A program made the position numbers and the translations under genes. The notes beneath the pieces are model-generated. The model saw only the letters and a list, made by a program, of their open reading frames with translations. It ran no database searches and had not been told where the DNA came from. From Ustulina deusta (taxonomy: Eukaryota; Ascomycota; Sordariomycetes; Xylariales; Xylariaceae), in assembly GCA_023159155.1 (NCBI GenBank), contig JAJNNX010000014.1, positions 372,001 to 436,000 of the forward strand: a stretch of DNA of 64,000 nt, given 5' to 3'. Of this stretch, positions 1-64,000 are shown piece after piece. Positions within the stretch are counted from its first letter, which is position 1, and each line of letters opens with the position of its first letter.

Positions 1-119
1 TTCCTCCGGCAGTTCCTGGCCTGCATCAATCATCTTTCCACCGCATTCTAGAAGAAGTCGGGTCTGGGTGAAGAGCATGGTCTTTGTCCATGGCCTGATT
101 ATGATGTTAGTGAGTGGAG
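1..119 (-). CDS. Partial 3' part of an unidentified gene running off the left edge
   Basis: Reading leftward on the minus strand from an apparent acceptor (TTTTAG at about 120-125) there is an open frame of 39 codons that reaches the window edge without a stop. It contains the protein-like stretches RPWTKTMLFTQTRLLLE and GKMIDAGQELPEE. I do not recognise the family. No convincing upstream exon was found between 120 and 700, although a 121-codon open frame on the same strand (250-615) could contain one. The call rests only on the open frame and the plausible residue composition. Confidence 0.3.
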
Positions 120-3100
120 CTAAAACGAGTTAGGTATTATTGACCACGGCACTGCATCGAGGGACGAGTGTCTACTACCTAGACTGCTTATACACATCAA
201 GGATCGTGGCGAGGACTTGCGCAATGGGGATGGCTCAGTTCCCACGAGGTCAAGGTGGGCACAGAATGTACCGATGTCGCAACGCCGAAAGTAACATTGC
301 GCCGGCTTGCCTATAGAGCACACGGCACGGTTTGCACGATTCAATTAAGTATATGATAAGGAATTGCCGTCGTTCGACGTCGGATTCTAGTGGGAAAAAG
401 TATAGCCCCGCACCCGTCGAACCCATTTCGTATTCGCGTTTGCCGCCGGCATTCGGGTCATCTGTACTAAGCCGGAACCCGTGAACACTGCGCGGGTTGA
501 CGAGTGCATGCTTTCGGGCAGACAACAAGGCGGTTCTTAACGCTTTTGAATACCACCCGCTTTCGAGCTTGAACCTACGTTGACTGCAACAGTAGCCGGA
601 AATCTCGCCTTGCATTTATACCGCCAATTCAATCCTTCCGGGCAGAGACGTAACGCAACCCTGCAAGTCGGCAATCGACTATTTCTATTTTGAGTTGGGG
701 CGAGTTGGCAGCGCGAATAAACTCGGACTAGAGACGCCAAGGTCTACTCCAGGGCCACACCCTCGGTATTACTGCCTTTGATAGACAAAAGCTAATTTAA
801 CCTTGTCTAACCGAATCGTATCCATTTACCAAACCTGTTAGAGCTCAGGCATACCTAAACGAAACGAAACGGATGCATGCGCATACATACCAGATGCCAG
901 AAAAGGAATACCACGAAAAGACTGTAGTGGGATAATGTTGTTGTATTAGAAATGGATGCCCGGGACTGTATGAGAGCCAGCTAAATACTTTAGATATCTA
1001 GTCTAGTGTACTAGTAAATACCTAGACATCAGTTATAAGCGCCACCATTCTGTCTCATACGAGGTATAGAGACTATCGAGTAAAAGCATCAAAATACTGT
1101 TATGTTCTTGGTCAAGGAAATCTCGTAGATTCTCATATGTTACGGTACGCCATCTGGCTGTGAATTCCGGTTGGTCTTCTTTTGATACCCTTCGACTTTC
1201 CTTAGTATATTCGGCTTCCCAACAACTGCGGTCTATCAATTAAACCCAAAACCTAAATTCGGGATTTCTAACTTTTGACTATATTTCTCGACCATCTCTT
1301 GTTGGTGTTGTGAATTGACCTATGATACATGTTCGATCTGGGTTCTACTATAGTGGCCAACATCTTCGATGCATGTGAACTATGAACCCGCCGTGCATAG
1401 GTAGTTTTGCGGTGCAGCCTGTGGGTATTGCCTCTTGGATGCATTGGCTTAAGAGCCCTAATGCTGACCTGCTGGCTGGTTCCTAATATTGTTGTCATTT
1501 AAGATACAAAAAGTAGAAAGGGCATCGCCGCTTTTGGGTTTTTTATAGATTGTGTGTAGCTGTGCAAGCAGGACCTTTTCTTCAGACCAGTATGGAATAA
1601 GCTGGGATATTGTATTCTGACGATCCCATTTGTTAGGTACCTACATACTATTGTAGCCATCTACCCTGCGTGACGTGTAGGCATTCTGGTAAGGTATTCG
1701 CCCTAAATCGACTAATTTACCTCCCTAGGCAGCTGTTTGACAGCGCGGAGGGGTGTTGCATGATGTATCTAGTGCCAGGCTCCTCTCGGTCGTTTTGGCA
1801 AGTGCCGATGCAAGTGCTTTTGGTATGAACTAAGGTCCACTCCTTATATGTCCTTGACACTGTCTGATATAAACCTGCAGAGGACTCAATTGAGAAATAT
1901 ACGACATCTTCCTCAAGTATGCTGTTGCCGTTGGCTACCTAATGCTTCCAAGCCTACTAACTAAAGCGGTTTGGTCTAGTCACAACGCTTCGTCTGAGAC
2001 GAAAAGAAATCAACCACTACTGCTACTAGGTACTTAGCTAAGCTTGTGTTCTGCCTAGGTACTTTGTGTGAATTATTGATGAACTTTTTTCTTTTTTTTA
2101 TAGAATGGAATATTTAGATTTATTAGAAATGGAATGGATACCTAACTGATATATATATATAATAAAATAGAGCTAACTCAAGGTGGGGTTTGATTCCTTC
2201 CATCCCGACCGATTCTCTTAAAAGTGAAGATTCCGCTAGGTATCGAGGAGATAACTTTCTGAGCTGAAGCTGACACAAGTGAGGCGGGGTTGTTTATTTT
2301 CGTGGCGGCGGGCTCCGATCAGCAGCTGCTACTGGATAGTCTTTGTTAGGGGACTTGCAAACATTTATTAACACTGATAAGGAATCTATCGAAAATTATC
2401 AAAAATGTACTCCCTTATGGACTTACTTACTACAGGTACCTAAGTACTTACATTATATACATAGGCGAACTCTAGGAGTACCTGGGTACCTTGTTATTTG
2501 AAACTACCTTAGGTATGTAGGTACCTAGGTACTTGACGGGGGGGCACCTCCGGACCGCGGCATGAGTTTTGCAGGTGGCTAGCGGACCGAACAGGAGGTA
2601 TTCCTGGTGAGACTCCAAGGCCTTGGCATCAAACCTCCTCGATAGACCCTTCAATCTACTAGATAGATAGTATACCTACTGCCGAACCCCAGTGGTAGAT
2701 ATCTGCCTAGTACTTTGTAACGCCTGAGCATCAGCGTGACATTGGGCACTAGGGATTGAGCTATACTATTGGTCCAGCTACCTTAGGTAGTTATTAATAG
2801 GTAATCGATGTTACCTATGTGACATGTGCCAAGAGCCTTCTTCATGCACAAACCACCTTTGATGCTCAGCTTAGCAAAGAGAAAGAAAATCCGAGGAGCA
2901 GGGGCAATGGAAATCTTGCCCTGACTATTCCGACCTAGTGCTAGACTAGGTAGAGTCTGCTAGGTAGCCTGGGAAGATATCTTATGGTCGACCTGTAGCT
3001 ATATTGACTGCAATTGACTGTATGGGCTGGGCTGTATGGGCTAGGTCTGCATGTGTACATAGGTCTGTATGGTAGGTAAGGGTAGTCAGGATAGGGCTAT

Positions 3101-3982
3101 AGGGGCTATATACTAGGCTACCTGTTGGTTGGTGTAGGCCTAAACAGGTGAAGACAGGTGCCAAAAACAGACCCACTTCTGGAAGTACCTTTCCATATAA
3201 AATTGGCTGTCTGCTACTTACGATCTCACAATCATTGTTCTGGAAACAATGATTGTTACGGTTTACCCCACGTATATTCCCGCTATGGTTCTATCCGGCC
3301 ATCTGCCTACTTACCTTAGGTAGCCATCCATCCATCTTTCGTCTTGTCGAGAGGTTTGAAATTGCCTCCTCGACGAGGGATACCTAGGACTGGACCTGGA
3401 CCTGGACCGACAGTACACAGACGCGAAACTCGTACGTTCCGCACCAACAAACCAGCCCAGCCAGCTTGCAGCAGACGTATCATGGGCGCGGTTTGATAAC
3501 CATGGGTGAGTTGGTTTCGCGTGTGGTCTAATTCCCGGGCCTTGGCTGGTGTGGTGCACAATACTGAGGTCGCTGGCCGTTGGCTATTGATCTCTGGCTG
3601 TTTGTTGAGTGGTGTCGTGATACACTAGAGGATGGATCCTGCCTCGATAGGTAGTTTGCATTACGTCGACCTTGTGGCCGCACGCGTCGTGTGTATGCGA
3701 TATGCTTATTGCCACCACTGTTGTCGCGGCACACCTACCACCTACCCTTTCCCTCCGCCTCCATTCCCTACCTCCCTGCCTATGATGCCCCCCGTATTTC
3801 CCCGTCCACCCCCGGGCTCCCGCATGCCTAGTCCACGTCGCGCAACTTTTCTTTGCACGTCCCCCATCCTATCGTATCCGCTGTCGTATTGCTGCTGAGT
3901 CTCCGCTGTCGTGCCCCTCCACCGTCCGGTTTCACAAGAGAGGGGATGCTCCCTGTGTCCCTGCGCTCGAACACGCACGCCT
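120..3982. other. Spacer upstream of the Tao3 gene, with short-motif clusters and a perfect hairpin
   Basis: No coding region could be supported in this 3.9 kb. All open frames are short and lack recognisable motifs. The stretch is AT-rich from about 780 to 3200 and has many copies of TACCTAGGTA/TAGGTACCTA-like motifs (2440-2540, 2750-2820). A perfect 12-bp inverted repeat lies at 3228-3256. From about 3720 to 3980 the plus strand is rich in C and CT, as expected of a fungal promoter or 5' leader just before the Tao3 coding start. Confidence 0.6.
3228..3256. repeat. Perfect 12-bp inverted repeat with 5-nt loop
   Basis: The left arm ACAATCATTGTT (3228-3239) and right arm AACAATGATTGT (3245-3256) are exact reverse complements around the loop CTGGA. 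Each arm contains the ACAAT/ATTGT core bound by HMG-box proteins, so a paired regulatory site is as likely as a structural hairpin. It lies about 730 bp upstream of the Tao3 start. Confidence 0.6.
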
Positions 3983-6900
3983 ATGCCGCCATCTCCTTTG
4001 CTGACTCCCTTGTTGCACTATGTAGCTGTGTCCCAGAAGACGCTGCCAGACTTCCCTCCTCGTTCAGCCTCGCGTCTGAACGCCTACGACGACGACAATG
4101 ATGCTTGGGAGAACACCTTGAAACCTCTACCCCATGATTCTGCCGTAAGCCGTGCCGTCGCCCATTCTCGCGAATCCTCCCTCGAAAAGCTCCAGTCCGG
4201 CGTGCTCGCTGGCATCCCCGAATCGCCCCGATCCGCTGTGTCTTCTCTCGTCCCGAGTACGCGCGCCACGCCATCGCGTGCGGGCATTGGTGCCATCATT
4301 GAGCGTGTTGTAGATCCGAAAGCAGCGGCGTATGGGCATCACCGCCAAACCTCTATCGTACATGGGATCCAACATTCGCGGAATGGCAGTCTTAGCTCTT
4401 CTTCTAGTCCCCTTAGTCCCCAGATGATAGCCGCTGCCGGGGCTGGCTTTTTACCAGAGCGACCAGATATGCCCGTCATTGCGCGGCAGGAAATCGACGC
4501 ATCGGTCGGTTCCCGGCCGCCCACTGCCTTGTCGGGGTCGACAGCTTTGTCTTCGACACACCCGCTTGAGAGAACGTTGTCTCCCTCAGAGATGAACAAC
4601 GGCGCCTTGCCGCACGCCGTGGCTCAGAAAAAGATTGAGCGGATGCACAGCAAAACTCGCCGTGACCATGGACATCATCACTCGCATTCGTCGAGGCACT
4701 CCAGAGACGACCAACAGAAAACCGTGGGGGAGTATGCCCTACATGTTTTATTTGCATCTGTTTGTTCTCATCCTAACCCACATATCGTTCGAAGTGTCAA
4801 ATGCTGATAAACATTCAGTTCATCGCGCACGCTGAGGAGAAACTCAATGAGTGCATGACAATTCCTTTTGACCCCGAACCTAGGATCGAGAAGATTTGCG
4901 GTCCTGGCGCTGACCCGGCTTTTGACCAATTCATCATTGCCCTTGGACACATTTCGCGGCCGAAGCCTAAACCATTGATTGACGCGATCATGCTGTGGAG
5001 GAAAACTAAAAGTGAGGCAGCTGGCGAAGCGCGCATCAAACTACAGCAACTGAAATCTAGCCAACCTACTCCAAGCCTAATAAGACGTAATACTGAACCA
5101 GTTCAAGTCTCGATGATTACGGGCGCATCAGATACTGGAACCTCGGGTGCGTCGTCTTTAGCAGCAAGGCAGGAATATGTGGCCCAGGCCGAGAGACGCT
5201 CAATCGTTTCCATTTATATTTTGTGCCGAGTCCTCTTAGAAGTTATAACTCGCGGTAGTTTGAGCTCTATAATGCCTGAAATGGAAGACAAGTTGGAAGG
5301 CATTATTTTCGGTCAACTCAAGATTGCCGAGGTTGAACAGCTTGAAGCTTCGCCTCTCAAGATGGCCAACTGGAATCTATTTACTCAGCTTCTGGGTGCC
5401 ATGAGCAACATCAACTTCGCTATCGTCGCTGAACGTTTCATACGTGACCTTCGCAGCGCTTTACAGGATCTCGTCGCACGGACTTCAACATCCCAGATTA
5501 AAGATCCTGAAGGCCAAGTGGAATTAGTTCTCGGCGGTATGACGCACCTGCGAATTAGAATAGACACAGACGAGGGCTGGGATCAGGCTTGCGGCTTCTT
5601 AACATCGCTAGGTCGACTTTTTTCTCAGTCACATGGCCAGAGGATAAAGACTGCTTTTTGTCGTATTCTTGACACCCTCCTTCTCCCCATTGCAGCCAAG
5701 GGCAGTAATAACCACTTTACGCACCCAAAGTGGCAAGAGGTCTTGAGCCATATTGGCCCACGATTGGCCTCTATGTTTGTCAAACCACGATATTGGTTGG
5801 TGTCGTTTCCGTTAACCTCGACAATGCTTTGCGTATCCCCCCCCGAGTCTGCCAGCACTCAATGGCTTCAACTGGTTCGTCCTCTGCAGGCTCGGCTGAA
5901 GGACAAGACACTAAGGCCGCACTGCTTACTGGCGATTTCCCGGTTGCTTTGGACTTATCTTTTTAGAATCAACGACACAGGCGGCACCGTTGCACGCAAA
6001 TTAGATGAAGTCATGGGACTTGTTTTGCCACCAACTAAGCGCAACTTCTCGGCCGCTGACACTGCTTCGAATGGTTCTCTTATTCAAATCATCAGGATGA
6101 TTGGATATATGTATACGGAGTACTGCTGCAAAAATATCATCTTCCCCTTGATCAACGCTGAATTGTTCAACTCTAATAAAGAATTGAGAGTTGAGCAGCT
6201 AGAACCTGATAGAATGGTCATCGGAATTAGAGCATTCTTGACGATCATGTCCGATCTTGAACAGGGGGAACAGGGTCGACCACCTTTTCCGCAAGAATTT
6301 CAGTCTCCGAGTCTTGACCAACCCCCCCCTGATTCACCAGTATCAATATCTACCTCTAGCGCGCCCTTGGCCAATACATTGCTGTCTACCACTAATGAAG
6401 CCCTGTCTCGCCCCGTCCAACTGAAAACGCTGAGTGATGGTGCGCGAGATTATTACAAGAAATTCTCCCAGATTTTGGGCAAAATCACGATCATATGTGA
6501 TAATACATTCGGTGGACAAGCTGTACTCGATGAGAAATTCAATAGCCCTGGACCCAAGACGCCCATCACTGAGTCGTTCAATTTTGGAAGGCGTGACGAT
6601 TCTCAGAGTCTAGCTGACCAAAAGCAAGCTTTTTATGGACTACTCCATGTTGCTGTTCAAGCTTTGCCTCGCTGCTTTACCCCCGACATACCATTCAACC
6701 CTCTCATCAACCTTCTATGTACGGGTACAGCACATGTTCAGGATAACATCGCGCGTTCCTCAGCCCAATCCCTCAAATCCATCGCCAAACAATCTCACGC
6801 CCATCAGGTCACAATGGGGTTTGCTCGGTTCATCTTCAATTTTGATGATCGTTATGCGACAATGTCAGATGGTGGTATGCTGGGACCTGGTCACATCGAA

Positions 6901-9900
6901 AACACTCTACGACTCTATGTTGAATTGTTACAAATTTGGAGGGACGAGATTAGGCAAAAAACAAGAGATGCCACCTCTGAACCCGTAGAAGCTAATGCCA
7001 ATGAGAAGCGTGGGTTGAAACTGGATCTGTCTAGCATCTGGGCAGAGGTTGATCATGTGGAGGCTCGTGGCTTGTTCTTCTTATGCTCACAATCTCGAAG
7101 AGTGAGGCATTTTGCGATCACGGTGCTACGGCTTATAACTGAGTTTGATACGGCATTGGGTAAGGACCGAGCGCAAGAGAAGGACAACGTTCGCCTAATC
7201 GGTATTCTAGAGAATGACTCCATTCAAGTCATGAACTTCAAGGACGAGCTGTTGTCAGTAGCCGAAAGAAGCAGACTTCAGCGGCGAATGCAAAACGCTA
7301 ACAATAAGGGAGCCCTGATCGAGCTCTGCACTAGCGATGATTCGTACGACACTGCGCTTTGGTTCAAAATTTTTCCAAATCTGATACGAATTGCATATGA
7401 TCGATGTCAGTTGACCTTGGCCATTGGTCGGGACTTGATCTGCAATCGGATATTACAAATGTACAAGACCATATACACTATAGCGGAACCAAGCAAGGGC
7501 CTGTACCACGGATCTGATCTGGCCAGCGCTCGCCAGGGAGGACGGACACCAACTACGCAACCCGAAGTCCTTATTGAGCAGTGGAAGCTATATCTCACTT
7601 TCGCCTGCACTACTTTGACTGATACAGGAAACACATTCAACGGCTCATCACAAGGTAATCAACATGAGAGAAAGGGATCTAGAGCGACCGATCCTATTGT
7701 GTCGGCGAGAACCCTGTTCAAATATTTGATCCCACTGTTGTCGGTTTCTTCCACCTTCGTTCGTGAAGCGGTGGTGCTCTCAATGGGTTCAATTAATGTC
7801 TATATTTATCAGACGTTGCTAGAGGAATTACAAAGCCACGTGAACCGATGCAGCGACGAGGCTCGAGCACGGCTGCACCAGAGAGCTAACAGCGGACCGA
7901 GGCGTAACCGTAAGATGGATCTCCTATGGACCGAGCTTACACACATTTACAAACTCACATCCCACTTCCTCAAAAATCCTGAGGTGTATCAAAATGAATG
8001 GATACTGAATAATTTATGCACTTACGTTCGGGACCTGAAACTCTTCTTGATGGATGGGGAAGTGCAGAATGACTGGGAGTTCCAGAAACTTCGACGGCAT
8101 TATTGTGGTTTGATGGAGGAGCTATTCGAGGGACTAAACCGTACGCAAGACCCGTCTCGCTGGGTGACCTTTGAATCCCGCAAATCTGCTTTCACTTTGA
8201 TGGAGGAGTGGTGTGGGTTCTCCCCAAATCAGCAGCAGATTCGCGCTAGAGAAGACAACATGCGAAAATCGGTGATTGACCAGCAGTCTCTTGGTGAGCG
8301 AGGAGTGATCACAGCTGCCATGGAGATTGAGAAAAGAAATTTAAGAACTGCTGCCCTGAGTGCCATGGCTGCCCTATGTGCTGGACCAGTCAGTTTTACA
8401 ACTGAAGGCGGCGCTCTTCTACGGTTCGACATGAGACGCATGGTTGCATGGATAGACGCGATATTTAACTCCGGCAGCGATCGAGTAAATGCCATTGGAA
8501 GGCGAGCTCTGAAGAACCTGATCATATACAACCAGGCGAATCCGTACCTATCGGAGCACTGTGTAGCGCGCTGCTACTTGACAGAAGCTCTAAAGGTGCA
8601 GCAAAATTACTTTTCTGTGATCACTGAGGTCCTCCTAGAGCATCCTGACTACCCGGCGCCTTTTGGGAAATTACTGGGGTTATGCCTATTCATGCTTGGC
8701 AACGATGTTAGTGAGACCCGTTCCAAGTCCGCACGGGTCTTGAGGGCACTGGAAGAGAGACAACAAGCTGGTCGGAGCTCCAAAATCCAAGATTTTGACA
8801 TCAGCATCTCCGACAAGACGAAGGCTGTTTACAAACTAGCTCAATTCGAGATCTCTAAGCGGCTCGCAAAACAACATCCCGAACTTGCGTTTCATATCTT
8901 CTCCGAATTCACATACTATTTCAAGAGTCTGCAGCAGGGAAACCAACGGAACATTGTGGCAGTTCTTCTCCCGTGGATCCAAACTATTGAGCTTAAGGTT
9001 GACCCGAATGGTGGGCCTATAGCCCAGTCTTATGTCCTTCTCGCCAACTTACTCGAAATTACAATCAAATCGAGTGCTGCATTACATAATGAGGTTCAAG
9101 CTTTATGGCAAGCCCTTGCAACGGGACCTTATCCCGGAAATGTGCGACTTGTGCTCGATTTCATTATCTCCCTTTGTCTGGAGCGACGAGAGCAAAACTT
9201 TGTGGAATACGCCAAACAGATCGTGGTATTTTTATCGAGCACCGCAACTACACCGGGCAGCAAGGTTGTTGAATTCCTGTTAATGCGAATCAACCCCAAG
9301 GCTATGGTGCCCAACGAGAAGAAAGAAGCTGTCCCACCTCCTCCGGATATCAATATGTTACCCTACTGCGCTGATCTGTCCGAGGCATTACCAGTTGGTA
9401 CAAAACAGGCCGGGCTCTCACTAGGGCAACTATCTCTTATCCTCCTAGTTGATCTAATGGTTGCTCCAGCACAACTTACGGCGGACAGTCTTCCACTCCT
9501 GCTGCAAGTTGTGACTGTTTTATGGGATCACTATACACCTCTTGTACAAGAGCAAGCACGCGAGATGCTGGTGCACTTGATTCACGAACTGGTAATCTCG
9601 AGGATGGACGATGCCACATCACCCGAAATTAAAAGGTCGATAGAGGGCTTGATTGATGCCATACGTCAACATGATCGGTCAGTTGTATGGAACTACGAGG
9701 ATAGCAACGGGAAAGTCAATGAACGCGACAACAAAGTCCCACAAAGCATGGATCATCTTACGACTGAGGTTGTGAAGACCTTCGAGATCACATTCCCTGG
9801 TATCAAGAAGCAATGGAGTCGCTTATCATTGACTTGGGCAACCTCATGCCCTGTCCGTCATCTCGCTTGCCGTTCATTTCAAATATTCCGTTGCATCCTT

Positions 9901-11793
9901 ACCTCTGTGGATCAAACCATGCTAGGTGACATGCTTGCACGTCTGTCGAACACAATTGCAGATGAGGACTCTGAAATCCAGACATTTTCCATGGAAATAT
10001 TGACGACATTGAAAACGCTGATAGTGAAGCTCGAGCCCGAGAAGCTTCTATCATATCCGCAGCTGTTCTGGACTACCTGCGCCTGTCTGGATTCTATTAA
10101 TGAACTTGAGTTTCTTGAGGCCGTGGAGATGCTCGATGAGTATGTGGAGAAGCTGGACTTTAGCTCCTTGAACGTGCGGCGAGTCCTCCTAGAAGGCCGA
10201 CCTCTCCGCTGGGATGGTGGCTTCGAAGGTATTCAACCCTTATTATACAAGGGTTTAAGATCTTCCATTTGCCTTCAACCTACCCTCAATCTCATGGATA
10301 AGCTTGTGCAGTTACCAAGCGATGCCCTCATTGGTGACGATAACCGACTTTTCTTCTCAATCATTGCAAATTTTCCTCGGTTTTTACAAGCCATGGAACA
10401 TCACTCTGTCGACGATGGGACTAGACAGACAGCAGAGATCCTGTTTGCTGTCGCAGAAGCGCAAGGATTTACGCCGATATGCGATGCCTTGGAGATACTC
10501 ATCGACTCGGGCTTGCACTCAAGCCAGGATATGATTGTGCAGTTGTTCGCTGCCATCCGCGAATTTTTTCTTCCCCAACTTGACCTAAAGATGCTTACGA
10601 TGCTCATAGGTTTTCTGACAAACAGCATACCGTCAGTGAAGTTGATGACAATGCGGATTCTTTGTGTCATTATACCCGACATCGAGCTGCGGAAACCTGA
10701 AATGGCTGCGCATGGGCCCGACTTGATCTCTCCCATCCTTCGTTTGCTCCAAACCGAGTATTGCATGGAAGCTTTGGTTGTCCTGGACAATGTGGTGGCG
10801 GTATCAGGATCATCGATGGAAAAACACTACCTTCGAATGAGCATGACTCGTGCGTCGTCTCGAGTTGTTAGGAAAGAATATGAACGAACGCAAAGCTTGT
10901 TTGGGATCCCCGAGGAATCCGGTTGGGCGATCCCAGCCCCAGCCAAGAAAACCGACGCGACGAGGGGCAACATACACGCCGCATTTTACATGTGCCAGGG
11001 AGAAGCAACAGATGGCGTGCCAGCAGAACCAGCCCCAACGCCGGAGGTTGAGTTCCATGCAGATGACTATCGATATGGGTATTTCGAAATACCCGAAAGG
11101 ACAGAAACCATGATGTCGGATGATATGCGAGGTGAGGGCCATATAGGCGATCTAGTTACCAAACTAGATAGCTTAGATGACTTTTTCGATGATATCTCAG
11201 AGACGTCGCCAAGCGAAAGTCGTTCGTCTAGGACGGTCACCGAATTCGCGCCCGATATCTATGAATCTGGGGCGAGACTATACGACGAGGTGCTGCCTAT
11301 CCTGCACCAGGCTTCCAACACTACTTCGTTCCAGAATGGGTTCGTGGACCGGCCACCTTTGTCTAAAGATACCAATGCGAACAATATGAATGCTGGAGCC
11401 TTCAACAACACAGCTGCCGATCCACCAACTGGGAGACCGGCGCTACATGCGCGCTCGATTACCTCACCATCAATGCCCGCTTCGTATCAGCCGCAGCTCA
11501 CCGAGTTCACGTCTGACGATGAGCTTACCGAAGACATCTTCTCGGACGGCGAGGAAGATCGCCACAGAGCCCCAGCAAACATTCCCGCCGAGAACTCTTT
11601 CTTCCTCGAGAACATGATCAAGCCAATCAAACAGACGACGAGGACGCACATGCGTCGCCTAACAGGCGGCCGGTCCCGCGAAACGGATCGTCAACGGGAG
11701 CTCTTCCGTGCTGCGCAGCAGATCTCGCCGGTGCCGAAAGTGCCAAGCACGTTTCTGCAACATAAGCCGAATCCGTCGGGGGATATGATGTAG
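3983..11793 (+). CDS. tao3: Tao3/Pag1 (Furry-family) cell morphogenesis scaffold
   Basis: Very large HEAT/armadillo-like scaffold of the RAM network, which works with the NDR kinase Cbk1/COT-1 and Mob2 in polarised growth and cell separation. Two exons (3983-4759 and 4819-11793) give about 2583 residues. The 59-bp intron has donor GTTTGT, branch CTGATAA and acceptor CATTCAG, and joins LHVLFAS to FIAHAEEKLNECM in frame. The N-terminal 260 residues are a low-complexity Ser/His-rich tail; the rest shows the long helical repeats of the Furry N-terminal, central and C-terminal regions. The C-terminus is acidic and ends in a basic segment (GGRSRETDRQRE). The first in-frame ATG after the stop at 3896 is at 3983; an upstream non-coding or short coding exon cannot be excluded. 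Family assignment is firm, the start is not. Confidence 0.9.
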
Positions 11794-12811
11794 GGGTGGA
11801 CATCCCTGGCTACGTAACTGGGCTCAGCTCGGGAGCCGGCCTTTATTCGCGTTGTATGAGAGATGATACTTTCTTGTATTTGTTCTTGGAGAATCGACCT
11901 GAAAGCTGAAATTTTGAAGAAATGTGGAGAAATATGTTCAGTCGGCACATTGCAAAATGACCCGAATTCACGTGAGAGTCAATCTATGGTTAACTGAAGT
12001 ATATCCAAGGGTCTACCGGTTTCTGAGATCTACTGCGGAGTTTCACATGTAAAATATAATGAGAATAACCTTGAGAAATTTTGTCAATAGGATAATTGAT
12101 GGATGAACCGATTATACCGCTAATTTCAAGAGATCATTCTCCACGAAATGGGATCGAGGTCTGCGCCTGCTATGATGGAGGCTCTTATTCTAATGCCTAT
12201 CGTTTACGATTGTCATGTATGTAGCGGTGAAGGTATTTGTGTTCACTTTTGTCGACAATGCGACTTGGAAACAAACTTCAGCAGTTGTAGAAGCAATCGT
12301 ACGTGACTTGACGGTAACCCAACAGACCATCAAAACCACGCATTCGCACACTCATCACGGCTATACTGGTCATTTTATGACGGATTGTGGGATAGGCAAG
12401 TTACAGAAGCAGGAGAGAAAAAGCGTACCTGGGAAATACAGGGGAACATCACTAGTATCTTTGAAAGAGGGGCATTAGCATCTTCAGGCACAGGAAACAG
12501 ATATTCATTGATTGTGAGACCAACCCTATTAAGCATCCCATGTAAACCACATATAACGAGCAGCTCTCTGCATCGTCTTCGTCCGCTTAATTTCCTGTCG
12601 AGTGGTATGGCTCCACGGCTTGCTGGACTGACTAGACTGATATTTATGCCTCCAGCCGTTGATGCAGAACACTAAGTTGTAGTGACGAAACGGCAGTAAA
12701 TAGGAATGACAAGTGGAGGGTATGTGGCGGCCCAATAGCGGAGACTGCACATGGAAAGGGGAGGCTTCCTCGGCAGCTACATATCGCCTCATCCTCACCA
12801 AACAAACAAAT
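11794..12811. other. Spacer between convergent Tao3 and Dim1 genes
   Basis: About 1 kb holding the 3' untranslated regions of two convergent genes. No open frame with recognisable protein features is present and no other element was seen. Confidence 0.6.
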
Positions 12812-13740
12812 CTAGTATCGATAGCGTGTAGAGTAGTCCTTGGGGCTCACGACGAGACCACGGCCCTTCTTGGCACCGCGGTAAACGGTCTCGACGATGT
12901 CGACGAGTTCCTGTTTGTCCTCGAGCACGAAATTGAGCTTGTTGTTGTTGCCGGATCCCAGATCCACCATGATCAGTTTGTTGCGGAAGAAGAACATGAT
13001 GGTCATGGGATCGTACAGCTCATACCTTCGAGATCCAATGTTAGCAAATTATTTTCTGACCAAAATTTATGTGCATTTTGGTAGTATCTAGGCCCTCCAA
13101 GCAGAAAGCCAGTCCGGAATGTCAAGTTTTGGGGCCAACACTGGTGGGAAAGAAGAAAGACAAGATGGGATATTGCCTACATAACATTGAAATCAGGAAC
13201 TTGTTCATTATCGCAGAGGTATATCTAGAATGATAAAGACATTGTTAGCGAACTCGCAACGTTGTAGATGTTAGGGTGGCGGGTAGAGGGCTGGATAACT
13301 GATTGACATAGGCGGCGATGGCCAACTTACCACTGCGAAGTTCTTGACCTTGTCTGCGATGCGGTATAGCACCTCATCCTGGCGCATGCAGTCTGGATCG
13401 CTGTCCTGTACAGGCTCAAGAGTCAGCACTTAGCAAAGAAGTGCAAAGGCTTTCGGGAGTTGCCAGCCCAGAACCCGTTAGAAGGGGAGATAAAATGGTA
13501 CGGAATGGGTGCGTACTTTGCCAAACCGTAACACTACATTCAATAAAGTCAGCCCTTGCTCGAAGAAGCCTAGCTAGTGTGGCTGCGGAGACAGACGTAC
13601 CAACAACGCGCTCTTCTTCGGATACTACGAAGCTTCAAGTTAGCACAGGCAGCCTCATAGCAGCAACGAAGTGAGTGAGACGCACGAATTGCCTGATCTA
13701 CATGCCACCCGGTGGGAAGATGTGGGAGTACGAACGACAT
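12812..13740 (-). CDS. dim1: Dim1/U5-15kD (TXNL4A) thioredoxin-fold spliceosomal protein
   Basis: Component of the U5 snRNP and U4/U6.U5 tri-snRNP, needed for pre-mRNA splicing and mitotic entry. Six exons on the minus strand: 13686-13740, 13601-13624, 13517-13533, 13331-13405, 13181-13224 and 12812-13025. They total 429 nt, giving exactly 142 residues, the length of human Dim1. The product begins MSFVLPHLPTGWHVDQAI, contains DPDCMRQDEVLY and VPDFNVMYELYDPMT, and ends KGRGLVVSPKDYSTRYRY, the near-invariant Dim1 tail. Phases agree at all five junctions. Exons 2 and 3 are microexons of 24 and 17 nt. As in other Dim1 proteins the thioredoxin CxxC is absent, so this is a fold relative and not a redox enzyme. 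Confidence 0.96.
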
Positions 13741-14330
13741 CTTAGGAGTCTACTGTTCTACAGAAAGGCGTAGAAGTCCCTTGATGGAGTTGATGGATGT
13801 TGGTGATGTCGTGTTAGTGTTGGAAAGTGACAGGACAGTCCAGGACGGGACGTTGTCTTCATGAGGTAAGCGGAACCATGATAGGCTCGCAGCCTCGGCT
13901 TGGCCTAGTGGAGGCTGATGTGGGGGAATAGCCCCACCTACAAAGACCAGAGGGGCATCGGGGCATCTTATCTCCCGCGCTATTCCAAAAGGAGATGGTG
14001 GAGAAGGCGGTCTGTGCTGGCAATTTGGACTTTTTTCTGAAGCGCAGCGCATTCAAAGGGTACTGCCTGCTACCTAGGTAGGTACCTACCTACATACTAC
14101 CTCGACTAGGTACCTATAGCTGCAGGGTGTAATATGGATGAATACTGGATGTGAGACGAGCAACAGATCGTGTTATCGCTTGCCCCAATGCCAATTTCTC
14201 TCTACAACAGTCCAATGGCGTAGGAATAATTCGAATCAGTCAATCCACGAGACTTCGAGAGGAGCCGAATACCTTTTCACTCCCCCAAACATGCTGCGGG
14301 AAGTCCCATCGCATTGGACAACGATACAAC
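13741..14330. promoter_or_regulatory. Divergent promoter region between Dim1 and Urb1
   Basis: The 590 bp between the divergent starts of dim1 and urb1 must carry both promoters. A dense run of TACCTAGG/TAGGTACC-type repeats at 14070-14115 is the only distinctive motif. No TATA box could be assigned. Confidence 0.5.
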
Positions 14331-17300
14331 ATGGCGAAACGCAAGTCTTATAGCGGTGACGGAGTTCATGCTGGGAAGAAACAAAAAACCAACCATGTCC
14401 ACGAAGCGCCCACCTCGGAGGAAGTCCACACTGGACGACAACTTCGGCACCTACTTACCTTCGAACAGGATCTCCGCAAAGCAAGGCATGGTAAGCCAGA
14501 GATGACAAGCAGCTCGTTCGCGCGCCACGCTAACCCTTGCGCTTTCTATACTCTTAGGCCTGCAGTCGTTCAAGAACGTCCTCGACAGCATCGTAAACAG
14601 TGACGAGAAGAAGCCGGAGCATATGCAAATTCTGCTAGACTTCCTCGACTCTTCGAAACCCAGAGAAATCAAAGACGAAATGCCTGTCTATTTGCCCGAC
14701 ATTATGGAAAATTGGAGTATGGCTTCTCAGATGAACAACGAGGATATCATGTCCGCTGTGCCTGTGGTGTTGGCGCTGTTACTCAAGGTCATATCCGGCC
14801 ACGTAGACCTAGTGTCGTACGGGCTGGGGGTTTGTCGCACTTTGCTTCAGAAGCGACAGCAAGAGTTGATAGCCAGGAATCTCTCTGCAGACAAAGGGAA
14901 AGACTTCATCATATCGCCTACGTTGAGACTTATCAGAGAGGCAATTTGTCTAGATGGCGGCGCTCTAGCTGCTCCGATATTTAGAGCAAGAATCAACACA
15001 TTCAAGTCTCTAGCCAGGAACATGGGCCTCCGGTACATCGGAAGTGGTAAAGAAGACCCTAAGAGAGCCTCCGTGAGAACAAATGCAACACGACTGCTTC
15101 TGAGTTGTTTAAAACTTCTGCATAATGAAGCGAAGAGGGATCTTCTGTTACACAGAGACATCGTAGCCGCGCTTATGAGGCATCTTCGAGACGATCCGCC
15201 CTTCTTGATTTCCGAGATATTGGACGTTTTGAAAACATCAGTTGTACAAGACAAGAAATTGGCCAAGGAGGTCAAAATTAAGATACTCAACTCCTTTTCG
15301 CTTACTCAAATTGCGTCGTTATATGGCTATCCAATGGAGCCTCCAAATCTCGAAGATAGTGCGGAGAGCAGACCGCTCTCAGTGGAAGACGCAGCCCACG
15401 AAATTCTGCTGGCAACATGCACGGATTCTGCGGTTGGCATCTGTCGGTCACAGCAAGGTTACTACCCAGAAGGCATCGTACCAGATGCCTTTATGCCCGA
15501 CACCGAGGGTGCCGATCGCCTGGACTTTGGTCTTGATAGTATACCCTGGATGAATCAATTTGCTGACGAGATTCCCGTTCGAAATATGCTCTTGGGGGAG
15601 TTCATCGACTCGTTAAGACCATGGTCCAACATAAAACAGAGCGAACTACTCCTTGCGATTTTTGAAGCTTCACCAGAGCTGATCGCTCGTTACTTCATAC
15701 ACAAGAAAATGTTTACCTTCGATCCTAAACTATCTGCTACTTGGATAGGCTATGCTTCGCTCTTATATAGTGTCGTCAAGCTACCTATCCCTCCTTTCTT
15801 TGGTCGGTCTAATGACTACGCAGCAGTTCCTCCACCGATATCAGTGGTCCTTGACAATATCGTTCCGCCCCCCATGACATTGAAGGCCATGAATAGGTGT
15901 TTGACGAATAAGTCTAAATTAATCTCGTTTTACACGATACGCCTCCTCGTGCTGGCATTAGAGAAACTGGGCCGGGCATTGGAGATGTACAGGGAGGCGT
16001 CCGCATCGCCAAACTTGATTTGGCAGGAAGCCGCTCGTCGTCTTGTCGATGATTTCTACCAACGGATACCAGACGTCAAAGACATCATCAGCTACTACCG
16101 CACATTATCAGATGAGGATTTCCTCCAACGAGAGGCAGCGAGTCGGTTGATTTTACTTTATTACGAAGTTCTCCCACAACTTGCCCTGAGAGCAAAGTTT
16201 GATGTCTCTCCCATACTTCTCGCTACAATCCAAAAAGTCGAGACATCCAATGGGGCTGGCGGAGATACAGCCATCTCGTTACTAGAATTGGAACATTTGT
16301 GTGCAGTAGCCAAATACTCCCCAAGCATGCGATGGTTTGCACGGACCACTGAAATGCCCACCTCGCCCTTCACTACACTCCTCCGACTATACACCGAGAA
16401 GACCACTGCATTGTCCGGAGACTCGTTGAGCCAAATCCTATCCTATGTCGCCAACGAATATCAACTTGTGGAGAGTCATTCGCAGTCATCAGGCTTGGAT
16501 CCACTTATAGCAGCCTTAAAGAATACAGACAGCATTGACTCGGCCATTTGGTCATTCATAGACAATTGTGCTGAGCGATGTTCTAGAACGCCTACCAAAT
16601 ATCTGGAGATGATTGAGCAGCATATGGAAAAGGCAGATGCCGCCGAACGAAGTGGCATGAGGACCTCTCCTTTGCTGATGTCAATTGCTGAACAGTTGCC
16701 TTTTCTGGTGTCGACCTCACCTGCCAAGGAAACTCTTAAGCAGCTGACAGCCTTTCTTCGAGATTACCTACGTCGTTCTCTCGATTCTGGGGTTAGCCAG
16801 GCCTTCCTGAGTTCTATTAGCGGGTTGTTAGTCGCTTCTCTAGGAGACAAGAAACTTGGCTCAAAAATTACCTTGTTGCCTAAGCGGACTAACACTTTGG
16901 GCGGGGATACAAAGATGCTGGGCGGCGAGCCCGAATCCGCACTACCGTCGCTGAATGAGACGAGCGGCGAATCCGTAACACGACTAAGCCCACAAGAACT
17001 GGAAGATAGGCTCGCAGTGCCCGTTCTAATAAGCAAGGAGAATTCACTACTCAGGTGGTCTAGCAAGCCGCCCGAAGAACTGGTCGAAGAGGGCCATGCG
17101 GCCTCTCTAATCCTACTTCTCTCCTCCGAGCATGCAAGCATACGCAAGGAAGCGCTCACCAATGTCATGAAAATGGCCACAAAGATTAAGGAGTCGACGT
17201 ATGAGGAGAATGAACAGATATGGTTGCTCCTCATGGAGCTTGCAGAGTCTGCCAGAGATCTGATTGCCGACGGGCCACTCCCAAGCATTCTCGTCGTTTT

Positions 17301-17820
17301 CGCGTGCAGGGCGCTTGATATTCTGAAAAACCCACTGCATTGTCTTTACGAGAAAGTCAACTTGTTCCTCACAAGTGGCCCAGTATGGCAGCCAGATAAT
17401 ATACCGCTTATGAAAACCATCCTTCAAGAAGGCCCCACGTTAGATAGATCCTACTACAGAGAAATCAGCTGGCTCCTTGGTTTCCTCGTCGACAGCCTAC
17501 GGACACCACCGGATGTAGCTCTTTTCCACAAGCGCAAAGTATATGAACGCTTGTTCGCTCTGGTCATTAATCCCTATGTGGGCATAAACCTTCGCATACA
17601 GGTGTTGAGAGTTCTATATCGGACCTCCTGCATCGCAGGAGGAAGTGATACAGTAATAACGAGATTCGGTGCGGTGAGCTGGCTTGTAGCTCAGAAGGCG
17701 GCGACGGTTGATGACATGGAAAAGAGGGTCTACCAAGCTATGGCCCGGAGACTATGGGAAACCTGCGATCAGAAGCGAATTGCGATATGGAGCAAGGGCA
17801 GCATCGAGAGACTCATTTAG
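14331..17820 (+). CDS. urb1: Urb1/Npa1 nucleolar pre-ribosome factor
   Basis: Nucleolar protein of early pre-60S particles, required for 27S pre-rRNA processing. Exons 14331-14490 and 14558-17820 give about 1140 residues. The 67-bp intron has donor GTAAGC, a CTAAC branch and acceptor CTCTTAG, and joins KARHG to LQSFKNVLDSIVNSDEKK in frame. The N-terminus MAKRKSYSGDG is followed by a basic stretch typical of a nucleolar localisation signal. The body is helical repeat sequence matching the Urb1 N-terminal domain (for example ARNMGLRYIGSG, RLLLSCLKLLHNEAKRD). The protein is shorter than yeast Urb1, which I recall as about 1760 residues; other filamentous fungal copies are, from memory, nearer this length. 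Confidence 0.88.
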
Positions 17821-19234
17821 GACATGACAATAAGACATTCCATCGCAATTTCTGGCTTCCGATCCACGATACTATTAATAGTTGATGGACAAAACTTGAA
17901 GCTCAATACCTGTGCACGTAGAAAATGATGCAAATTGATCCATGCCACGGTGCGTATCTGCCTCGTTGCCTTGTGTACATGCAGATGTCCAAGCCGATGT
18001 AATTTCTACCTGCAGACAGAGAATACTGGTAGATGTGTGGGTGGTTGAGAATGCGCCCAATCATGTCAAGGAGACAAGAAGCATCGAGGCGGGAGAATAA
18101 AAAGTACCTGCCTAACCTATGTACTTCTCTACATAGATCCGTGCCTATGTACCTATAACCGGTTGCTTCTATAGGTAGCTTAAGTAGCAAGAACTCAAGG
18201 CTTCGAGCTGAGCCTGACGAGGCGCGGTCTTGTCCATGCCCACACGGGCTACAGGGTACATGTAGGCGCAGTTCAGGCTGTACCGGTTACCTCAGATAAG
18301 TACATGTGGTAGGCTAGACGCGTGCCGTGTTGGGGGTACACTATACCGTATATACTGTACCTATCTCAGGTACCTAAATTGGCTAGGAAGTGACCGACCA
18401 ACTCGCTAGCCGATCTCACGCCCAAAAAGATGCCACCACGACCATCCAGATAGATATCGAGGTATTCCATCTGCATCCATATCCCATCTATCAAACCATC
18501 CCAACAACGCAGCCCTTCCCTTTTTAAAGTTCACAACCACCATCTCCCGACCTGCCTGCCCAACCCGCTAAACGGCGCTGCCAAGTACCACGAGAACTCT
18601 TTTTCCTCGCACAGAAAAGTTTATTTTTTGCGGCTAATCCGACCTCATCCACCGTAGCGCGCCTCTGGCCTTCTACTCAGACCGTCCCAGTCCAGTCCTC
18701 ACGCTGCACCCTTGGACCTGCTGCTGTTGCGGCCTCCCTTCGCCGTTCGTCGGGCCCGTGTCGCCCACGGCAGTGCCAGCGCCAACGCCAACGCCAGCGC
18801 CGGCCAGTCTCCCTGGGTCCAACCCCCCAAGTCCTTCAAGCTTGCGACGCACAATCTCGTCGCCGCTTGTCCATCATCTCCTCATTCCTCGAGTCCACAT
18901 CGAGCGCTGCATGCTCTAGTCTCCCCTTTGTAATCCTACTATACGTTGCATCCGTTGCGTCCATTGCACACCCCGCACGCCCGCGACGAACACCGCCACA
19001 CCACATCGCATCCCGATCTGTTTCTCGAGCTGCTGCCAGTCTGACTGCTGCCGCGACTCCACCCAACATCTCCTTCGCTCCCAACCAGTCTCGCCCCGAC
19101 CACGCACCGCACCTCGTATTGCACACGTTCACACGTTCACACGTCTCTTCCATAGCGACGGCGGTTTGCGGCCCTACTATCGCCGCCTGTATCTCCTATG
19201 CCCAGCACCTCGCACCCTGCATTGTAGATAGTAT
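17821..19234. other. Spacer with the 3' end of urb1 and the leader of the eIF4E-binding protein gene
   Basis: About 1.4 kb. The first half is AT-rich with TACCTA/TAGGTA motifs (18100-18400). From about 18440 to 19230 the plus strand is rich in C and CT, typical of a long 5' untranslated region feeding the start at 19235. Short open frames in this stretch look like composition effects and have no recognisable domain. Confidence 0.5.
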
Positions 19235-21748
19235 ATGCTGTCAGAGACGCCAGCTTCCGATGCTATGGCCATACGATATACATATACGTCAGAAGTGTTG
19301 ATTCACCTCAGAGACTCTCCGCTATGTGTCAAACCCGCCAATCTCCCGCCCGCTGAGGAATGGATGGGGTAAGTAGGCCGAATGTTATGGATAGCACGAA
19401 TGCTACTGTTGCTGATCGACGTCTCCTCCAGATCCCCGCCTGACAATTTTCGAAATAGTCAAGGAAGTAAGACTGGCACTGATAGAACCCGCCACAATGA
19501 TGGCACCCTTCTTGAACAAACAAACCGGCGACCCGGTGCCGATAGGCATGCGCCGCGAAATAGTGCCAGTACGTTCGACCAACCGTTCAACACCTTGACG
19601 CCTCGCTTCCAGTGCGCTGATTCGGGTTTAGATGCTGATGACATAATCCTCGGACCACCGCGTACAATGTTCAATTCCGCTACCTTGTCACGGAGCGCGA
19701 AGCCTTTTGACGGTGATAAGGCCGTTAAGGACGGCGACACTCGAGATCGCTTCCCGTTCCGTCCCCGCAATGGCGAGACCGATACCAATGAACGCTTCCC
19801 CAACCGGGATCGTGACAACAGAAACAATTTGCGTCGCCGAGGTGACGGCGACCAAGATAGCGATGGCTGGAGCACTGTGAAGCCACGCAAGAGTTTCGGC
19901 AATGAAGGTGCCGAACGTTTTCCCGGGCGCATTGGTGAACGTCCCGATCGCTTTGGAGGAGATCGCCGACCGCGCGAAGGGGAAGATCGTGATAACACTA
20001 CCGAACGCCCCCGTCGCAACTTTGGCGAATTCACGAGGGAAAAGGAAGGTGATGATAATGATAAGCTCCGTAGAAATGGGTTGAATAGGAACCGGACAGA
20101 CAATCCATGGAACAGAGATGCCAACGAAGCCCCACAACCACGAGAGCGCTTCGATAGGTCGAAGAGTTGGCGAGATCGTACTGATGATCATCCCGATATG
20201 CAATCTGATAAACCTCGGGAACGGCAATATGAACGTCGGTGGGACCGGGACCGGGACCCGCGTCAAGAGCGCGAACCCGAATGGCTCGATGAACCTGCTG
20301 AAGAGCCACCCCAAGCTCACACCCAGGAGGAATTCAAGAAGTTCATGGAGTCAATGAAGGCCAAGACCTCATCTAAAGCCGAACATACCCCCGCATTAGC
20401 CCAGGATGTTCTCAGACCACAAGAGCAAGCTGATGTCGATGCCACAAAGTCAAAGTCGGTAAAAGCTCCTCATTCCATCGAATTGGGCCCTGATAAATTC
20501 TTCGCCGCCTTTGGCCAGAAAACTACACTGGAAGGGAGCAGCAGTGATATTGTCAAGGAGAACGCCGTTCCTGTGTCGCAGCCCAAATCGGGATCGAGGT
20601 TCCAAAACTTCTTTTCGTCGCAAGAACAAGCCCGTCTTCAGCCAGAACCTCTGATTACAGCTACTGCTCCTCCGGCCGTCGAAGTGAATCCACTTCTGGC
20701 TTTGACAGGCCCCCCAAAAGCCAGTACACACCCAGATGCCGCTGAGAAAGTCGCATTTCAAGCTTTATTGCAAAAGCTTCAAAAACAGACCCGCCAAGCT
20801 TCGACACCGCCATCAGGTGGGTTTGCAGAACCTCCACCAAGCCACGATTTCGTCCCCAAGAATGTTATGGCGTCCCCAGGTTCTTTCCAACAATTTGGCC
20901 AAGATCACCGTGAAGAGACCATGACTCGTGTTCTGCCCCACGGGCAAGAAATTCACCCCCCTCAACCTCACCAGAATACGCAGTTCATTGGAATGCGCCC
21001 CGAGCAACAGATGTTGCATGATCTCATTGGCCAACGTCATCCGACCCAGAATCTGGGCGGCAACCGAGCAGAGCAACCGTCTAGCCGGAACAGCAACCCT
21101 AACTCAGAGTTTCTTGTGTCATTGATGCAAGGTAGTCGCAATATACCAGAAGCTCAAAGAACCGAGCAACTGATCATGAGAATGCCTCAGCCTTCGCGAC
21201 CTGCTCACATCCCCCCAACTCCAGACCGTGAGCTGGATAGCCAACATGAGCGAGGTTCTTCGCAACACCGGACTAACGTTCGGCCTACCGGCCCCTCGAG
21301 TTTCTTTGTTGAGGAGCAACATCTCCACCGCCAGGAACGAGAGGCTCGTCCCCAACCTACACATATTTTACAACGCCCGGGTCAAGGCCCTCCGGGTCTA
21401 GATCAGATGCCTCCAACCAACTGGATGCAAACAGGTGGACAGCAATTGCCCAACCCCGGCCGGCCCATGATTCCTCCACCTGGTCTACCTGGCTCCCAAC
21501 GCCCCGGTCCCCTACCTGGCAACTACCCTAACTTCCCCATGGGCGGCTTCCCTCATCCAGAGGGAATGGCCGGTCCCCCTCCTCCTCGCAACATGGCACC
21601 TCCTCCAGGATTCTTCGGTGGCCCTCCCGGCGGCTTCATGCCACACCCTGGGATGGGTGGATTCCAAGGTCCTGACTCTCTTGGATTCGGTTTCGATGGA
21701 CGCGGAATGCCCCCTCCTGGTGCCGGCGCTCCATTCCGTCGAAACTAG
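19235..21748 (+). CDS. eIF4E-binding translational regulator (4E-T/Eap1-like)
   Basis: Predicted cap-binding-protein partner that would repress translation and act in P-bodies. Proposed exons 19235-19368, 19432-19568 and 19632-21748 encode about 795 residues. Residues 17-23, YTSEVLI, fit the canonical eIF4E-binding motif YxxxxL-hydrophobic, and are followed by LRDSPLCVKPANLPPAEEWM, typical of fungal 4E-T-like proteins. Next come NADDIILGPPR, an Arg/Asp/Gly-rich disordered region, and a Pro/Gly-rich C-terminus. The second intron (19569-19631, donor GTACGT, branch CTGAT, acceptor TTTAG) is 63 nt and has no stop, so it can be read through; removing it gives NSANADDIILGPPR. The start ATG at 19235 follows an in-frame stop six bases earlier. 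The specific yeast orthologue is not assigned. Confidence 0.75.
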
Positions 21749-23895
21749 AGACCTCTTCGACTCTTTCACGGTTCTATCTTGTGAGCGTGTTTCGTGCTAA
21801 AAGCTCGTATCTTGGTCTTTAGTGTGTCAGAAAAGAGCTGGGTGATCAGGTAAGGTGACGCTCTTTGCCGCAATCATCTAGGAGATCGAGCAAGCTTCTC
21901 CATCTCTTTCATCATGAAGGACCCCATTACTGTTGCCGTATGTGCATAGACGGTCAGCCCGGCGTACGATGAGATGGAACAAACAACAAGTGACTAGTTC
22001 AAGTGACTGGTTCTTGCTGAGCGGAATCCTGAAGGACAAGGCGGGGGACAAACTTTGAGGTAAAAACGAGATGAAAATGAGAGCGAGAGGTTTGGACGTT
22101 TCAGTCAGTCAAGTGTCAGCGGAAAACAGACTATTCTATTTTCATGGCTAGTTGCTGTATCGTATCAATGCAATACCCCATTCCTTACGCTCAACAAACT
22201 CTAGTTCGGATTCTTTTCTTATTACCGCGAAGGAGTAATGATGAACTCGTAGACGTAAACGCATGAGGTGTAAAGATAAAGCATGAATAGGTTTGCTCTT
22301 TTCAAAGTGTGTTATGCCATGGCGAAGACTCTGGATGAAAACACGAGTGAGGACAGACAGGATTGATCCCCCCCTCCCCTCCCTCCCTCTTCCCCCTTTT
22401 TTTCGACGCTATTGATAGTCTTTGTGACATTATGAACGTGCCTCGCAGGGAGTGTAGCATTGTGTAGATCTCACTACTTACTTACTTACTTAATATAATT
22501 AGCATAAATATTATTTACCAAGAAAAGCCGCGTTTTCTAGTACCCCTTTATCTTGCCCCGAAGACTCGAAGCGAGAAAGTAAGTAAATGCGCTTCATATC
22601 TTCTTCGCCTTGTATCATGGCGATCTTATGTAGTTAGTTAGGTAGGTAGTTAGGTAGGTAGTTAGTTGTTTGTCTGTCTGATATACTGTATCTAGAACAC
22701 AAATTCCTCATCATCCCGGCGTACAGATTTTGGGGGGGGGGGGGGGGGGGGGGGAAGGGGTGTTTTTTTCGCAGGTTCGCCGGCCTCATACTAGATAGAT
22801 AGATAGACATTTCCATCCATCCTTCCATCCCTACCTACTTACCTCTCCCACCTTACCTCCCCACTCGTCCTTTGAAGGTGGATGGGAAAAAGATTTTTCC
22901 CACCCTAGCCTTTATACCGCGTGTTCTCGATCTAATCCCCATCTCTTTGATCTGCGTATGTATGTGTGTATGTACATACATACTTCCAGGGTATCCACTC
23001 CGGTGGAATCTGCGCAGCCCTCGCCAACAAGACGGCGGAAATCGCCGTTCCCATCGCCCCGATTCCCGCCCTCTTTCTTTCTTCCTCGTGAGCTTGGTAT
23101 TGATTGACCTCCTTGCCTCATCCGCAGAAATGCCCTTCTTCATCCCTAGCTTTGTTCATTCATCGCCTGCTGGACTTCCCCGGGTCCGCTTGCTTGGGCC
23201 GATCGATCCGTGGTTTAGCACATAGTAGGGGGGGTATACATACGTAGACAACATCCACGGATCAATGCTCGGGGTTCGATTAGGAGAGTCTGGTTCGAAT
23301 TCAAAAACGATCCCGTTCGTTAGTGGTATGGTAAAATATGGTCGGGTTCCAAAACTAAGCAAACAGGTCACGATAGGACCACAACCAGGGTTATTAACGT
23401 TGAACTCGAGGAACAACCCGGAAATAAAACAATATCATCGGAAAGTAGATTGCTCCTTGTACTATCTATCTATTTTGAATGTTTACCCAGGTAGGTAATC
23501 CGCCTCGACGAGGTCCAGATTTGTAGCATAGCTAGGTAGGTAGGTAGACAATCTCTCAACAACATCATCGTTATTCTCGTCATCAACGCTATTATCAACA
23601 TACGCCTCCCTAAACATCCCGAAAGCATCAAGCGGCTGGCTCCGCAACGCCATGCATGCGTATCCGTATGTATGATGGGGCAACTGATTAGATTCTCTTC
23701 GCTGACCCAACTCATGACATTCATGTCTTTACATCCTAGTCTCTCGATGGCATCTCGACTCGTATTTCGACAACGCGAATCTCAGGGGATCGAATGATAA
23801 TGGCTAACCATTCCGATTCTCATCTCGCTAATTTGCGGCGTAAAGATATCCGCCATACTAAGTCGGCTTGCGTCATGCTGTATTCTTCTAATACC
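21749..23895. other. Spacer between convergent eIF4E-binding protein and Sec1 genes
   Basis: About 2.1 kb of 3' untranslated and intergenic sequence. It holds GTTAGGTAG microsatellite-like repeats (22628-22672) and a run of 23 G at 22732-22754. The 22850-23260 region is moderately GC-rich and contains several short open frames on both strands, none recognisable. No gene is supported. Confidence 0.55.
22732..22754 (+). repeat. G23 homopolymer
   Basis: An uninterrupted run of 23 G, followed by AAGGGG. It could form quadruplex structures and is a likely site of length error in any assembly. Confidence 0.9.
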
Positions 23896-26359
23896 TTATG
23901 ACTTCTTGATACCCAAGAAATTTCGTTTCTTCTTCTCCTTTTCCGGCTTGTGCGGCTTATTGCTGCTTGAGGAGGGCCGAGGGTCAGCAGCGCCATTGGG
24001 GGGTCTCGAGTTTAAACTCATATTTGCCATCTGTTGTGTCGGAGGCGTCGGCGCCCCGCCTATCCTAGGACCGCCCGGTAGCCCCCCTTGTGGTGGTGGG
24101 GGCCGTCCCGGTACCCGCTGACCTCCTGGAGGTGGTCGCGGTGTACCCCCTTGCGATGGACTCGGCGATGCGCCCATAGGCAGAGCAGGGCGTTCAAACA
24201 AGTGAGCTGGGGCCGTTTGCGGGGGACGCTCCATCGGAATATCCAGCTTCCTCTTATCGACACTTAAGTCGCCTACCTGCCTGATGAAAAGCTGCGGCGT
24301 GAGCATGTGGCTTGTTGCCATGAAGATATCGCGGTTCATAGCCGAACCGACTTCATAGCAAGCGCGCGACTCTGAGAACGTGGCACCTCCGGCCATGAAA
24401 ACTATGACACGTTGCCTATTATCGGCGACTCTTCTACCAGCACCAGCCCAACTCGGCTTTGCGGCGCGCAATGAGCCCTGCCCGATCATCGCGTCTTCGT
24501 TTGGATCGAGTGGGGGTTTCACATAGGGAAAGGAACTTTGATCTAATGCACCCCTGCACAAATTCTCCAGCATATGTTTCACCGCAGGATTGAACCTTGC
24601 CATGTAGCTGTCTTCGGGTATGGGCGCCTTTGTATCTATTGGGAAAAGAGGCGGATCCTCCCTTTTCGGCTCTTTGAGCTCACCACGGGTTGTTCGACCA
24701 CCGAGGTGCTCCAAATTTGAGATGATCTCGCCATCCTGTTGAGGTAAGGATGCATGCGCTAATAGTCTCTTGATGTCCTCGAGTATTACACCATCTCGGT
24801 AGAGAAGATACATGATGATGAGACGTAGTCGATCCGACTGTGATACGGCATCATCATCAAGGAACCGAACAACGGAGTCTAAGACATGCTTGGCTTTGCG
24901 GTTATCCTCATCTAGCCCCGTCGCCATACTTTGTTCAATAAGCGACATATCCGCCAGTTTATGATGTTGAAAGATGTTCATGCATTCCTGGGCCATAGTG
25001 ATGTGAAGAGAATACGCTTCCTTCATCTCCGTAAACTGTGGTAAGCCCGCCATCATATCCTTGATCGCATTTATGCTCGTGGTGTCACTGTTTGAGTTCG
25101 TAAAATGAGGGTTCTGATCGAGAAACTTCTGGAAATCGCCCATCAACTTGTCTATGGTATCTTTCATGTGCTTATGTCGGTTTTCTACCCAAACTTTATC
25201 CTTGTCGGTGAGTTCAATGTCCTTTTCTTCGGCTTCTGGGGTTCCCTCGTTGAATGTCATGTGAAAGGTAGTTTTATCCCCATCCTTGATGGGTAGTAGG
25301 TCGTGAGCCATGGCCTGGTAGGTAAACTCGTGAATCAAAGGCGCCATTAAATCCATAGATCGGTCTGTTACTATTAGTACACCCTGAGGCCGTGAACTCG
25401 GCGGTGGGAAGTTGGGGTTCCATTGAGCATATTCATCCAACTCATCAGAGACGAAGCGGGCAAGATGGGCGCATAATACACTGGCTTCGTGTGTTGGATT
25501 CTTTGGGCGGTAATATCGCACTTTGGGATATTCTCCCAGCGACACACATAAACTAGTAATCTAGGATTTGGCCTTATGTCAACGTGATTCGTACAGAGTC
25601 CCAGCACTGCCTCCCATACCTTTTGAGCCAAGTCTTCCATGTGCTTTTTCACAAGCCCGTTGCAGGAAGGGTGGTATAATATCGGGAAACTCCAAGGATC
25701 GCGGAATGTAACGAGATGAGATTCACGGGGGAAGTAATCAATCGAGAGGGTTTCGAAGCCAGCTATCTGTTGTTTGGCTATGGGGGAGCCGTCTATCCGC
25801 CTTCGCAGGTGAGGGTCGAGGACGGATGTCCATACCAGGAAGCATCGCTTATATCTACGTCGTTCGATGTCGGCCAGCAGGCAGTCGACGATATGAGATT
25901 GCGGCGAGAGAAGGTATACGGCGTCCATGGTGGGGTTCATCTCCCTCCGCTCCTCGATCCGCTCGATGTCTGTGGTGGCTTCATCAGCTAAGGGAGTCAG
26001 GGCAGGTCCTCGACGCTCGACTAACTGGCGATGTTGTGGCTCAGGATATCATCTTCTTTGACGGCGTTGTCGACGATCTTCTTGGACGTCTCATCGATGA
26101 CTAGAACTTTCCACTGCACATCCAAGTTAGAATGCTAGGGTCGCGGCTTGTTCGATCCTTGTGCTATCACCACCTACATCGCCAGCCGTTATCGTCTTGA
26201 TTATGTGCATGATGACTATGTAGGGAAGAAGCACAAGTTAGCGATATCAAACTATACTATATGAAGCGATGTAACGCCCTCGAATGGCGAGCACAGGGGC
26301 AGAGCATGAAACAGAGCCTTCTCACCATCACGCTGCTCTTGAATGATCGAAACCCCCAT
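23896..26359 (-). CDS. sec1: Sec1/Munc18-family exocytic SNARE regulator
   Basis: SM protein that binds assembled exocytic SNARE complexes at the plasma membrane and promotes vesicle fusion. Five exons on the minus strand: 26326-26359, 26178-26215, 26026-26113, 25620-25969 and 23896-25560, giving about 724 residues. The start MGVSIIQEQRDVIMHIIK, then GDWKVLVIDETSKK, IERIEERREMNPTMDAVYLL, SLGEYPKVRYYRP and GVLIVTDRSMDLMAPLIHEF, are hallmark Sec1 segments. All junction phases agree. The third intron (25970-26025) was placed at the distal CAG because this yields a 56-bp intron with a CTGATGA branch and restores NIANIERIEERRE; the nearer TTAG would leave only 38 bp. The C-terminus is a long Pro/Gly-rich tail ending KKRNFLGIKKS. 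I could not separate Sec1 proper from a close SM paralogue by motif alone, but Sec1 fits best. Confidence 0.92.
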
Positions 26360-27289
26360 CTTGACTTTGATTTTCGTCGCGAAGGCACAATCGCCCCGGG
26401 GATATGCGACGGCTGCCGCAGGCTTCGAACAAGGCCAAATGTACGTCGAATTGGGGGTTGTCGTCGTCGCTCCGAGGGATGTTTCCGTGGGCGCTTAAAC
26501 GGGATATCGATGGACGCGGGGAGGGGGCATGCAAAGTGGTATAATAGATGTGCTCGCAAAACAGGTGATCTGAGCGAATGTGTAGGGAATATCGTATCCA
26601 GAAGCGCAGAGGTCCCGGGAAAAGACACACAGAAAAGGCAGGTGGAATTGACAGAAGAATTGGCAGAGGGAGGGAGGGAGGTTGGCTATCTTGGAAGGGA
26701 GTGTCGGGGAACGGGAAGTGTAGTACTGGAAGTAGGTGCCTCAGGTAACGGTTAGGTTTAGGTAGGTTGTTTGTTGTCTTTGGCCCTGGCGGGGTCCAAG
26801 GTTTCAGGGTTTCTCATGCTCAATGCGACGACATCAAGGCTGTGAAAGGGCCAAGCAAGCAGCTAGCGCTTCCCCACCTGCCTGCTGCAGCACCATGCGG
26901 CTCGGCTCCACGACGGTCCGCTGACCATTCAATGTAGTATACAGCCGAGCCTGGTGAATTTAGCACGTGAACCTATTATCATGTTCTACCTAGGTATAGT
27001 ATGCACTACTGTGGTAGGAGACGTAAATAGACCTCATACTGTTTCCATGACTTGTTGCAACCATCAGCTTCAATATAACGATGTCTTCGAAAATGAAAGT
27101 CAATTCTCGTTGGTCAGAGAGAGTCTCTAAATTAGTCTAGACGGCCATGAAAATCGGGAGGGGATATCTCTCTTCTAGCCAAATATTTGGCCAGGCCCAT
27201 CCATCTATCACCTTGCCATGATACCGAGCCTTGGGCCTTGGCTAGGCATAGCTCATCGACTTGTTATACAATCGTTAAAAGTCATCTCT
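26360..27289. other. Spacer upstream of Sec1 and downstream of the G-patch gene
   Basis: About 930 bp. The part near 26360-26760 should contain the Sec1 promoter; open frames there on both strands are unremarkable. Nothing else was recognised. Confidence 0.5.
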
Positions 27290-27979
27290 CTAGCCAGGCC
27301 CCAGATACTTTTCCACTTCGGAATTTCCGTAGAACTGGTGCCTGAGCTTCTCGTGGCGCTTCTTGTCTTCCGCCGCCATCTTGCGTACCTTTTTGGCGTT
27401 CAGCATCTGGGGCTGCTCCTTCTTCTTGGTGGCTATATTCTTCGGAATCTCGACTCCCAAGCCGAGTGTGTCGTTCTTGGGTTTCGCCTTGATCGGAAAA
27501 GAGATGCCCTGGTTTAAAGCACCCAAACCAGCTCGTGCATCCGGGTCCCAGCCTTGAGCTTGTAAGACGCCCAGTCCCATGCGTGAACGGTCTAGTGAGG
27601 ATGGTGGATGTGAATGGGTTATGCAAACTTGATGAGCTATTGATGCTTCATGAGGCCGGCTCGGTGGTTTCCCTGTATCTACCGCATCGGAAGACTCGTT
27701 CACCGGAAGCTTGCAGATGTCGCATATGCCTAGTCCAGCAGTGTGTGTCTCACCTGTAGAAGCTTCCTTGGCCCCCTCTGGCAGGACTATGCTGAGGTAT
27801 ATATCGGAGACAGACTTTGAAGGCTCCGAGGGTTTGCTTTCGTCGGTGGAGTTGAGGTTAGCTGAGGAAGCAGGAACGAAAACTACTCGTTTCCGCTTGA
27901 GTCCTGACCCAAAAGGGCGTTTGTGTTGTAGAGGCACTTCTTCCGAGTCATCGTTGTCGGACCACTCTTCAGCTGCCAT
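27290..27979 (-). CDS. G-patch domain protein, GPANK1-like
   Basis: Single-exon gene of 229 residues, starting at the ATG at 27979. The N-terminus is acidic (EEWSDNDDSEEVPLQHKRP). A CDICKLPV segment followed by spaced His and Cys residues (about residues 85-125) looks like a degenerate zinc-binding element. Residues about 130-180 form a G-patch-like module: RMGLGVLQAQGWDPDARAGL, then a Gln-Gly/Phe-Pro-Ile turn and DTLGLGVEIP. The C-terminus is Lys-rich and helical. G-patch proteins bind RNA or activate DEAH helicases; the partner here is unknown. It is divergent from the dehydrogenase gene at 28437 with 457 bp between starts. Confidence 0.72.
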   Translation of the reverse strand: MAAEEWSDNDDSEEVPLQHKRPFGSGLKRKRVVFVPASSANLNSTDESKPSEPSKSVSDIYLSIVLPEGAKEASTGETHTAGLGICDICKLPVNESSDAVDTGKPPSRPHEASIAHQVCITHSHPPSSLDRSRMGLGVLQAQGWDPDARAGLGALNQGISFPIKAKPKNDTLGLGVEIPKNIATKKKEQPQMLNAKKVRKMAAEDKKRHEKLRHQFYGNSEVEKYLGPG

Positions 27980-28436
27980 CACTGGGGTGTGTCAAGCAGC
28001 CAGAAGTATATGACCTAATGAGAAGGATATCTCGGCCAGTAGTGTTTGGTTGTGGCCACGGCGAATCCGTCGAGTCGAATGAGTGCGGATGGGAATTATT
28101 GAAGTTCAAAAACCGCGAGAGGTGATCTCTGCGTATAGATGCGCCTCTTCAATATACTGGTACTACCTGTGCTAAAAAGCGGGTCGCTGCGGCAGGTAAC
28201 TCCGCCCCTGTTTTGCCCCAGCACATTGCAGGATAGGTAGAGCTACGTAATCTGTAATCTGCACAACCGAAATTGTTCGACTGGTATAATAAATAAATAC
28301 TACAACGCGACACGCTGGGATTCTTCCTGTTTCAATACGTATTTTGTGTTACGATAGCTGCTCATAATGTCATAAAGCCCAATCAAATCTCAATAAACGT
28401 TTTCGTTTCCCTCCTCCCCAAAACACTTCAATCATC
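27980..28436. promoter_or_regulatory. Divergent promoter region of the G-patch and SDR genes
   Basis: 457 bp between two divergent start codons. The end near 28405-28436 is CT- and CA-rich, a common fungal transcription-start context. No individual binding site is assigned. Confidence 0.45.
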
Positions 28437-29723
28437 ATGCCGCTGCCTCTCTTATACGAGATTATCGTCAACGGCGCGCCAGGATGGGTGCCTAATTGGG
28501 CGAGAGACCCTTTCTCGTTGACCAAGGTTTTCGCTGTGGCAGTTGTGCTATATCTGATGAAGATCTACAGCAGCGGCGCAACAAACCGGGCAGATAGAAG
28601 CATGCACGGCAGGGTCGTCATGATAACAGGCGGCACATCCGGAATAGGGACCGCCGTCGCACGAGAGCTTGCCCAACGGGGTGCGCAAATCATCCTTCTC
28701 ACCCAATTGCCGCCTTCAAACCCCTTCCTAGCCGACCAGATAGGAGAGCTTCGCGAGCAGACCAAGAACCAGATGATCTATGCCGAACAAGTCGACCTCA
28801 GCTCGCTCCACAGCATCCGAAAATTTGCCACGAAATGGATCGATAATGCGCCCCCGAGACGGTTGGACATGCTCATCTTGTGCGCGAACACCCTGACGCC
28901 CCCTGGTGGAGAGCGGATGGAGACGGACGAAGGAATTGAGGAGATGTGGATGGTCAACTACGTGGCGAATTTCCATCTGCTCGGCATCCTCAGCCCGGCC
29001 CTCCGAGCACAGCCGTTCGATCGCGATGTCCGAATTATAATCCCTACATGCTCCTCATACATAGCGTCTCCGGATCTTAGCGATGCCTTGTCAAAGAAGA
29101 AATGGTCGCCCAAAAAAGCCTATGCCAGGAGTAAGCTGGCCATGATGGTGTTCGGTCAAGCTTTCCAGAAACATTTAGACGCATACAAACGACCCGACCA
29201 ATTGCCCATGAACGCCAGAGTAATCTTCGTAGACCCCGGCTTAACACGCACACCCGGCATGCGACGGTGGCTTACGCGGGGCTCAATTTTGGGGCTGATT
29301 CTATATGTTTTTGGCTACATCTTACCCTGGTTTTTCTTAAAAAGCGCAGAGATGGGCGCGCAGTCCATCCTACATGCAGCAATGGAGTCTTCGTTGGGCC
29401 GAGGTGAGGGCGGGAAGTTGATCAAAGAATGTATGGAGGTCGACTTTGCAAGGAAGGATGTAAAGAATGAAGATATCGCCAAGGCGCTCTGGGAAGCCAG
29501 CGACAAGCTGGTTGAGAAGACGGAGAAAGAACAAGCCGCCTTACGAGCATTGGAGAAGAAAAACCAGGAGACGCGAGAGCAGGAAAAGAAAGAAGCTGAG
29601 CAGGCTCAGGAAATCGAGGCTCTGGTGGACACTATCAAACAGGGAAAGGAGGCGGAAAAGAAGGCCTCGAGGCGTCAGCGCAAAAAGGCGAATGCCGAGA
29701 AGACGGAATCAACGAGTACATGA
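28437..29723 (+). CDS. Membrane-anchored short-chain dehydrogenase, Env9-like
   Basis: Single exon, 428 residues. A hydrophobic segment at about residues 28-44 (FSLTKVFAVAVVLYLMKIY) precedes a Rossmann fold with the cofactor motif TGGTSGIG, the Asp-rich VDLSSL segment, a serine in IPTCSSYIAS and the catalytic YxxxK as YARSK. A second hydrophobic helix (GLILYVFGYILPWFFL) follows, and the C-terminal 90 residues are a charged Lys/Glu coiled coil. This layout resembles fungal Env9-type oxidoreductases of lipid droplets or the ER involved in vacuolar morphology. The substrate is unknown; NAD(P) dependence is inferred from the family. The long charged tail may serve in oligomerisation or membrane tethering. 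Confidence 0.82.
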   Translation: MPLPLLYEIIVNGAPGWVPNWARDPFSLTKVFAVAVVLYLMKIYSSGATNRADRSMHGRVVMITGGTSGIGTAVARELAQRGAQIILLTQLPPSNPFLADQIGELREQTKNQMIYAEQVDLSSLHSIRKFATKWIDNAPPRRLDMLILCANTLTPPGGERMETDEGIEEMWMVNYVANFHLLGILSPALRAQPFDRDVRIIIPTCSSYIASPDLSDALSKKKWSPKKAYARSKLAMMVFGQAFQKHLDAYKRPDQLPMNARVIFVDPGLTRTPGMRRWLTRGSILGLILYVFGYILPWFFLKSAEMGAQSILHAAMESSLGRGEGGKLIKECMEVDFARKDVKNEDIAKALWEASDKLVEKTEKEQAALRALEKKNQETREQEKKEAEQAQEIEALVDTIKQGKEAEKKASRRQRKKANAEKTESTST

Positions 29724-30239
29724 TGTATTTATATGGGACCGGGGGAAAATAGGCTATGGAATGTAGGTTTATTACTCGGGGGTTTTTTTACAAAGATACC
29801 TTATAATCAGAGCAGATGTTCGACATCGAAGGCCTTGATAGTGATACCTACTAGACACGTGAAAATGACGCCAGAGCTCTCGGGGATAGAGATGGTGGGG
29901 TAGCACGCTCATAGACAAAGAGGTCTTGGAGCGAAGAAGCACCTCGGCACTTTGTACACAGCTCCGAAATCGAACCTCATATGGGGCCCTCCACTCATCT
30001 CAACCCACGACCCGAGCGTAGCATGGATATTTCCCTGATAGCCAAATACCCGCCATATCAAGGATCAAGTAACGGCATTCATCAATAATGAATCAGACAA
30101 GCAGCCGCAATCCAGAACTCGCACCCTAGACTATTGAAACCGAGCGGCTCATCACTCAATCAATCACCTACACCACCAGCCAGTCCGGTACATATCTCAT
30201 TTCATCTCATCAAACACATATCCACACCATCGCTTCAAA
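29724..30239. other. Spacer with nothing recognised
   Basis: About 500 bp of 3' untranslated region and spacer, with a CA/TC-rich stretch at 30120-30235 just before a possible small gene. Confidence 0.5.
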
Positions 30240-30545
30240 ATGTCAACTCTCCAAGCACCAGCAACAGAAAATTTCCACTCGGCATGGGACCGTCATCACC
30301 AGCCATCATCATCATCATCGCCATCGCAAATCCAGACCCGAGCCTCCCCGCAGGCGAGGGATGTATCGAGTCTGCATCCCGTCTTCTTCACAGGGCGTCT
30401 GCGGAGGTCGGCCCCGATGACTCGCGATGCTGTCGCCCCTGCTGCTGCCGTCGCTCCCGCGTCGAGTTTAGTACATCCCGTGGCCCACGGCTACGTGTAC
30501 CACGATGAGCGGCTTACGAGGCGGCCCAGGGGCCCGATGTTGTGA
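30240..30545 (+). CDS. Possible small hypothetical protein
   Basis: Open frame of 101 codons starting in a good fungal context (CAAAATGTCA). The product is Ser/Ala/Pro/Arg-rich, begins MSTLQAPATENFHSAWDR and ends RLTRRPRGPML. The second half (APMTRDAVAPAAAVAPASS, then HPVAHGYVYHDERLT) looks protein-like rather than repetitive. No domain, signal peptide or membrane segment is visible. Overlapping frames are also open, so composition alone could explain it. The CA-rich leader is the main support for calling it a gene. Confidence 0.35.
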   Translation: MSTLQAPATENFHSAWDRHHQPSSSSSPSQIQTRASPQARDVSSLHPVFFTGRLRRSAPMTRDAVAPAAAVAPASSLVHPVAHGYVYHDERLTRRPRGPML

Positions 30546-31166
30546 GGGGGGTGATGGGATGAATTCAAAAAATAAAAATAAATTTTTTTTTTTGACCTGT
30601 GACAAATTGATGATAGGGACATATCTATAGAGTCCGGAATCTAATTGGATGGCATCATTTCGATTCTCACATATACGGATTTTGAGAATCGTGTTAGACC
30701 CGCACGGATGAGCTACGCATTGGCATTGGCACAGATAGATGACTACAGGCTACAGAAAGCGAAAGAGCCATTTGAGAGAGCATGGCCCTCGCAGGATAAG
30801 GGGTAGCATGTTGTATTTAGACAGGGTGGTAATACACCTCAGAGCCCTTAAGTCGGGCCCTTGCTAGGCAAGAGTACAGACAAGAATGACAAATGAAAGA
30901 GGATTGATGATGATGATGATGATACTCCGATGGGGTTTTGTATGTTGTTCCCGCACTGCCCGAAACCCAATGATGACGCCCAGATAAAAGCCGATCCGTT
31001 CGCGCGCCCATAAGAAAAGGAAAACCCGAGATTTTTAAGGAGACCCTTCCCAAAACGTATGTATGTACATCTGACGCCCCCCTTTCGAAAGAGAAAAAAC
31101 CTTGCGTTGCCGTATCAGGTCAGGTCCGGTCCGGGTCGCATCACCCCCATCCCCCCATCCGCACAA
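30546..31166. other. Spacer downstream of the R-SNARE gene
   Basis: About 620 bp, presumably the 3' untranslated region of the convergent R-SNARE gene. It includes a (GAT)n run near 30905-30922. Nothing else is seen. Confidence 0.5.
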
Positions 31167-31942
31167 TCAAGCATTCTTGACGGCAAGGACAATGGTCAGG
31201 ATAATCAAGGCGAGAACGACGACCAACAAGGCCATCAGCTTGATATTCTTCCACCACATCTGCCTCTTGAGGCCGCGGCTGCGGACGCGGAACTCGCGGG
31301 CGCTGCCGCCGAGGCGGTCGGTCTTGTCGACGAGCAGGTCGATGCGCTCGCCGCGCTCGAGCAGGCCCTCGATGTTGCGCGTCATGATGCCGCGGACGTC
31401 GTCCATCTCGCGCTGGACGTTGGTGATGGCGTCGTCGCGGCCGCCCGACGTGGTGCCGTACTCGACCATCAGGCCCTTGAGCGTGGCGTTGAAGGCGGCG
31501 GCGCCGTAGTTGGGGAGGTCGGCGAAGTCGGTGGCGGCCTCGTCGAACTCGCGCAGGAAGCGGGTGCGGATCTCGAACAGGAAGCCGAAGGGCACGCGCC
31601 GCCCCAGCGACGAGTCTGACACCACCAGGAAGGTCAGGCCGCCGGCCGAGGCGTTGTCCGGGCGCGAGGACGGCGCCTCCGATATGTAGTGGATGTGGTG
31701 CGTGCCGTGCGTGTACGTCAGCTTCTGCGGCGTGTCGTGGCTTATCTTGGGGAGGATCAGCGACGCGAGCGACGACGTCTGCGACGACGCCGAGGTCGTG
31801 CACTCGGCGAGGATGGTGGTGTTGTGCGCTATGCACGCGCTGGGCAGATGGCTGTCAATGACTGCGACGACGACGACGCACGCAATGCTACCTGGAGCAC
31901 GACTTACTAGAGGAGGGGCGTCTGAGTGGAAGAGGACGCCAT
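31167..31942 (-). CDS. nyv1: Longin R-SNARE, VAMP7/Nyv1-type
   Basis: Vesicle SNARE for fusion at the vacuole or endosome. Exons 31908-31942 and 31167-31839 give 235 residues; the 68-bp intron (donor GTAAGT) splits a Tyr codon so that TPLLY continues into ACIAHNTTILAE. Residues about 10-125 form the longin domain (FLVVSDSSLGRRVPFGFLFE). A SNARE coiled coil follows with the zero-layer Arg in LLERGERIDLLVDKTDRLG, then a basic juxtamembrane stretch (RGLKRQMWWKNIK) and a C-terminal membrane anchor ending IVLAVKNA. The gene is markedly GC-rich with strong use of C/G third positions. Ykt6 is excluded because there is a transmembrane anchor and no C-terminal prenylation cysteines. The Nyv1 name is inferred from architecture. 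Confidence 0.87.
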
Positions 31943-34208
31943 TGTGTCAAGCCGTAGGGTCGTCTACGCAGGCGTCGGGTGTCCAATGTATTTATTTCAG
32001 CGTGAGAGTCCCCGATTCGGTCTTGGCGCATGCATCAAGATAGAGGAAACGTTTATCGAGGAAGAGAAATCACAGGTCAACGCTGGGAAGATTACAGGTT
32101 GTCGCACTGGTGGTTTTATTGCCAGGGGATGGTGAATGGGACAGGATGACGATGATGTATTCCTTCGGGGCACAGACGAAGCCCCAGCAGTGTAGGTACC
32201 TCTCATAGACACCTTACCTAGTAGGGAGGTCACTTACCTAATCGGGATGCCGACCTCTGAGATAGGTTTTACCATGCTGAATCAAAATGGAGCTTTCACC
32301 TGAGCCATGCCGCTTTTAGCCTGAGCCCCGGCCTGGCCTGAACAAGACCCGCTTTTGCACAAGCTAAATGGACAAACTTGCATAAGTACCTAAGGTAGGT
32401 AAGTACTAACTTCCAAAACACCGTGACGTCTTACCGTAACTGTACCGCAATAAATGGAAAGGGACCGGTTTTTTTTTTTTTTTCAACCCGGATTTTAGTA
32501 ACTAATGCTTTTTGCAATCTTGTAAAAGTTACTAAATTTAATGTACGTATATGTTATTAGACATAATAACTATTGCTAACTAGAGCAGCAGCTATCCTCT
32601 TTCGTCTGCTTCTCAAGCAGGGGTTATCGGCCACCCGTTTTAGCTCTACGTATTTTTCCATAAAAATAAAAATAAAAACTGGCTACCTCTTTATAGTCGG
32701 CCTTGATCATAGCAAATATAATCAAGGTAGAAAGTACTTGGACTGTTTTACCGAGGCCTATTGCGTCTCCTAGACAGCCGCCTTGGATGTCCTGCACAGG
32801 TTGTTCAGTTAACATCTAGATACTATACCGCGTGCATTTGATACGCACCGATCTTAATGTCAAATCCAAGAGGTCTCAAGCTCGCAGTAGATTCAGGGCA
32901 TTAGAAGAACTTGCATACTCTAGCCTAGCCGTCGTTGTCAATGTGCCGGTTTGTGTATTAGCCACCGAATTCAGGATTCGGTTTGTTGTTGTGGTTGTCT
33001 ATAACGCCACTTAAGAGCTTAGGCTTTTGAGTCAAGGTCTAAGCATTGTTTTCGTTGTCATCACCATCAGAAAGCTTGATCACTTCAATCTCTTGGATCT
33101 TCTACCGTTCTATCGTAAGACCCCGACGCGATGATCTTGCTGTGACGAGCTGCTTGCATGGCGGCTAGCTCCGCCGGCATTAGACGTGGCGCATGAGGGA
33201 TCTAGACTAATAGTGGTTGGGGTGATGATTGGTGATGTCGGAAGCTAATAGTCGGGTTTGGAATTCGGGTTTTGTAGACTAGTACTTGTTCCGATCTCAA
33301 CTTGAAAATCGACAGTCACTGCTGCCGAGATATCTAAGCCTAGGACACCCACGATCAAGAGTAGGGAGACGAAGAGAAACATGTCTGTTTCAAATGTAAG
33401 AAGTAATTGTCGAGCTGTCCTGAGAATTACTTTACTCGAATCTTACTCTCTCGGAATTATAATTGAAAGTGATTTTTAAATATGAACGTTTAAATACTTA
33501 CTGGCCGGTTTTAGACATCCGGTGCCCGTCTCCCGACTTCTTTAAAAAATAGTACGCCGATCGATTGCAATCGATCTTCTATAGAATCGGCCTCCAGGAG
33601 GGAAGTCAACGTTGTACCAGTTATATAGTTCTTAAAAACATAGCAGGCTGCAAGGCCGCTTTAACGAAACGTGAGATCGACTGCTAGCTTGCATTATTAG
33701 TCTTATACCAACGATTAATTATATTCAATATTCTATTCCTGCAATATTTCTTAGCTATCTTAAGAGTTAAAGAATAAGGGCGCTACTCCATAGCTAGGCA
33801 GTAGATGGCAACTAGAGGAAGATGCGAAGTTTAAAAAAGCTTTTTGTTTGAGGCAACAACTGGACAGCGATTAGTAAATGCGCCCCTGGGAAGAAGCAAA
33901 ATGACCAACAACTGTGCGAGCCATCTGTAACCGTTACGACATTTTCATAATCAGATACCGTTTGTGAAAACATGCTGGCGTGCGCCAAGTCTTGTCACAA
34001 ATCATGCAACCCCTGACAAGACTGTAGAAAGCCAATGGAGCAAGGAGTCTAAAGTATGAACATTGGCAACATCCATTATGTAAGGGTTTTTGACACTATC
34101 GACCCTCTCAGCCCTGAGGTTCTTCCCGGATTTTCTCAGCAATAGCTACTTACTAGGACAACGAACCATATGTGTTGGCAATAACTCTGAGCTCTAATCA
34201 CTAGTATA
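31943..34208. other. AT-rich spacer with a degenerate helicase relic
   Basis: About 2.3 kb without an intact gene. The stretch 32500-33900 is AT-rich, has frequent stops in every frame and contains an SNF2-helicase remnant and an 18-bp perfect palindrome (33559-33576). This is what repeat-induced point mutation or old decay would leave. The first 300 bp are the promoter side of the R-SNARE gene. Confidence 0.55.
32620..32890 (-). pseudogene. Relic of an SNF2-family helicase
   Basis: On the minus strand the peptide DIQGGCLGDAIGLGKTVQVL matches the Walker A region of SNF2 helicases (consensus GGxLADEMGLGKT). About 20-25 codons upstream, after stops and a frame change, LRPLGFDIKIGAYQMHAV resembles the preceding SNF2 Q-motif region. 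TAG and TGA stops interrupt the join at places where Trp codons would be plausible, consistent with C-to-T/G-to-A decay. Nothing resembling the remaining helicase motifs was found. It is a fragment, not a functional gene. Confidence 0.55.
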
Positions 34209-34904
34209 CTATGTCTGGGGCATGATCTCAATCATGTTTCCATCCGGGTCGGCTGCGAAGATATATGTCTCCTGAGCAGAGGTCAGAACTGCGAAGATGG
34301 CGTCAAACTCCGCGGGGTCGATCTTAGATCGAATGAGATCAGTTGCAAACGCGTAGGGGCCACTCTCCGGGCTCGGCTCGCCGATCTTCTTGTAAATGGT
34401 CACGCCGAAGTCCTGTAGCCGCTTCTGGGTGTCCTGCGTATCTGGCACGACGAAGCCTGTCGAGCTAAAGGTGTTGGTGCTTTGGGTGGAGGCGGGAAAG
34501 TTGTTGTCGGGGACATCCAGGTATAGCAATTCCAAAAGGCCTTGGGTGTTACGCTGTTGCTGATACAGTTCCGCGGACGTCATGTAGCCAGTGCCGTTCT
34601 TTCCGGCGAAGCTGTAGCCTAGGTATGTACTCGAGAAGTGTTTAGTCACCTGGATTGTACTGATGATGCGCATACCAAAGACCTGGGTGTAAAAGTCGAG
34701 AGCCCGGGTGAGATTGTTGGTGTTGAACGCCACGTGGTTGAGCTGGTACTCAGTCGTCGCGGGGTCAGAGCCCTCGGGCCCCAGTATGATCTGAGGATAC
34801 TGGGTGCCGTTGCCACCAGCCCGGATGCCGCGTGGTATAAGACCCAACGCCGCGTTTAAACTCATCGCCAAGACGAAGAGAATGCGAGTGCTTGGTGCGA
34901 GCAT
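34209..34904 (-). CDS. Secreted VOC/glyoxalase-like protein
   Basis: Single exon, 231 residues. Residues 1-22 (MLAPSTRILFVLAMSLNAAL) look like a signal peptide. The rest is a vicinal-oxygen-chelate fold: LNHVAFNTNNLTRALDFYTQ with a metal-ligand His and the typical FGMRI turn, a middle ELLYLDVPDNNFP segment, and a C-terminal FAADPDGNMIEIMPQ with a putative metal-ligand Glu. Glyoxalase I, which uses glutathione hemithioacetals, is the nearest well-known member, but a secreted version would see little glutathione, so another substrate is likely. Several Asn-x-Ser/Thr sites fit the secretory route. It sits 1.3 kb from the RiPP locus; membership is only a possibility. Confidence 0.8.
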   Translation of the reverse strand: MLAPSTRILFVLAMSLNAALGLIPRGIRAGGNGTQYPQIILGPEGSDPATTEYQLNHVAFNTNNLTRALDFYTQVFGMRIISTIQVTKHFSSTYLGYSFAGKNGTGYMTSAELYQQQRNTQGLLELLYLDVPDNNFPASTQSTNTFSSTGFVVPDTQDTQKRLQDFGVTIYKKIGEPSPESGPYAFATDLIRSKIDPAEFDAIFAVLTSAQETYIFAADPDGNMIEIMPQT

Positions 34905-36186
34905 GGTGGCTACAAGCTCTCACCGAACTTTGCGTAATTGCCGGGCTTGGGTGAACCAAACGACCTTGGAGACACAATCAGATGGCAGTAGATAGAGCAC
35001 CTTGAAGTGAACTGAAACTGAAAAAATGTGGTGTGTCATACATCATCGAGACTCCGATTAATTGCCTTGCTAAGGGCTTTGATCGGGTTTTATGGCTACA
35101 AGAAGTGGTTTTGCCCGCATCCGAACCCCCCGGCCTGCAGTCACTCAGAACTCGTTCGCTTAATATCCACATGTTCCTACATAGTACTCCAAATGATCTG
35201 CAGTAAGATGCGACGTCGATGAGCGCTGAGCAATGCCTCTTCTACGCAGTAAGCCTTACCGAATGCCAGCTTCACTCGATATACCTAGGTAGTTCAGGCC
35301 AGCCGGACCCACCACTCGGAGAATAGGTGTGGCAAATGGTGCGGCACAGATCTGGTCGCCAGGACCTAGCGGGCAGGATCAAGTGCAGGGCCTCAGGCGG
35401 GAAGGGTCACTCATCCTCCCTGTAGGCTGTAGCCTGCAGCAGGGGTTTGCTCCAGTGACACTGGGTTCTGGAGATGTATGGAACACTCTGGTTTAGAACG
35501 GGATACTTCAGTATACAATAATCATGGTTATATTGGCTGAAGATACATTCCACACATATGCAGCCAGGAGGGTGAGCAGCCGCAGGCTGGTGCCGAAGCT
35601 CCAACTTCCAAGGCGCTCCCTCCTTGTCACCTTCGTTCGCGAAATGCGCCGTACGGTGCATCACGCTAAGCTCCAAAAAAGGGAGGCTCATTACCACAGT
35701 ACAACACGGAGATGGCATCTCTACATTCTATCCTTGACATCACCTTCTAGACGAGGCTGTGGTGGGGGGGGGGGGGGGGGGGAGGTGTCTTTTGCGTGAT
35801 TTGGCACTCTGATTCTTTCAAACCTACGACTATATTCGCTAAGTTGTCTCATCGCTTACTGGTAGGCTCTCTGATACCCTGTGCTCCCAGGGTCTCTTGT
35901 TCTACCAATGGCCAGTCACCTAAGCCTGTACTTTAATGCGCTTACGATGAGCTTGACAAGTGAAGATATTCGGGAATCAGATGGAGGAAAAACCAATACG
36001 AGTGATAATTATTAAGCCTTTCCAGAAGGACACTACATATACGTTTAGTTCAACTATAATAGTCGTTAAAATGAAGGGGGTACATGGCTTTGTTCCACTT
36101 GCAAAGAACAGCGATTCAAGTATTTACTCCATATCAACATCTGAGCCCCTGAACCCTTACGCAGAGATCGTTCGGTGTTTTCGGCT
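34905..36186. other. Spacer between the VOC gene and the UstY pair
   Basis: About 1.3 kb. It holds a 19-G run at 35764-35782. Open frames are short and unrecognised. Confidence 0.5.
35764..35782 (+). repeat. G19 homopolymer
   Basis: A run of 19 G, similar to those at 22732 and 44697. Confidence 0.85.
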
Positions 36187-37202
36187 TCATCGGTCTGTAT
36201 GTACTAGGCGAGCTAGAAACTCATCGATGCCAGTGTATTGAACAGTCCTTTTGTCTGCCCAAGCCTGAATGCTGTCCCAATTGGTGCATTTCCGGGCACC
36301 GGATCGATCTCCCTTGATCTTGTATTTGTTCTCCCAGAAGAACGTATTCACAGAAACATCTGCATTGCACATAATACCTTGGCGAAGAACCTCGAGGCAA
36401 TGATCTGTCAGCGTTTTAGCAAGAGACCACCAGCACGCAACTGAAGAAGGACACACCATGGTGCTTCAATGAGAAGGTCCCTATATCTCTCAATTCCGGG
36501 TAAGCGTCCTGGTGTTGGAATTGATACAACCTTTTCTAGTAGCTGTTAGCCTCTGATACTTCTTTGAGCGTTGGTCTTGACGAGTCTCCGAGCTTTGCAT
36601 CAAGCTCTGACATACCACACAATGGAGCATGTGATGAGCCTCAAGGTAGCCAAGGTAACCAGAACCGTCTTTCATGGAGATTGAAGTCTTGTTCATCCTT
36701 CTCATCTCTTCATCGGAAATCATGACCATTGTCGCTGTTTGGAATATAATCAGCATACTTATCAACGTACCAAAACCGATATCACACAATACTTACATCG
36801 TAATAAGCGTGACCAAGCCTGATCAAGCTCAGGACGGGGCTCGCCGATGAAGGGACTCGATTCGTACCCAAGTACCTCTACTCTGTATTGTATAGCAGAT
36901 TGTGCAGGTGCTAGAAGATCCCCTCGTTAGGGCCTGTATGCAGTTCATCACGAAACAAACTTACAAAACGCTGTTTCAAAAGTCGAATCATCAAACGGGC
37001 TGACTGGGAACACTTTATTCCACTTGTTGCCATTACTTAGAAACGCGAGATTCAAGATCAAGAGAACCAACTGAAAGACACAAAGTATACCATTCAGTTT
37101 GAAGAAATGGGCTCGTTTGGACCGGCTCCAGATATTGGGATTTGACTGAGTGATCTCATCTGTGGCCAAAAAAGGCTCATCTTCTGTGTCTCTTGTAGAC
37201 AT
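36187..37202 (-). CDS. UstYa-family (DUF3328) RiPP-modifying oxidase, copy A
   Basis: UstY proteins catalyse the oxidative cyclisation of fungal dikaritin RiPPs. Five exons on the minus strand: 36965-37202, 36797-36910, 36616-36734, 36457-36535 and 36187-36404, giving 255 residues. All phases (1,1,0,1) agree and all introns are GT-AG. One membrane helix lies near residues 38-58 (LNGILCVFQLVLLILNLAFL). The family's two HxxHC motifs are present: HMLHC at 152-156 and HHDHC at 182-186, the second straddling the exon 4/5 junction. The FSPAQSAIQYRVEV and GEPRPELDQAWSRLL segments are also family-typical. An in-frame ATG five codons upstream (37217) is an alternative start. It is divergent from a second UstY gene, sharing 931 bp of promoter. 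Confidence 0.92.
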
Positions 37203-38133
37203 GGCTTGCCACTTCACAGGCTATGATAATCGGAGATCTCGGCGGGAAAGACGAAGAGTCGGTACTGGGAGCTAAGACATAAAGGTTAGGCACAATATTG
37301 GTCTTCGAATTTCAGAAGAAACTATTCTCTTCTCTTATTAGTCATCAATATTATACCATACCCACTGCATATTCCACGCTGCGTAAGTAGTTATCACTCA
37401 TTCATCAATGCGCCACATATCCGGTGTAACTCCTTCCCAAACCTAGTTCATATCCTCCCGCAGACATTGCACATCTTCCAACAGTTGGAAACCTGTGCGA
37501 AAAGTGGGAGCAAGGGTGCCCAAGGGGGTTCCATAGCAGGAGTCTAAGGCCCGTTGTGAGCCCAAAGATGATGATGTGCGTGTCTCCTGCGTCCTACTGG
37601 CGGCCGAAAACCCAGGGAATGTGCCCTTGACTTACATGGGGACCATCTGATGCATCAGCTTATCTCTTATACAGACGGCCCTATTCTCCACGTCACACAG
37701 TGGTGCTCCGCCTCCAGAGATCAGGTTTTATATGGGTTTTCACTATAGTAACATTCGGATGCAATGGGGCGGCGGTTGATCACGGTGAACCAACAAAGCA
37801 CCATTGGTATGTCTGAGCCCCGCAATCATTGCAACCACGGCAATTGAAGTCTGCCTGTCGTGGTCTGAATTTTCTATGCAATATTGGAGAGGCAATGAGA
37901 TCAAGGGGGGTTCATTCCTCGCCGGGGCAACTGCCCAAGGAGACAACTTCTTCGCCCTTAAGCTAATTATTATCTGACAAATGCTCTTTCGAGCCTCTAC
38001 ACACCTGGTGGCTAGGCATATTTTCCTGCTATTCACGTTGATTGAATTTTTTACATCTTCGAAGCCTTATTCCCACAAGTAGCAAGAGTCGCATCACTCA
38101 GACACCCACATGATTCTGGTCTAAAGAGTTGCC
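37203..38133. promoter_or_regulatory. Shared divergent promoter of the two UstY genes
   Basis: 931 bp between the two divergent UstY starts. It probably co-regulates them. A short open frame on the minus strand (37743-38036) has no recognisable features. I could not identify a specific factor-binding motif with confidence. Confidence 0.5.
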
Positions 38134-39148
38134 ATGTCGAAAGACGAACAGATACCTTTTATTGACCGAGATCAAAATGGGTGCGACGAAAATCTTCAGA
38201 GCTCATTAGTCTCAAATCATGTTCCGAGAGAACAAAGTATTGCGTGGACTCCAGTTCAGAAGCTGTCTGTCGTTGCAAACTTCCTGCTGCTGAGCGTGGT
38301 CTTCTTCCTTGCAGCCACAATCGCTCTCCAGGCGTTGGGATCACGACAGAGGACCTGTGACGACGGTGTTTTTGAACCCTATTGTCCGTTTCACCTCAAT
38401 CTCAACATACTCCGGGAAGCTGACGCTTCTGGGCTTGCCCATATTAGCACCCGCGGCTGCTTCCATAGAATACCAGTACCGGGCCCTTATACCCAACGAT
38501 ACTCGCTTCACAGGTCATCCTGGACCAGAATGGGAGCGATCAATGCACGAGCTCATGGAAGGTGAGTCTCTTCTTTAATCAAACAACATTGCGCGGAATC
38601 TTATTACCAGGCTACTAGGTACCCTGATAAGAATATCTGAACACGAACTCAAGCAGTCCGGTTCCGATTCGATCCCACTGAAAGACGGAGGGTACGCAGC
38701 AGGACTGGGAGTCGGACATAATCTTCATTGTGTTGTACGTACAAGACCCTCTCCCACTCGAGATCAACTACTTCTCATCGTCATTGGCCCGCAGAAGAAG
38801 ATCAAACAGTTCCTGTATCGCGAACACTTCTATCCGAATTTGAGCGACAACAAAGATGAGTTCGATTACGTCCAGTCCCACGCAGGCAAGTGAAACTTCA
38901 TCTTTTGTGTTCCACGCTCGAAGCAACACTTTGTGATTGACAATTCACTAGATCACTGCCTAGACTTTCTCCGCCAAGCCATGCTGTGCCACCTAGACTA
39001 CTCTCTATACACGTTGTACTGGGGGGAAAGACGGCAGGACATTCCGACGCACCGGATTCCCGATGGACAGAAGTGTATAAATTGGGATAAGCTTCACTCA
39101 TGGATGCGTAGTAGAAGTGCCAACACAGACATGCTGTTGGGGCCCTGA
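38134..39148 (+). CDS. UstYa-family (DUF3328) RiPP-modifying oxidase, copy B
   Basis: Second UstY protein, also 255 residues. Exons 38134-38383, 38448-38561, 38619-38734, 38795-38885 and 38952-39148; junction phases 1,1,0,1 are identical to copy A. A membrane helix lies at about residues 50-68 (LSVVANFLLLSVVFFLAATI). HxxHC motifs are HNLHC at 155-159 and HADHC at 189-193. The consensus segments YSPAAASIEYQYR and TLIRISEHEL are seen. The first donor (GTCCGT) was chosen over an upstream GTGTTT because it yields the family-typical YSPA. The fourth intron (38886-38951) begins with GC in the context AG|GCAAGT, the standard GC-AG donor; no GT alternative keeps the HADHC motif in frame. Two UstY proteins acting together is usual for dikaritin clusters. 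Confidence 0.92.
38886..38951 (+). other. GC-AG intron within UstY copy B
   Basis: A 66-bp intron with donor AG|GCAAGT and acceptor CACTAG. It interrupts the codon for the Asp of HADHC. The nearest GT (GTGAAA, three bases on) would shift the frame. Confidence 0.75.
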
Positions 39149-40868
39149 TTGCAGCGGCAGATAAATACCTTGGGAAGCATCTCAACAGCCTTAGCATAAT
39201 GGAAAATTTTCTTTTTCTTTTGTGGTGTTCTCGTGTGTAAGCTGCTTCACAAGTAGGTATGTGAGACCATGAACGCAATTGCTCGGGAGAGTAGGATCCC
39301 AGCATTCCATTACGAACAAGACTAGGAGATGTAGTGTATGCATATGGGCGTGTAACTCCTCATACCTGCGAGTGTATTTGCAACAGCTGGCGAGCAGTGT
39401 TGAGCAGCTATGGTATCTACTACCTACCTAGGTATTAGGTACTTCGGCAAGTACCTCCCTCTAGGTAGCTGGACTGGTAGATTTACGTAGTACACATAGA
39501 GGCTCACAGCTGTTTGCAGATAGCCCGTGCGGTAGTGAGACTAACAGATAATGTGTCCCATTGATTGCACACCGCATAGACTCTCCTACTTCAAAAGAAT
39601 ATCTCTTGTTGGTCCCACTTCTGTCCGTTACCAGTTGGTCAACGGCAGGATTGAAGGATCGTTCGCACAGAACAGTTCAATCAACGTCAAACTCAACCAC
39701 CAAATCATTTAATGTGGCTCGGTGACACCTCCGGTTGCATGACCATTGCGTGTCGTTAATGGACCTGCACCGAAGCAAATCATCTACAATCCTGCTCGCC
39801 CGCTGGAAAAGGCGGTGTAGCCTTATGATCAAAATCCCCAGATGATTACCACCGAGCGAGGCCGAGGACATAAGAGGACGAAAAGAGTGTGCCTGCAGTC
39901 CACCGTCAACCGAAATTGCGAGGTATCGACGAGCAGTTATCGACACATCTGGAATAAGTTAATTCCCTCAAGCCATGGGCTGCCGTAGTCGAACAGGCCT
40001 ATCCGGATGCAGCAGAGTGAGTCTTTGCGGTGTGATTCTTGCATAAAATTCTCCCGCCGTCGTTTGTATCCTATGAAGTAGCGTCGCCACCGAAATGGGC
40101 TCGGCATGTCACCGGAAGATCATTCATGTGTGGTACTATGTTGCACATATAACATGATGCAGGTGCCTGGCACTAGGACCATCATCCCACCCATCAAAAC
40201 AAAGCGTCTAATCAATTCGCCGGGTTCGGGTCTGCTTGAGCCGTTTGAGGGTATTGTAATGCTTCGAAGTTGTACGCATACCTACGCCGCGCGTTGATGC
40301 CTTCCAACCCCCAGTCGGCAGTGGCGATGAACGAGGTAGCGGCACCAAACTCATACTTGTCTTCGACGAGGCTATTAGCATTGTACTCTGTCGGTTACAG
40401 CACGTCGACCTTGTTCACACCTTCTAGTGCGAATGATAATATGATGCATCCTTTGCTGTGCTCCCGAGATGGCCGAGTGCTCCGCCTCTCTTGGATCAAC
40501 AACAAGTCCTTCTGAAATCGGCTGAGGACTGCCACCCCATGATACGTCAATGCTGACAAGTAATCTCCTCGAGTGTTATGTATTCCCGGCCTAGGACTTC
40601 AAGCCTCCATCTTCGCGCTTATGTCGTATTCTGTCGAACAGGGAGACGATAGAGTTGTGACACATGCTTCATCTTGTGTGATCTTGCTCCGATAGTTAAG
40701 TCGTATTGGAGTGGGTGGCGCTAGACGGTTTACTTATATTATATTTTTACCAATTCCTATCTTTCAAGGCTGACGATTCATCAAGTTAAGATCAGAACTC
40801 AATCCGAACAAGTCTCCTCTGCACATACGAGTCCAATCTTACTCTCACGCTTGATCCATCGTTGCATC
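39149..40868. other. Spacer between UstY copy B and the precursor gene
   Basis: About 1.7 kb. Short frames such as 39677-39946 (minus) and fragments on the plus strand (near 39570-39710 and 40275-40430) look somewhat protein-like but carry stops and show no recognised motif. They may be remnants of a lost cluster gene. No intact gene is supported. The last 150 bp would be the precursor promoter. Confidence 0.45.
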
Positions 40869-41116
40869 ATGAGAATTTCGATCCTGAATCTTGTTTTTGC
40901 GGTTGCCGTGGTAGCAATGCCCTCAGTTCTTGGTACGAAGCCAAGTTTCAGTGCTTTTCCCTCTGAAAGCTGTCGATTGCTCATACTCTACTAGGACAAC
41001 TCAAGTCTGGCGACGATGTCGAACGGCGCGACGGCACCACCGAGTTCGATCCTGACTTCGCCCTGAAGCACAAACGCGACGGTACGACAGAGTTCGACCC
41101 CGATTTTGCTCTGTAA
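40869..41116 (+). CDS. Kexin-processed RiPP precursor with two identical cores (dikaritin type)
   Basis: Two exons (40869-40932 and 40995-41116) separated by a 62-bp intron (donor GTACGA, acceptor CTACTAG) encode 61 residues. Residues 1-22 are a signal peptide (MRISILNLVFAVAVVAMPSV). A short leader ends in the dibasic ERR at 31-33; residues 34-45 are DGTTEFDPDFAL; KHKR at 46-49 is a second kexin site; residues 50-61 repeat DGTTEFDPDFAL exactly and end the protein. This is the layout of ustiloxin- and phomopsin-type precursors: secretory leader and tandem cores released by kexin. Two UstY oxidases lie just upstream. The core has two Phe and no Tyr, so a Phe-based crosslink is the natural guess. 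An alpha-pheromone precursor is the main alternative, but the WCxxxGxxCW-type core is absent. The mature product is unknown. Confidence 0.85.
41030..41113 (+). repeat. Tandem core-peptide repeat in the RiPP precursor
   Basis: Two 36-bp units (41030-41065 and 41078-41113) separated by 12 bp coding KHKR. They encode the same 12 residues but differ at the third base of 8 of 12 codons, with no amino-acid change. Confidence 0.95.
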
Positions 41117-42471
41117 AGCTGGCTTTAGCACACTATTATGCAGTCAGTGCAACTAGACCAGCTTGTTGGCTACCACCAAAGTGGGTCTCTGAGGCTTAGG
41201 TCATAGATGGGGTGGAACTTTTGTGCTATCTGCGAAACAATTGTCATTCTGTCACAACCAATATTACCTATGAAGTGCTATCAACCCAACGGTACACGAA
41301 ATCAATAGACTTGTTCAGAGGATCGCCTACACTCCCTCATTTACTATTCTCTTCATCTGCAAGCCTATCACCCAAACATAGCTTCCATAGTCATAAGCCT
41401 GAATACCATATAAACAAGCTCTATTTTGTGTGCCGCGAGTGTCCGGGTGTGCGTAGTTAGCTGCGGACTTAACCCTAGTTTGTAGTTCGATAAAATAGGT
41501 TTCTAGGGGGGTTATGATACTGGAGAAAGCAGCATTCTAAATTTTCTCGCATGCTAGTTTGACCACGTAACCGAAGAATATTGTTGGTCAATGTCTAGAC
41601 AGACACATGCCGAATGACATAGCACCCAGTGACCAATGTGGCGCAAGTGTCTGACTGGGCATGAGAAAGGGACCCCGGACTGTGCGAACCCTTTACGACA
41701 ATCACCAACAGAGAAAAAGAAGGCAATACAACATATGCTGTCATTAAGATGTTGGTTCCAAGCTGTGGAATGTTGGTTCCCCGGAGGCATTCGCGTGTCC
41801 GCGTGAGTTACAGCACCCCAACGTGCATGGTACCGCGTATTCGCCGCCTGCACTACTGTTGGTTGGCCGCCTAGCCCCGCCACTAACTACATTTGGTATA
41901 GTTACGTACTCTACTAGCTACTCCATGTACCATGTACGCAACCTACTTATGCGTAAGCTGTGCGCGCAAGCTATGTGCGCACGGAATTATATATGTAAGC
42001 AATTACTTATATATTTTAATTATGCTGCTCTAAATAATAGCATTATATTGTTATTGTTATTGTTATTTAATGCGTTAAATAAGAAGGTAGGTAGGTTAGG
42101 TAGGTAAGCTGCAGGCAGGCATGCAGGCTGTCATAATGGCCAACCCATAAGCCAGAGGGGGCCTGACATCCCTTTGCAAGGCTGCTTGTGACACTGCTAC
42201 TTAAAACTTGTCATTCAAGCAGCCAGGCAAAACGACACTTTGTAGGGAGGGTTACATGTCTGATGCAATTTTACCTAGGGGGCCGTCGGGGCGAGGGGGC
42301 AGCAGGCTGTCCACCTTGCACTGCCGCCCCTCAAACTGATCCCCTCTTCCATCGCCCCAGATCAGGGCTACACATAAAGAATCTCGAAGTCAACCTTTCA
42401 CGCAACTTCAAGGCGCAACTGCGAACGGGACCTCTTCGACATCAACAGATAGCCGCTCAAGCTCTCGTACC
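41117..42471. other. Spacer between the precursor and the FAD monooxygenase
   Basis: About 1.35 kb. AT-rich at 41980-42080 with TAGGTAGG repeats at 42085-42105. No gene is supported; the last 100 bp are the likely promoter and leader of the monooxygenase. Confidence 0.5.
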
Positions 42472-43789
42472 ATGTCTCAACCCATTCGCATCGCCATCTC
42501 AGGCGGCGGCCTAGCCGGCGCCTCTCTGATGCAAGCTCTTCTCCAATACCCTCATCTTGATGTTCATGTTTTCGAGTCTGCGCCGGCCTTTAAAGAAGCT
42601 GGCCTAGCCATCGGTGTTACCCGCAATGCCCAGGCTGCGCTGGACCTCATCGGCCCGCCGGCCCCTCAGCTTCTGAAGCGCGCCGGAGCCGTTCCTATGC
42701 AAGGCGTGCGCTTCATGATCGCCGAGGGTGAGGGCGTCGGACAAGTCATCAATGAAGTTGACAACAGCAAGGGCACACGCCTTACGAGTATCATCCATCG
42801 CGCGGCATACTTGCAGCAATTGCTAGCTGATGTGCCAGAGGATCGCTTGCACTCCTCTAAAAAGCTCGAAGGGATCAGTCACAACGCCAACGGCGTGACG
42901 CTGCGCTTTGCCGATGGGACCAATCACGACTGCGACATCCTTGTCGGTGCTGACGGCATCCACAGCACCGTGCGAAAGTTCGTGCTCGGTGAAGACGACC
43001 CCGCGGCGCACCCAAGGAACACCGGCCTCTGGATCGTCATGACCCTTCAGCCCTACGACAAAGCCAAGGCCAGCTTAGGGGAAGGACTTGTCAACTCGAA
43101 CGACGCCCGCGAGTATTCGTGGGTCGGGGACGGGACCTATATCCTTCACAATGTTCTCAGCGACGGGCAGCTAGTTCAGTTTGTCATTGGGTCGAGCGAC
43201 GACGAGTTGTCAGACCAATGGCGCCGAACTGTCAGCGCCGATGAAATTAAGAAGCTGTACGCAGGCTGGCCAATAGAGCTTCGGAAGGCGGTGGACGAGG
43301 TAAAGTCCCCTGATACAGAGTCATCATGATTGCTACTAACAATGTGAGTAGCTGCTTTGCCAAGACCCTGAGCAGAATGGCATATACCTTTGGGAGCACC
43401 CTCCCGCCCGAACCTACGTTTCTGGGCCCCTCTGTGTAATGGGTGACGCTGCGCATGCCACGACCCCTTGGCATGGTTCTGGTGGAGGCATGTCCATTGA
43501 GGATAGCCTCATTCTCTCTACTCTACTAGGACGCGCAAAGACTCCCATTGAAGCTCGAGCTGCTCTAAAGGCGTACGATCATGTGCGCCGGCCCCGCACC
43601 CAACGCATTGTCGAGTCAAGTCGGGAGACGGGTATGATGCTGCTTGGTAAGGCAGGACAGACTGGGATGGAAATGAAGGTGGCGGGAAATTTGCTGCCTA
43701 GATGGGACTTCATTCTAGACCTTGACATGCTAGAACATCGTAACGAGGCGATACAGAAGATGTTGGACGAGCTGGCCGTCTCGGCTTAG
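42472..43789 (+). CDS. FAD-dependent monooxygenase (salicylate hydroxylase-like)
   Basis: Class A flavoprotein hydroxylase. Exons 42472-43299 and 43352-43789 give 421 residues; the 52-bp intron has a TACTAAC branch and joins AVDE to LLCQDPEQNG. The N-terminal dinucleotide-binding motif is ISGGGLAGASL, the DG motif is ILVGADGIHS at about residue 160, and the GD motif is VMGDAAHATTPWHGSGGG, which contacts the FAD ribityl chain. It has no membrane segment or signal peptide. The substrate is unknown. Flavin monooxygenases occur in ustiloxin-type clusters, so a tailoring role for the nearby RiPP is possible; independent aromatic degradation is equally consistent with the sequence. Confidence 0.88.
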
Positions 43790-45434
43790 CCCGGAGCACT
43801 TCACATTAGGCATGGATGTACTCTCAGAACATGTGTGGCAGGACAGACAGCACTTTTAAACCGTTCATGTAGTCTCTCGTTATACACCATCAAGCTCTTT
43901 AAGAGTCCACTTTTGTAAATCACCCAACGATGTTTTTAAGTCAAACCGAGCTCCGTCGCGCGACATCAGCCTCATAAGCAAAAGCAGTGAACACAGCCAG
44001 CTTCAGATGCATACGTGACTATACTGTTAATATCGTGGCTATTACCAATCCTAACATAAGAGCGGCATCTCTACGAAGGGGTTTAAGGCATTTTCGCAAC
44101 CAGTCTGCGAAATGGCATGCCACGGACTTGAGGGAGAGTGTCACGTACATGACTGTATCTATGTTCTTTCGCAGGTTCCAACGCAGACGACTGCGGTGAC
44201 TGATAATCCAAACGGACAAGCCTCGAACGAATTCAACGAGAGGAGTTCCATGTGACGAAGTATCAACGAATGCGGCTTTCATCATTCGCGAGCCTGCCCC
44301 CATTTCGCCACGGGAGAAAAATATACCTAGATAACGCTCTACAAGGGAGAGCACTCGGAGTCCTGATGATCATGCACCTGGGCGGAAGCTCACTATCTGC
44401 AACGCGTGTTCCTTCACGGCACTCCAAATCCTCAAAGCCCTACAAGCTTCGGGGGCGGTAAGGACCGCTTGCTCCAACGGGGTCCTTCCTTCCTTGCCGG
44501 CCCGGGAGTATTACACCGGGCTAGGGTTCCCTGAACCCAACCCAAGGCCAAGAACCCAAGGACCCAACTGGGCTTTGGGCCCCCAATACACAGACCAAGG
44601 CTGGGTTTTAGGCTTTGCTAAGAACCCAAATTAATTTATATATTAATCTTTGAAATTTTTAGGCCTAACTTGCGGTGAGCCCATGGGCTTTTTGGTGGGG
44701 GGGGGGGGGGCCAAATGGGAACCCTAGTACACGCCCTACGGGCCAGGTATTTTCTGATTCGCTAGAAGTATAACAGGTACTGCAAAGTACTTATGCAGGT
44801 CATTGTGTTGGTATGGGCGGAGTATGTGGCTCTGTCAGCGACCCGCAATCCCGCCCGACGTCGCATGTACCGTTTATATATGAATATGTATGTCAGATGC
44901 AGACCTCTGCTTTGCCCACTACCAACTGTATGTCGTGGTACTTGAACACCGCCCGACGTTGTATCGCGCACCATACGTACTTATGTGAATCACAAAATTC
45001 TGCGTCATGCGGCACGGAGGTGCCCCTGCATCTGATGTGCAGCGAATTTGACGCATGTCTACAGCGCCTGCGATCTGCAAGTGACAACACTTCGCGAAGC
45101 TGGATCACTTGGTTTCTTATTTTAAATGCGCATTCATTGGTGGTGATCAGATCTCCGTCTTACCAACGAGACTGAGCGATCACCGCTGGCAATTGGCCAG
45201 CGACATTCCAAATTGTCGACTGATAATGCTCCTTTCTATAACCGCCTTCAGCACCAACAACCAACTATCCCTGAGCTATCAACACGTTCATTGGGGACAT
45301 GCAATCTCTCCCCGACTCTCCAGTAGTTGGTCTCCTCATCGCTGACAGCCAGAAAAGCCGGGTTAGAACTTATCGACACTTCTTCCAAAGCACCATCATT
45401 CTGCCCAAAGCCGTCTCCGCCAAGCTCTAAGAGA
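43790..45434. other. Spacer containing a MITE-like element
   Basis: About 1.6 kb without a supported gene. The only structured feature is the terminal-inverted-repeat element at 44521-44727. Confidence 0.5.
44521..44727. mobile_element. MITE-like element with 11-bp terminal inverted repeats
   Basis: CTAGGGTTCCC (44521-44531) and GGGAACCCTAG (44717-44727) are exact reverse complements bounding 207 bp with no coding capacity. The interior is unusual: repeated AACCCAA/TTGGGTT words, an AT-rich centre and a 14-G run at 44697-44710. TACAC occurs just outside both ends (44512-44516 and 44728-44732), which could be a target duplication offset by four bases on the left. No transposase is present in the window, so it would be non-autonomous. 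Confidence 0.55.
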
Positions 45435-46944
45435 ATGGCCGACTCCATGGACTACGCCACGGTCACTTATGTCACCAAGCAGAGCATGACCAGCATTGGG
45501 ATACTGTTTCCCGTTCTCGCCCTACTCGCTCTGACAACTCGATTTTACGCATGGAGACACCAGCCTCGAAAAATTGCGATCGACGATATACTCATCTTGC
45601 CAGCAGCTGTAGGTGCTCGAAAGACCTAGATGCACGCAACGGCAGCTAAGGTGTATTATAGGTTCTCAATATCACTGCCGGCGTTGCCATTATCATCGGT
45701 GCGAACTGTTACCATCAATCTGGGGATCTCTCCTGACGCCGTCTTACCTGATGCTCAAGGTGCACAACTGAATATCATCGGCGGGCATTCCTTGCCGGGT
45801 GTCACTCAAACTGAACAGATCCAGCTGGGCAAGGTCGTCTATTCACTGAACTCCGTATCATGATTCCCTAAGGCTAACAGGCATCCCGCAGTTTGAATAT
45901 GCCTTCTGGATTGGTCACGTATTGGCAATAGGTTTCATTAAGTTGACGATCCTATGCTTTTTCCGCCTTTTGTTCAGAGGTGTGGCAGCGTTTCCAACTA
46001 TCCAGACCCTGGCGACCCCTAGCCACTGACTTGTTTGCACGGGCAGGGCGATCAACCTGGACCCCCTTTGATTATGCCAACTGGACACTCATTGGCCTTG
46101 TTTTGGCTTGGACCTTAGTCTTCTTCTTCTTCGAGATCTTGGCTTGTGGATCACATCCGGCCGCCAGTTGGGCCAGCGTGGAGTCTTTACGCCAAAACTG
46201 CGTAGATACATTTGGACTTCAGACAGGTGGCGCAGCATTCAACTGGCTTTTGGATCTTGCTATCTTAATTGAGCCTCTTCTGATGGTGTGTCTCCACACG
46301 TCACTTCAAATGAACCATTCTCTGATATCTATAGATTCGGACATTGAACATGAAACTGAGGAGAAAAGTGCAAGCTTCACTGGTCTTTCTTGGAAGTGGC
46401 TTGTAAGTTGACCGACCACCGTGCAATATCTATGTCCAACTGAGTCTCGGCAACCTGACCTTACTGACTTGAATAAGTGCTGTCGCTGCTGGTATTTTGC
46501 GGTTGATCCCGTGGGTCCAGATCAAGGTCCAAGACGTGAAGCATCCGACCATTAAGATTCTAGCGACGAATCTAGCGACGGCTGATGAAGAAGGTAGTTC
46601 CATCTGACACCGGAAAGACTTGAGAGCTGACCACTGTATTCTCAGCTATCGTGTCCATTGTCCTTTTCTGGACGTACATTGAGATCGGGACCGGGTTCTT
46701 GGTTGCTTGCCTGCCGCGTAGCGCATGGGTCTTCGACAAAATACGCATTGGTTCCTTCTTCCAAAGACTCCGCTCGATTTCTTCCGTCGGATCTTTCTCT
46801 AGGTTGGACCCCACACCCTCCCGACAGAAGCAAGGTGACAAACGACCATTCCAAGGCGAGGAGCCGGACAAGAGCATGGACATGCCGGACCAATATTACG
46901 ATGCTGGCAGTCCTGAGGCGGTCAGCTTGAAGGAAAGGGTCTAA
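45435..46944 (+). CDS. Pth11-like/rhodopsin-domain seven-helix membrane protein
   Basis: Fungal integral membrane protein of the rhodopsin-domain family; some members are GPCR-like receptors for surface or host cues. Eight exons: 45435-45608, 45662-45698, 45760-45833, 45892-45979, 46047-46285, 46335-46402, 46478-46593 and 46646-46944, giving 364 residues. Seven hydrophobic helices are visible, including SIGILFPVLALLALTTRFYA, FEYAFWIGHVLAIGFIKLTI, TLIGLVLAWTLVFFFFEILA and IVLFWTYIEIGTGFLVACL. The DDILILPAA turn and the helix-3 region are family-typical. An apparent frameshift after AIIIGA disappears when a 61-bp intron (45699-45759) is recognised. There is no CFEM domain. The C-terminal tail is hydrophilic. 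Ligand and pathway are unknown. Confidence 0.82.
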
Positions 46945-47643
46945 ATGAGTGACGTTGAGACTTGGCGTGTCGGTGACAAGTTTGAGTCCCTTGGTGTCAG
47001 CGTCTGTCGAAAACATAACTGAACATGCTGATGTTCAACCAAGGTGGCAAATCTGTAGCTTTTTCTCATTTCCCACTACTCTATGAGACTTTATTTTGAG
47101 CAGCTATTAGCCAGTCATTTTATATATGAGTTTGATTTATCCTCGTAGTTGAGAAGAATATTTTTCTGTACTTTATTCAAGTCGTCACTTGTGAAACTAT
47201 TCTTCCTCCAGATCCTCTCTTGTAGTCTAAAAATGATAGACATGGGCGTCCCTCATCTAGAATCACGAGATGGCTTCTGAACCAACCCAATAAAGTGTCG
47301 AGGTTAGTCTGTATGGCAGCGGTCTAGACAACAATGTGTCCGCTAGAATGAACTAGGCGCGGTTGACCTGCACTGGGGAATACCATGTTATAGCTCATTT
47401 ACTGGAGACCGACCTGATTCAAGACACATCTGCGCCCTGATACACGGCGCATAAATTATCCCTCACCACGTCAGAGTTTTCAAACAATGTGCTCATAGTC
47501 ATGCCATAGAGACCTTTCCTACCAATTGCCCAAATTCTATCTGCTCCTCCATTTTGCGGACGACATGGTGTCGTACAGGTTGCTGACACCAGCGACAGAT
47601 TACCCTAGTCCTCGGGATAGGACTAATATCATTTATAAATCCC
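46945..47643. other. Spacer between convergent Pth11-like and kinase genes
   Basis: About 700 bp of 3' flank. No gene or element was recognised. Confidence 0.5.
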
Positions 47644-49329
47644 TTAGCGTGGCTTTTCTTGTCGGTGAGGCACCTGTGCACCCCAATTGGATATTGGAAT
47701 GCCGCTATCACTGAACCACGGGTCACTTGCAATATCTTTTGCAGAGGATCTCCGCGCCGGCTCCCATCTCAACAAAAGTCTTACGAGCTCGCCAATCTTA
47801 TCTATATCTTGCTTTGTAAGTTCGCAGCACCTCTGTGTGTCAAAATATACTTCCTCTAGCCATTCCTGAAGCGTGCGAGGTGGGTCGTCATTATCATATT
47901 GTACCTGCTTGTCCTGCATTAGCTGCCATTTCGCCTGCCATCGGTCCGGCAGCTCGTCGGTACAAGATTGAATCATTTGCGAGATCAAACCAGCGGGCGT
48001 CAACATAATACTATCGAATGGAGGCTGGCCGGCGAATAACTCAAAGAGCTACACACTCTTATTAGCATACGTATAAAAAAAGGGGAGGCCAAAATTGTTG
48101 AATAGTTTCATACCAAACACCCCAAACTCCATAAATCGACACGACGGTCGATCGGATCGTCGAACAAAACTTCCGGGGCTCGGACTACGAGCGGAGTATG
48201 TAATGTAGCAGGAGTCTGGTGAGGAAGGAAAGACTCCCCGAAATCGATTATTTTAACGACTGGAGCTCGGAGGCTCTGAAGGATATCTTTCGCCTTAAAA
48301 GGACCAGGTCGGACAACATAAGAAGGCAAATATATTTCTGGAGCGGACCCGTCAGTTCGCTGCACTCGACCAAGCTCAGGCTGCCCGAGCATGTTTATGA
48401 ATTCTTGCTCGTTTAGCGAGTCGAGGTGTAGAGGTAGTTTTAACGTTATATTCCGTGCATGAATATCTTAATATCAGCGTTAGTAATTTTATGTCACGGA
48501 AAAACGACGCCGTTAATTCCGTGAGAGAATTAACGGTATATGAGGCAATCCGCGACATTTTAGTATTAGCTTAGTGAGTAAATGGAATTAACTTACCTCC
48601 ATGCCCGATATTTAGCTGCGCGAGAAAGTCTACGCCTGTTAGGACCTGGCAGGCAATAGACCGGGCTGCTTGAGCTGGGAGTCTTTCATCGTGAAGGTAG
48701 GAGCCTACCAGGTCCGGAATATTAGGTCCTAATAGTTCCAGAACAAGACACCGGTGTTTCCCATTCGGCCCCTCGATAGAAAAGCTGTCGAGAAGTTGAA
48801 CAATATGTTCTTTGCCTCTGTGATTGGGAGAGGATGAAATCAGTTGCAAGATACCAACCTCATGGTTGCTATTTGCTTCTGCCACGGAGATCTTAACAGC
48901 GACATATCGCTGCTGCCTACAAACTGATTAGAAGGTCATTTCACGAGTGAATGGGATATTTGCTTACTCCCGGTCTCGAGCAGCCCAGGTAGTCGAGTAA
49001 CCACCCCATCCGACTTTGTGGAGGATCTTGTATCTTCCGTCTCTCAGCTGGTCGCCAAGATGAATAGGATGGTAGCCACCAGGTCTGTATCGGCGCAGAG
49101 GCTCAGCATCAACATCACAGGTGTAAGGGTGTGACGCCAATTGGGAGCTGCGTCGGCGCGACAAGAAGGTTATGGGCACCAAGACTCGGGGTATTGCAAC
49201 AGAGATAGCCTTCGATGCCCTGCGCACGATGATCATGGTATTAATGCTGTGCGGAATGTCTAAGGAGGATACGCGTTTTTCTCCGCTTGAAGGTACCAAT
49301 TGAGATAGGAATGTTGGGGCCTCAAGCAT
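47644..49329 (-). CDS. SRPK-like protein kinase
   Basis: Four exons on the minus strand: 48968-49329, 48597-48916, 48114-48466 and 47644-48048, giving 479 residues. The glycine loop is KVGWGGYSTTWAARD, the ATP lysine is in YVAVKIS, the catalytic loop is GHGDIHARN (Asp about 228), DFG is KIIDFGESF (about 302), and RAPEVLF is the APE motif. IGHGDIHARN and the GYSTTW glycine loop are typical of fungal SRPK-like kinases. Both catalytic motifs are intact, so it is probably active. The N-terminal 90 residues are basic with hydrophobic stretches and not homologous to the kinase; a shorter product could start at the Met about 30 codons in. The intron before the catalytic loop is 130 bp. Such kinases are multiplied in fungal accessory genomes; the substrate is unknown. 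Confidence 0.84.
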
Positions 49330-50045
49330 AAGACGTGATGGCTCGGAGATTTGTCAGTGGCCCACTGATATGCGTGCGGCTCCGCTGCGTTCACTACTGC
49401 GGCCTAAGTCAGGACCGGGCGAAGGTTTCATTTTCCATGACGATAACAGCTTACGACGACATAACCTCAAAATAAATATTTCGTTTAACTCGGCCAAGAT
49501 AGAAAAGGCATAAACTAGAAAGACATATGACTTAATTTGTGTGTAATTTCATTCCAATATTTGGCCGCATATGGGCGTATATATACAATATAAACTAAAA
49601 GTATAAAAAAGTTTCTTAAATAAGAAATATAAATATAAAATTTACTAGCTCTTCTAATAGGTTTTAACCGATAAGAAATCCTTCGTTTTAGTTAGTCATA
49701 AACTCCTTCACTAACACCGAAGGCATTCTTTTTTTGTTAAAAACGAAGGCATAAGGGGTGGTAATACACCATACAAACAAACCCACAACAACAACAATAC
49801 AACAGATCTTCTAGGCAATAGGTAGCGAGACAGCGCAGTGTTAAATCTAACAACCCTAGCCCGCCCTACTTCAATCCGGAGCTTTCATGAACCTGAAACC
49901 ACTCTGATCATACAAACTAGGTACCTAGGTAGTCTTGGATGGCGATCTTCGTCATGTTTTCCCTTAGCATACAAATAATACACTATAATGACCCACACGG
50001 TCTTATCGTAGATCTGTAATTACATCCACCCCGGATACAAGCCCT
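49330..50045. other. AT-rich spacer
   Basis: About 700 bp; 49440-49800 is strongly AT-rich with many poly-A/T tracts. It lies upstream of the kinase and downstream of the permease gene. Nothing else is seen. Confidence 0.5.
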
Positions 50046-52417
50046 TCATTGATTTGCCAGATCTGAAAGGTATAAAAATATATTAGGCACATCGTTACTC
50101 GAGCTGACGACATCGAAGAAGTCGGCAAGTCTCAGGCGTTTGCGCCTGTAGACTTTCAGGATCACCCAAGCTAACAAGAATATGAAAATCTAGATAGACG
50201 CCATCCATTAGACTCTAGGTCATTGGTAAGGAGTATAATACACGGGGACTTTGGGTTTACTCACAGCCAAAAAGGATGATAAGAAAGGCTCTACGTAGAA
50301 ACCATTCCATAGTGAAGCCTGATTCGCCCCCAAGAGCACAAAAGTGCATCCTGCAAGCGCAAGGTAAGCTATGAGCGGTTGTGCGTGACTGCGGTACGGA
50401 TAGTTCTCGGCTTTGCGATCTAGGTAAGGGATGCCACGTTCTCTGAGGGAATCCTCGTATGTTACCAGGCTTCGATTGTCAGCGTAAGCTGCGCTGCGAC
50501 TCCAATATAGGTAGGCATGTGGACTTACAAGTGCCGGTAGCGAAGGAACGCAACGCACTCGCAGGCCCAGACGATGATGACTCCGACTGAACTTATCTCC
50601 GACAGAATGTCTATAAACTACGGGATTCTTGGTAAGCGTATGACTAAGTCTGCTTGACTTGATAATACCTGTATACTTACGGTGGTAATACCTGCAGACG
50701 GGGAAGCGGTGGCTTGTGCTATCGGGTTGTTCTGATCGTAGCCCTGCAGTTGAAGGAACGGCACCCAGCCAAATGCCGCGGCAGAAAATACAACAGCACG
50801 GAAAGGCACCCCCTCGGCGCTTGTCTCCCCAAACAACAGAAGAAAATTCAAGAATCTGTCCTTGCTTCGGCCGAGCTGCTTAACTAACCCATACAACGCA
50901 CGAGAGGCAATGTACAAATTTGTGTTTGCGCACGTGAGAGCCGTGAAGACTAGGAAGGTGTTGAAAGCATGGGCTAGGCCATACCGGTCGCGAAGCCGAG
51001 CAGCCAGAACGAAGACGGATGAGGTCGTGGGCATCTGTTCGGTCATGTCGTTGCACCTTTGAGGGGCCGGGAGCCAACCGGGTCGAGGCAGCCTGCAATC
51101 GTCCCGCTCAACAGGGAAAGTGGCCAACACGCCACTAATGATGTACGCCACGCCAATCAAGGCAGAAGTCCACACAGCCGAAAACTTAGTTGTAATGGCG
51201 AGGCCAGGGCGTTTTGACTTGGTTATTGGGTCTGCTTGGTTGTCCTCCTTGGGTGGCTCTGCTTCCAAGGCGCAGGCGGCGACGACTTCGAGACCTACAT
51301 AAGCGAAGACGGCTGTTGCAATCGCCATGCTATTGCAGTCAGTCGGGGCTTTCTGGCATATGATAAACGAAGTCATCTCACAGGAAGGCGGGTCCTCTGG
51401 AGGGAGAAGCATCTTGATCCCAGGCGGTTGTATCATTCCAGTCTATCTTCACGTTAATCGGCCAATAACGAATAAATATCTCGGACGCCATACTTACTAT
51501 GTTCCGTGGCATCTTGGGAGCCTTCCATAGCAGCTATATATATTCGGTCAGCTACCACGCAGGTGACGGAGGGGTGGGAGCTTGTGGCGTACAAAGTACA
51601 ACCATCGCCAAGATGATGACGAGGAAAAACATGAGCTTCAGGCTGCCGAAGACGACCTCAAACCAGCCATAGATCTATATAATAATCAGTGTCGGATTCG
51701 TGGTACGCCTGAACCAGAGTGTGGCGATTATGACGATGACATTGCAAACATACCCCGACCTGAAAGCGATTCAAACCAACTAGTATGAGCGGGATAACGA
51801 TATAGATGACTATAATATCGAAAGGCTCCTTTCTAATCCAGTACCGTATCTCTCCGGCGGATGTAGCGATCAGGGCGGCAAAACCCACCGAGTACGTGAG
51901 CCTGCTAAGAGTTAATAATCACTTACCTTTCAGGTCCGGACGGGTTGCGCACTCACCAGTACATAATCCCGACGGCGATACCAAGCTCGAAGTCTACAAA
52001 CTGACTTACATATTCGGACAGAGCTCCAGGCACGGGCCAGCGACAAAGCATCTCGCTGATGCACTGCATGACGGTCCAAGCTAGGATGGTGATCAAGCCG
52101 AACGAAACCAAAACCGCAACCGGCCCTCCCAGCTCTAGAACCTGGCCGCATCTCCAGTAGAGCCCGATTCCTAGCGTGGCGTTGAGCGTGATCATCTGTC
52201 AATGTCAACGAAGTAATACGCTTTCGGTTCGGACGAGTCAACGTACAAATATCTGCACAGGCTTCAACCGCCTCTTGACACCACTCGCCCTCCCATCATA
52301 CCACCCAGGGTCTATCCCAATGTCTAAAACATGCGTCGGCTGGATGCTCTGCGTGGTATCGTTGTTATCGTTGCTAGGGGTGTTATGATCACCTGGCGAC
52401 GAATCAGAATCCGTCAT
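50046..52417 (-). CDS. APC-family amino-acid/polyamine permease
   Basis: Plasma- or vacuolar-membrane transporter. Ten exons on the minus strand: 52247-52417, 51957-52195, 51754-51901, 51593-51674, 51498-51533, 51382-51442, 50681-51329, 50529-50617, 50265-50469 and 50046-50189, giving about 607 residues with consistent phases. The soluble N-terminus (MTDSDSSPGDHNTPSNDN) leads into a first helix with the APC signature LNATLGIGLYWRCGQVLELG. Later segments IYGWFEVVFGSLKLMFFLVI, MAIATAVFAYVGLEVVAA and CANTNLYIASRALYGLVK are characteristic of fungal amino-acid permeases. Roughly twelve helices can be counted. Exons of 36 and 61 nt make the middle least certain. It could export or import an amino-acid-derived compound; a role in the RiPP cluster 9 kb away is speculation. 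Confidence 0.83.
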
Positions 52418-53255
52418 CTTGACCTGCGGGGTTTTGGGGAGTTGGTCGGTTCAAGATGAAACATTTTGGTGAAATCTCTCAGGTTGCGAAGAGTCTACAG
52501 GGTTATCTTCATCCGAACAGAGAAGTGCGGAAGAGTGGCTGGGTTGCGGCGGCGATCCGTTGAAACAATCGCCGGCCTGCCTAGGTAGACGAGCATGACC
52601 AGCTGAATCCCTCAGTATCCGAGGTGTGGAGGGTTGCTGGCATCTAACTACTTTCGACTCGGATTGTGCGGGCTTATGTTGTGTTGGGAGAAAACGATTG
52701 GCTAACATTTGCCAATAAGGAATTTATGTCATGCTTCGCCCTCAAATTGAGGGTCGCGCACCATCAAGGCAATGAAACATCCAATGGGCCTCCTTCCCAC
52801 TGCAGAAAGGTCGTAGAGAGCTGGAAAGCGGTGTGCCAGTGGCAAGCAATACGCTTATCACGTTCTTTTCAGCTGCCTGCAGCACACCCTGGACTCCGTA
52901 CTTAGCCCCGTGATATGCCTACAGCCTGCCTACAGCCTGCCTATAGCCAAGACTTTTCACGTATATTTGGTGTTCTCAAGGGCGTCAGATGCCACACAAG
53001 CCATCGGCGGATACCTAGTTTGTGTTAAGTACCGATGATCTGATACTATTTAGGTGTTGTTAGCTATACTAGTATCGGCAGCCTGGTGTGGCTATATTGC
53101 TGTCTGAGATAAGTGAGTCAGTCATGTACGTCAGTTTGCAGCCGCATTATTGTTGTATACTGAGTAGTTATATATCCCATCTGTACTAATGTGTGCGGAG
53201 CAAGGTTGACTTGTTATTTCATCGCCCTATCACCAACAAAACAAATATATGAACA
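52418..53255. other. Spacer upstream of the permease
   Basis: About 840 bp including the permease promoter. CCTACAGCCTGCCTA-type short tandem repeats occur at 52918-52945. No gene is supported. Confidence 0.5.
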
Positions 53256-53621
53256 ATGGAGATTGAGCAGAACATTTCTAGCAACTATCTGAAGAAAGAG
53301 AAACTGCAAGAGTTTTTGGATGAGAGATTCCCTAAGCACGCGCCTATTAAGATCAAAAGGGTAGAGAAGGTACGAAACAACCTCTTGAGTACGCTCGATG
53401 GTGATGCATAGCCAGGCGTTAACTAGATGGTGGTCATCTAGACAAGCAGCGAGCAATACGTCTTCACAGTACCAGAGAAAGTGCCCGATGTAAGTTGAAA
53501 GTACTCACCTGCCAATTTCTCCATAGCTCACCACAGACGAACTAGGCAGAGATCGAGTAAGCCTAACGAGCCTACCTCTCCCGGGCGACTGCTGACCGAT
53601 ACTAGCGCTCTCCGAGAATGA
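53256..53621 (+). CDS. Possible 62-residue protein from four small exons
   Basis: Proposed exons 53256-53369, 53442-53489, 53546-53556 (11 nt) and 53606-53621 (16 nt). Together they encode 62 residues: MEIEQNISSNYLKKEKLQEF, then FPKHAPIKIKRVEK, TSSEQYVFTVPEKVPD and a terminal AEIDALRE. All introns are GT-AG and the final one has a CTGAC branch; phases agree. The residue composition is convincingly protein-like, but the two terminal exons are tiny and the model is unsupported by a known family. It could instead be the 5' part of the CorA-like gene downstream, since an open segment with YNLQPRILQFNEAQHALV lies at 53671-53797. Confidence 0.4.
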
Positions 53622-53888
53622 TAGTGAGATGCGGCTTGCGGATAGCTGATGCGCGCATCCGGCCACGCAGATCTTGCACCAACTAATCAGTTACAATCTT
53701 CAGCCACGAATCTTGCAGTTTAACGAGGCTCAGCATGCGCTTGTATGCCACCTCGAAGCGGGGTTCGGGGTTGACAGAGAATATCTTACAACGACAGTAG
53801 GCGCAGTCAGACCGCATTATAAGTAATGGCAGTCAAGGTTTATCTAATATGAAATCTCTTGTAACCTCGCTCTACAATAGTCGTGATC

Positions 53889-55474
53889 ATGGCTTCGTGT
53901 TTTTCCGATAATGTCATTGAACCCGTCATAATCGTCGATGTTCTCCGCGATCATGGGGAGAAGGGGGAGCGGGTGACAAAGCGATTATGTTCAAACTCAG
54001 AACAAGTTGAGTGGGCCGTGAAGGAAACACACGATCAAGACTTGCACGTCCGCTTCATGTAAACCTATCTTCAGATAAGCAAGCGTATGGTATCAAACGG
54101 TCATACTAACGTTTCTAGATCAATATGCCAGCGGAATTCGTGGCGGCCCCTGCAGATCACGCAAGACATGTTTGAGGGTATCGTCAAGCACCACGGGCTA
54201 AACCAATCCGCCTATGAGCTCTCATCTTGTTTCTACACCCGAAACTTAAACCAAGAAGAGGCCTTCTGCGTCCCGTTATCATTAGCACGGACAGGTAGTT
54301 CGATTGGTGAGTTGAGGCACGAGTTCCGACAATCAAGTAGACGTAGCTCACAAAACGTCAGACATATCCTACACAATGCGGTACCCTGAGTTCAAGGCCC
54401 ATGAGAATCGATGGACACAGAGACAGACTGGAATATATCACCGGTTCAATGAGGACACGGGCCAACACTTTATCCTACTAATCAGTCCACTTCCGAATTC
54501 GCTCGGACACCGGAAGATAGAAGAGCAGTTGTTGAACTTTGACCAACCCTTTCCAATGGACGACTTGTGGGTTCATAGCGTGTTGTTTTCGAATTATTTG
54601 CCTCCTTGGAGACAGTACATGGCCTGGCTTGAGAACTTGTTGCTGCCGATCGTGAGAGAGAACCTTCTTCATGCCCCCCTCAGTATGAAGCGAATAATAT
54701 TAACCATGTGCAGACCAATCTGTCATTAGTCGCTGAAATTAACAGAGAGACGCGTGTCAAGTACGACCATTTGAACACCGTGTATGACTTGAACAATCGC
54801 CTAGTTCAGATTCCCACCCTGTTCCACCACTCGTCAGACACACTAGAAGGACTCCTACACTGTTCGGGTCGGAGCGGGAATTCAACGAACCCCGCAAGGC
54901 AAAAGCTAGAGAATTGTCGCCGCCAAGCAGCGTCGTACTCGCGAACGGCGGCCTATCTGCAGCAGCGAGCTCAGACAACGGCAGAGCTACTATTCGAAAC
55001 GCTGTCCTTGCGGGACCAGACAGTGACCAAGATCCAGACCGAGACTATGACCAATATGAGCAGGTCTGCGTACTGTATCGCCATTATGGGATTATTTTAC
55101 CTTCCCACAACGCTTGTCGCCGTAAGTCTGACCCGTCCAGCCACTCTTTTGTAAGAATGCCCAGAGTCTAAGTGACAGATCGCAAGACCGTCTTCGGGGC
55201 CAATTTTATCACCCTCAATGATCAGGGGACAAGGACCGTCCTTACCGCGGACATTTGGATATTTCTTGTAGTATCCATAGTGCTCACATTGATCACGTTC
55301 TTTGTGTGTCATTTTTTTCAAAGTTGTCGAAGTCCTCAAGAGTTCAACTGTACAGAAATGCCCAAAAGGTCGCCAGGATGGTCGCAAAAGACTGTGAAAT
55401 GGAACGCAATTGTACGACGATTGTGGGACCGCAAAATGCGGGTCAATGAGATACCCCTTAGCAGCCCAGTGTAA
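53889..55474 (+). CDS. CorA-like two-helix membrane protein
   Basis: Member of the fungal CorA-like family related to Mg2+ channels. Exons 53889-54058, 54119-54306, 54362-54651, 54714-55121 and 55187-55474 give 447 residues from the ATG at 53889. Family-typical segments are EQVEWAVKETHDQDLHVRF, SICQRNSWRPLQITQDMFEG, YTMRYPEF and LYHRFNEDTGQHFILLISP. A long helical region with coiled-coil character (residues about 230-330) leads to two C-terminal membrane helices. The loop between them reads FGANF where CorA proteins have GMN. The first helix spans the last intron. The true start may lie further upstream: 53671-53797 holds an open protein-like segment that I could not splice in. Ion transport is therefore uncertain. 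Confidence 0.72.
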
Positions 55475-55512
55475 AGACCAAAGCCTTTTGATTTCTTTAG
55501 TTAGGCGGTGGG

Positions 55513-58445
55513 TTATAATTCCACCTCGAAAACTGCATTTTCATTTGCTTTTACTAGAGCGACGATGAGCACCCGGCTTTTCTGCGTGGAAGCTCGTCCA
55601 TATTCTGGGCTATTTTCCTCTTCGAGCCATCTGATCTGAACCTTGTGTAGGCTATGCTCTAGGTATTGAGTTTTCAACCTCGTTTTCATCTTGACTCGGA
55701 CGCTGTGGCTCTCAAGGAATAGCTCCACGAGGTGAAGCTCCCCATAGATGTTTCTAGGTCTCGCTAAAGCCAGGTACCTGCTGTCGTCTCGACTTATTAG
55801 AACTTTAACAATATCTATACCCTCCTCTCCTTTGAGCGACATTCGATCTGTCGATGGAGAATCTGGTGTCGGACTGAAATTGCGAATGGTTATTAGACCT
55901 CCAAATGTGACTATGAGGCATTTATTCGATCCATGAAACGGAGCAAAGCAGGTTAATGGATTCTTTGTCATATCATGCTCATGCTTCTGTAAATTTGTGA
56001 GTCACAATACATGATGACCCGCAATGACTATGTCAGGGGTAGGGGAAGGGAGGGTGTTGACTGACAGGTTTGTCAAAGTGGACTTGGCTAAGCCCGATGC
56101 TTAACTCGTTTTCTTCTTCTATCTGCGCAAGGACAATCCGAGCGGGGCTTGTATGGGTTGGCCGAGCCGATAACCAGATTGAGGTCTTGGACAAGAAATT
56201 GAGCGAGATTATGTTTGTTGCGTCATCCATCCAGTCTATGTCTACGTGCTTCCAAATTTGCTCTTGCGGTTGATTAATCCCAGTGGGGGAATCTTTAAGA
56301 TGTTGAATCCTGGCCAAGTATAGACGGACGGGATGCGATCGAGTTATATCGCGATTGACGATACACGCAACCCAGCGACTAGATGGTGATATTGCTATGA
56401 GGTGAATAGAAGGCCGTGTCTTCCATTCAATAGAAGTCATTTTCTCAAAATGTGGCCCATTTGATTGAGAACCGACGAAGTCGATGAGCGAAAACTAAAC
56501 AAAATCTCAGTACCATGATGCTTAGTGAATTACATTACATACGCAGAAGTGGTCCTTCTTCGCGGCAATAACCATGTAGTTCCAGGTGAGCCCGATACAA
56601 GAAATGCGGGCGGAGCAATGGTGTAGCGCTGATTCAACTAGCAAACCGCCGGGCGGAAATCCAGGACCGCCATAGTATAGAGCGACTTTATGTTCTTCAG
56701 ATAAATCAGTCGTTTTCTGAGGAGCAGAATAGTAGCATAATAGGCGGCCTTTAGGAGAAAGTTGGCACCCTTCTACTTGCTCAAGAGGAATTCGCCATTC
56801 CCTAATAGGACAAAGATTGCTGTAGTAACTCCTAACATGATGTTAGCATAAACAAAAAGTTGTATATTTGATAGACTTGCCACTTCGGAATAGGTACAAT
56901 GCTTCGAGATCTTTGCTGATCAGAAGGACCTTGGAGCTTTTCGGCCGCTTCCTGTAGGAATATGCTGAGTTGGCGTGCTTCAGGCCGTTTCGACTCTGTG
57001 ATGTGAAGTGTATCTTCTTCTACGTATTTAAGAATATTTTTTAGGGGTTTTTTTACAGCTTCGTCGGTTGCTTCGCGCTTGAGCTTCTTATGCCACTTCT
57101 TGACTTGTGGCTTTAGCTTGGACTTGTCGAGTGACTTTTGGATGAAGAACCTGGGGTCATCGTCTTCATCGGTCCGAGCTTTCGCATATTCCTGAACGCC
57201 CTCATAGCCTTGTCGAATACAAACGAATAAAACACTGAGGATGCAGCCGATTGACCACACATCGCTTTTCTTAGCCATGCTGCGCGGTAAGAGCGACTCA
57301 GGCGCAAGGTAGGTACCCTGCCCAGCCGGATTTTTCGTAGCCGAGGCGGTCAAAATACCACTGGTCTTGACTTCGTTGTGGTGCTGCTTTATGCGAGATA
57401 ATCCAAAATCACTGACCTTCCAGATCATTTCGCCATTTTCTCTGAATATAAGGACGTTGTTAGGCTTAAGGTCCATATGATAACATACCAATTTCTGTGA
57501 ATTTGGTGGTATTATGCCGTCGTGGAGATGAGCTACTCCGCGCGCGAGGCCCGCAGCGCAGAAAATAAGTTCCCTCAACTTTTCAGCCGACGTGTCCGGC
57601 GCTTGGAATTGCTGCTTCATGTACTGCCCAAGATCAGACTCGGCTAATGGCATCAATACGCTGAAACTAGAGGCAGATTCATTCTCGATAGAGCCGAAGC
57701 TAAGAAGAACATTCTTAGAGCTTATCGTACTGCTCAAGATCTCCTTGAAAATATCTCTTTCCTTCCGGAAGTCGACTTGCGCGTGACTTTGTCTAATGTA
57801 GTCCTTTCTTGCTACAACCTTGGATCCCTCCGGGAAGGACAGCGCGCCACCATCTGCGGAATAGGCGAAGTGGCCCTCTGCGATCTCAACCTTCCAAACT
57901 CTTCCAAATGCACCTTCTTCAGTCAAGAGCTTTTCTTCCAGATACGGAAGCCTTCTCGGATTATTGGCGTCAAGAGTGATATTATCCCCCTGGCGGATAA
58001 TGAGGGTGGAAAAGCAACCTTGGTGAAGTAGGAAGTTATCGACAGTCTTAATATCTCCGTCGAAAATTTCTTTGAGCTGGAAGCCTCCGAGCGGCAATTC
58101 GCAATTGACTGCGACATCCTTGTCCACAACGTTGGTCACAAATGCTTTTGCAGCAGCTATTCCACAATCTGCGAAAATCAGAGTCGCGATGAAAGGTTGT
58201 AATTTGCGCTCGCATACTCTGTCGACAAACAATTGCTCGTCGATACCGAAATTGCTTTCGCGCACATTTGTATTTGTGCAAAGACACCGAAAGAACCTCT
58301 TCAGATTTTCGGACTGGAGAACATGGTGAGCAACATTTTTGGTAGCAAATCTCAGCTTAAGCTGGTCTTTTCTGTCTAGCCTATGTTCGATCTTGTCATG
58401 GAGGTCCGAGAGGACATTGTTCCAGGTCTCTGCGCTGTTCTCCAT
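55513..58445 (-). CDS. Protein kinase fused to a propeller-like C-terminal domain
   Basis: Four exons on the minus strand: 56881-58445, 56543-56831, 56066-56494 and 55513-55986, giving 918 residues. Residues about 1-180 are an N-terminal region (SDLHDKIEHRLDRKDQLKLR) with no family I can name. The kinase domain (about 185-510) has the glycine loop EEGAFGRVW, lysine in VVARKDY, catalytic loop HMDLKPNNVL, DFG in VSDFGLSRI, APE in GTYLAPESL and SDVWSIGCIL; the catalytic Arg of HRD is Met. The C-terminal 400 residues have WD40-like blades (REWRIPLEQVEGCQLSPKGR, HLIAISPSSRWVACIV, VKVLISRDDSRYLALAR). The first intron (56832-56880) begins GCAAGT; every other donor near it breaks the frame. Kinase-plus-propeller proteins of this kind occur in fungal accessory and self-recognition gene sets. 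Confidence 0.8.
56832..56880 (-). other. GC-AG intron within the kinase-propeller gene
   Basis: A 49-bp intron, donor AAGTG|GCAAGT, branch GCTAACA, acceptor GTTAG. It joins PIPKW to SYYSNLCPIREW. The nearby GT donor (GTCTAT) would need a different phase at the acceptor, and none of the nearby acceptors supplies it. Confidence 0.65.
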
Positions 58446-60658
58446 TGTTCGTTCTGGCTTCGGGAGCTGCAAAGGCAAACATGAGGGGCTCGCCGTTTTT
58501 CAAGCCGGCTCCATGCAAAATCGGGCTGAGATAGAAGTGTAGACTTAGAAACGACTCAGATTGAACCTTTTCAATGCCTTGAAAGCGCGGCGGGATGTGC
58601 AAGTAGTCATGGCGATGCTGTTTCGGCTGGTGTTTAGCGTTAAAAGGAGGGAATAGGCAGCAGAGCCCCAGGGAGGAAAAAGGTGGCGGTGGCGGTGGCA
58701 GGAAAGATGTCGAAGCATGCTATTATAATTGCGCATCCTGTATTACGAGGAGCTCACCTGCATAAACTAGTACTACCTGTGACGATCGGCACACGAGGAG
58801 CTGATGGAACCGGGGTTCAGCTATAGATCTGTGCATAGGCCAGACGTGCAACTGCTAGACCGAGAGATAAGCAGTAAGCGCACAGGCCAAGAGTAGGTAT
58901 GCAACCTACGTATATAATTCTAAGCGTATCTTAAACTTTCTGCAACCTACGGTAATTAAAAACGATAGTAATTGTATACTGAAGTGGTGCAAGTACACGC
59001 ATGAGCCACTTAGTGGCTGTACTCGTACAGGGATAAAAACACCAAGGGCGTTGATTTTCACGATAGTTTTAGACAGAAATAACACACTTAGCATGGACTG
59101 CGAATGAATTGAGTTTTCTTGTCTTTTTTACTTGATCAATTGATTCCCTATAAGAACTAAGTAACTACCATGCTAGGAAGTGTAGGTTCGGCCTATCTCC
59201 TAGTGTAGGGGCACTGTAATGCTTCTACGGATTGCAGATAGCTAATCACAGTTGCCCACTTCAATACTAATTGGAAGTGTAGTATGTCTCCTTGTATAAG
59301 GGCAAGGTGAGAGTACTCCTATAATAGGATGCGTTGTGGAGGACCGGGCGTTGATATCTATACATTTGTTTCTAGGTGTCCCTAATTGTAGACTTCAAAG
59401 CCGGGGGCTCTCTAGAACCCGGTTAAGAGTTTATTATTACACCAGAACAAAAGTAGTACTACTTGCAGGTAGGTATAGTTTTTACTTATCTGGGTGCCTA
59501 ATAAGTAGCAACTAGGATAGCCATCAGCTTAAGTAATATAAAATTCTATAAGTGAAACTGTTATAACCTGCAGCACCTGTGGAGTGGGAGATGGAACTCA
59601 TAGGCCCTGTAAAGTAAAGCACCCATGTCCTTCGGGACCCATAGCAAAAAGACAATCCACTATGGCACACACCCTCAATGCATGCTATAACAAACCCTAT
59701 AAATCAAGTCTGCAAGACACCTGACTGGTCTGTGCCATAGCGGGATACATTCCGCACCATAGGCCTAGGTAGTTCAAGTTACCTAGCTCAATTAGCTAAG
59801 GAACCCCTCACGGCGACAACATGTCAATTATCTCCATCTCCTCTACAAGCCATCAATATCCACACATTGCCTGACACTATTCGAAACAAAAGCGCTTAGA
59901 ATCCGACCTAGCTCGCCTATTAGCTCTATCTGTCTACGCATAGTACCTGCCTGATTTTGCCCAGCACCTGAAGTGTCATCGTTGGTAACCCGCTCCAAAC
60001 ACCAAACAGGGAACGTGTCGGTGATGATTGGACGGCGGCCTCGAGCAGATAAGGTGTGGCACGCCTGCAGCACAGATGGCCCCGGCGAGGATGCAGGTCA
60101 CTACACTGCTACGCTTATGTAGGCCGAGAGATCTGCGGCTGCATGGAAACGCTCCCTGCCCCCGGTGCTCGGGAAAACCCTTCATATTTCCAACTTCCGC
60201 ATTTCGCTATTGGCGCCGGCGTCGTCCGTGCATGGCTCGCCCCGCAAAAGCCAATGATAAGCTTTTCTTCCCGCACGATGGATGTGACATGGGGAGATGG
60301 ACGTGCCACGACAGCTCGCCTGCGGAACGAATGAAGGAAGGCATGTTGAACTCGAGATGCAACACGCCCGGCCGGTTGGCCCGATTGCGCACTTACCTAC
60401 CTATTGTAGCCAAGCAAGGATCTGGACTACATGTCGTACCTGGTATAGATGGGTATGGCATTTGAGATCTGCGCGGTCTGGATAATAGACAATGTACGGG
60501 TATATATATCTCCATCCAGAACCCCTCTCCCCCTCTGTCTCGGCGACTTCTATCTCTTCGAAGCCCCATAGGTAGTCTGTAGACCTGCGATCAGGTATAT
60601 CTCGGTATATCTCGGTATATCTCGGTATTTACACCGCTAGCACCAGCCCACAACCCCA
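58446..60658. other. 2.2-kb spacer with a weak inverted repeat
   Basis: No gene is supported. Open frames at 60028-60485 overlap on both strands and look like chance. A 13-bp inverted repeat (12 matches; 59657-59669 and 59731-59743) is present. The sequence just before 60659 has three tandem copies of CTCGGTATAT (60600-60630). Confidence 0.5.
60600..60630 (+). repeat. Tandem CTCGGTATAT repeats upstream of the S1 nuclease
   Basis: Three consecutive near-perfect 10-bp units, CTCGGTATAT CTCGGTATAT CTCGGTATTT, lie 30-60 bp before the nuclease start. They could contain the core promoter. Confidence 0.7.
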
Positions 60659-61859
60659 ATGGCGCGTCAAGCAGCAACCATTGCGCTCCTTGCTTCGGCA
60701 GGGCTGCCAGGCGCTCTCGCCTGGGGCGCAATGGGCCACGAGACGGTAGCGTACATAGCAAGCAACTTCGTGGCGTCGACGACGAAGTCGTATTTCCAGA
60801 GTCTGCTGAGCGACACGTCGGCCGACTACCTGGCGAACGTGGCAGCGTGGGCCGACAGCTACAGATACACGACGGCCGGCTCCTTCTCCGCGCCCTTCCA
60901 CTTCATCGACGCCAACGACAGCCCGCCGTCCAGCTGCAGCGTCGACTACAACCGCGACTGCGGCGCCTCGGGCTGCATCGTCAGCGCGCTTCAGAATTAT
61001 ACCACTATTCTGCTGGATGGGCGGTATTCGGTTGCTAATCATCAGATTGCTGCTAAGGTACGAAATGACTAAATTTAGTGAGGAGAAGAGAAAAAAAGAT
61101 TCGGTTCTGGGAGGGATTCTAATTTTTGAGTCGGAAATGCTAATGTTAGTCGTATAGATGATCATTCACGTATGTTACGATTCGCACAACACCCGTTCTC
61201 TGAATTAAAAGGTCAAGAAAAAGAAAAGAGAGAGAGAGAGAGAGAAGAAAAGAGACTGCCTTTTTTCTTCTTTCTTCGTTTCGAAGGAAGGCTAATATGC
61301 CAGCGTGATACCTAGTTTGCTGGCGATATCGGTCAACCGCTACACTGCGAAGCCCTCGATGTCGGGGGCAACACCATCACCGTTTTGTACGATGGAGAGA
61401 GCACAAACTTGCACGCCATCTGGGACAGTGATATCCCCGAGTCCATCTCCGGCGGCTCATCCTTGACATCTGCCAAGTCGTGGGCCACTACATTGACGAC
61501 CGGTAAGCAATCGACTAACTAGTTGACTGTCTCTTGCAAGAACTAAACCAAACTAACCAAAAATCCACTTCTCCCCGCCAGCAATCAACACAGGCGAATA
61601 CAAGTCCCAGGCAGCAGGCTGGCTCACAGGCCTAAGCGTAGCAACAGCAGCAAGCCGGCAAGCCACGGCACTGAAGTGGGCCACGGAGTCGAACGTATAC
61701 GTTTGCTCGACGGCCCTGAGCGGCGGCGTCAGCGCCGTCCAGAATAAGGAGCTCAGCGGCGCGTACACGACCACCGCCGACCCCGTCGTCAAGCTGCAGA
61801 TCGCCAAGCAGGGGTATCGGTTGGCGAAGTATCTGGATGCTATTGTGGCTGCTATGTGA
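60659..61859 (+). CDS. Secreted S1/P1-type nuclease
   Basis: Zinc-dependent extracellular nuclease cleaving single-stranded nucleic acids and 3'-nucleotides. Exons 60659-61057, 61158-61169 (12 nt), 61316-61502 and 61582-61859 give 291 residues. Residues 1-21 are a signal peptide; the mature protein begins WGAMGH, where the free N-terminal Trp and His 27 are zinc ligands. Other ligands are seen in WADSYR (Asp), FHFIDAND (His), the microexon MIIH (His 137), GDIGQPLHCE (Asp 141, His 147) and NLHAIWD (His, Asp), so all nine are present. Without the microexon the His is lost and the helix is four residues short compared with Aspergillus S1, whose corresponding segment is NHAEALRFLVHFIGD. Two disulfide-type Cys pairs and several glycosylation sites fit secretion. 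Confidence 0.9.
61158..61169 (+). other. 12-nt microexon of the S1 nuclease
   Basis: ATGATCATTCAC, flanked by the acceptor CGTATAG and donor GTATGT, phase 0 on both sides. It encodes Met-Ile-Ile-His and supplies a catalytic zinc ligand. Confidence 0.75.
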
Positions 61860-62318
61860 GATTGATTTCCGGGAGGAGGGGTTGGGGCATGGGTGGATGG
61901 TGGATGGGCAAAAATTGGGATTGAGGACTGGACTGGGAGATAGACCGGGATGAAGAGCTGGTAATGAATTCATCGATGCATCCTAGGGAGCTATCGTTGA
62001 AAATACTCTTGTGTATATCATTTCGCAGTAAGAAAGTTCTCCTCGTTTTTGACCGTCCACGTCTCCATGACAGACCGTTTTCTGTAGAACTGTCCACTTG
62101 TCTTTACTCCTTCGGCTCTTGAGTTGAATCAACAAATGGATATCGGACAGCCAGAACAGGTGCGTATAGATATTTTTAGAGCATTCGCACTCAAGGGCGG
62201 ATCGCCGCAACGGGCTATGCTGCCAAACCGCATTGACTATCCGAGGCTTCCCAAGGGTATCTACCTTACCCATCCATCGCTGTCGTCGCAGATCACCACA
62301 TCGCATTCCATCGCCCAA
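61860..62318. other. Spacer between convergent nuclease and exopolyphosphatase genes
   Basis: About 460 bp of 3' flanking sequence; nothing recognised. Confidence 0.5.
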
Positions 62319-64000
62319 TCACCCACAACCAGCCACCTCCTCGAGCGCATCCCGCAGCATAGGCGCGATCTGCTTCCTACTATGTTCCACAGCTCTCTGC
62401 ACCCAGCACCGTCGCCACTCCGTCGAGCCACGGCCCGTCTCATCCAACGCGCCACCCCCCCACGTCTCCAACCGCAGCGTCCCCGCACACCGCGCCTCGA
62501 ACAGCTGCGCAGCCTTCACCCCGGCCTCGCTCCGCGCCTGCACGAGAAGCTCCCTGCAGAACCGTCCCGCCGCATCCCGGGACGTCGTGAGGAGCACCAG
62601 GATATCCATCTTGCCCGGCGCGTCCCTCTCGACGCCCCAGTCCCGCAGCGCCGCCGCGAACGCGCCGCCCGAGCCCCGCGCCTTCTCCCGCACCAGATAC
62701 CCCAGCCCGCGCGGCACCGACGCCGTCCCGAGACCCAGCCCCGCGCCCCCGACCCGCCACTCCTTGTAGTCCTTGCGCAAGACGTCGCGCAACGACAGGG
62801 CAGAGATGTCCTCCTTCAGCGCCGCGAGGCGCGCGAAGAGCGCCGTGCGGTCGTATCTCTTCTCCCCCGCTTTCCCTCCCCGCTTTCCCTCTGCCTCCAC
62901 ATCCCCCGCCACCATCACGGCCGCAATCCGCGCCTCGGCAAGCGCCACAGCCCGCTCGTCGTGCAGCGTCGTCTTGCTCCGATCCGCCAGATTGGCCGTG
63001 TCGACGAGGATCGGGGCCAGCGCGAGCGCCGCGATCTGCGCGTCGATGCGCGCGTCTTCTTCTTCTTCTTTCTTCCCCGCCCCTCCCGCTCTCGTATCGC
63101 CATCGCCAGCAGCCGCAAGGGCCTCCCAGACATCCGCGCAGTGCCGCAGCACCAGGCTGGCGCAGCTCCCGCTCTTCTCGATGACGCGCGGCGCGGCGTC
63201 GGGGGGCACGACGCCCTCGTCGGCGTGGTGGTCGACGCAGCCGACCACGCGGGCGCTGAAGGCCGCGGCCAGGGCCCCCGTCATAGCGTTGTGGTCCACC
63301 AGGACCCAGCGCGTGTCCTCGGGCCGGAAGCCGGTCGCTGCGGCCGGGGAGGAGGGCCGTGTCGTCGTCGTCGTCGTCGTCGTCGTTGATGGTGGGACAT
63401 TGCTGCCGCTGCTCCCCGCTGGCGGTGGCGGCAGCACGTCTTCCAGCGTGAAGACGTCCTCGCCCCCCACGCCCGAGTCCCGGAGCACGGCAGCGAACTC
63501 GGGCCGCAGCGCGAGGTCGGCGCGGCGCAGGTGGCAGACGGGGATGTGCAGCGTGCCGACGAGGCCCGGGCTGCCGTCTCCGAGCGCGGCCCGGGGCTTG
63601 GGCGGTGCGTAGGTGTGGAAGTAGGCGAGTAGGAGCGCCGAGCAGAGGGAATCGAGATCTACGATGTGATCAGCAGTTTTCTTTTATATCTATATATATA
63701 TATTTATTCCGTATTTCTCATTTCCTGGTCTGTGAGGGTACGGCTTCGCTCGGCAGGGAGAAGTGGATAAACATAGAGAGCGGGAAACTGCATAAGGGCG
63801 AGCTATGGAGAATGAGAAGGATGATACACGAGAACAAGAGGTGGAAAATGACATGTTATTTAGAACAACCACGGCGAGGATAGCGGGGAATGATGGTAGA
63901 AGGGGGAAGGGGGCATCGATTCAACCTACCAGCCGACTCATTGCCCACAACAAATGTGAGAGGCGTAGCCCGCTTCGATGACTGTGTCGTGAGCGCTGCC
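62319..64000 (-). CDS. ppx1: DHH-family exopolyphosphatase (PPX1-like), 5' end cut by the window
   Basis: Hydrolyses terminal phosphates from inorganic polyphosphate. Exon 62319-63658 plus a partial first exon from 63930 to the edge; the 271-bp intron has donor GTAGGT. The splice restores FVVGNESADLDSLCSALLL, DHH motif I. Motif II is WVLVDHNAM, motif III GCVDHHADE and motif IV APILVDTANLADRSK, followed by a DHHA2 domain (ALSLRDVLRKDYKEW, MDILVLLTT) ending RDALEEVAGCG. All metal ligands expected of the family are present. Between motifs I and II is a proline- and threonine-rich insertion with nine consecutive Thr codons. The exon is very GC-rich, which leaves a long open frame on the opposite strand as an artefact. 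The N-terminus is missing. Confidence 0.9.
63363..63389. repeat. Trinucleotide (GTC)n/(GAC)n repeat coding poly-Thr
   Basis: A run of GTCGTC on the plus strand, read as ACG Thr codons in the exopolyphosphatase. It lies inside a low-complexity insertion and is prone to length change. Confidence 0.85.

Follow-up and report, generated by a model that had tools for sequence, protein, structure and literature searches.

Genes and features of the locus

Ustulina deusta is a wood-rotting fungus, and the whole stretch of its genome analysed here, the window, is 64 kb long. The features of the locus are given below with their coordinates in the window.

34209..34904, minus strand: glyoxalase/VOC-fold protein with a hydrophobic N-terminus, adjoining UstY-A (PF00903, 46.5 bits, cut-off 20.6)
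36187..37202, minus strand: UstY-A gene, UstYa/DUF3328 protein of 255 aa, five exons (37202-36965, 36910-36797, 36734-36616, 36535-36457, 36404-36187)
37203..38133, no strand: intergenic region, 931 bases between the divergent UstY genes, with start codons at 37202 (minus) and 38134 (plus)
38134..39148, plus strand: UstY-B gene, UstYa/DUF3328 protein of 255 aa, five exons (38134-38383, 38448-38561, 38619-38734, 38795-38885, 38952-39148)
40869..41116, plus strand: precursor peptide gene, 61 aa, two exons (40869-40932, 40995-41116), splice model
40869..40932, plus strand: precursor exon 1, hydrophobic secretory leader MRISILNLVFAVAVVAMPSVL(G)
41030..41065, plus strand: core unit 1, DGTTEFDPDFAL, after RR and followed by KHKR
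41078..41113, plus strand: core unit 2, DGTTEFDPDFAL, after KR and followed by the stop codon
42472..43789, plus strand: FAD-dependent monooxygenase, adjoining the precursor; exon limits approximate

The UstY-A model matches the public U. deusta protein P0057 at 254 of 255 residues, and the UstY-B model, whose first intron has the donor GTCCGT and whose last intron is GC-AG, is identical to P0015. These public proteins score 144.3 bits (P0057, A) and 130.6 bits (P0015, B) against the Pfam UstYa family (PF11807, cut-off 25 bits), and the window DNA itself, taken exon by exon, also scores above the cut-off. Each protein has two HxxHC motifs, HMLHC and HHDHC in UstY-A and HNLHC and HADHC in UstY-B, so that both supply the class-defining DUF3328 protein of the current dikaritin definition; hydropathy shows one strong hydrophobic stretch per protein, at about residues 31–58 in UstY-A and 40–70 in UstY-B. 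The two proteins share 36% identity across 174 residues and are 21–40% identical to the other UstY loci of the genome in matches of >100 residues; these low identities rule out a recent duplication as the origin of the pair. The 931-base spacer is probably a shared promoter region. A PDB sequence search found no relative of either protein, with best E-values of 0.3 and 0.18 that reflect chance. AlphaFold models of the two proteins, with mean pLDDT values of 65.0 and 61.1 (low to moderate confidence), predict every HxxHC motif to lie within a helix, which fits the published model of CctR.

The precursor, whose 62-nt intron is GT-AG, is identical to the public U. deusta protein P0001, and its leader, assigned by hydropathy alone, has a hydropathy maximum of 2.36 over 19 residues. 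The two core units are identical as peptides and differ at eight bases, all synonymous and all in third positions (8/8), and the core peptide survived in none of 200,000 random sets of mutations, showing at the sequence level that the unit is under selection. Open frames, with or without a leader, were scanned for units that recur after dibasic sites. The 64-kb window gave one match, the precursor ORF, and 20 versions of it shuffled in three-base blocks gave none; the rest of the window and these shuffles are the only non-UstY control of the scan. With the leader taken from hydropathy, the protein has the features of Kex2-processed repeat proteins (KEPs), namely secretion and repeats split by Kex2 sites, as well as the leader and repeated core motifs of a repeat precursor that appear in all dikaritin definitions seen, supporting its assignment as a Kex2-type repeat precursor. 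Tyr, which is needed for the ether crosslink of ustiloxin, phomopsin and asperipin, is absent from both units in the window. The calculated [M+H]+ of the unmodified unit is 1327.569, falling to 1325.553 on loss of 2 H and to 1323.538 on loss of 4 H. The precursor has no match in the rest of the U. deusta genome at E-values of up to 10.

An earlier note on this DNA had described two complete, divergent DUF3328/UstY genes with two HxxHC motifs each, and the gene models, Pfam scores and public proteins confirm this; where it had placed a membrane helix in each protein, we find the strongly hydrophobic stretch. Its 61-residue secretory precursor with two identical cores behind dibasic sites (RR and KR) also stands, given the identity to P0001.

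Conservation and linkage of the three genes

Relatives of the precursor were found in other fungi, making 14 database proteins with that of U. deusta included. We counted 32 units in them, 28 of which lie behind KR or RR; the counting pattern fixes D1, G2, T4 and F6, so that the invariance of these residues is by construction, and two degenerate units (the second of P0010 and the third of P0003) fell off the pattern and were left out. Tyr occurs in 2 of the 32 units, at position 10, and the natural variants among the relatives comprise F or Y at 10, L or F at 12 and replacement of P8. The unit is almost unchanged across the Xylaria relatives, Triangularia and Paecilomyces, which represent three orders and two classes. 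The relatives from Xylariaceae FL0255, Biscogniauxia and Xylaria castorea are frayed, with altered units or lost dibasic sites, and no UstY-A or UstY-B match named after these three appears among the 42 clusters listed for each protein (E up to 1e-20), an absence that is weak because the lists give one name per cluster. A UstY match in the same species or contig accompanies 7 of the 9 assignable precursors scored as intact and 0 of the 3 scored as altered (Fisher p 0.045; p 0.19 if P0011 and P0014 are counted as being without UstY), a comparison to which we give no weight because the grouping is post hoc and some precursors with changed units (Poronia, Triangularia, P. variotii and P0006) were scored as intact.

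Linkage was assessed by a size proxy, in which genes on contigs of equal size are taken to share a contig and gene order is not read. By this proxy, four other assemblies have UstY-A and/or UstY-B on the contig of the precursor: Xylaria flabelliformis, Astrocystis sublimbata, Paecilomyces variotii No. 5 and an 11.7-kb metagenome contig. The proxy separates the precursor from the UstY genes found in Poronia and Triangularia, where their contigs differ in size. For seven further precursors, six of them on contigs of >80 kb and the other on a 1.1-kb fragment, no UstY-A or UstY-B match has the same contig size. UstY-A and UstY-B share a contig by the proxy in 15 pairs from 14 assemblies among the 42 matches each. 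The UstY trees took in 24 of the 42 UstY-B and 30 of the 42 UstY-A matches, and the groups Triangularia/Podospora, two Nemania, Hypomontagnella/Annulohypoxylon moriforme and P. variotii/A. steynii are well supported in both, showing that UstY-A and UstY-B vary together in other fungi. The Astrocystis UstY-B match is on a contig other than that of its UstY-A and precursor, and is placed elsewhere in the tree. Taken together, the precursor relatives, the proxy linkage and the 15 UstY pairs argue that the trio is a real, conserved unit, and the three genes appear to belong together.

Neighbouring genes and other UstY loci of the genome

The FAD monooxygenase beside the precursor, with FAD_binding_3 in both of its open frames (18.7 bits, below the cut-off of 22, and 44.6 bits), is a possible tailoring enzyme, and the glyoxalase/VOC-fold protein beside UstY-A is a possible accessory gene; a fragment of an amino-acid permease starts 9.5 kb beyond the precursor. 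On the contig of the locus there is no match to a tyrosinase among the 23 listed for the genome (E up to 0.001) and none to an S41 peptidase among the 5 listed, and the 22 proteins and open frames run against Pfam, a set that excludes short exons and many smaller frames, contain no methyltransferase.

Among 20 other UstY loci of the U. deusta genome that were read, nine carry their own, different repeat precursors in the dibasic-repeat scan (two rows of that scan, one each in L011 and L013, repeat another row in a wrong frame). This kind of locus is therefore ordinary, and the one described here is not singular.

Proposed pathway and alternative explanations

The probable product of the intact trio is a short secreted peptide that has been modified by enzymes. 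We think it reasonably likely that this is a minimal RiPP locus, in which a Kex2-released core is oxidised by the UstY pair, most likely to a macrocycle, and the product is secreted. The precursor would enter the secretory pathway, where the Golgi protease Kex2 would cut behind RR and KR to give two copies of DGTTEFDPDFAL, core unit 1 being freed after trimming of its KHKR tail. UstY-A and UstY-B would work as a pair of membrane-anchored dicopper oxidases, possibly as a heterodimer, and would oxidise C–H bonds around F6, the aromatic residue 10 and the C-terminal L/F; this would most likely close a macrocycle, and the modified product would then be secreted. The DUF3328 protein CctR has two coppers per monomer, requires its HxxHC residues and is active as a dimer (PMC12435403), and DUF3328 genes are enriched beside Kex2-repeat precursors (PMC7329392). 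Counting against this reading are the Tyr-free core, the precursors that the proxy places apart from UstY genes (Poronia, Triangularia and the seven further ones), the separate contig and tree position of the Astrocystis UstY-B match, and the low to moderate confidence of the AlphaFold models. With Tyr missing from the core, Tyr-ether chemistry of the classical type is excluded in that form; candidate chemistries are a crosslink through Phe or Leu, for which victorin is a precedent, and hydroxylation or halogenation. A more far-reaching version, which we regard as doubtful, would make this a Tyr-independent RiPP family across at least two Ascomycota classes, with an obligate UstY-A/UstY-B heterodimer forming a Phe-based (or Phe-to-Leu) crosslink and a near-constant acidic peptide kept for one conserved target rather than undergoing toxin-like diversification.

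The earlier note had concluded that a cyclic peptide is made, and this is not supported as stated, as DUF3328 enzymes also hydroxylate and halogenate and the core lacks Tyr: CctR hydroxylates and ApnU halogenates, whereas AprY cyclises (PMC12435403). It is conceivable, though rather unlikely, that the UstY pair acts on the unit by hydroxylation, halogenation or desaturation and leaves the product linear, a reading that suits the lack of Tyr in either window unit. However, DUF3328 proteins are described as indispensable to the cyclisation of ustiloxins, asperipin-2a and phomopsins (PMC7329392), and a Phe–Leu crosslink is on record for victorin in the excerpt of PMC9233826.

An improbable alternative is that the precursor is the source of a linear peptide, secreted as a signal or pheromone-like molecule, and that the adjoining UstY pair serves another substrate; DUF3328 neighbours are missing from 6120 of 7878 Kex2-repeat precursors (78%; PMC7329392), and in Poronia and Triangularia the genes are on different contigs by size. 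The shared contigs in the four other assemblies, by the same proxy, speak against it, and nearly all pheromone precursors lack DUF3328 genes nearby, such neighbours almost never standing beside mating-factor or pheromone precursors (PMC7329392). That the locus is silent or decaying and makes no product seems very improbable to us: the frayed relatives in Xylariaceae FL0255, Biscogniauxia and Xylaria castorea, with the weak absence of UstY matches from the one-name clusters, would fit decay, but all three U. deusta genes are intact and agree with public proteins, and its two units encode the same peptide in spite of 8 synonymous differences.

Novelty and significance

The earlier note had not recognised the core from any described dikaritin, and no main text in the set of papers searched, which has most subscription papers and supplements outside its scope, contains TTEFDPDF, GTTEFDPD or EFDPDF; the unit may be present in the supplements of PMC7329392 or PMC6339444, or in Nagano et al. 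2016. KEP type G-6, from Monosporascus, Hypoxylon, Aspergillus and others, occurs mostly with DUF3328 and has Tyr and several Asp (PMC7329392), and judged by this description could be kin of the U. deusta precursor. A putative RiPP cluster resembling that of ustiloxin is described from Hypomontagnella, Hypoxylon rubiginosum and H. pulicicidum in the excerpt of PMC8403587; since UstY-B relatives from Hypomontagnella and Hypoxylon rubiginosum are among our matches, a related pair may already be published there. The U. deusta locus belongs to an already known kind of fungal peptide pathway.

Most Kex2-repeat precursor types are confined to a single genus (PMC7329392); by contrast, this core unit is common to quite distantly related fungi. 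The near-constant unit and the co-varying oxidases therefore make a small three-gene test system for studying how a UstY pair acts on a Tyr-free core and whether a single enzyme is built from two UstY proteins, and the natural unit variants of the relatives bear on which residues are modified.

Comparison with known peptide systems

The earlier note took the trio to define the named peptide classes, which is not supported as stated. In the excerpt of PMC12048977, the current definition of dikaritins has the DUF3328 protein as the class-defining enzyme, and the older five-gene definition (Ding et al., as cited there) also includes a tyrosinase, methyltransferase, and transporters or peptidases; among the tyrosinase and S41 peptidase matches listed for U. 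deusta, none is on the contig of the locus. The locus resembles KEPs accompanied by DUF3328 genes in its secretory leader, its units behind dibasic sites and DUF3328 genes within a few genes. With ustiloxin and phomopsin, whose Tyr is linked to Ile according to the excerpts of PMC9233826 and PMC6514808, it shares several UstY proteins and a repeat precursor, but differs in its Tyr-free core and in having neither a tyrosinase nor an S41 peptidase among the matches listed on its contig. Asperipin-2a likewise has a very small cluster, for which the excerpt of PMC6514808 names four genes, tyrosinase not among them; it has one UstY gene compared to two in U. deusta, and its core FYYTGY crosslinks Tyr. 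CctR, the cyclochlorotine hydroxylase, has the same DUF3328 architecture of a cytosolic tail, a membrane helix and two HxxHC motifs (PMC12435403), but is a homodimer that hydroxylates a non-ribosomal peptide substrate. Finally, victorin, likened here by described chemistry and not by sequence, is a chlorinated host-selective toxin; it offers a Tyr-free crosslink, in which the side chain of a C-terminal Phe is joined to an internal Leu according to the excerpt of PMC9233826, and the U. deusta unit family ends in L or F.

The UstY pair and the repeat precursor

The locus comprises two UstYa/DUF3328 genes, UstY-A and UstY-B, and a precursor gene:

37202-36187, minus strand: UstY-A, five exons, two HxxHC motifs, Pfam UstYa score far above cut-off
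38134-39148, plus strand: UstY-B, five exons, two HxxHC motifs, Pfam UstYa score far above cut-off
40869-41116, plus strand: precursor gene, one intron of 62 bases

UstY-A and UstY-B are transcribed divergently, with 932 bases between their start codons, and share 36% identity across 174 residues. The precursor runs from a hydrophobic leader through a short spacer ending in RR to DGTTEFDPDFAL, KHKR, a second DGTTEFDPDFAL and the stop. Public Ustulina deusta (Xylariaceae, Xylariales) proteins are identical to the precursor and UstY-B, and UstY-A differs from its public counterpart at 1 of 255 residues; the window therefore probably comes from this species or a very close relative. The gene models, motifs and Pfam UstYa scores agree on two intact UstY genes with two HxxHC motifs each, as the earlier note had claimed, and its precursor with two identical units, each behind a dibasic site (RR, KR), is borne out by the splice model and the identity with the public protein. 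Two donors in UstY-B are unusual, GTCCGT in the first intron (38384-38447) and GC instead of GT in the last (38886-38951); the model using both matches the public protein P0015 exactly.

The scan for repeats behind dibasic sites gave a single match in the window, the precursor, and no match in 20 shuffled windows. The DNA of the two units differs at 8 of 36 bases, all eight at third positions, whereas eight random changes, drawn 200,000 times, never preserved the peptide; we therefore read the unit peptide as being under purifying selection.

The family search of the neighbours, which covered long open frames, placed a glyoxalase-fold protein, synaptobrevin and a short-chain dehydrogenase on one flank, and an FAD monooxygenase, a fungal-rhodopsin-domain protein and an amino-acid-permease fragment on the other, with Npa1, Eap1, Sec1, a G-patch protein, a protein kinase, an S1/P1 nuclease and a DHHA2-domain protein further away. 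Of these neighbours, just two look like plausible accessory candidates, the FAD monooxygenase and the glyoxalase-fold gene. None of the 23 tyrosinase matches or the 5 S41 peptidase matches listed for the genome lies on this contig. Between the glyoxalase-fold gene and UstY-A, the intergenic DNA contains a run of 19 G (35764-35782).

Relatives of the precursor and of the UstY pair

One protein search, which depends on exact shared words and is escaped by relatives with divergent cores, returned 14 precursor-related proteins at E ≤ 10 from 21 candidates, 13 of them at 1.7e-8 or better and the 14th at 0.016. The carriers are Ustulina, Astrocystis, Poronia, Xylaria flabelliformis, Xylariaceae FL0255, Triangularia, Monosporascus, Paecilomyces lecythidis, P. 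variotii, Biscogniauxia and Xylaria castorea, plus three metagenomic proteins. Apart from two degenerate units, they hold 32 units fitting the counting pattern, which itself fixes D1, G2, T4 and F6, so that constancy there is by construction and should not be over-read. KR or RR precedes 28 of the 32. Position 8 is Pro in 28 and position 9 Asp in 29; position 10 is Phe (30) or Tyr (2), position 12 is Leu (17) or Phe (15), and the linkers vary. Altered units or missing dibasic sites occur in P0005, P0010 and P0013 (Xylariaceae FL0255, Biscogniauxia and Xylaria castorea, respectively). The UstY-A and UstY-B matches listed include none under these three names, and decay of the three precursors following enzyme loss is possible.

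In a database without gene neighbourhoods, linkage was approximated by equal size of the longest contig given for each protein. By this proxy, both UstY proteins are linked to the precursor in Xylaria flabelliformis (265,646) and on a metagenome contig of 11,706 bases. Astrocystis (55,838) and P. variotii No. 5 (124,012) show the link for UstY-A, and Ustulina itself (1,047,090) shows it for UstY-B. Proxy linkage is absent in Poronia (87,704 versus 16,587) and Triangularia (274,356 versus 108,630), and for seven more precursors, of which one sits on a 1.1-kb fragment, no UstY-A or UstY-B match comes from a contig of equal size. Between the UstY proteins, with 42 matches each, 15 pairs share a contig size, two of them in Nemania abortiva. 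Four species groups are well supported in both trees: Triangularia with Podospora, Nemania FL0916 with N. abortiva, Hypomontagnella with Annulohypoxylon moriforme, and P. variotii with A. steynii. The UstY-B tree firmly unites Ustulina, X. flabelliformis, Poronia and Bombardia; in the UstY-A tree these four and Astrocystis group less firmly. The UstY-B match from Astrocystis is on a different contig and is placed elsewhere in the UstY-B tree. Given the shared contig sizes and matching groups, UstY-A and UstY-B mostly travel and vary as a pair, which suggests joint action of the two proteins.

Proposed processing of the unit

CctR, a hydroxylase described as the first DUF3328 enzyme to be characterised, is a dicopper enzyme that depends on O2, is dimeric and is anchored in the membrane, with its catalytic part predicted to be lumenal (PMC12435403); the halogenase ApnU and the cyclase AprY are cited there as having similar requirements. 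In a survey of 7878 Kex2-repeat precursors, 22% have a DUF3328 gene within 15 genes, with a peak at the adjacent gene, and nearly all mating-factor or pheromone precursors are reported to have none alongside (PMC7329392). In victorin, the C-terminal Phe is joined to an internal Leu (PMC9233826), so Phe-based rings have precedent. On the strength of this enzymology, association and precedent, Kex2 probably frees the 12-mer, which the UstY pair would then oxidise, most likely to a ring via F6, residue 10 or residue 12. That position 10 takes Phe in some units and Tyr in others argues against a link through the phenol oxygen there. Further cutting of a 13- to 14-residue Kex2 fragment has been proposed for ustiloxin (PMC6514808), and the mature compound here may therefore be part of the 12-mer only.

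Comparison with other UstY loci and known systems

The 56-Mb assembly contains at least 45 UstYa matches, counted exon by exon, which group into about 26 loci including this one. By the repeat scan, nine of 20 further loci, each read over 9.9 kb (L003, L004, L005, L007, L009, L010, L011, L013 and L016), carry a repeat precursor with units different from the window's, so that the present locus is one of at least ten of its kind in the genome. Their units include PWPLYVAKDA, VDVPNYSNSYLD, NWNEAAWSNFVKSYVDGAEQV, DADTAYTKEVSD and DIDVADAF; several hold Tyr or Trp, and DIDVADAF holds neither. By eye, DADTAYTKEVSD resembles the conserved motif DADAATXYV[A/V]D of PMC6339444. At another locus, L015 (C13:71000-80900), tyrosinase matches (C13:74403-74465 and 74945-75145) are flanked by two UstY matches; it looks like a classical ustiloxin/phomopsin-type locus, and the repeat scan gave no match there.

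The assignment to the dikaritin type in the earlier note holds under the current definition, by enzyme, but not under the older five-gene one, as no tyrosinase match is listed on the contig. Classical dikaritin chemistry uses Tyr, whereas the core here has none; Tyr is present in 65.6% of repeated sequences beside DUF3328 genes (PMC7329392), so a Tyr-free core belongs to a minority but is not rare. The unit string is absent from the main text of the literature searched, and the supplementary tables of PMC7329392 and PMC6339444 may list it. The kind of locus is already known, and UstY relatives were found in Hypomontagnella and Hypoxylon, from which an ustiloxin-like cluster has been reported (PMC8403587).
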